Below, in pieces: positions 1-32,938 of a stretch of DNA of 32,938 nucleotides. The DNA comes from Candidatus Margulisiibacteriota bacterium (GTDB lineage Bacteria; Margulisbacteria; Marinamargulisbacteria; UBA817), in contig JADHOE010000015.1 in NCBI GenBank assembly GCA_016779165.1, positions 1 to 32,938 of the forward strand. The letters run 5' to 3'. The position numbers were made by a program, and so were the translations under genes. The notes beneath the pieces are model-generated. The model ran no database searches. It was not told the DNA's origin and saw only the letters and a list, made by a program, of their open reading frames with translations. Position 1 is the stretch's first letter; each line of letters starts with the position of its first letter.

Positions 1-258
1 AAAACATGGAACACAACCAAAAAAATTCAGGGGTTAATCGACCACTTAAACATTTATGTTTGGATGCACAATACCCAACGAACACCACTGTTTTCAAACT
101 AAATGGGGAGTGCCATGCCTATTTTTTGGTATTTTGGGCATTTTTGACTATAAATCTTTAAAATTAGACGCCATTACAACGCTATTTTGTGGAAATTTAT
201 GCCAACCTTATCGCACTCTAAATCGTTTACAGGTTAATGGGGCAGTTATGAATCGTTC
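1..258. other. Left-edge region without a confident gene
   Basis: No convincing gene is visible. A plus-strand frame open at the left edge runs to a stop at 159-161 (51 codons from the ATG at 6), and another short frame covers 56-262. Neither resembles a family I know and neither has a good ribosome binding site. The stretch follows the 3' end of the minus-strand FlgG-like gene, so it may hold its transcript end. I see no clear hairpin with a T-tract. Confidence 0.4.
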
Positions 259-1068
259 CTAGTCATTCACTGCTTGAAACAACAGTTCATATGTATCCAT
301 GTAGGTTTTTGCTGACTTGGCCATGCCCTCAGCAAAGGGAACAATGGTGGGCGACGTCATCAAGCCAGGCGGCTCGTTTGCACCCTCAAAGTACCCTTGC
401 ACCAGTTGAACGTCCCGTTCAACCCGCGTTACTTTGTTGGGTTCACGTTCATAAAACACAGCACCATCCAATGTCCACAAGCCATCAGACGATTCGAATG
501 ATGCAATCTTAAATTGCCCCACCATAACATCCTCATCGTAAAGAATTCCATTCCCATCAATTTGTGGGCTGTTGGTGTTTAGATAAATGCGTCCCTTGGT
601 GCCCATCACTGGCAAATGATGCGCCATTGAACGAAGCAGGCCATCAGGGTCTCTGTAAAATCGGCCATCAAAAGTATAAAGTGCAACGCCGTTTTGAGGC
701 TCCAAACAAAACATATTCAACCCACCATCCACATAAACATCCAAAGGCCGATTCGAAAGCACGGGTTGTTGGCGGGCCCAATCAATATATTGAACCGGCA
801 CAATTTCACTATCATTTCGCATCACATTTACAAACTTATACCGTTTATAGCCGGGCACATTCAAATGAACAATGGCACTCAAATGAGCCTTATAATTCAA
901 AAATTGACCCGCCATGCCCTCTTTCACCATCCGATAATCACGTTGCATATTGGCTTCATAAAGGTGGGGCCAATCCTCATACGGCTTTTTTGCAAAGGGA
1001 AGAGGCTCTGGGGCAACAGCATGCAATTTAATGCACAACACCAAAAAGAAGGGCACATAAAAACCCAT
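259..1068 (-). CDS. FlgF/FlgG-like flagellar rod-family protein with an N-terminal signal sequence
   Basis: The 269-residue protein has the layout of flagellar basal-body rod/hook proteins of the FlgF/FlgG family. Residues 47-76 (RMVKEGMAGQ ... HLNVPGYKR) match the N-terminal rod signature that normally ends in 'ANVNTTGYKR'. Residues 109-165 match the core 'LDVxIDGxGFF ... YTRDGxFxxDxxGxL', and residues 223-269 match the C-terminal 'GYLExSNVN ... EEM' helix. Unlike ordinary FlgG, about 45 residues precede this, beginning with a hydrophobic stretch (residues 3-18) that looks like a Sec signal or membrane anchor. Core positions are also degenerate, for example GLNMFCLE in place of GxGFFxV. It lies 9 bases after trxB with no clear Shine-Dalgarno; a TATAAT on the minus strand (1077-1082) ends 8 bases before the ATG. 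No other flagellar gene is in the window. The family call is fairly firm; the function is unknown. Confidence 0.7.
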   Translation of the reverse strand: MGFYVPFFLVLCIKLHAVAPEPLPFAKKPYEDWPHLYEANMQRDYRMVKEGMAGQFLNYKAHLSAIVHLNVPGYKRYKFVNVMRNDSEIVPVQYIDWARQQPVLSNRPLDVYVDGGLNMFCLEPQNGVALYTFDGRFYRDPDGLLRSMAHHLPVMGTKGRIYLNTNSPQIDGNGILYDEDVMVGQFKIASFESSDGLWTLDGAVFYEREPNKVTRVERDVQLVQGYFEGANEPPGLMTSPTIVPFAEGMAKSAKTYMDTYELLFQAVND

Positions 1069-1077
1069 TAATTCTGA

Positions 1078-2043
1078 TTATATTAATCCTTGGGCACTTA
1101 AGTAATGTTCAGCATCGAGTGCGGCCATGCAACCGGTTCCTGCCGCAGTTATGGCTTGTCGGTACACATGGTCTTGCACATCACCACAAGCAAAAACACC
1201 ATCAATGTTTGTTTTCATGGTATCAGGCGTTGTAATAACGTAACCAGACTCATCCAAGGTCAACTGACCATTTAAAAAGTCGGTGTTTGGCGTATGACCT
1301 ATGGCATAAAACAACCCACTGGCATCCAAGGTCTCAACGGCAGATGTTTGATTATTTTTTACTACCACCTGAGCCATCATTTGATCCCCCTGCACTTCCT
1401 GCGCCTCGGTATTCCACTTGATGTCAATTTTTGAATTGGCAAACGCACGTTCTTGCATCACCTTCGATGCACGCAATTCGTCTTTCCGAACCAACATGGT
1501 CACCTTCGACGCAAATTTGGTTAAATAATTGGCTTCCTCAACAGCTGAATCACCCCCACCAATTACCACCAAAGGCTTGTTTCTAAAAATGGGTAACGCA
1601 CCATCACAAACAGCACACGCCGATATGCCTTTTTGCCAAAACACATCTTCCCCTTTAATGTGCAATCGCTTGGCAGTTGCCCCCGTTGCAACAATCACAA
1701 CATGGGCAAATACATCTCCAAAGCTGCCCGATACTTTAAAAGGCCGAGTTGAAAAATCAACTGAATCCACTGTTTTTGTTAAGATTCTTGCGCCACAATT
1801 TATGGACTGTTCCCTCATTGCCATCATCAAATCTGGCCCCATAATTCCATTTGGAAACCCAGGAAAATTCTCCACATCTGTGGTGGTGGTTAATTGGCCA
1901 CCTGCCGCTACCCCACTGGCATACTCACCTTCGTACATCACTGGGTTTAACAATGCCCTGGCAGCATAAATGGCTGCTGTGTGTGCGGCAGGGCCTGACC
2001 CTATAATTACAATAGTCTCAACATTGGCTTGATTATCTGTCAT
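1078..2043 (-). CDS. trxB: Thioredoxin reductase (NADPH)
   Basis: A 321-residue flavoprotein that reduces thioredoxin with NADPH in the cytoplasm. Visible features are the FAD-binding GxGxxA (IGSGPAA, residues 14-20), the redox pair C143-A-V-C146, the NADPH-binding IGGGDSA (residues 161-167) and the C-terminal FAD motif ending GDVQD. Length and order are normal for bacterial low-molecular-weight TrxB. The start is supported by an AAGGAG on the minus strand 8 bases before the ATG. It begins 13 bases after the stop of the upstream penicillin-binding protein gene, so the two are probably cotranscribed. Confidence 0.95.
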
Positions 2044-2056
2044 TGCTCATCTCCTT

Positions 2057-4195
2057 TTACATGGCAAAAAAGTCATTCACCAAACCATCTTCTTCCAACT
2101 TTCGTTTGGCCTGACGTTTTGCTTTTTCAATCATGTCCAAGGTGTCAAACACCTTGGGCTCGGTACCCACCCAATACTTTTCAATGGTCACTTTAGCATC
2201 ATCTGGGGTATCTGCTGATGCAAGCATTTTTGTATCCCAATTCACCCGGCGTTTCACCATGCCACGCGGGTATTTAAAATCCTGGGCAGGCACCCCCACC
2301 AAGGCCTCCTTCATAAAGGCTTTCCACATTTGCGCCGGCACCCAACCACCGGTCACCCGATTCATGGGCTGATTATCATCATTGCCCACCCACGTTGCGC
2401 ATACCATTTGTGGGACAAATCCAAAAAACCACGCATCTTTGTAATCAGACGTGGTGCCAGTTTTGCCGGCCACAGGGCGCGGTAACTTTGCACCACGCCC
2501 GGTGCCATAATCCACAATTCCGCGCATGGTATCCACCAATGTTACCACTAAATTTTCATCCAGTACTTGTGTCTCTTTAAACCGGTGATTGTATAAAGGA
2601 ACCCCATTTCTGTCTTCAATTCGAAGGATTGACACGGGAGCTACTTTTTTTCCGTAATTTGCAAATACCATGTACGATTGAACCAACTCAATCATGCTCA
2701 CTTCATTGGCCCCCAACGGCAACGAAAGCACCGGGGTCAAATTCGATTGAATACCGGCCTTCTTGGCCATGGATACAACGGTGGATGGCCCCACCAAATC
2801 ATTCAACTTTACGGCAACCACGTTCACCGACTTTTCAAATGCACGGCGAATGGGCAAATTGCCAGAAAACTTCAATGAATAGTTTTGTGGAGAATATGGC
2901 CCTTCAATGGTATTGAATGTCACCGGCATATCAGAAACAATGGACCCAGGAGAAAAGCCTTTATCAAATGCTGCCAAATAAACAAATGGTTTAAATGCAG
3001 ACCCAGGTTGTCGGTGCGCCTGAACGGTTCGATTGAATTGGGACTCAGAAAAATCTACACCCCCTTGCATTGCAATCACATGCCCGTTTCGTGGGTCAAC
3101 CGCAATCAACGAGGCTTCGGTGTAATTTAAGCTGGGGTAGCGTTCGCCTTTCAACACAAACACTTGCTTGCCATAATCCATGTATTTTTTAACAACAGCT
3201 TCGGCATGTTGTTGCAACTTGTAATTCAACGTAGTGTACACTTTCATGCCCGATGTATACAGGGTCTCCTCACCATACATCTCAATCAGTTGATCCACCA
3301 CATAACTTGAGAAAAATCCCGCCTTGTACCGGTGCCGTTTACGGCTCGCAAGGCTCACTTTTTCATTGTAGGCATCCTCCACCTGTTGGGCAGTAATTAT
3401 CCCTAATACTTCCATGCGCTTTAACACCACCCGTTGCCGCCGCTTAAATCGATCGAAATATCGAAATGGGCTAAAAAGTTCGGGGCCTTTAAGCATACCA
3501 ACCAACCCAGCAGCCTCGGCCAAGGTTAAATGCTTTGATTTTTTTCCAAAATACATTTGTGATGCCGATTCAATGCCGTACGCATTGTGGCCCCAGTACA
3601 CTTGGTTTAAATAAAGCTCCAATATCTCCACCTTGGTGTACTTTCTTTCAATCTCAATGGCCATTAAAATTTCTTTTATTTTTCGTTCAATTTTCTTTTG
3701 TTTTTCCAAAAACAAATTGCGTGCCAACTGTTGGGTAAGGGTTGACCCACCCTCAACAAAAGCCATGGCAATTATGTCGCGGTATAACGCCCGCATAATC
3801 CCCTTAATATTGATGCCATTGTGCTTGTAAAAGTCGGTGTCTTCCATTGCAATCACCGTCTTTTGCAAAGTTTTTGAAATATCATCAATAGGAATTCGAA
3901 TGCGATTTTCTTCCTGATGCAATTCCGCCAAAATCACCCCATCTGCAGAATATATCTTGGTTGTTTCGGCCGGTATGTATGTGCTGATTGATTCAATGTC
4001 AGGCAATTGACGGGTAAAATAAATCACAACGGCACCCACCAGCAAAGCCCCAACCCCTGCACCAATAATCCCCAACTTTAAACACCCCATTAAAAAGCGC
4101 TTAAACCCTCCCAAGCGGTTTTGCTGCGCCCCAAAGCGTTTTGAAGATGACGATCGGGATATTTTTCCGATGGCTCGCTTTGATCTAAAAATCAT
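2057..4195 (-). CDS. mrcA: Class A penicillin-binding protein 1A (transglycosylase/transpeptidase)
   Basis: A bifunctional peptidoglycan synthase of 712 residues anchored in the inner membrane. A basic cytoplasmic tail (1-38) precedes one membrane segment (about 39-60). The GT51 glycosyltransferase domain follows, with E118 in AMEDTDFYKHNGI and the GGSTLTQQLARN motif (149-160). The transpeptidase domain carries S399-A-F-K402, S456-V-N458 and K578-T-G580. All catalytic motifs are intact. The start has an AGGAG ribosome binding site 6 bases upstream. It is divergent from tyrS and is followed by trxB. The symbol follows the general PBP1A type; it could equally be named ponA or pbpF by lineage. 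Confidence 0.95.
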   Translation of the reverse strand: MIFRSKRAIGKISRSSSSKRFGAQQNRLGGFKRFLMGCLKLGIIGAGVGALLVGAVVIYFTRQLPDIESISTYIPAETTKIYSADGVILAELHQEENRIRIPIDDISKTLQKTVIAMEDTDFYKHNGINIKGIMRALYRDIIAMAFVEGGSTLTQQLARNLFLEKQKKIERKIKEILMAIEIERKYTKVEILELYLNQVYWGHNAYGIESASQMYFGKKSKHLTLAEAAGLVGMLKGPELFSPFRYFDRFKRRQRVVLKRMEVLGIITAQQVEDAYNEKVSLASRKRHRYKAGFFSSYVVDQLIEMYGEETLYTSGMKVYTTLNYKLQQHAEAVVKKYMDYGKQVFVLKGERYPSLNYTEASLIAVDPRNGHVIAMQGGVDFSESQFNRTVQAHRQPGSAFKPFVYLAAFDKGFSPGSIVSDMPVTFNTIEGPYSPQNYSLKFSGNLPIRRAFEKSVNVVAVKLNDLVGPSTVVSMAKKAGIQSNLTPVLSLPLGANEVSMIELVQSYMVFANYGKKVAPVSILRIEDRNGVPLYNHRFKETQVLDENLVVTLVDTMRGIVDYGTGRGAKLPRPVAGKTGTTSDYKDAWFFGFVPQMVCATWVGNDDNQPMNRVTGGWVPAQMWKAFMKEALVGVPAQDFKYPRGMVKRRVNWDTKMLASADTPDDAKVTIEKYWVGTEPKVFDTLDMIEKAKRQAKRKLEEDGLVNDFFAM

Positions 4196-4229
4196 CGTTT
4201 GCTCCTGCCTCTGGTTTTATCTATCACAT

Positions 4230-4258
4230 AGTGTAAAACATAAGCCTACCTAACGCAA
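4230..4258 (-). promoter_or_regulatory. Predicted promoter of the mrcA-trxB unit
   Basis: On the minus strand TTGCGT (4258-4253) and TACACT (4235-4230) are separated by 17 bases and lie upstream of an AGGAG ribosome binding site for the PBP gene. The element is back to back with the tyrS promoter, only 3 bases from its -35 hexamer, so the two promoters probably compete for polymerase. Inferred from sequence only. Confidence 0.55.
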
Positions 4259-4261
4259 ACA

Positions 4262-4290
4262 TCGACGCTCACTAAAAACCCGCTTATACT
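4262..4290 (+). promoter_or_regulatory. Predicted promoter of tyrS, leaderless geometry
   Basis: TCGACG (4262-4267) and TATACT (4285-4290) are 17 bases apart, and TATACT ends exactly 6 bases before the tyrS ATG at 4297. With normal sigma70 spacing the first transcribed base would be the A of ATG. No Shine-Dalgarno sequence precedes the start, which agrees with a leaderless message. Confidence 0.55.
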
Positions 4291-4296
4291 AAATCC

Positions 4297-5475
4297 ATGG
4301 CCAATTTTGAATCCCACCGATTTGAATACATTATTACGGATCATCCATCGTTTGAATCGGTCATCAACAGTACCAAACCCCAAACCATCAAATGGGGTGC
4401 CGATCCATCGGCACCCGATCTGCATTTGGGCCATGCCGTCATTTTAAACCAACTTTCAAGACTTCAACAAATGGGCCACCACGTCCATTTTGTTATTGGT
4501 GATTTTACCGCTCGCATTGGGGACCCCACCGGAAAATCCAGCACCCGCCCAGCCTTAACAGAGGCCGAGGTTAAATCAAATGCCACCACATATTTAAGCC
4601 AAGTATTCAAGTGCTTGGATGAATCAAAAACCACCGTTCACTACAATTCCGAATGGTTAAACACATTATCCCCAACCGATATCATTTCGTTGTGCGCAAA
4701 AGTCACAGTCGCACGAATGTTAGAGCGCGATGACTTTTCCAAACGGTTTAAGGGAAACACCCCCATTGGCATTCACGAATTTTTATACCCTTTACTGCAA
4801 GGCTATGATTCGGTTCATCTAAAAAATGACATTGAAATTGGGGGCACCGATCAAACATTCAATTTATTGATGGGTCGCCACCTTCAAAAAGAAGCTGGGC
4901 TTCGGCCACAATCCGTGCTAACCATGCCCATTCTTGAAGGCTTGGACGGCACTCAAAAAATGAGCAAATCCTTAAACAATCACATTGCCATTCTCGATTC
5001 ACCAAACGATATGTTTGGCAAGTGCATGTCCATCCCTGACACCCTTATCATTCGCTATCTATCGCTAATTACTCATGCATCCCCGACCGATATTCAAGCC
5101 ACAAAACAGCAACTTGACGAGGGCATTAACCCTCGCACCGTCAAACTGGACTTGGCCACACGCATTGTCTCAACCTTTCATTGCGCATCCGATGCCACCA
5201 GCGCCAGAGACAACTTCATCAATGTATTTTCAAACCATGCCATACCTAACGATGTTCCTGAACTGTCAATTCAAAACCAAGACCCTTTGCCCATCCTTCA
5301 ATTCATGTGCGACCAACACTTGGCACCATCTAAAAAGGAAGCCCGCCGTTTAATCGACCAAGGGGCTGTGTCCATCAATAACACAAGAATCCAAGACCCG
5401 AATCATCAATTCATACCAGAACCCAATACCATTATTAAAGTTGGAAAGCGAAAATTTTTAAAAATCACGCCATAA
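4297..5475 (+). CDS. tyrS: Tyrosyl-tRNA synthetase
   Basis: A class I aminoacyl-tRNA synthetase of 392 residues that charges tRNA-Tyr. The HIGH-type motif is H43-L-G-H46 after GADPSAPDL, and the KMSKS loop is at 221-225. GDFTARIGDPTGKS (68-81) and the tyrosine pocket region GGTDQTFN (182-189) are typical of the TyrS subgroup with this HIGH context (sometimes called TyrZ type). An S4 RNA-binding domain occupies about residues 325-390 (SKKEARRLIDQGAVSIN). The ATG has no ribosome binding site but a -10-like TATACT lies 6 bases upstream. It stands alone between mrcA (divergent) and gyrB. Confidence 0.95.
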   Translation: MANFESHRFEYIITDHPSFESVINSTKPQTIKWGADPSAPDLHLGHAVILNQLSRLQQMGHHVHFVIGDFTARIGDPTGKSSTRPALTEAEVKSNATTYLSQVFKCLDESKTTVHYNSEWLNTLSPTDIISLCAKVTVARMLERDDFSKRFKGNTPIGIHEFLYPLLQGYDSVHLKNDIEIGGTDQTFNLLMGRHLQKEAGLRPQSVLTMPILEGLDGTQKMSKSLNNHIAILDSPNDMFGKCMSIPDTLIIRYLSLITHASPTDIQATKQQLDEGINPRTVKLDLATRIVSTFHCASDATSARDNFINVFSNHAIPNDVPELSIQNQDPLPILQFMCDQHLAPSKKEARRLIDQGAVSINNTRIQDPNHQFIPEPNTIIKVGKRKFLKITP

Positions 5476-5673
5476 TTTTAAATCGCTTAATCACCACCGG
5501 CGGTTTGCCCCACTCCCAAACGTTCGCTATGGCATTGTTATTTTTTATTCACAACTTACTCTCCTTTTGCAAAACAGCTCAAAATCGGCCAAAACAATCA
5601 TTCTTAATTTAAAAGTGGGGTGATGGCCATTTTTTAAATTATTTCAATTTGGAAAGAATACAAAACCAATACC

Positions 5674-5688
5674 ATGAAATGGTTTCAT
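5674..5688. repeat. Perfect 6-3-6 inverted repeat upstream of gyrB
   Basis: ATGAAA-TGG-TTTCAT is an exact inverted repeat about 95 bases before the gyrB start. Its size suits a dimeric repressor or activator site, but no regulator can be named. Confidence 0.45.
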
Positions 5689-5717
5689 TTCGAGTCAAAA
5701 CATGCTAATCTTTAAAT

Positions 5718-7763
<2,046 letters not shown>

Positions 7764-7774
7764 GGAGAACATAA

Positions 7775-10384
7775 ATGAGCGACGATTTACAAGAAAACTT
7801 ATTTAACCTTGACCCATCAGACGATGATTCAACCTCTGGCGAAAAAGAAACCATACCAGCCACAGCAGAAACAACGTCCTTGCCATTGGACGACCAAGAC
7901 CCAAGCACTGAGTCCATTGACATTATCAATATTGATGATGAAATGAAATCATCCTATTTGGAATACGCCATGTCCGTCATTGTTGGGCGTGCATTGCCCG
8001 ATGCTCGAGACGGGTTAAAACCGGTTCACCGACGCATTTTGTATTCCATGTACGACTCTGGGTACACGGCATCCAAACCATACAAAAAATGTGCGCGTAT
8101 TGTTGGTGACGTACTGGGCCGCTACCACCCCCATGGTGACTCTGCAGTATATGACTCATTGGTTCGAATGGCCCAAGATTTCTCCATGCGATACCAACTC
8201 ATCGATGGTCAAGGCAATTATGGATCGATCGATGGCGATAACGCCGCAGCCATGCGATACACCGAAGCCAAAATGGCTCGATTGAGCATGGAGTTATTGC
8301 ATGATATTGAAAAGGAAACTGTACCATTTGCAGCCAACTTTGATGAATCACTAGAAGAACCCACGGTATTGCCAACACGCCTACCCATGCTGCTACTTAA
8401 TGGCACATCGGGCATTGCTGTTGGTATGGCCACCAATATTCCACCTCACAATTTAACCGAGGTGATTCACGGTGTAAACTATTACATTGACCACCCAGAC
8501 GCAACCATTGAAGATTTAATGGCTCATGTTAAGGGCCCAGATTTTCCAACAAAAGGTATTATTTGTGGCGAGGCTGGCATCATCAGTGCTTACAATACGG
8601 GTCGAGGCATTATTACATTACGATCCAGAACTCATGTTGAAGAAAACAAAAAACGTAAAGCCATCATTGTCACAGAGATTCCATATCAGGTAAACAAAGC
8701 CAATGTCATCATGAAAATTGCAGAATTGGTAAACGATAAAAAAATCAACGGCATATCCGACTTGCGAGATGAGTCCGACAGAAAAGGCCTTCGCATTTAC
8801 ATTGAGCTAAAGCGCGATGCGCAAGAAGCCATTATTCTGAATCAATTATTTAAGCACACCCAACTTCAAACATCATTCGGTATAAACATTGTGGCGTTGG
8901 TGAATGGCCAACCAAAAACATTAAATTTAAAAGAGGTCTTTTACCACTATGTAACCCACCGAAAAGAAGTCATTCGAAAACGCACCGAATACGACCTTAA
9001 AATTGCGAAAAACCGATTGCACATTCTTGAAGGGCTTCGAATTGCCCTTCAACATATCGACGCCATAATCGCATTAATTAAGCAATCCAACGATTCGCAT
9101 GTTGCACGACAGGGCTTAATCGATACCTATAACCTCAGCGAAAAACAAGCCACTGCTATTCTAGAAATGCGATTGCAACGGTTAACTGGCCTTGAGCAAG
9201 AAAAAATTGAAAATGAATACAATGAATTGGTACTAAAAATTGCTGACCTGGAAGACATTTTAGTGAACCAACAACGCGTCCTCAACATTATTAAAGATGA
9301 GCACAATGAATTAAACGATCGATTTGGCGATGAACGTCGCACTGAAATTGGTGGATCCATCGACCAGGTGGATATTGAAGATTTAATACCAAAGCAAACC
9401 GTGGCCATTTTAAGAACAAAAAATGGGTTCATTAAGCGCATGCCGGTATCCAATTTTAGAAGCCAATTGCGTGGTGGGCGTGGCGTTAGTGGCATTTCCA
9501 CCCGAGAAGAAGATATCATTACTCAAATACTGGTGACCAACAGTCATGATTTTCTGCTTTGTTTCACATCGACTGGTAAAGTTCACAAAATCAAATCGTA
9601 TCAAATTCCTGAATCATCACGCACCAGCAAGGGATTGTCCGTCAATCACTTATTAGAGCTTGATGAAGATGAGAAAATTACCAGTATCATCCAAGTCAAC
9701 AACTTTGAATCGGATGAGTACCTTATGATGTGCACCAAAAAGGGTATTATTAAAAAAACTGAATTGAATTCCTTCAGCTACTTTAAAACACGTGCCATTC
9801 GAGCCATTAGCTTGGACGAAGACGATGAACTATCATGGGTACTTCAATCAAATGGTAAAAAAGACATTATCCTAGCCACATCTGACGGCATGGTCATTCG
9901 ATTTGATGAGGGCCAAGTTCGATCCATGGGTCGAACATCACGTGGTGTTCGGGCCATAAAAATCAAACCAGATGATCGATTGGTAAGCGTCAGTTTAATT
10001 GACCCTGATACAACAAAATTGTTTTTACTATTGCTTACCACCAAAGGGCACGGTAAAAACATTCGAGTCGATGAATTTAAAGTTCAAAACAGGGGTGGTA
10101 TTGGGGTTAAAGCCCTTAAGTTCAGAAAAACAGTCCCTGGCGATAAAGTCACTGACGCAGAAGTTGTTGAAAAAGACGATGAAATTATTGTGGCTACATT
10201 TAATGGCACCATTTGCCGGCAAAAAGTCGCCAATATTTCAATCCAACGGCGCACATCTCAAGGTGTTCGCATCATTAAATTAGATGCCAATGACGATGTG
10301 ATCTCAATGGCAAAAGTCATCGATATTGAGGATGATGAGGTCCAGGTAACCAACGATAACAAAGCGATTGAAACCACTGCATAG
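7775..10384 (+). CDS. gyrA: DNA gyrase subunit A
   Basis: The DNA-cleaving and wrapping subunit of gyrase, 869 residues. The active tyrosine is Y162 in AAAMRYTE. The quinolone-determining region reads [10 protein letters not shown] with S123 and D127, the residues of the sensitive type. A coiled-coil gate and a C-terminal beta-pinwheel follow; the GyrA box (near residue 564) reads QLRGGRG rather than the usual QRRGGKG/R. The protein starts with about 48 acidic, Ser/Thr-rich residues not present in typical GyrA, whose conserved start corresponds to [19 protein letters not shown]. An AAGGAG lies 8 bases before the ATG. It is convergent with yqeG, with 16 bases between stops and no evident terminator. 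Confidence 0.97.
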
Positions 10385-10400
10385 TGGTGACATCATTCAC

Positions 10401-10919
10401 TTATTGGCGCATCAACCACTTTTGAAACGTGTATTGCATTTTTTTTGTGCCAGATACATGCTCAGCATCCATTGGCTCCACAAAAATGGATCGCATGTTT
10501 AACACATTGGCCATTGCGATATCCGTTAATAATTGATCCCCAATCATGGCCGCCTCGTTTAAATTAATGGCAGCATCAGCAGCAACGCGGCGCATTGTAA
10601 ATACAAATGGCTTGCATGCAAACGTCACTGCAGGCAACTGCAGCTGCTTTGCCACAGCCTCTATGCGATCAACGTTTGAATTGTTTGACATTAACATCAC
10701 GGTATCAAAACCAATCAGTTGAATATCATTAAATAATGCCATGCACTTAATCGATACGTTGGTTTCTGAATACGACATTAAGGTGTTATCCACGTCAAAA
10801 AACAAATGCTTTACCCCCAATGTTTGAAGTTCAATAAAATCGATATCGTATATGGACTCGTGCACCTGTGTTGGGTTCAAATAAGGTTGAACAGATGCAA
10901 TAAATCGTTGCTTTATCAT
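10401..10919 (-). CDS. YqeG-family HAD phosphatase
   Basis: A 172-residue haloacid dehalogenase-type phosphatase of the YqeG/Gep4 family. Motif I is D42-V-D44-N-T in HLFFDVDNTL, motif II is the serine in MLMSNNSN (75-82), motif III is K103 in ACKPF, and motif IV is IGDQLLTD (126-133). The mitochondrial relative Gep4 dephosphorylates phosphatidylglycerophosphate; the bacterial substrate is not settled, so I keep the family name. Its ATG overlaps the hisG stop by four bases (ATGA), and no ribosome binding site is visible, so translation is probably coupled to hisG. Confidence 0.85.
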   Translation of the reverse strand: MIKQRFIASVQPYLNPTQVHESIYDIDFIELQTLGVKHLFFDVDNTLMSYSETNVSIKCMALFNDIQLIGFDTVMLMSNNSNVDRIEAVAKQLQLPAVTFACKPFVFTMRRVAADAAINLNEAAMIGDQLLTDIAMANVLNMRSIFVEPMDAEHVSGTKKMQYTFQKWLMRQ

Positions 10920-11557
10920 TCAGCTGGCAATTGTTCCCGAATGCCAGTGTATATGGCAAGTATATCCTCGTAGCGCGTCATCATCGATGCCCGGTTGGCC
11001 ACCAAACGGGCCGTTGATTCAAATACCGTATCGTATTCAATCAGGCCATTATCCTTTAATGTTTGGCCAGATGCCGACAAATCACAAATAATATCAGCCA
11101 CACCGGTTACTGGCGCCAACTCCATGGCCCCATACAACTTAATGGGAATGCATCGAATGGATTTATGCTGGAAATAACGAAGAGTGGATGCCTGATATTT
11201 TGTTGCAACTCGAATATTGTGCTCCAAATAGGCATGTTTTGTTTCTGGTGGCCCAGCCAAAACCAGGCGACATCCACCAAATTTTAAATCCAAAAGTTCC
11301 ATGACATCCGATGATTGTTCAAGCAATACATCTTTGCCAACAATCCCTATATCAGCGGCACCTTCTTCAACATACACAGGAACATCCCATGGCCGAACTT
11401 TAAATAACTGAATCCGACCCGATGTATCTATCGTGGATAATTGCCGTGACTCATTCAAGTCGTTATCAAAATGAAAGCCCAGGCCATGCAAATACGCCAT
11501 GGCTTGGTGCCATAAATACCCCTTGGCACAGGCAATGGTTAAGGTGTTTGACGGCAT
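10916..11557 (-). CDS. hisG: ATP phosphoribosyltransferase, short-form catalytic subunit HisG
   Basis: Catalyses the first step of histidine synthesis, joining ATP and PRPP. The protein is the short form (213 residues from the chosen start), which lacks the C-terminal regulatory domain and needs HisZ. The N-terminal MPSNTLTIACAKG and the PRPP-binding DLSASGQTLKDNGLIEY are clear. The frame stays open upstream to 11614, but that would add 19 residues inside hisZ. I chose the ATG at 11557 because the family begins there and GGAG lies 9 bases upstream. It overlaps the end of hisZ by 19 bases and the start of yqeG by 4. Confidence 0.92.
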   Translation of the reverse strand: MPSNTLTIACAKGYLWHQAMAYLHGLGFHFDNDLNESRQLSTIDTSGRIQLFKVRPWDVPVYVEEGAADIGIVGKDVLLEQSSDVMELLDLKFGGCRLVLAGPPETKHAYLEHNIRVATKYQASTLRYFQHKSIRCIPIKLYGAMELAPVTGVADIICDLSASGQTLKDNGLIEYDTVFESTARLVANRASMMTRYEDILAIYTGIREQLPAE

Positions 11558-12378
11558 AACGCTTGCTCCAAATAATGCAACCTTAATGAAAACCCAAACG
11601 CATTTGACGTGCAATTAAATGCACGCAATACAGAATCATAACGCCCCCCCGACCCAATGACTTTACCAAAAGATCGGCTAACCACATCGAAAAAAACCCC
11701 ATTGTACGTTGAATCATCTTTGAATAGCCCAACATTTACAAACACATTGGTCATGCCCACATCAACTAATTGCGTCAGTAAGGCCAATAAATCGGGTGAT
11801 TTTTCAGCCAAATCGGCCCCACCTTTTCTTGGAATCTCAGGCAATAAATGAACTTCGCCTTTACGCAATGCTTCGCGATGATGGGTTGTCATATTGGCGT
11901 ATAACTGTGGGTGTGACACATGGATTTCAATATCGTTAAGTCCAACGGCCGCACAAATATCATGTACCATACGTATCATTTGAATTTCTTCTTTCTGGGA
12001 AATTTCCCCCACTTGCTCACACCCAAATTGGAAAATTTCTGTCTCACCCAACAAGGGGTCTTTTCTAAATACAGGATCGTGATAGTACAATTTAATGGGC
12101 ATCGCATCTAACAATCGTGTGGATGCAATTCGAGCAATGGATGTGGTGTGATCAGGCCTTAAAACCAACGGTGTGCCAGCCCCATCATAAAATCGAATGC
12201 AATCGTTGGCCAAGGCACCCAGCCCTTTCTCTAAAAAGTTAAAATTTTCCAGCACTGGGGTAATGATTCTCTGGTACTGATGTTGCTTAACAACCGTGGT
12301 CATGCAATCAATTAGATGGTCTCGCTTTTTAATATCTTCGGGCAAGTAATCCCTAAACCCCATGGGAAGCTGTTTCAT
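11539..12378 (-). CDS. hisZ: ATP phosphoribosyltransferase regulatory subunit HisZ
   Basis: A catalytically inactive relative of histidyl-tRNA synthetase that forms the allosteric part of the HisG-HisZ complex. The 279 residues show the class II synthetase core (MGFRDYLPEDIKKR near the start, LRPDHTTSIARI about residues 73-84, and GGRYDSVLRAF near the C-terminus). They lack the C-terminal anticodon-binding domain of HisRS. Its position immediately before short-form hisG confirms HisZ over HisS. No strong Shine-Dalgarno is seen. TTGAAA and GATAAT on the minus strand within the 42-base gap to the exonuclease gene are weak promoter candidates with unusual spacing. Confidence 0.9.
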   Translation of the reverse strand: MKQLPMGFRDYLPEDIKKRDHLIDCMTTVVKQHQYQRIITPVLENFNFLEKGLGALANDCIRFYDGAGTPLVLRPDHTTSIARIASTRLLDAMPIKLYYHDPVFRKDPLLGETEIFQFGCEQVGEISQKEEIQMIRMVHDICAAVGLNDIEIHVSHPQLYANMTTHHREALRKGEVHLLPEIPRKGGADLAEKSPDLLALLTQLVDVGMTNVFVNVGLFKDDSTYNGVFFDVVSRSFGKVIGSGGRYDSVLRAFNCTSNAFGFSLRLHYLEQALCRQTP

Positions 12379-12420
12379 AGGTTACAGATTATCATAGGTC
12401 CGACCCTTTTCAATACCCCC

Positions 12421-14718
12421 TCAAATAAAATCGGCCAATACCCGTTGGTAACCGGCATCCACCATTACCACTACAGGTGCTATCTGATGCATGTTTGTGG
12501 CCAATATTTGAGCATGCATGGCGGTAGAAAATTCTTTTTGAATATAAGTATCATGGCATTCTCCAGAATGCGACAGCCGCGCATTGTGAATGGGCTGATA
12601 CAAATCAATCGTAAAAAATTCTGGGAAAATGATTTTGGATATGTCGCCCATACTTTCCCCACAATCAATGCGATGCACGAAGTCATGGTACAAAAACCAC
12701 TGAGTCGTTGATGGCTTGTCCAATTTAAATGGGGAACGAAGTTGATGCTTCCAAACCCGCATCTGCTTTTTAGAAAATAACACAATGGCAACTTTGTTTT
12801 CCTTCGCTTCCTCTGAAACAGTTAGTACCGCTTTTTTGGATGATATGCATTTAACAGAAATATTAAATGCGTCAAACGAATGGCCGGATTCCCCTGTAAT
12901 AGCCACTGATTGGCCAATCGACTCCGCCACCACATCTTGCATCTGTGGCCCACAAAGGGGCTGGTGCACCAGCAATCGCTGGCAAGACGATACCAACCGA
13001 ACATAAAACTCATGTTCATTTATGTTTTTAATCACCAATTTGCAATTGGCAGCTTTGTGCTTAACAGGGGCTTCAATGTACAGTACTTTTTTTGAGGCAT
13101 CCGATAAAAATGCCGATGCACATTGCGCCAATGATTCAAAAGAATATACCAGATCAAAAACCCAATGCCCCAAATCGGGGGTAATGTAAAACGAAATTTT
13201 TTTCAGAAGCCCAACCAGTTTCTGAATATTATGAATGACCATATTAATTGACCCAATCAACTCTTGCCACTCCATGGTTTCCACAACGTTTTGATTAATC
13301 AGCACCTGCCGATGTTCATGATTAAAAATGGCGACCGATAAAATATCCACCAAATAATCCGCCTTTTGAAACAATTGAATTTTTTCCTCATGAATTGCCT
13401 GTGCGACGCTTTTCAAGCGTGCAAAATCCTGAACAAACATCAAATTATCCTGGCCGATTGACGATAAGTATTCAATAACATAGGCCAGGTTTAACATCAA
13501 TTTCAATGACCGCTTAATTAACCTAAACGAAAATACCACTTCGTTTTTTTTGGATACATATTGGTTAAAATGAATAAATTGACGCAGCACCACACAAACA
13601 GACGTCAGGGACTGAGGCAAGTGATCCATCACCAAAATTAACGCATCATAATGGCAGCCAACCACACGGGATTCGGCAAACAAACGTACCATTTGTTGCT
13701 CTATAAACGTTGCCATCACCATCGGATGCGTATCAAACACATCCACTATGGTTTGATTGTATCGCTGCATCAACTGATCATTTAAATCAGTTAAACGAAA
13801 TGTATTGGTTTGGCGCAGCCAATTCATAACCGCCACAATTTCTACCACTTCCATGTGCGATGCCCGTTGATTCGTAAGCATGGGGTAAAGCCTGGAAATT
13901 TTATGAGGGAATGCATACAATGTGGGGTCCAAAATGTAGGGGTGATTCGATGACTGCCAATGGTTTGTCACAACCAAATGGTACGCATTATTCGCAATAT
14001 GCGTGGTAAAAAGCGCCTCTGACGAATCTGAAATCAACTGTAACTTCGGATGGTTATCCTTACCAAAAGGCACATGTTTCAACGATTTTTTAATAGGCTC
14101 TTGGTCGTTTTTTGGTGAAGATACAGTGTAAATCATGCTTAAAAAGCCAACCAATAAGCGAATAGACCTTAAACTCGAATGCGTTAAAAATGCCAGTTCC
14201 TTTGACTCCATTAATATGCGGCGCTCTTTCACATAAAAAATAATCAATTTGGCCAACCCTAGCGCATCTTCTTTTGCACGATGCGATACAGTGGATCGCA
14301 ATCCGTAGCCATCCAATAACCGCTGCAATTGCAACGTTTGTGCACATGGGTCCATTATTTTCACAATATCCTGCGAGTCAACCCAGTCAAATAATTTTGG
14401 CTGAATATTTAACCAAGCGCAAAATGATTCATAGCTTAAACAATCCAATTGTGCATTATGCGCAACTATGGTTGAATCGCCAATAAACGCGTAAAAATCG
14501 TCCGTGATTTCTTTAAATTCTGGAGCTTGGCTTAACTCACTTTCTGTAATGCCCGTGAGCTTTAAAACAAAGGAAGACACCACATCCACAGGTCGAACAA
14601 GGGTATGATAACTGTTGCCAATGGTACCGTTCACAACTTCCACACATCCAATTTCCATGATGTATGATTTTCCATTCACTGGATAGGTTTCAAAATCAAG
14701 AACAACAAAGCGGTTCAT
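12421..14718 (-). CDS. DinG-like protein: intact DEDDh exonuclease joined to a helicase domain lacking its motifs
   Basis: The first about 165 of 765 residues are a DnaQ-type 3'-5' exonuclease with all five DEDDh residues: D8 and E10 (LDFET), D92 (AHNAQLD), H146 and D151 (HRAKEDA). The rest follows, by hand alignment, the order of the XPD-like helicase in Gram-positive-type DinG, but the ATPase motifs are gone. LVVTNHWQSSNHPYIL (248-263) stands where 'VEAGTGTGKSLAYLL' is expected. VVLRQFIHFN (376-385) replaces 'IIDEAHHLE', HQPLCG (585-590) replaces 'TSATLT', and AQILATNMHQI (736-746) replaces the 'QGxGRLIR' region. Linking parts, such as RVVGCHYDALIL (351-362) and AIVLFSKKQMRVWKHQL (644-660), still match. 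The frame is unbroken. TATTAT lies 7 bases before the ATG on the minus strand. Confidence 0.75.
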   Translation of the reverse strand: MNRFVVLDFETYPVNGKSYIMEIGCVEVVNGTIGNSYHTLVRPVDVVSSFVLKLTGITESELSQAPEFKEITDDFYAFIGDSTIVAHNAQLDCLSYESFCAWLNIQPKLFDWVDSQDIVKIMDPCAQTLQLQRLLDGYGLRSTVSHRAKEDALGLAKLIIFYVKERRILMESKELAFLTHSSLRSIRLLVGFLSMIYTVSSPKNDQEPIKKSLKHVPFGKDNHPKLQLISDSSEALFTTHIANNAYHLVVTNHWQSSNHPYILDPTLYAFPHKISRLYPMLTNQRASHMEVVEIVAVMNWLRQTNTFRLTDLNDQLMQRYNQTIVDVFDTHPMVMATFIEQQMVRLFAESRVVGCHYDALILVMDHLPQSLTSVCVVLRQFIHFNQYVSKKNEVVFSFRLIKRSLKLMLNLAYVIEYLSSIGQDNLMFVQDFARLKSVAQAIHEEKIQLFQKADYLVDILSVAIFNHEHRQVLINQNVVETMEWQELIGSINMVIHNIQKLVGLLKKISFYITPDLGHWVFDLVYSFESLAQCASAFLSDASKKVLYIEAPVKHKAANCKLVIKNINEHEFYVRLVSSCQRLLVHQPLCGPQMQDVVAESIGQSVAITGESGHSFDAFNISVKCISSKKAVLTVSEEAKENKVAIVLFSKKQMRVWKHQLRSPFKLDKPSTTQWFLYHDFVHRIDCGESMGDISKIIFPEFFTIDLYQPIHNARLSHSGECHDTYIQKEFSTAMHAQILATNMHQIAPVVVMVDAGYQRVLADFI

Positions 14719-14744
14719 GAGCTTAATAATAGCACTTCACACAC

Positions 14745-15629
14745 TCAAATTCCCAATGCATTGGCAAACCGTTGGATGCCCCCACGTTGCGATGGCACGT
14801 AACATAAAAATCGATCATGCCCCGTTAAATCACGAATCACCAACAATTCAGTATCTGGAAAGCTCTCCAAAATACGCTGGCGTTGATTGCAACCAATTTC
14901 ACACAATAGAATGGCAGAATGGGCAATTGATACCTCAACCAATTGAAAAATAATGGATAACCCATGCTTGTCAGCCACCAAGGCCTCTTTTGGCTCTCTA
15001 AGCACTCGCCTATCCAACCCTTGATACTCATCTTCAGCGACATATGGCGGATTTGAAACAATAATTACATTATCAGTTGAAGACCACTCTGGAACACCAT
15101 CAAAAAAATCTCCTTGGCTAAATACCACATTGTCTAATCCCATACTTGCCATATTGCGTTGAGCAGTTTCAATGGCACGATGCGATATATCCCACCCACG
15201 AAACATTCGTCTCGGAAATTGTTTGGCCAACTCCAATGAAATCACCCCTGAACCAACACCACACTCAACAATCGATGGATGACTATTGATATCACAATCA
15301 ATAACTGCAGCAGCTATCGCCACCAATTCCTCGGTTTCAGGGCGAGGAATCAATACCCCTTGCTGAACAGCATACATCTGTCCATTAAACATTGCCGTCC
15401 CCAATGCATAGGCCAAAGGCATGCCATTCTTGCATGCATCTAGCGCTAAAAAAACAGCGGCTTCCTTTTCTTTGGTAATGGGCTCATCCCGTGCCAATAG
15501 GTTGATATAGGTATCTGAACATACATGCTCTATAACAAACAAAGCCGTTAAATCGTAATCATCAACATCACTCCCCAATAAATATTGCTTGGCCTTTTGG
15601 TACAACTGTTGGACAGTGTTAGTTGGCAA
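14745..15629 (-). CDS. prmC: Release-factor glutamine methyltransferase PrmC
   Basis: Methylates the GGQ glutamine of peptide release factors using SAM. The 294 residues have an N-terminal helical domain (about 1-85), the SAM motif [10 protein letters not shown] (122-131) and the catalytic NPPY (193-196) in [11 protein letters not shown]. Immediately preceding it is its substrate gene prfA, the classic pairing. The start codon is TTG at 15629, overlapping the end of prfA by 11 bases. No ATG lies near, and no ribosome binding site is evident, so initiation probably depends on prfA translation. A second TTG at 15605 is an alternative start. Confidence 0.93.
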
Positions 15630-16683
15630 CTGATTTTAACTTTTCAACACGGTCGGCCTTCATTAAGGCAGAAATAATGGGGCCAATATCACCTTGCATA
15701 ATTCGATCAAGGGCGTGAAGGGTTAAGCCAATTCGGTGATCGGTTACTCGGCCTTGCGGATAATTGTAGGTTCTAATTTTTTCTGATCGATCCCCACTGC
15801 CAACTTGTGATTTTCGCAGGTCTGATTCTTTTTTTCGCTTCTCGATTAATTGTTGCTCATAAATGCGTGATCGTAACAGCCGCATGGCCTTTTCTTTATT
15901 TTGAAATTGCGACCGCTCATCCTGACAAGCCACCACCACGTTGGTTGGTAAATGGGTTAAACGTACCGCTGAACTGGTTTTGTTCACATGTTGCCCACCT
16001 GCACCTGATGCACGATACGTATCCACTCGAATGTCTTTCATATTAAGCTCAACATCAACCTCTTCAGCCTCTGGCAATACAGCCACGGTTGCTGCCGACG
16101 TATGAATTCGCCCAGAACTTTCAGTAGCAGGCACTCGCTGAACTCGATGCGTTCCAATTTCAAACTTCAATTCGCTGTATACCCCTTGCCCACTTACGGT
16201 AAAAGACACCTCTTTAATGCCACCCATTTCTGTTAAATGCTGAGAAATAATCTCAAAACTCCATCCCCTTTTTTCGCAATATCGTTCATACATGTTAAGC
16301 AAATCTTCAGCAAATAAGGCCGCTTCATCGCCCCCGGTGCCCTGGCGTATTTCTATGATGGCGTTTCGATAGTCGTTTGGGTCCTTTGGAATCAGAAAAA
16401 ACTGTAAATCATCGTCTATTTCAGCTAATGTTGCATTTAAGTCCACCAGCTCTTCTTTGGCCATGTCCTTCATTTCGGGATCATTTAAAAGATCCATGGC
16501 ATCATTTTTTTGTTGGGTCAAATTTTTGAATAACCTGTACTTCTCAACAAAGGTTTTTAGCTCAGTATACCGCTGTGATAACACACGGTATTTGGCTTGA
16601 TTGGCAATTACTTCAGGGTCAGAAAGTTGCCTTTCAACATCCTCGTACTGATGCTCTATTTCATCATAGGAGGCATTTCCCAT
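15619..16683 (-). CDS. prfA: Peptide chain release factor 1
   Basis: Recognises UAA and UAG stop codons and triggers peptide release. In the 354 residues, the GGQ loop is at 229-231 ([17 protein letters not shown]) and the stop-codon tripeptide P185-A-T187 lies in [14 protein letters not shown], the PxT type of RF1 rather than the SPF of RF2. The coiled N-terminal domain covers about 1-100. It starts 5 bases after the rpmE stop and overlaps prmC, giving the operon rpmE-prfA-prmC. Confidence 0.96.
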
Positions 16684-16688
16684 AATGC

Positions 16689-16925
16689 TTATTTATTTAA
16701 TTTTTCGTACTTCTTCTTAAATTTTTCAACCCGGCCTTCAGCATCAACGATCTTCTTTTCGCCGGTAAAAAATGGATGGCAATTCGCACAAATGTCAACA
16801 CGCACACTTTCTAGTGTTGATCCTGTTTGGTATTCCGCACCACAAGCACAAGTAGCAACCACATCACTATGATAATCAAAAGTCATGTTAAATTTTTTTT
16901 CTTTAGGTTTCATTTGTTTAGACAT
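16689..16925 (-). CDS. rpmE: 50S ribosomal protein L31, zinc-binding type
   Basis: A 78-residue ribosomal protein with the zinc-binding cysteines C26, C28, C46 and C49 (CACG and CANCH), so it is the C+ form that depends on zinc. [20 protein letters not shown] is the conserved C-terminal block. About ten lysine-rich residues extend the N-terminus compared with E. coli L31; the internal ATG at codon 5 is an alternative start. It heads the prfA-prmC operon. Confidence 0.95.
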
Positions 16926-16936
16926 TATAAATACGA

Positions 16937-16965
16937 AATTTAATGCTTTATAGCGTATTTGTCAA
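16937..16965 (-). promoter_or_regulatory. Predicted promoter of rpmE-prfA-prmC
   Basis: A perfect TTGACA on the minus strand (16965-16960) is followed after 17 bases by TAAATT (16942-16937). The rpmE ATG lies 11 bases further on, so the leader would be only about 5 bases and no Shine-Dalgarno fits. Confidence 0.5.
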
Positions 16966-17085
16966 TATAAAGCCGGGTCTTTTTATCCCAATCTCCATGT
17001 AAAGTCAGCCCCATTTTATACACAACGCCAAAAAACAGCTAATAATCTTATGTTTTTAAAAACAATATGGTATTATTGGTTTAAC

Positions 17086-17541
17086 ATGTTGTTAGAACGA
17101 CTTAATGGCCAACCTGAAAATGTTGAATTTAACATTCCTTGCATGTCTGACTATGTTGGGGTTGTTCGTTTGGCCGTTTCTGGGCTTGCTACCCGAATGA
17201 ACTTTTCGATTGAGGAAATTGAAGACATTAAAATTGCCGTTTCTGAAGCCTGCACTAATTCAGTTCAATATGCATTTGACAATCCTGAAAATGAGCGTGT
17301 GTTCATCTCCTTCAACTTATTCAAAGATAAACTTGAGATTATCATTAAAGACAATGGAAAAGGGTTCAACATTGATCAACTTGAACGCACTCCCATTGAG
17401 AATCGAAATTTAGATGATATTGATGAGACCGTTCCTCGATTGGGCCTTGGGATAACATTCATTAAAAGTTTGATGGATGAAACCACCATTACCTCAGAAC
17501 CAGGTAAGGGAACAACCATTCAAATGGCCAAACACATTTAA
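17086..17541 (+). CDS. RsbW-like anti-sigma factor / serine-protein kinase
   Basis: A GHKL-fold kinase of the RsbW/SpoIIAB family. It shows IP..DYVGVVRLAVSGLATRM, the N box EDIKIAVSEACTNSVQYAF, the G1 box DNGKGF and the G2 box LGLGITF, all close to Bacillus RsbW. Such proteins bind a sigma factor, or phosphorylate an STAS anti-anti-sigma partner. No RsbV or sigma gene is in the window. An ATG at 17050 would add 12 residues (a hydrophobic, Trp/Tyr-rich start). I chose 17086 because it fits the family start, and TATTAT lies 9 bases before it; neither start has a Shine-Dalgarno. The next gene starts 3 bases after its stop. Confidence 0.88.
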   Translation: MLLERLNGQPENVEFNIPCMSDYVGVVRLAVSGLATRMNFSIEEIEDIKIAVSEACTNSVQYAFDNPENERVFISFNLFKDKLEIIIKDNGKGFNIDQLERTPIENRNLDDIDETVPRLGLGITFIKSLMDETTITSEPGKGTTIQMAKHI

Positions 17542-17544
17542 TGA

Positions 17545-17835
17545 ATGCTTCTAAACATTATTCCCATTCTTATTTTTTTACCTTTCATTACCATTTTTTA
17601 TAAGAAACGACTACAAACCATTACCAACCCCACCCTTGCGTCACTGGGTGCCATCGCCCTATCATTGCTTTCTTTAAACCCGATTGGACTTTTCATTGGC
17701 ACAGTTGGCATGATTGCATTGCCAAAACTCAAAAACCGTGGGGAATCTTTTTCATCATCAATTTGCGCAAAATGTGGTACCTTATCTAATAAGGGGGAAT
17801 CCACATGCCGTCAGTGCGACAATATTTTACATTAG
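17545..17835 (+). CDS. Small membrane protein with C-terminal zinc ribbon
   Basis: A 96-residue protein I cannot assign to a family. It shows two hydrophobic segments (about 4-18 and 31-59) and a C-terminal four-cysteine ribbon, C74-x2-C77 and C88-x2-C91 (CAKCGTLSNKGESTCRQC). The ribbon should lie on the opposite side of a short linker from the membrane part, probably in the cytoplasm. It starts 3 bases after the RsbW-like gene and overlaps the PilB-like gene by 31 bases, so all three are almost certainly one operon. Confidence 0.7.
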   Translation: MLLNIIPILIFLPFITIFYKKRLQTITNPTLASLGAIALSLLSLNPIGLFIGTVGMIALPKLKNRGESFSSSICAKCGTLSNKGESTCRQCDNILH

Positions 17836-19085
17836 CCGATATTAAAACCCAGGGAGAATTTTCAGCAACAACATACCACAACGATCTGCATGACCATGTT
17901 CACTGTTTAGCCAATAGCCTTGGCGTTGCCTTATACAATAACCCCATTGCACCCCAAGCAACATTTACATATGGGCCAAATGCCATAGTGAATGCACTCA
18001 TGAATCAATTTTTTCTGATCACATTACCTGGGCAACAGTTGGTGATCACCTGCAACCCCCATCATTCAGCCATTCAACACGCGCATAGCTCTGACTCAAT
18101 TTGTTTAACAACACCTGAGCATTTTTTGCACTTGTTGGCCAACCAAAACCACAACAATCCAATTGAAGGGCTGTGGCACCTGTGCCATTTTTTAGCGGAT
18201 CATTTACACAGTAGTGACATTCATATTTGCCAACGAAACGGCCTTCAGTTTAATCAAAATGGTCATTTTCAATTTTTACTCCCCTTACCTGAAGCAGTGC
18301 TACAAAAGCTCATTTACGTTATTAAACTTAAGGGATTAATGGACCCATCATCCACAAAAAAACCACAAGATGGCGCGTATCGGTTTATCTTTAATGCCCT
18401 TCAGTTGGATGGTCGAATTGCAAGCCTTCCAACACGCCAAGGCGAGCTAATTAGCCTGCGCTTATTTCACCAAAACCAACAGTTAAATACACTTGAAGAC
18501 CTCGGGTTTTCGTTGAATAAAATTACCCATATTCGACAACTTCTAACGCATAAAAATGGCCTTATTTTGGTTACCGGCTCAACAGGTGCTGGCAAAACAA
18601 CAACGCTTTATTCGATGCTGAATGAACTGGAGGGGCGTCATATCATTACCCTTGAAGACCCCATTGAAAAAATCATTCCCCATGCCAACCAAACGGCCAT
18701 TAATCAAATGCAAGGGTATGCCTTGGATACCGCCCTAAAAGCCATTTTAAGGCACAACCCGGATGTCATTGCAATTGGTGAAATAAGAGATGAAAAAACC
18801 GCCAATGCGGTAATTAATGCCGCATATTCTGGGCATTTAATTTTAGCATCCCTTCATACCAATAGCATTGAAACGACATTGCTTCGATTATTAAACTTGG
18901 GAGTTAGCCCGTTTTTAATGAGTTATTGTTTGCGAGGCATTATTGCTCAATCACTGACACAATTCAACAACAAGCAACAGTTAACTAGTGACGTATTTAT
19001 TTGCAAGACCCCGCCAACGATTATTAATAATATTAACGAGGATTTACCAACATTTTTAGAAAAAAATATTCGAATAACTGAATAA
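17805..19085 (+). CDS. PilB/GspE-type secretion or pilus ATPase
   Basis: A hexameric motor ATPase of the type II secretion/type IV pilus family, 426 residues. The N-terminal part (1-130) is unassigned. SSDIHI (136-141) begins the N2 domain, Walker A is GSTGAGKT (258-265), the Asp box is ITLEDPIEKI (281-290), Walker B is DVIAIGEIRDE (320-330) and the His box is SGHLILASLHT (342-352). The four-cysteine zinc module usual near the C-terminus of GspE/PilB is absent, and the protein ends soon after GIIAQSL. The start is firm despite the 31-base overlap with the previous gene: AAGGGGG lies 7 bases before the ATG. No platform or pilin genes are nearby, so pilus versus secretion cannot be decided. Confidence 0.88.
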   Translation: MPSVRQYFTLADIKTQGEFSATTYHNDLHDHVHCLANSLGVALYNNPIAPQATFTYGPNAIVNALMNQFFLITLPGQQLVITCNPHHSAIQHAHSSDSICLTTPEHFLHLLANQNHNNPIEGLWHLCHFLADHLHSSDIHICQRNGLQFNQNGHFQFLLPLPEAVLQKLIYVIKLKGLMDPSSTKKPQDGAYRFIFNALQLDGRIASLPTRQGELISLRLFHQNQQLNTLEDLGFSLNKITHIRQLLTHKNGLILVTGSTGAGKTTTLYSMLNELEGRHIITLEDPIEKIIPHANQTAINQMQGYALDTALKAILRHNPDVIAIGEIRDEKTANAVINAAYSGHLILASLHTNSIETTLLRLLNLGVSPFLMSYCLRGIIAQSLTQFNNKQQLTSDVFICKTPPTIINNINEDLPTFLEKNIRITE

Positions 19086-19166
19086 ATGACCCCTTGTGCA
19101 ACTTGTAAGAGGCGATTTGGGCATGATATCCTCTAGTTAATTCCATGAATTAGGAGAACCCCCCAA

Positions 19167-19730
19167 ATGAAAAATTATTTAATTTTAGGTATAGCCACCA
19201 TCATTTTCACTTTTTCGCCTTCAACACAGGCCGCTGGAAAAAACATCAAGTTTGGGATGTCGATTCCCCGATTAACATTGGTAGAATATGAGCAGAAATT
19301 AGGCATTCCATTGCTGTCTGCATACATTAATTACGGCACAGGAAGCCCTAAAATAGAATCACAAAAAACATCCATAAGCGGGGTGGGACTCGGCGCTCGT
19401 CTCAATATTCCAATCTTAGGGTATATCGGATTGGGTTACGGAATGCTCAATGTTGATTATAGCTATATTGAACCAACACAAAAAGTCAGTATTAATGCCG
19501 GATCAAGGGTAGATGTTGATGGATCAATGAATGGTCTTGTTATTGAATATGGAAAAACATTTAGCATCGGTCCAGTTTTAATTGGTGGGTCGTTAGGGGC
19601 TCTATTGGGTAAACCATCCCTAACTGGCAAGGTAAATGGCATAAAGGTGACATCTAGTGAGATTGATGCCGGCTTGGCAAACGTAGAATGGTTACCTCAA
19701 GTTGGGTTCTACTTGGGCTATTCGTTTTAA
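19167..19730 (+). CDS. Outer-membrane beta-barrel-like protein
   Basis: A 187-residue exported protein of unknown function. It has a Sec signal peptide ending STQA before AGK (about residue 23), alternating strands rich in Gly and Tyr (GLGARLNIPILGYIGLGYG), and a C-terminal GFYLGYSF ending in Phe, as recognised by the BAM complex. The ribosome binding site AGGAG is 9 bases before the ATG. It looks like a small eight-stranded barrel, but that is inferred. Confidence 0.75.
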   Translation: MKNYLILGIATIIFTFSPSTQAAGKNIKFGMSIPRLTLVEYEQKLGIPLLSAYINYGTGSPKIESQKTSISGVGLGARLNIPILGYIGLGYGMLNVDYSYIEPTQKVSINAGSRVDVDGSMNGLVIEYGKTFSIGPVLIGGSLGALLGKPSLTGKVNGIKVTSSEIDAGLANVEWLPQVGFYLGYSF

Positions 19731-19788
19731 CGAAACCAGGTGACGACCACACCAATTCATTTGTTCATCTACAACGTATGACAAGGCC

Positions 19789-19908
19789 ATGCGAAAAATA
19801 GTACCCAATACACCAGGTATATGGTTACTGAATGGCATTAAACAAATGCCCAATCGTGGTAAAGGACCGTTGTTCAAGCCAGTAAAAATGAGTATGATTG
19901 ATGTATGA
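19789..19908 (+). CDS. Possible 39-residue small protein overlapping the lysS start
   Basis: A frame beginning at ATG 19789 encodes a short basic peptide (MRKIVPNTPG ... KMSMIDV) and stops at 19906-19908, giving a four-base ATGA overlap with the lysS ATG at 19905. A weak AAGG precedes the start by 2 bases. The overlap is what one expects of translational coupling, but the lysS promoter predicted at 19870-19898 lies inside the frame and would explain the region without it. No family is recognised. Confidence 0.25.
   Translation: MRKIVPNTPGIWLLNGIKQMPNRGKGPLFKPVKMSMIDV
19870..19898 (+). promoter_or_regulatory. Predicted promoter of lysS, leaderless geometry
   Basis: TTGTTC (19870-19875) and TATGAT (19893-19898) are 17 bases apart. 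TATGAT ends 6 bases before the lysS ATG at 19905, the same spacing as at tyrS and queE, and there is no Shine-Dalgarno sequence. Confidence 0.5.
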
Positions 19909-21383
19909 TGGAACAAACACAAACCACAGAATCAGAATTTGATGTCCGAAAAAAAAAGCTGGCTGACTATCAACAGTCCGGCACCAACCCATTTGCCTAT
20001 TCATTTCATCGGTCCCATGCCATTGCGGAAACATTGGACTTGGGCGCCGCTTGCCAGGCGGGTGAAAAAACAACGCATACGGTACGAATCAGTGGCCGAA
20101 TCAAGGCCAAACGCGGCCATGGCAAAGCCATTTTCGCCAATATTACGGATCAATCTGGAAGCATTCAACTGTACGCTTCGGTCAACACACTATCATCGTT
20201 TGATGCCTTTAGCTTGCTTGATGTGGGCGACATTGTTGGCGTTGAAGGACTGTTGTTTTCCACTCGCCGTGGTGAACTGAGTGTGGATGTTCAATCGTTT
20301 GAATTGCTAACCAAATCATTGCACCCACTGCCTGAAAAATACCATGGCTTGCAAGATAAAGAAGCCCGATACCGCAGGCGCTATGTGGACTTAATTGCCA
20401 ACCCTGATGTAATGGCGGTGTTCAAAACCCGATCAGACATTGTTCGCAATATTCGCAACCTGTTGGCCAAGCAAGGGTTTATGGAAGTTGAAACCCCCGT
20501 ATTGCAGCACATTTATGGAGGGGCATCGGCGCGCCCATTCATTACGCACCATAACGAACTGAAACAAGACCTATATTTGCGCATTGCATTGGAACTGCAC
20601 TTAAAGCGATTGATTGTTGGTGGTTTCGAGAAAATTTTTGAAATTGGGCGCGTGTTCCGCAACGAAGGGGTATCGTTCAAACATAACCCTGAATATACCC
20701 TGCTTGAACTGTACCAAGCCTATGCGGATTACTCCGATATGATGACCTTAACAGAAACCTTAATGCACGATTTGGTGGTGCAGGCATGGGGGTCTGAAAC
20801 CATTGACTACCAAGGTCAATCGCTGAATTTCTCAACCCCATTTAAGCGTGTCTCCATGCGAGACGCCATTTTGGAGCATGCCGGAATTGATATCCATACC
20901 GCTGAAACATCGGACATGTTAACTGCCCTTCAGGGCAAGGGAAAAGAATTCTCTAGCCATTCACCCAAAGGCGAACTGATTAACGAATTATACGATACCT
21001 TTGTGGAACACCATTTAATTCAGCCCACCTTCATTGTGGACTACCCCATCGAAACATCCCCACTGGCCAAGAAAAATCGTAATAACCCGGCCTACGTGGA
21101 GCGGTTTGAATTGATTGTTAATAAAATGGAGATTGCGAATGCCTTTTCCGAATTAAACGACCCCATCGACCAGGCCGAGCGGTTTGAGGCCCAGCAATTG
21201 GCCAAAGCGGCTGGCTTTGACGAGGCACACGAAACAGACGACGACTTTATTGAAGCCTTATCTTATGGCATGCCACCAACAGGCGGTTTGGGAATTGGTA
21301 TTGACCGGGTGGTGATGTTGCTTACCAACTCAGCATCAATCCGCGATGTGATTTTGTTTCCGCACTTAAAGCAGACGCATTAG
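19905..21383 (+). CDS. lysS: Lysyl-tRNA synthetase, class II
   Basis: Charges tRNA-Lys. The 492 residues contain an N-terminal OB-fold anticodon-binding domain (VRISGRIKAKRGHGKAIFAN, about 60-79) and the class II catalytic core. Motif 2 is RVFRNEGVSFKHNPEYT and motif 3 is GGLGIGIDRVVML near the C-terminus. Length is normal for bacterial LysRS. Two ATG codons stand in tandem at 19905 and 19908; the first fits the leaderless spacing. The tRNA-Arg gene lies downstream on the same strand. Confidence 0.96.
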   Translation: MMEQTQTTESEFDVRKKKLADYQQSGTNPFAYSFHRSHAIAETLDLGAACQAGEKTTHTVRISGRIKAKRGHGKAIFANITDQSGSIQLYASVNTLSSFDAFSLLDVGDIVGVEGLLFSTRRGELSVDVQSFELLTKSLHPLPEKYHGLQDKEARYRRRYVDLIANPDVMAVFKTRSDIVRNIRNLLAKQGFMEVETPVLQHIYGGASARPFITHHNELKQDLYLRIALELHLKRLIVGGFEKIFEIGRVFRNEGVSFKHNPEYTLLELYQAYADYSDMMTLTETLMHDLVVQAWGSETIDYQGQSLNFSTPFKRVSMRDAILEHAGIDIHTAETSDMLTALQGKGKEFSSHSPKGELINELYDTFVEHHLIQPTFIVDYPIETSPLAKKNRNNPAYVERFELIVNKMEIANAFSELNDPIDQAERFEAQQLAKAAGFDEAHETDDDFIEALSYGMPPTGGLGIGIDRVVMLLTNSASIRDVILFPHLKQTH

Positions 21384-21409
21384 GAATCAAGTGACTTAAG
21401 GGGGATGTG

Positions 21410-21457
21410 TCTTTCGTTATTAATTGTTCGTTCAATTGATATAATCACCCTGTTGCG
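21410..21457 (+). repeat. Upstream copy of the tRNA-Arg promoter (48-bp direct repeat, copy 1)
   Basis: This 48-base stretch matches 21581-21628 at 43 of 48 positions and includes a TATAAT at 21440-21445 followed by the same CACCCTGTTGCG. In copy 2 the last GCG is the first three bases of the tRNA; here it runs into unrelated sequence. It is therefore a second potential promoter, with a start site near 21452, firing into the hairpin that follows. Confidence 0.75.
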
Positions 21458-21463
21458 TTATCA

Positions 21464-21581
21464 AAACACCGTCAAAATGGCTCAAGCTGCGTTTCATTCT
21501 CAAAAAAATTTCCTCGATTACAGCCGTAAACTCCGGGATTTTTCTTCCGAAGGCCTTGCTTGCTCCATTTTCAAGGTGTTT
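21464..21581 (+). ncRNA. Candidate structured RNA: long imperfect hairpin between two promoter copies
   Basis: Arms 21464-21487 and 21558-21581 are complementary at 20 of 24 positions. The 70-base interior contains further partial pairing and an apical TTAC-AGCC-GTAA stem at 21518-21529, centred almost exactly on the same axis. A TATAAT-type promoter lies just upstream (21440-21445). It could be a transcribed small RNA, a processed tRNA leader or a remnant of a small mobile hairpin element. No RNA family is recognised. Confidence 0.4.
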
Positions 21582-21625
21582 CTTTCGTTTTCAATTGTTT
21601 GTTCAGTTGGTATAATCACCCTGTT

Positions 21626-21628
<3 letters not shown>
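21581..21628 (+). promoter_or_regulatory. tRNA-Arg promoter (48-bp direct repeat, copy 2)
   Basis: TATAAT at 21611-21616 ends 9 bases before the first base of the mature tRNA. The -35 region is weak (TTTTC/TTCGTT-like). The repeat includes the first three tRNA bases. Confidence 0.65.
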
Positions 21629-21702
<74 letters not shown>

Positions 21703-21719
21703 TTACATTTTGAACCTAG

Positions 21720-21746
21720 AACCACCCTTTTGAGAGTGGTTTTTTA
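21720..21746 (+). terminator. Rho-independent terminator after tRNA-Arg
   Basis: A stem AACCAC (21720-21725) with GTGGTT (21736-21741) around a 10-base loop is followed by a run of T. It lies 17 bases after the tRNA. Confidence 0.75.
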
Positions 21747-21806
21747 GTATCTGGGAGGAAGGAAAATCTCCAAAATATCTCCAAATTGTGAGATACCTAG
21801 AGTTAT

Positions 21807-22157
21807 ATGAAGTTGATGATAAAGAAAATACCAGGTTTAAAAAATATCTTGTTTAGAGCAGGTATACTAATCGGATTTTTTCATTTATGGGTTTACTGGA
21901 CAATGATGTTAATGGCATTTTCAGATGAACCATCAACAACTAGAGATTATGTTTGGTCATTCTTATTTATGCTTGTTCCTAATATTGGAATCCTTTTAGC
22001 TGTTTTCCCCTTTCCAAAACTCATTAAATGGATGGCTGTTTTACCTATTATGTTATCCTCTTTTCTCTATGTAACTATTTTTTGGGCAGCTATCCCTGCT
22101 TGGGAATTTGCTACCATTGGTCTGTTAACAAATCTAGGTGCCGTATTGTTTCTTTAA
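21807..22157 (+). CDS. Small hydrophobic membrane protein of unknown function
   Basis: A 116-residue protein with about four hydrophobic segments (near 17-36, 48-66, 74-91 and 95-115) and a basic N-terminus (MKLMIKKIPG). No family is recognised and no Shine-Dalgarno is clear. Its codons favour A/T third bases (GTT, AAT, GCT, TTA, AGA), unlike most of the window, which leans to GCC, ACC and CCC. Together with the position just after a tRNA gene this suggests acquired DNA, although no integrase or attachment repeat is visible. Confidence 0.5.
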   Translation: MKLMIKKIPGLKNILFRAGILIGFFHLWVYWTMMLMAFSDEPSTTRDYVWSFLFMLVPNIGILLAVFPFPKLIKWMAVLPIMLSSFLYVTIFWAAIPAWEFATIGLLTNLGAVLFL

Positions 22158-22212
22158 GTATATCGACCAACAAATAGTTTACCTGTATCGCAATAAAGCC
22201 CCGACATTTGAG

Positions 22213-23610
22213 CTACTCAAACACAGTTCCCTTTACCACAATGTGCCATTTTGGCCGCTTCCAGCTGTTTCTAAAGTCTTCCACGCCTTTGCATTGGGCC
22301 ACATTTAACCGTTCATCCCCATCTAAAAATTTTACCAATTCGAATTGCGGTGATTTTTTTTCCAATTCTTTATCAAACACTTTTGCAAACTGATTTGCCG
22401 GTAAAACAGGTTTGCCAAGAACATGGTCAAATGGCAAATTAAGCCCCTGGAGTCCATCAGACGTTTCATATGATTTATAAACAAGTTCGGTGCATACCAA
22501 CGCTTTATCCGATCGAAAATCAAAATCATAATCATATGGCCGGCCGACATAGCCAAACGCTCTTAATATGGCCCTTTCTTTCACTTCTTTAGGTAAATTT
22601 GGACGTAAAATGGCCACTGAATCAGCCGCACATGAATATTCAAGCGACGTAAATGTTACCCCTGGCGCATGGGACTCAATCACGCGTGGCGCATAATTGT
22701 TTTCATCTTTTTTCAAACAATCGCTATAGTTTGGTTGTTGGTATAATGATGCTTCAAATGTGTCACAAAAATACGCTGAGCGGGTTTGTGGAGTTCCAAT
22801 GTAAAGCGCAGCATGTGGCCAAAACCCTGGTATCCCAAGATTGGAAAGGTGCCACTCCCTACGGGCCAATACAATATCCCCAGGTAACAAACTCGGGATT
22901 AACGCTTGTATTTGCTGATTCGATATCAGCCGGTGGCCAATTCGCCTTACTTTTAGGGTTCCAAGAAACAGTGACTTTTTTTGGATTGGGTGCCACAATT
23001 CCTGAATTTTCTCTGTTACAATTTTCAATCCATTTTTAAGGGTGTTTTGAATGCCAGAGTGCGCCTTTGTATTCCAAATATAATCCACATTCTGTTTTAT
23101 AATATCAGTCAATGGCGATGGAAAACTCGCAGGCACTATTGCTTTATGGATTAACGAATATTTTATAAAGTCCCTGGCCTTATTTACATGCAGAAACTGA
23201 TACTTCAAATGCGCATATGATTTGGATGGTAGGCCAATGTCAGGGGTTGATTGGTTTAAGATCACGTGGATGGATGGGTTCAACTCAAAATACTTAATAA
23301 ATTCCAATGAATATCGGTAACTAATTAAAAAACAGGCATATGAATTTAAAAAGAGTTGAAAGGCTTCTTCATTATTTTGATTCAAGGTCTTCAAATTAAA
23401 CCGATCATGCATGGCATCTAGTGTTAACTGATAATCCAAAAACTTATTCCAAATGCCCCATAACTGGGTCCGTTGATCCTTTGTTAACAGGCTGTTTTTG
23501 GAATCTAATATGTCCTCATGATTCTTTAAGTATTCAAGTGTGGCCTGAAGCCCATCTCTGCAAAGAATAATTGGGTTCACTGTAGCCCCCTTGCTACCCG
23601 TAAACTGCAT
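22213..23610 (-). CDS. YiiX/YebB-like permuted papain-fold (NlpC/P60 superfamily) hydrolase
   Basis: The C-terminal part (about 240-440 of 465 residues) is a YiiX-type circularly permuted NlpC/P60 domain. LLPGDIVLARR (241-251) and the catalytic H266 in WPHAALYIG come first, then RPYDYDFDFRSDKALVCTELVY with the nucleophile C373 followed by E375. Relatives are thought to act on amide or ester bonds of lipids, peptidoglycan or proteins; the substrate here is unknown. The first 230 residues are a helical region I do not recognise. There is no signal peptide, so it probably acts in the cytoplasm or at the inner membrane. A GTG at 23580, preceded by AAGGGGG at 6 bases, is a better-supported start than the ATG at 23610 and would shorten the protein by 10 residues. 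Confidence 0.82.
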   Translation of the reverse strand: MQFTGSKGATVNPIILCRDGLQATLEYLKNHEDILDSKNSLLTKDQRTQLWGIWNKFLDYQLTLDAMHDRFNLKTLNQNNEEAFQLFLNSYACFLISYRYSLEFIKYFELNPSIHVILNQSTPDIGLPSKSYAHLKYQFLHVNKARDFIKYSLIHKAIVPASFPSPLTDIIKQNVDYIWNTKAHSGIQNTLKNGLKIVTEKIQELWHPIQKKSLFLGTLKVRRIGHRLISNQQIQALIPSLLPGDIVLARREWHLSNLGIPGFWPHAALYIGTPQTRSAYFCDTFEASLYQQPNYSDCLKKDENNYAPRVIESHAPGVTFTSLEYSCAADSVAILRPNLPKEVKERAILRAFGYVGRPYDYDFDFRSDKALVCTELVYKSYETSDGLQGLNLPFDHVLGKPVLPANQFAKVFDKELEKKSPQFELVKFLDGDERLNVAQCKGVEDFRNSWKRPKWHIVVKGTVFE

Positions 23611-23646
23611 GCAGTGGCGCCGCTTTTTGGACTACGTATATACCTA

Positions 23647-23684
23647 ATTATAGAACGTAAAATCATGGTATCCATGTCTACCAT
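23647..23684. promoter_or_regulatory. Putative -10 of the YiiX-like gene and adjacent inverted repeat
   Basis: A minus-strand TATAAT (23652-23647) points toward the hydrolase gene. Just upstream of it ATGGTA-N8-TACCAT (23665-23684) is a perfect 6-8-6 inverted repeat over its expected -35 zone, which fits a regulator site. No regulator can be named. Confidence 0.35.
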
Positions 23685-23802
23685 ACCATACGACTAAATT
23701 AACCAAAATATAATGAGCCAACCAACACCGTTTGGATATACCGGCACCTTAACATATGGGCAATCGCCACCACACCCACTGGTCGTTCGACATTGTTTGC
23801 AC

Positions 23803-23808
23803 TACTAT
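23803..23808 (+). promoter_or_regulatory. Predicted -10 of the 23815 outer-membrane gene, leaderless geometry
   Basis: TACTAT ends exactly 6 bases before the ATG at 23815. The -35 candidate TGGTCG, 17 bases upstream, matches the consensus at only 3 of 6 positions. The spacing supports 23815 as the real start. Confidence 0.4.
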
Positions 23809-23814
23809 AGGTTT

Positions 23815-24801
23815 ATGAAACATATCCAAATTTTTGCCTTTATTTATATCATTTTTAATTTAAACACTGCATATGCTCATTGGGATGCCCATCGGCCAGA
23901 CGCCCATGCCCCCATCTCAATTATGGGTGACCATACCCATAGCAAAGGGGACTGGATGGTTAGTACCCGATACATGGGCATGACCATGAACACCTTGATG
24001 AAGGGTCATGATACCATTACTGAAAGTAATGCACTGGCTGATTACATGATGATTCCAACTTCCATGGAGTCCCAAATGTTAATGATTGGAGCCATGCACG
24101 CACCCAGCGATACCATTACCCTAATGGTCGGTATCCCCTACATCTCAAAGTCAATGGGCATGAAAAACAGAATGGGCATGTTATCAAACGCACGTTCCCA
24201 AGGATTCGGTGATTTAAAAGCATCTGGATTGATTACCCTTTATAAAAAAAAGGGGCATCAGGTGCATGCCAGTATTGGTGCAAGCCTACCTACGGGTAAA
24301 ATTGATCAAACAAACGCTGAGGGCAAAATCATGGGATATGGCATGCAATTGGGGGCTGGCTCTATTGGGGTATTGCCAGGCATTACCTATTTGGGGCAAA
24401 CACAAGGATTATCTTGGGGGGCCCAACTGAAAGGAGCATTTCCCTTGGGCAGCAACGAAAGGGGTTACCGTCTTGGCAATGCCAGCGAAGCCAATGTTTG
24501 GGCCGGAGCCATTGTCCACCCATCGCTAAGCATTGGGGCACATATTCAATCCAAATGGAACAATGCCATTCAAGGCAAGGACGCGGACTTAAATGCTGCC
24601 ATGTCACCAGGCAATGACCCCAGTTTGCACGCATCCTCACAAACCAACATGGGGCTAGGAATCAACTATTTAGGCCGACACGGGGGCCTTAAGGGGCACC
24701 GAATCGCCATTGAATGGTTAACGCCCATCAACCAATACAAAAAAGGGGTTCATCTAAAAAAGGATTCGATGATTGTTGCTGGTTGGCAACATAGCTTCTA
24801 G
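23815..24801 (+). CDS. Met/His-rich outer-membrane protein of the 'transporter' (MetA-pathway phenol degradation-like) type
   Basis: A predicted beta-barrel of about 328 residues. The frame is open from 23713, but the signal peptide MKHIQIFAFIYII ... TAYA begins at 23815, so I start there. The mature N-terminus is rich in metal-liganding residues (AHWDAHRPDAHAPISIMGDH) and Met (YMGMTMNTLMKGH; PTSMESQMLMIGAM). The pattern 'GDHxHxKGxWMxSxRYM', 'APSDTITLMVGIPYI', 'GFGDLKASG' and 'LPTGKID' is shared by a group of outer-membrane proteins usually annotated only as 'transporter', some next to copper or redox genes. It ends WQHSF with C-terminal Phe. It is convergent with the HTTM-DCC gene, with one base between stops. 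Confidence 0.75.
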   Translation: MKHIQIFAFIYIIFNLNTAYAHWDAHRPDAHAPISIMGDHTHSKGDWMVSTRYMGMTMNTLMKGHDTITESNALADYMMIPTSMESQMLMIGAMHAPSDTITLMVGIPYISKSMGMKNRMGMLSNARSQGFGDLKASGLITLYKKKGHQVHASIGASLPTGKIDQTNAEGKIMGYGMQLGAGSIGVLPGITYLGQTQGLSWGAQLKGAFPLGSNERGYRLGNASEANVWAGAIVHPSLSIGAHIQSKWNNAIQGKDADLNAAMSPGNDPSLHASSQTNMGLGINYLGRHGGLKGHRIAIEWLTPINQYKKGVHLKKDSMIVAGWQHSF

Positions 24802-24802
24802 A

Positions 24803-25927
24803 TTAGGGCAAAAACCGACGTTGTTCTTCGGTACTCGGTCGCCGACAAGACGCCCATTTTCCAAACCAACGGTAACGGTGTTTGGCCACCCAATCGTATA
24901 CTGCATCTCTGATAAACCAAGGAACAATACGCAGCAGTGACCCAATGGCCCATACCCCACCCAAGTCACGGCATATCTCCAGCACTGCCCGAGACTTTGT
25001 GAAGACATGTATGCCTCGAACATAAATGATGCTGCTCAGGGGAATGTGATTGGGCAACGCATAAGATTTGGCGGCTTCGCCCTGCAGGGGACTGAATTGA
25101 AGCCGTTTAGCGGTATCAATGTCCAATAATAGGTCGATCCATCCGTTGCACAAGCCACATACCCCATCAAACACCACCAATCGGGCAATGCCACGCTTCC
25201 TTGGCTGGAACCACTTGAATTCAACTAAGATTAAGTGCATCACCACCATTAATGCCCATGCCATGACGGATGGGGATACCATGCCATGCACCAATACCAT
25301 CATCAACCAAGCAACCACACGGGTGTGACGAAACCAAATAAAGAGCACCACCACAACAACCAAGGCATATTGAATCTGATCAAAGGCATGAAGTGAGTCA
25401 GATTTGAATAACCGCATAACACCAGTTAAAAAAAGACCAAAAAATACCGCCCACGTTGCAATGATTAATCCCTTTGGGCATTGCCAACTGGGGTGCCCGG
25501 CCCAATCACCAATGCTTCCCCCTTCTCGCCTTGGAGTCACCATAAATGCAACCAACACCCACAACACGCCCAACCAAAGCATTACCTCACCTTGGCCCCA
25601 CTGCAGTAGCATTACACCAACGAGCAACACCCCACCAAGCACTTGCCGCCGAATCCCCACAGCCATTAATAACGACACAATGGCTAAAACCAGCATGATT
25701 ACTGGCACCACCCATGGAAAGACTGCATCGGCTCCGTTAAAAAATACCCCCAATGGATGATCCGCCATACCCATGTGTCCACCATTCGACACCAACAACC
25801 GAATAGACCCCCACCCCTTCGCTAAAAAAAGGACACCCAACACCGTGCCAAACAAGCATCGTACTAGGGCGAAGTGCCATTGAGATAATGGGATGATCCG
25901 GGCAGACTTAAATTGTTGCTGCATCAT
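24803..25927 (-). CDS. HTTM-like membrane domain fused to a DCC (DUF393) thiol-disulfide domain
   Basis: Residues 1-245 of 374 contain about seven or eight membrane segments that resemble the HTTM (vitamin K carboxylase-like) or DoxX-like type. Residues 250-374 are a DCC/DUF393 domain starting LVVFDGVCGLCNGWIDLLL with the C-x2-C pair and continuing FSPLQGEAA. DCC proteins are predicted thiol-disulfide oxidoreductases. Fusion puts this redox pair on a membrane protein, probably on the cytoplasmic side, since a basic linker (RKRG) precedes it. Two ATG codons stand in tandem at the start, without a clear Shine-Dalgarno. Confidence 0.8.
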   Translation of the reverse strand: MMQQQFKSARIIPLSQWHFALVRCLFGTVLGVLFLAKGWGSIRLLVSNGGHMGMADHPLGVFFNGADAVFPWVVPVIMLVLAIVSLLMAVGIRRQVLGGVLLVGVMLLQWGQGEVMLWLGVLWVLVAFMVTPRREGGSIGDWAGHPSWQCPKGLIIATWAVFFGLFLTGVMRLFKSDSLHAFDQIQYALVVVVVLFIWFRHTRVVAWLMMVLVHGMVSPSVMAWALMVVMHLILVEFKWFQPRKRGIARLVVFDGVCGLCNGWIDLLLDIDTAKRLQFSPLQGEAAKSYALPNHIPLSSIIYVRGIHVFTKSRAVLEICRDLGGVWAIGSLLRIVPWFIRDAVYDWVAKHRYRWFGKWASCRRPSTEEQRRFLP

Positions 25928-26122
25928 CCTATAATTATGTTTGAAGACCCCAACGACCCATTATGAATACCCTCAATAAAATACATCGCCCAATAAATCA
26001 CATTTTCCAGTAGTGCATCAATGTTCCCCACATTTGCCGACCAAAACACACCATGTTTAATACAAGTAATTGGAAAATCATACCTTAAGTTTTATCGTTT
26101 TTTTTTGACGGCCATATTCAAT

Positions 26123-27679
26123 CTACTTTTTATGCACATAACCCCTATCAAATTCGGTATCGGCGTCTTTTTTTAGAATGTAAGTATGCATCATGCCTTT
26201 TCCTTTTACTTCAATTTCGCCCCTGTCTTCAATATTAAAATTTTGATCCTTAATTTTTTCGTAGGTGGCCGCCGACATGTGAACAATGCCTGGAATGCCA
26301 TGGGATTCCATTCGCGATGCTGTATTTACCGCGTCCCCCCATAAATCATAGGTAAACTTTTTCTTGCCCATAACACCCGCTACAACAGGGCCGGTGTGCA
26401 ACCCAATGCGCAAATCCAGTGCCTCGCCGTACTCTTCATTAAACGATCGCAGTTCATCGTACATATCCAAGGCCATATGAGCCATTTCAATGGCGTGATT
26501 TTTATAACGCCTTGGTGCGCCAGATACTAACATTAAAGCATCCCCAATGGTCTTGATTTTTTCAATTTTATATTTATCCAGTAAATCATCAAATTTGCTA
26601 AACAGAATATTCAATTTATACACCAACTCTTTAGGTGTATGCTTGGCGGAAAACACCGTAAACCCTACCAAATCCGAGAACAGTACCGTCACTTCATCGT
26701 AGCGATCCGCAATGGTTTCTTCTTTCTTTTTCAGTCGATCCGCAATAGACACTGGTAAAATGTTCAACAATAAATTATCTGATTTTGCTTTTTCTGCAGC
26801 CAACTGAGCCGTCCGCTCTCGCACTTTGTCTTCCAACGTACGGCTGTAATCCAATAACTCTTCTTGTTGCACACGAATTTTATCGACCATGTTATTAAAT
26901 GATTCAGATAACATACCCACTTCATCACGTGAAATAATTTCAACTTGGGTGGTGTAATTACCCGTAGCTACAATTTCATTCGCTTTCATTAATGATTTGA
27001 TGGGTCGAATAATAATATTGGTAAACAAATACCCAATCACAACCCCCAAGCAAATCACCAGAAACGTAATAATCGAACTTATAATTTGATTTCTTAAGAT
27101 GGCTTTTTCAATAATCTCTGTGGACACAACCACCAATGAATACCCAATCACCTCACCTTGGTCTACCTGTGCCAAGTCTGAAAAATACAATAAATCCGCC
27201 TCGTCAAGCACCACATTTTCACGACTTAATACCGGAGATACCAAAAATATTGAGGGGTATTCTAGCTCTGGCATTTCCAGTACTTGGGTACTGACACCGT
27301 ATTCAATTTCTGGAATAACCCCTGGCTTTGAAATTAATTTACTCAACATTCGTAAATCAAACTCATCCCGTTTTCCCAACGATAAAATAAACTTTTTTGG
27401 GTTAAGAACGGCTGAAAACAACACATTTTCATCCTTTTGAATATCCACCAACAATTCAGATAGCATGTCTTTGTTCGAAATTAAAACACCAAGCTCTGCA
27501 GAATCAGATAAATTCTTAACAATGGTTTCAGATTTGGTCTTTAAGGTTTCCAAATACAAATCTGCCTGCTTTTGCAAGAAAAACCGCGTTAAAATAACGG
27601 AAGTAACCACAATAAGCAAGGCAATCGCAATCACAAATTTAAACAGTAACGAAAACTTAACCTTTGGTTTTTCAGCCAT
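26123..27679 (-). CDS. Membrane-bound class III adenylate cyclase with HAMP domain
   Basis: A 518-residue receptor cyclase. Its order is membrane segment 1 (about 11-31), a periplasmic sensor region (32-198), membrane segment 2 (199-221), HAMP (222-275), a short coiled coil, and a class III cyclase domain (about 325-510). Metal-binding D336 (FSDLVGFT) and D380, the ATP-specifying pair K376 (EKIKTIGD) and D445 (YDLWGD), and the transition-state residues N452 and R456 (VNTASRM) are all present. It should therefore make cAMP rather than cGMP. Its ATG overlaps the stop of the upstream binding-protein gene by one base (TAATG). Confidence 0.92.
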   Translation of the reverse strand: MAEKPKVKFSLLFKFVIAIALLIVVTSVILTRFFLQKQADLYLETLKTKSETIVKNLSDSAELGVLISNKDMLSELLVDIQKDENVLFSAVLNPKKFILSLGKRDEFDLRMLSKLISKPGVIPEIEYGVSTQVLEMPELEYPSIFLVSPVLSRENVVLDEADLLYFSDLAQVDQGEVIGYSLVVVSTEIIEKAILRNQIISSIITFLVICLGVVIGYLFTNIIIRPIKSLMKANEIVATGNYTTQVEIISRDEVGMLSESFNNMVDKIRVQQEELLDYSRTLEDKVRERTAQLAAEKAKSDNLLLNILPVSIADRLKKKEETIADRYDEVTVLFSDLVGFTVFSAKHTPKELVYKLNILFSKFDDLLDKYKIEKIKTIGDALMLVSGAPRRYKNHAIEMAHMALDMYDELRSFNEEYGEALDLRIGLHTGPVVAGVMGKKKFTYDLWGDAVNTASRMESHGIPGIVHMSAATYEKIKDQNFNIEDRGEIEVKGKGMMHTYILKKDADTEFDRGYVHKK

Positions 27680-28605
27680 TATTTGTAAATAACTTCTGCG
27701 GCTTCCAGCACCTTTGGATCAATTGAAAATTTAAACTGGTTCATTACTTTTTCATTCACGCTATACATCACCTCATCAGGAAATTCGACCGGTGTAATCA
27801 TGGGGTTTTGACGCTTTTCAATTATTCGCCTGGCCATGGCTGCAGTTTTTTTACCAATATGCTCTGGGTTTGGGTCCATGCTCACATAAGCACCAAGCTT
27901 TAAATACGATTTTGATAGCCCCATGTAAGGCACCCTAAAACGGTTTAGCGATAACAAAATATACTGCAATGATTTTTTTGAATAAATTTTCTGATCCGCA
28001 GTGGACCATAACAATTGAATTTGATCTTTAAATAACAACTCCAACTGCTTTTGAATTTGATCTTTGGAATAAACTTCTTGAGACAATAATGTAAAATTAT
28101 GTTTTTCGGCCACTTTCTTGGCTTCATCAATTAACTCTTGATCCAAATAAGGTGTGTAAAGTGTGCCAATCCGCCGCATGTAAGGAAAGATTTTACGCAA
28201 GGTCGCAAATTGAGTGTCCAATGGGATATCAAGGGCCACACCGGTGGCATTTTTTCCGGGAAATTTTAAATTCTTAACCAACTCAGTACGATCTGGCCGG
28301 AACACCATGGTAAATAAAATGGGCTCACGTTTCAATTTGGTTTGCAATAATTTGGTTGCCTTTGTTCCCACAGAAATGGTTAATTTGGGGCGATCTTTTT
28401 TAATCGCCTTTGCAAGAACATCAACGGTTTGACGGTCAACCGTCGCTACTTTTAACTCATAATCAGCATTCAACTCAGTTGTTATGGTATCAATTGCTGC
28501 ATTGTAAGCCGGTAGATTTTGTTGTTTTACAATGTAAATCAATGGCTTTGCCAATGCATGGATGCTAGAAAAACCAATCATTATTAAAATCAAATATGTC
28601 TTCAT
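27679..28605 (-). CDS. Periplasmic binding protein of the ABC_sub_bind (TrpX-like) family
   Basis: A 308-residue exported ligand-binding protein with signal peptide MKTYLILIMIGF ... ALA before KPL. The fold signature of PF04392-type proteins is visible: TISVGTKATKLLQ, PILFTMVFRPDR, GVALDIPLDTQFATLRKIFP, RRIGTLYTP and PYMGLSKSYLKLGAYVSMDPNPEHIGKKTAAMA. No permease or ATPase gene is nearby. Its stop overlaps the start of the adenylate cyclase by one base, so it most likely serves as the ligand sensor for that receptor. AAAGGG lies 9 bases before the ATG. It is divergent from queE. Confidence 0.85.
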   Translation of the reverse strand: MKTYLILIMIGFSSIHALAKPLIYIVKQQNLPAYNAAIDTITTELNADYELKVATVDRQTVDVLAKAIKKDRPKLTISVGTKATKLLQTKLKREPILFTMVFRPDRTELVKNLKFPGKNATGVALDIPLDTQFATLRKIFPYMRRIGTLYTPYLDQELIDEAKKVAEKHNFTLLSQEVYSKDQIQKQLELLFKDQIQLLWSTADQKIYSKKSLQYILLSLNRFRVPYMGLSKSYLKLGAYVSMDPNPEHIGKKTAAMARRIIEKRQNPMITPVEFPDEVMYSVNEKVMNQFKFSIDPKVLEAAEVIYK

Positions 28606-28649
28606 GGAATTTACCCTTTCATATTATTTTACACAAATCAGTCCAAAAA

Positions 28650-28678
28650 TTGCGACAATTGTTTGAATACCTTACACT
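28650..28678 (+). promoter_or_regulatory. Predicted promoter of queE, leaderless geometry
   Basis: TTGCGA (28650-28655) and TACACT (28673-28678) are 17 bases apart, with the ATG 6 bases further on. The -35 hexamer lies within a perfect inverted repeat AATTG-CGA-CAATT (28648-28660), a possible operator shared with the divergent binding-protein gene. Confidence 0.5.
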
Positions 28679-28684
28679 ACACTC

Positions 28685-29389
28685 ATGACCACGTTGCGTG
28701 TAAGTGAACATTTTTATTCCATTCAAGGCGAAGGCCCAAGTGTTGGTACACCAGCAGTATTTTTACGCCTGCAAGGATGTAATTTAGATTGTGGGCATTT
28801 GGGGGGTACATGGCGATGCGACACTGAAGCCGTTTGGAAAAAAGGAACCCCCCAACCAATACCCACTTTTTTTGATAGCTTCATGGCACAATACCATGCT
28901 GCATTTGATGCGGGTGCTCACTTAATTATTACTGGTGGCGAGCCGTTGCTTCAACAAGGCGCCCTTATTGAATGGTTATCTTTGTTTAATGACCTGCCAT
29001 TTATTGAAGTAGAAACCAATGGCACCATCTGCCCAAAAAAACCCTTGCAACGCATGGTCAGCCAGTGGAATGTGTCACTCAAATTATCCAACAGTGGGGA
29101 GAAAAAAACCAAACGCATAACACAAGATGCCATTGATTGGTTTGCCAACACAAATAATGCCATCTACAAATTTGTAGTGTTTGACCCCCATGACATTGAC
29201 GACATCTTTGCCACATTTGGTTGGGTAAACGATGTGCCAATTACCCGTCGATTTTTAATGCCAGCTGCCGATTCAAAAGCAGCCGTTGAATCACTCTACC
29301 CCACCGTTATTGAGTGGTGCAAAACCAGAGGTTTCTGCCTTGGCCAACGCTTCCATTTAAGTGTGTGGAATCAAACGACAGGCGTTTAA
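28685..29389 (+). CDS. queE: 7-carboxy-7-deazaguanine synthase QueE (radical SAM)
   Basis: A radical SAM enzyme of queuosine synthesis that contracts 6-carboxytetrahydropterin to 7-carboxy-7-deazaguanine. The N-terminal SEHFYSIQGEGPSVGTPAVF is the QueE signature, and GGEPLLQ (83-89) binds SAM. The cluster cysteines are C32, C36 and C45 (GCNLDC ... WRCDT), spaced C-x3-C-x8-C rather than the usual C-x3-C-x2-C; the insert is GHLGGTWR. Length (234 residues) is normal. No other queuosine gene is in the window. Confidence 0.9.
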   Translation: MTTLRVSEHFYSIQGEGPSVGTPAVFLRLQGCNLDCGHLGGTWRCDTEAVWKKGTPQPIPTFFDSFMAQYHAAFDAGAHLIITGGEPLLQQGALIEWLSLFNDLPFIEVETNGTICPKKPLQRMVSQWNVSLKLSNSGEKKTKRITQDAIDWFANTNNAIYKFVVFDPHDIDDIFATFGWVNDVPITRRFLMPAADSKAAVESLYPTVIEWCKTRGFCLGQRFHLSVWNQTTGV

Positions 29390-29391
29390 AT

Positions 29392-30294
29392 TTACTTGGA
29401 TGTTGATTTCGACATCATGGCAGATGCATCAAACATTGGAATGGAATTTGATGAGGTAAACTTTGGCAATTCACCGTTCCACTTTTCCGCCATTCGTAAT
29501 TGAATCAACGCAGGGTTCCCTTTTAGTGCACTTGCTTCACGTTTGATCGCATCAGCACGTGCCTTTGATTCAATCGAAATTTGATAGGCTTCAGCTTCTG
29601 CTGCTAGCTTTTTTTCTGCAGCGCCAGCTTCTGCCTGAGTAACACGTCGTGTTTTTTCATTTTTGGCTTGCAGCGCTTCTTGCTCAGCTTTTACTTTTAA
29701 TTCAATGGCACGATTAAACTCTTTTGAAAATGCAAAATCAGTAATGGCCACATTGGCAATTGAGAGCGCCGCAGACACTTGTTTTCGTTCCAGTGTAATT
29801 TCGATGAATTGCTCAACCTCTTCTTGAATTTTAAGTTTTACTTGTTCACGCTGTGTAATTAATTCTTCGGCTGTATACAAGGCTGTAACCGACTTTACCG
29901 ATTCTTGGATGGCAGGCTCAATAAGGGTGGATTCAATCACTTGGCGAATGCCAATTTTTTGAAAGCTCACAGGTGCAATATCACCGTTTAATGAGTACTG
30001 AACTGATACCTCCGTTCGAACTGTTTGCAAGTCTTTTGAAGCAGATATGGAGTCATTTGATACTTTTCGAAGCCGAATATCCAACTGAATAACCTCGTCA
30101 ATAACAGGTAATTTTAAGTGAAACCCTTCATTTAAATGACGCTGTTGAACAGCACCTAATCGCTTAACCACACCCACGTGCCCGGCATCAACAATAACAA
30201 ATGCCGATTGTGCAATCATAAAAATCAGGGCTAAAATACCGACTGTAATTAAGGATTTAATGGGAATTTGCTGGATGTTAATTTGTTGACTCAT
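29392..30294 (-). CDS. SPFH/prohibitin-family membrane protein
   Basis: A 300-residue protein with one N-terminal membrane segment (SLITVGILALIFMIAQSAFVI) and an SPFH domain (VDAGHVGVVKRLGAVQQRHLNEGFHLKLPVIDEV). A long Ala/Glu/Lys-rich coiled coil follows (VKAEQEALQAKNEKTRRVTQAEAGAAEKKLAAEAEA). This is the prohibitin/HflC type that forms large membrane rings and often modulates FtsH. The frame is open to 30351, but that start would run into the divergent gene. The ATG at 30294 fits the family and has TATAAT 7 bases upstream (30307-30302, minus). The stop is 2 bases from the queE stop (convergent). Confidence 0.9.
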   Translation of the reverse strand: MSQQINIQQIPIKSLITVGILALIFMIAQSAFVIVDAGHVGVVKRLGAVQQRHLNEGFHLKLPVIDEVIQLDIRLRKVSNDSISASKDLQTVRTEVSVQYSLNGDIAPVSFQKIGIRQVIESTLIEPAIQESVKSVTALYTAEELITQREQVKLKIQEEVEQFIEITLERKQVSAALSIANVAITDFAFSKEFNRAIELKVKAEQEALQAKNEKTRRVTQAEAGAAEKKLAAEAEAYQISIESKARADAIKREASALKGNPALIQLRMAEKWNGELPKFTSSNSIPMFDASAMMSKSTSK

Positions 30295-30317
30295 AGTGGT
30301 AATTATACCAAAATAAT
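30286..30317. promoter_or_regulatory. Overlapping divergent promoters of the SPFH and lipoate-ligase genes
   Basis: Only 29 bases separate the two start codons. The minus-strand TATAAT (30307-30302) lies 7 bases before the SPFH ATG. On the plus strand AATAAT (30312-30317) lies 6 bases before the ATG at 30324, with TTGACT at 30286-30291 (a long 20-base spacer) overlapping the SPFH start codon. Both messages would be leaderless, and the two promoters should exclude each other. Confidence 0.45.
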
Positions 30318-30323
30318 GGCCAA

Positions 30324-30953
30324 ATGGAAGGCTCATCACAACCCCAAGCACTCTCTACCGTTGGTTTTGAAACAGCCAAAGAAAATATGGCATACGATAC
30401 CCAGTTGCTGATGCACCTGCCCGATGGCCGTCCCATGGTTCGGGTGTACCTATGGCAAACCCCTGGAATTACCGTAAGCTTTAAGCAGACATGCCCAGCC
30501 CATATGGCACATATTGACCATGCCATTCGACCCACTGGGGGTGGCATTGTGTACCATTCCCCAGGAGATGTGGTGTTCGCCTTGGCATCACACAATCATG
30601 TTCACAAACAAAAACCAACCCACACTTTAACGATGATTTCTTCCAAGATAAACCACGCACTTGCCTTAGCAAATGTCTCATTGGATGCTGGGCCATTACC
30701 TGGGCTAAAAGACCCGTCCTTTTGCCAAACATACCCCACCCCTTTTGAATTATCAGTCAACGGAAAAAAGATATGCGGCCTCACCATTCGACAATTTAAA
30801 ACCAATTGGTTGGTCCAAGGCATTATCCATGCATCACCAACTCATCAAAGTTTGCACCCATTTGTTTTAAATGACCACAAAATAACCACCAAATTTGACT
30901 CATCATCGATTCAAAAACACTTAATTAATGCCCTTAGTTCATCGATAATTTAA
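30324..30953 (+). CDS. Lipoate-protein ligase / octanoyltransferase family protein (BPL/LplA/LipB fold)
   Basis: A 209-residue enzyme of the biotin/lipoate ligase fold. RPTGGGIVYHSPGDVVFAL (69-87) is the conserved lipoyl-binding block, and VNGKKICGLTIRQF (145-158) contains the ligase lysine (K149). FCQTYPTPFEL (133-143) resembles the LipM segment carrying the acyl-cysteine, but with Phe and Cys in swapped order. There is no C-terminal LplA accessory domain. Ligase and octanoyltransferase activity cannot be told apart by eye. The start has no Shine-Dalgarno. Confidence 0.8.
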   Translation: MEGSSQPQALSTVGFETAKENMAYDTQLLMHLPDGRPMVRVYLWQTPGITVSFKQTCPAHMAHIDHAIRPTGGGIVYHSPGDVVFALASHNHVHKQKPTHTLTMISSKINHALALANVSLDAGPLPGLKDPSFCQTYPTPFELSVNGKKICGLTIRQFKTNWLVQGIIHASPTHQSLHPFVLNDHKITTKFDSSSIQKHLINALSSSII

Positions 30954-31058
30954 CTATTATTTAATGAACAATAACCTCATTTAAGCAACGGTTATCTAAA
31001 AATTGAATAGCGTTTATTTTGTTGAAAAACGGCCCAAGATTAAGGAGTATATTTACGT

Positions 31059-31961
31059 GTGAATTTCCCACATTTTATTAAACATCAGTATGTACTAATC
31101 CCACTCTTGCTATGGGTGCTATTGCATGTGATTGGTTGTTCCAAACCCGATTCAGGCATTGGGGCGCTACCCGATAGTGAACAAAATGCCCTAAGCATTA
31201 TTAATGGTGTAAAAGGATACCACACCAGCATTGATGGCATTTCTATGACCGGGGGTAGCAGCGACTGTTTTGAATATCACTATGAAAATCAATTTAGCAC
31301 CAATACAACATCACCCATAACTTGCAACCAATCCATATGGTTTAACGCCTTTGACAACAGTTCAATGGACTATTTTATAGCCAATAAAATTGCAAAAAGC
31401 AATAATTTGGACAGCAATAAACGCATGGTTTTTTATGAAAGCAGTTCAAAAGTTAGCGTATTTGTGGATGCAAATTTTTACTTGCCAGATTATTACAATG
31501 ACGCCAACATTGCCACCAATGGCAGTGCTTTTTACAAATATGAATCTCAAACTGGCAATCAATTTTACATGGTCTTGTACACATGGGATGATACATTTCC
31601 CGCCATTAAAGTTAACGTTGATTCGTTAAATGAGCCCCAAATCACACACGTCGTTTCTTACATTGAGGTGGGGTCAAAATCTGAACCTTGCACATTAAAC
31701 GACTCAACATTAAATACCCCATGCACCATAACCATCCATAGTGTGAATGATTCGTTATCCACCATTACCCAATATCAAAGCGATTTGCCCCCCATTAATG
31801 ACCCATTGATTGGCAGCATTTCGAATAAAGTAGTTGAAGTAAAGATTTACGATAAAGACAATCATCATGTGGGGCACCTTACCATTGATGGTCCAAATGG
31901 GTTTGTATTCACTGTAACAGATCTAACTGGGCACCCATTCCAAAAAACAACATCGCAATAA
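31059..31961 (+). CDS. Predicted lipoprotein of unknown function
   Basis: A 300-residue protein with a type II signal peptide: a hydrophobic stretch (about 11-25) and lipobox V-I-G-C27. The mature part begins SKPDSGIGALPDSEQNALSI and is Ser/Asn/Tyr-rich, with several paired cysteines (for example SSDCFEYHY and SPITCNQS, then EPCTLND and TPCTITIHS) that may form disulfides. No family is recognised. The start codon is GTG at 31059, with AAGGAG 11 bases upstream. Confidence 0.7.
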   Translation: MNFPHFIKHQYVLIPLLLWVLLHVIGCSKPDSGIGALPDSEQNALSIINGVKGYHTSIDGISMTGGSSDCFEYHYENQFSTNTTSPITCNQSIWFNAFDNSSMDYFIANKIAKSNNLDSNKRMVFYESSSKVSVFVDANFYLPDYYNDANIATNGSAFYKYESQTGNQFYMVLYTWDDTFPAIKVNVDSLNEPQITHVVSYIEVGSKSEPCTLNDSTLNTPCTITIHSVNDSLSTITQYQSDLPPINDPLIGSISNKVVEVKIYDKDNHHVGHLTIDGPNGFVFTVTDLTGHPFQKTTSQ

Positions 31962-31969
31962 ATAGCGCC

Positions 31970-31985
31970 TTCAACAACGGTTGAA
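31970..31985. repeat. Hairpin after the lipoprotein gene
   Basis: TTCAAC-AACG-GTTGAA is a perfect 6-base stem with a 4-base loop, 8 bases after the stop codon. No T-tract follows, so it is a transcript-end or stability element rather than a standard terminator. Confidence 0.4.
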
Positions 31986-32077
31986 TGCCTTACATTACCC
32001 CAACAAAAAAGGTGCAATACGTCAACAGACTCAAAAATAGTGAACGAAATGCCCGCTGTGTTGTAACCGAGGTAACG

Positions 32078-32821
32078 TTAAACCTTTTGAAAAATAATGA
32101 TGGCCCGAATTAAATCGCCAAACTTATTTTTAATTGGCAATATGGTTAATTGAACAAATTCTGTCTCACGGAGCGTTAGTCGTATATCCGTAAGTTTTTG
32201 ATCATTGGCTAACGAGGTATTTAAATGCTCTAGAATTTGAGTGTCGGTGATGTATCTGGATAAGGCCTCACCAATAATTTCACCAGGAACCAAACGAAGC
32301 AATTCTTCTGCTTGATGGTTAATGTGGGTAACAACTTTATCCTGATTTACAAAAATAACGCCCTCTGAAATCACATTAATCAACGCTTTTATGCTGGTGA
32401 TTTCCATTGAAATTCGAGATGACTTCATTTGATCAAAACTTTTAAATAACGAGAACATTTGGTTTGCGTTTTGGGAAATTTCCTGAAAAAGATCTCGGGA
32501 ATGAAACTCTTCAAGATTTGGGATCATTTTTTTTCTGGCAATGGCATATTTAAAATGATGATTTAATCGCAGTAAAAAATATTTTAAATCAAAATACATC
32601 ACCATTAGCAACACCACACTTAACAATGCACCCCAAATAAAAAACCAGACAAAATCTCCTTTGAAGATGCTAATAGGAACCTTCACATTTAACGCATCTT
32701 GCAAAATATCCAAAACCCGATTGGAAAATAAATAAAACGACAAATAAAATGAAATAAAAATCAAACCAGACATCAACAAGTATTTCCAAAACAATGGAAT
32801 GCGATCAAATAATCGCCTCAT
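32078..32821 (-). CDS. PAS-domain membrane protein without an output domain
   Basis: A 247-residue protein with two membrane segments (about 12-32 and 54-76), a linker that could be HAMP-like, and one PAS domain (about 142-247). The PAS domain shows INVISEGVIFVNQDKVVTHINHQAEELLRLVPGEIIGEAL and ends IKNKFGDLIRAIIIFQKV. No kinase, cyclase, GGDEF or methyl-accepting domain follows the PAS, so it ends as a sensor alone or works through a partner. Its ATG overlaps the stop of the upstream RCK_C gene by four bases (ATGA), so the two are coupled. Confidence 0.82.
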   Translation of the reverse strand: MRRLFDRIPLFWKYLLMSGLIFISFYLSFYLFSNRVLDILQDALNVKVPISIFKGDFVWFFIWGALLSVVLLMVMYFDLKYFLLRLNHHFKYAIARKKMIPNLEEFHSRDLFQEISQNANQMFSLFKSFDQMKSSRISMEITSIKALINVISEGVIFVNQDKVVTHINHQAEELLRLVPGEIIGEALSRYITDTQILEHLNTSLANDQKLTDIRLTLRETEFVQLTILPIKNKFGDLIRAIIIFQKV

Positions 32822-32938
32822 GATTCATCTCCCAACTTAACAAAGGTCTCAATATGTTCATCCGTACCCAATATCACCAACACATCCGATACCTGCAAGG
32901 GGTCTTCAGGATCAGGAATATCTGTCATTCGAATATCG
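32818..32938 (-). CDS. C-terminal fragment of an RCK_C/TrkA-C domain protein (cut by window edge)
   Basis: The last 39 codons of a gene that begins beyond the right edge. The visible sequence, DIRMTDIPDPED then SDVLVILGTDEHIETFVKL, is the end of an RCK_C (TrkA-C) ligand-binding domain, as found in TrkA, K+ channels and CPA2-type cation:proton antiporters. It stops at 32818-32820, overlapping the start of the PAS protein by four bases. Which parent protein it belongs to cannot be seen. Confidence 0.65.
   Translation of the reverse strand, partial: DIRMTDIPDPEDPLQVSDVLVILGTDEHIETFVKLGDES

Follow-up and report, generated by a model that had tools for sequence, protein, structure and literature searches.

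We found that a 118-base hairpin at positions 21464-21581 (minus strand) of the window, that is, the whole 32,938-nucleotide stretch analysed here (Candidatus Margulisiibacteriota bacterium, GenBank assembly GCA_016779165.1, contig JADHOE010000015.1), is very probably an old non-autonomous mobile element (MITE) of the ERIC type, which was inserted 5' of a tRNA-Arg gene. ERIC elements have been known since 1990-91. In the available parts of reviews and a survey, ERIC (also called IRU or RU-1) is described as an imperfect palindrome, 127 bp long, found in enterobacteria and Vibrio, with Enterobacteriaceae and Vibrionaceae as its hosts (PMC2229807, PMC2267715, PMC10969869). Excerpts of the same literature list its termini as TA and report that ERIC copies alter mRNA stability (PMC2229807), and that in Yersinia the effect on transcript stability depends on the orientation of the element (PMC2229807, PMC10969869).

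The hairpin lies between lysS (19905-21383, plus strand), encoding lysine--tRNA ligase (NCBIfam lysS_bact, 634.6 bits; cutoff 427.6), and a tRNA-Arg(TCT) gene (21626-21702, plus strand; Rfam tRNA match at gathering score). Compared by lysS, the window was closest to the named records UBP8_UBA817 and Marinamargulisbacteria, and it is placed in the genus of UBP8_UBA817. Upstream of lysS, the region 17805-19085 resembled a GspE/PilB-type secretion or pilus ATPase, with a score far under every equivalog cutoff. Two direct repeat copies on the plus strand (21410-21457 and 21581-21628) surround the hairpin and could be realigned at 43 of 48 bases, exactly the count given in the first-pass annotation of this DNA; the terminal 18 bases of both copies are the same sequence (TATAATCACCCTGTTGCG). 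Since the tRNA starts at 21626, the proximal copy overlaps it by three bases, and the upstream copy likewise ends with the first three tRNA bases. The same annotation had regarded the repeat as a duplicated tRNA promoter. This holds for the two similar copies, but only the proximal one, immediately 5' of tRNA-Arg, passed a sigma-70 consensus scan (TTTTCA-17-TATAAT, 10/12); the upstream copy, with TTATTA at the -35 position, fell below it. The upstream copy stops 6 bases 5' of the hairpin, and 3' of it no tRNA sequence beyond the first three bases remains. When a promoter plus tRNA query was used to search 17 genomes, the promoter stretch was matched twice in the window's own genome only. No terminator-like site was found across 21350-21800, on which basis a terminator was rejected.

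The hairpin forms a single stem-loop of 118 bp, comparable in length and shape to the ~127-bp imperfect palindrome of ERIC. In its outer 25-base arms, 20 of the 25 positions were paired, and the 118-base hairpin that had initially been placed between the repeats was confirmed. The minus strand, which corresponds to the family consensus orientation, folded at -36 kcal/mol, whereas its shuffled versions averaged -25.1 (z -3.24; 1 of 200 shuffles equal or better), and folding of 21452-21625 on the plus strand, one of the checks proposed in the first-pass annotation, gave a z of -1.96 (9 of 200 shuffles). Three parts could be delimited on the minus strand, all with approximate bounds: a conserved motif GCAAGGCCTTC on the element's 5' strand of the outer internal loop (21550-21560), its 3' counterpart GAATGAAACGCAGC (21487-21500), both defined by conserved alignment columns, and an apical stem with a conserved internal loop, CCGGAG-TTTAC...GTAAT-CGAGG (21509-21537), for which the family consensus is CCGGAG-stem-TGAGGA. 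The arms end in AAACACC/GGTGTTT and lack a flanking TA on both sides, unlike the TA termini listed for ERIC, and no direct repeat flanks this copy. A search of the window against Rfam at gathering score returned the tRNA only; membership of the hairpin in a known Rfam family was rejected, as none was found on it at E up to 5.

Other genomic copies and covariation in the stem, which the first-pass annotation had also suggested looking for, were both observed. A first DNA search of 56 genomes revealed clear additional copies in a genome of the same order (G004). A covariance model (R1) was built from seven aligned copies, in which 25 of 40 stem pairs had compensatory changes, and yielded 45 hits in 10 of the 74 genomes of the window's phylum, including nine in G004 and two in the window's own genome (G000); the window hairpin, a member of the training set, scored 107.8 bits. 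The other full copy in this genome was located at 1992-2111 of locus L263 (G000:C6:102000-106000), downstream of a frame (946-1860) that resembles an AbiEii-type nucleotidyltransferase. All 45 phylum hits were folded: most gave a single long stem interrupted by two internal loops, and a few were decayed or cut at contig ends. Alignment of 29 of them (A4; the 16 omitted were near-identical, cut or weak copies, plus L106) showed compensatory changes in 36 of 39 stem pairs, and 89.5% of cells were paired versus 35 to 46% (maximum 46.4%) when partners were slid by 1 to 3 columns; it should be noted that the family alignments were fitted by covariance model and are hence biased towards the model structure. 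The outer arm and the middle stem were variable in the family, and CAAGGC, CCGGAG, TGAGGA and AACGC were fixed, in the layout AAGGC ... GGAG-stem-TGAG ... AACGC. The inner loop was closed by a G-U pair in 26 of 29 copies (A4) and in 24 of 25 copies of a second set, an unusual fixed wobble. Because the internal loops are fixed whereas the stems change freely, the folded core is probably recognised by something, either as RNA or as single-stranded DNA.

The fixed parts follow one another in an order reminiscent of ERIC, which led to a direct comparison. Of 5426 E. coli genomes, 5373 contained the 44-base ERIC core. A second covariance model (R2) was derived from A4 alone, with no E. coli sequence, and applied without filters to 56,088 bases of E. 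coli, comprising a blindly chosen 50-kb K-12 stretch and two loci with the core. Three real ERIC copies were the top three of 22 matches: K-12 639511-639632 between ahpC and ahpF (38.4 bits), ybhJ-ybhI (31.8 bits) and pgk-fbaA (30.7 bits). The next match, the best non-ERIC one, was a short palindrome with 14.3 bits. The reverse strands of the three ERIC copies were absent among the 22 matches; thus, palindromy alone does not account for the scores. A strand contrast could also be seen for the second own-genome copy (105.0 bits versus 23.7 bits for its reverse strand). A further stretch of the own genome, G000:C12:22704-22737, matched weakly and in part (best R2 score there 15.4 bits) and looks like a decayed family copy. 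In the reverse test, a model (R3) was built from 24 Pseudomonadota matches and one ERIC, with no copy from the window's phylum; its alignment (A5) included 23 of 25 fetched Pseudomonadota loci and one ERIC locus, omitting L229 and L248, which have a shorter body, and comprised 25 matches because locus L235 contains two. R3 assigned 64.4 bits to the window hairpin (E 5e-13; the E-values of R2 and R3 are approximate only) and 55.7 bits to the K-12 copy, and its highest score in 90,059 bases for anything other than a family member was 17.5 bits, within a coding frame of the window. A weak match to the models (14.3 and 17.5 bits) at 31612-31714 of the window, which lies in a coding frame, is probably due to chance.

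Both model directions and the motifs therefore place the conserved ERIC core in the window hairpin, in the correct order and on the correct strand. The family and ERIC share a single hairpin of ~120 bp, mostly intergenic, dispersed and mobile, with the core order AAGGC - GGAG - YTTAC..GTAAR - TGA - AACGC. On the other hand, several differences could be observed. The arms of the window hairpin pair yet have little sequence in common with ERIC in the covariance alignments, and the outer arms and middle stem of the family are unrelated in sequence to those of ERIC. The internal loop is GGA/GA in the family and nearer to GA/GA in ERIC, whose ends are TA, whereas the family has 5-bp repeats (none at the window copy). 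The host belongs to Margulisbacteria, a phylum distant from the ERIC hosts Enterobacteriaceae and Vibrionaceae. As ends and flank lengths vary by group, the case for common descent with ERIC depends on the core and the fold; the likeness might instead reflect convergence on a recognised core.

We also analyzed the occurrence of R2 matches beyond the window's phylum. Only the best first-pass candidates were scored, so all counts are lower bounds, and the names of the phyla are inferred. At E up to 0.001, at least 76 of the 249 genomes in the phylum to which 'Proteobacteria bacterium 005FR1' belongs (most likely Pseudomonadota) had matches, as did at least 5 of 112 in that of 'Deltaproteobacteria bacterium UBA6930'; at E up to 0.0001, so did at least 3 of 146 genomes from the phylum that includes a Synechococcus and at least 1 of 149 from that of an Actinomycetota MAG. 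Matches in the rare phyla could be due to MAG contamination. Of 30 genomes in a mixed set, again with the best candidates scored, only two had matches, both relatives of the window. All four motifs were complete in 21 of 45 Margulisbacteria copies, 19 of 25 from Pseudomonadota, 1 of 5 from the delta phylum, 0 of 7 from the cyanobacterial and actinobacterial phyla and 3 of 3 ERIC copies. On the opposite strand, they were complete in none of the 85 fetched matches. Many copies carry motif variants, for example CGAGGC and GCAG in the delta, cyanobacterial and actinobacterial copies.

Several observations point to mobility. A 5-bp direct repeat was found at the ends of 11 of 42 copies (42 of the 45 hits were used), compared with a mean of 2.4 and a maximum of 7 in 1000 trials with shuffled flanks. 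Near-identical copies occupy unrelated sites in genomes G024, G164 and G200; the G164 copies, from another phylum, have TA at both ends, and 4-bp repeats could be recognised by eye at several G200 copies. As in MITEs in general, the members are short, multi-copy, bounded by terminal inverted repeats and without a coding gene, and target-site duplication is seen at the level of the family and is absent at the window copy. High-copy, near-identical ERIC-like hairpins in G164 and G200 (L186, L191, L195 and L198-L217) are often located at contig ends, so that the assemblies seem to be broken by them. No transposase could be seen, with frames inspected by eye, between paired ends GGGRCTGTYKCAAAATG (8 genomes searched, 15 stretches) or between paired ends GGGCGTGTTGACATTCGCC (2 genomes searched, 6 stretches). 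Ends matching the hairpin ends also occur at other repeats and at contig ends. In G283 (L265, L266 and L270), contig-end repeats share a 15-base end (GGGCGTGTTGACATT) with the hairpins, with a CTA flank in two of the three, and these repeats may be insertion sequences that move the hairpins. A search of G000, G002 and G003 for an empty orthologous site of the G001 copy gave no usable site.

With regard to genomic context, a simple rule based on neighbouring frames was applied to 36 copies and placed 13 between converging frames, 3 between diverging frames and 6 inside a frame, which suggests that family copies are tolerated at gene ends. A tRNA or tmRNA gene was present within ~100 bp of 5 of ~45 copies, including the window copy; by informal judgement, this is not clearly above what a preference for intergenic sites would produce. 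In G003 (L142, G003:C35), a genome of the same order, the hairpin (1501-1620) is located ~90 bases upstream of tRNA-Arg(TCT) (1334-1410), both on the minus strand. Its orientation relative to the tRNA is opposite to that of the window copy, and the two therefore look like separate insertions. The tRNA-Arg locus of the same-genus genome G001 (L116) had no clear R2 match (best 12.3 bits). Elsewhere, a family member in G004:C3 (L175, 1501-1628) adjoins the 3' end of a tmRNA gene, and another (L158) adjoins tRNA-Arg(ACG).

These data bear on other explanations of the locus. A small-RNA gene had been named as a possibility in the first-pass annotation, and a structured RNA peculiar to this locus, either a small RNA or a 5' leader, whose transcription starts at the upstream promoter copy and which acts on tRNA-Arg or in trans, would fit both the promoter-like copy stopping just before the hairpin and the G003 member likewise preceding tRNA-Arg(TCT). 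However, family members are dispersed beside unrelated genes, the upstream copy is the weaker match and failed the promoter scan, the G003 hairpin is turned the other way relative to its tRNA, and the G001 locus lacks a clear match. Because the copies are dispersed, a small-RNA gene was rejected as the main reading, and we consider it very unlikely. Even less credible is a plain transcription terminator or unrelated palindrome that resembles ERIC through palindromy: the hairpin does lie close 3' of lysS, and converging frames surround 13 of the 36 classed copies, but no terminator-like site was present, the best non-ERIC match in 56 kb of E. coli, a short palindrome, reached 14.3 bits, and reverse strands scored far lower than forward ones.

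The origin of the promoter duplication has to be considered separately. It had been suggested earlier that a hairpin element was inserted and duplicated its flank. The insertion is supported by dispersed copies, compensatory change and short flanking repeats elsewhere, but a 48-base flank duplication made by the insertion is not, since other copies show ~5-bp repeats and the window copy none. Another early suggestion, a lost tandem tRNA-Arg whose promoter was left behind, could apply to the promoter duplication alone, with the hairpin having replaced or split the lost gene. The first three tRNA bases are retained in both repeat copies and the element begins 7 bases past the end of the upstream one, which speaks for this scenario; however, no further tRNA sequence follows the upstream copy and, among the 17 genomes searched, the promoter stretch is doubled in the own genome only. 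We regard such a loss as somewhat doubtful. The promoter duplication is best treated as separate from the insertion of the element, which it may have preceded or followed.

If the hairpin is a mobile element of the ERIC type, the mobile unit would be a hairpin of ~118-125 bp whose two ends are inverted repeats of each other, and a resident transposase acting in trans on the paired ends would move it. Insertion would leave short direct repeats, ~5 bp in this bacterial group (a statistical signal at the family level and not at the window copy). The outer and middle stems would be free to change as long as pairing is kept, with the AAGGC/AACGC and GGA/GA loops fixed and a G-U pair closing GGA/GA. 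In the window, the element would have entered between lysS and tRNA-Arg(TCT), where one copy of the tRNA promoter now stands on either side; the tRNA is likely driven by the adjacent copy, and the weaker upstream copy is likely what remains of a small duplication. Transcription of the region, if it occurs, would place the hairpin in RNA, where it might make its transcript more or less stable.

REP and REPIN elements are moved by Y1 transposases. The window family resembles them in being small, palindromic, non-autonomous and high-copy (PMC3116915, PMC3733652), but REPs are given as 20-40 bp (PMC3733652), unlike the 118-bp element with two conserved internal loops found here. With other MITEs (Correia/NEMIS, RUP and QMITE of Coxiella), it shares inverted-repeat ends, hairpin transcripts and a transposase acting in trans, according to PMC2229807 and PMC10969869; in contrast to these bacterial MITEs, it conserves the interior while the ends vary. 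We found no paper on ERIC-like elements outside Gammaproteobacteria in the literature searched, which left subscription journals and preprints uncovered and is weak evidence of absence. The term 'ERIC-like sequence' appears in PMC4617851, PMC4624149 and PMC9402949, which deal with fingerprinting or diversity. For Margulisbacteria, too, the literature searched yielded no report of such repeats.

More broadly, ERIC might be a local offshoot of an ancient class of mobile hairpins across several bacterial phyla, in which a structured core is kept (AAGGC/AACGC and a GGA/GA internal loop with a nearly invariant closing G-U pair), in which this core rather than the ends is inherited and recognised, the opposite of an ordinary MITE, and in which the outer arms and the length of the target-site duplication (5 bp, TA or about 4 bp) are suited to different transposases. 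We consider the chances of this view to be about even; its basis, which is not proof, is that ends and repeat length vary by group while the core is common.

The core concerned is also where ERIC primers are located. If the class does extend to Margulisbacteria, to Pseudomonadota in general and to a few further phyla, this would bear on the amplification by ERIC primers of DNA from bacteria thought to be without ERIC. With covariance models of the kind of R2 or R3, the entire class can be searched for. In our reading of the available parts of the literature, work on enterobacterial copies alone has left open what binds or moves ERIC, and the fixed core of such a widespread class would be a clue to its binder or mover.
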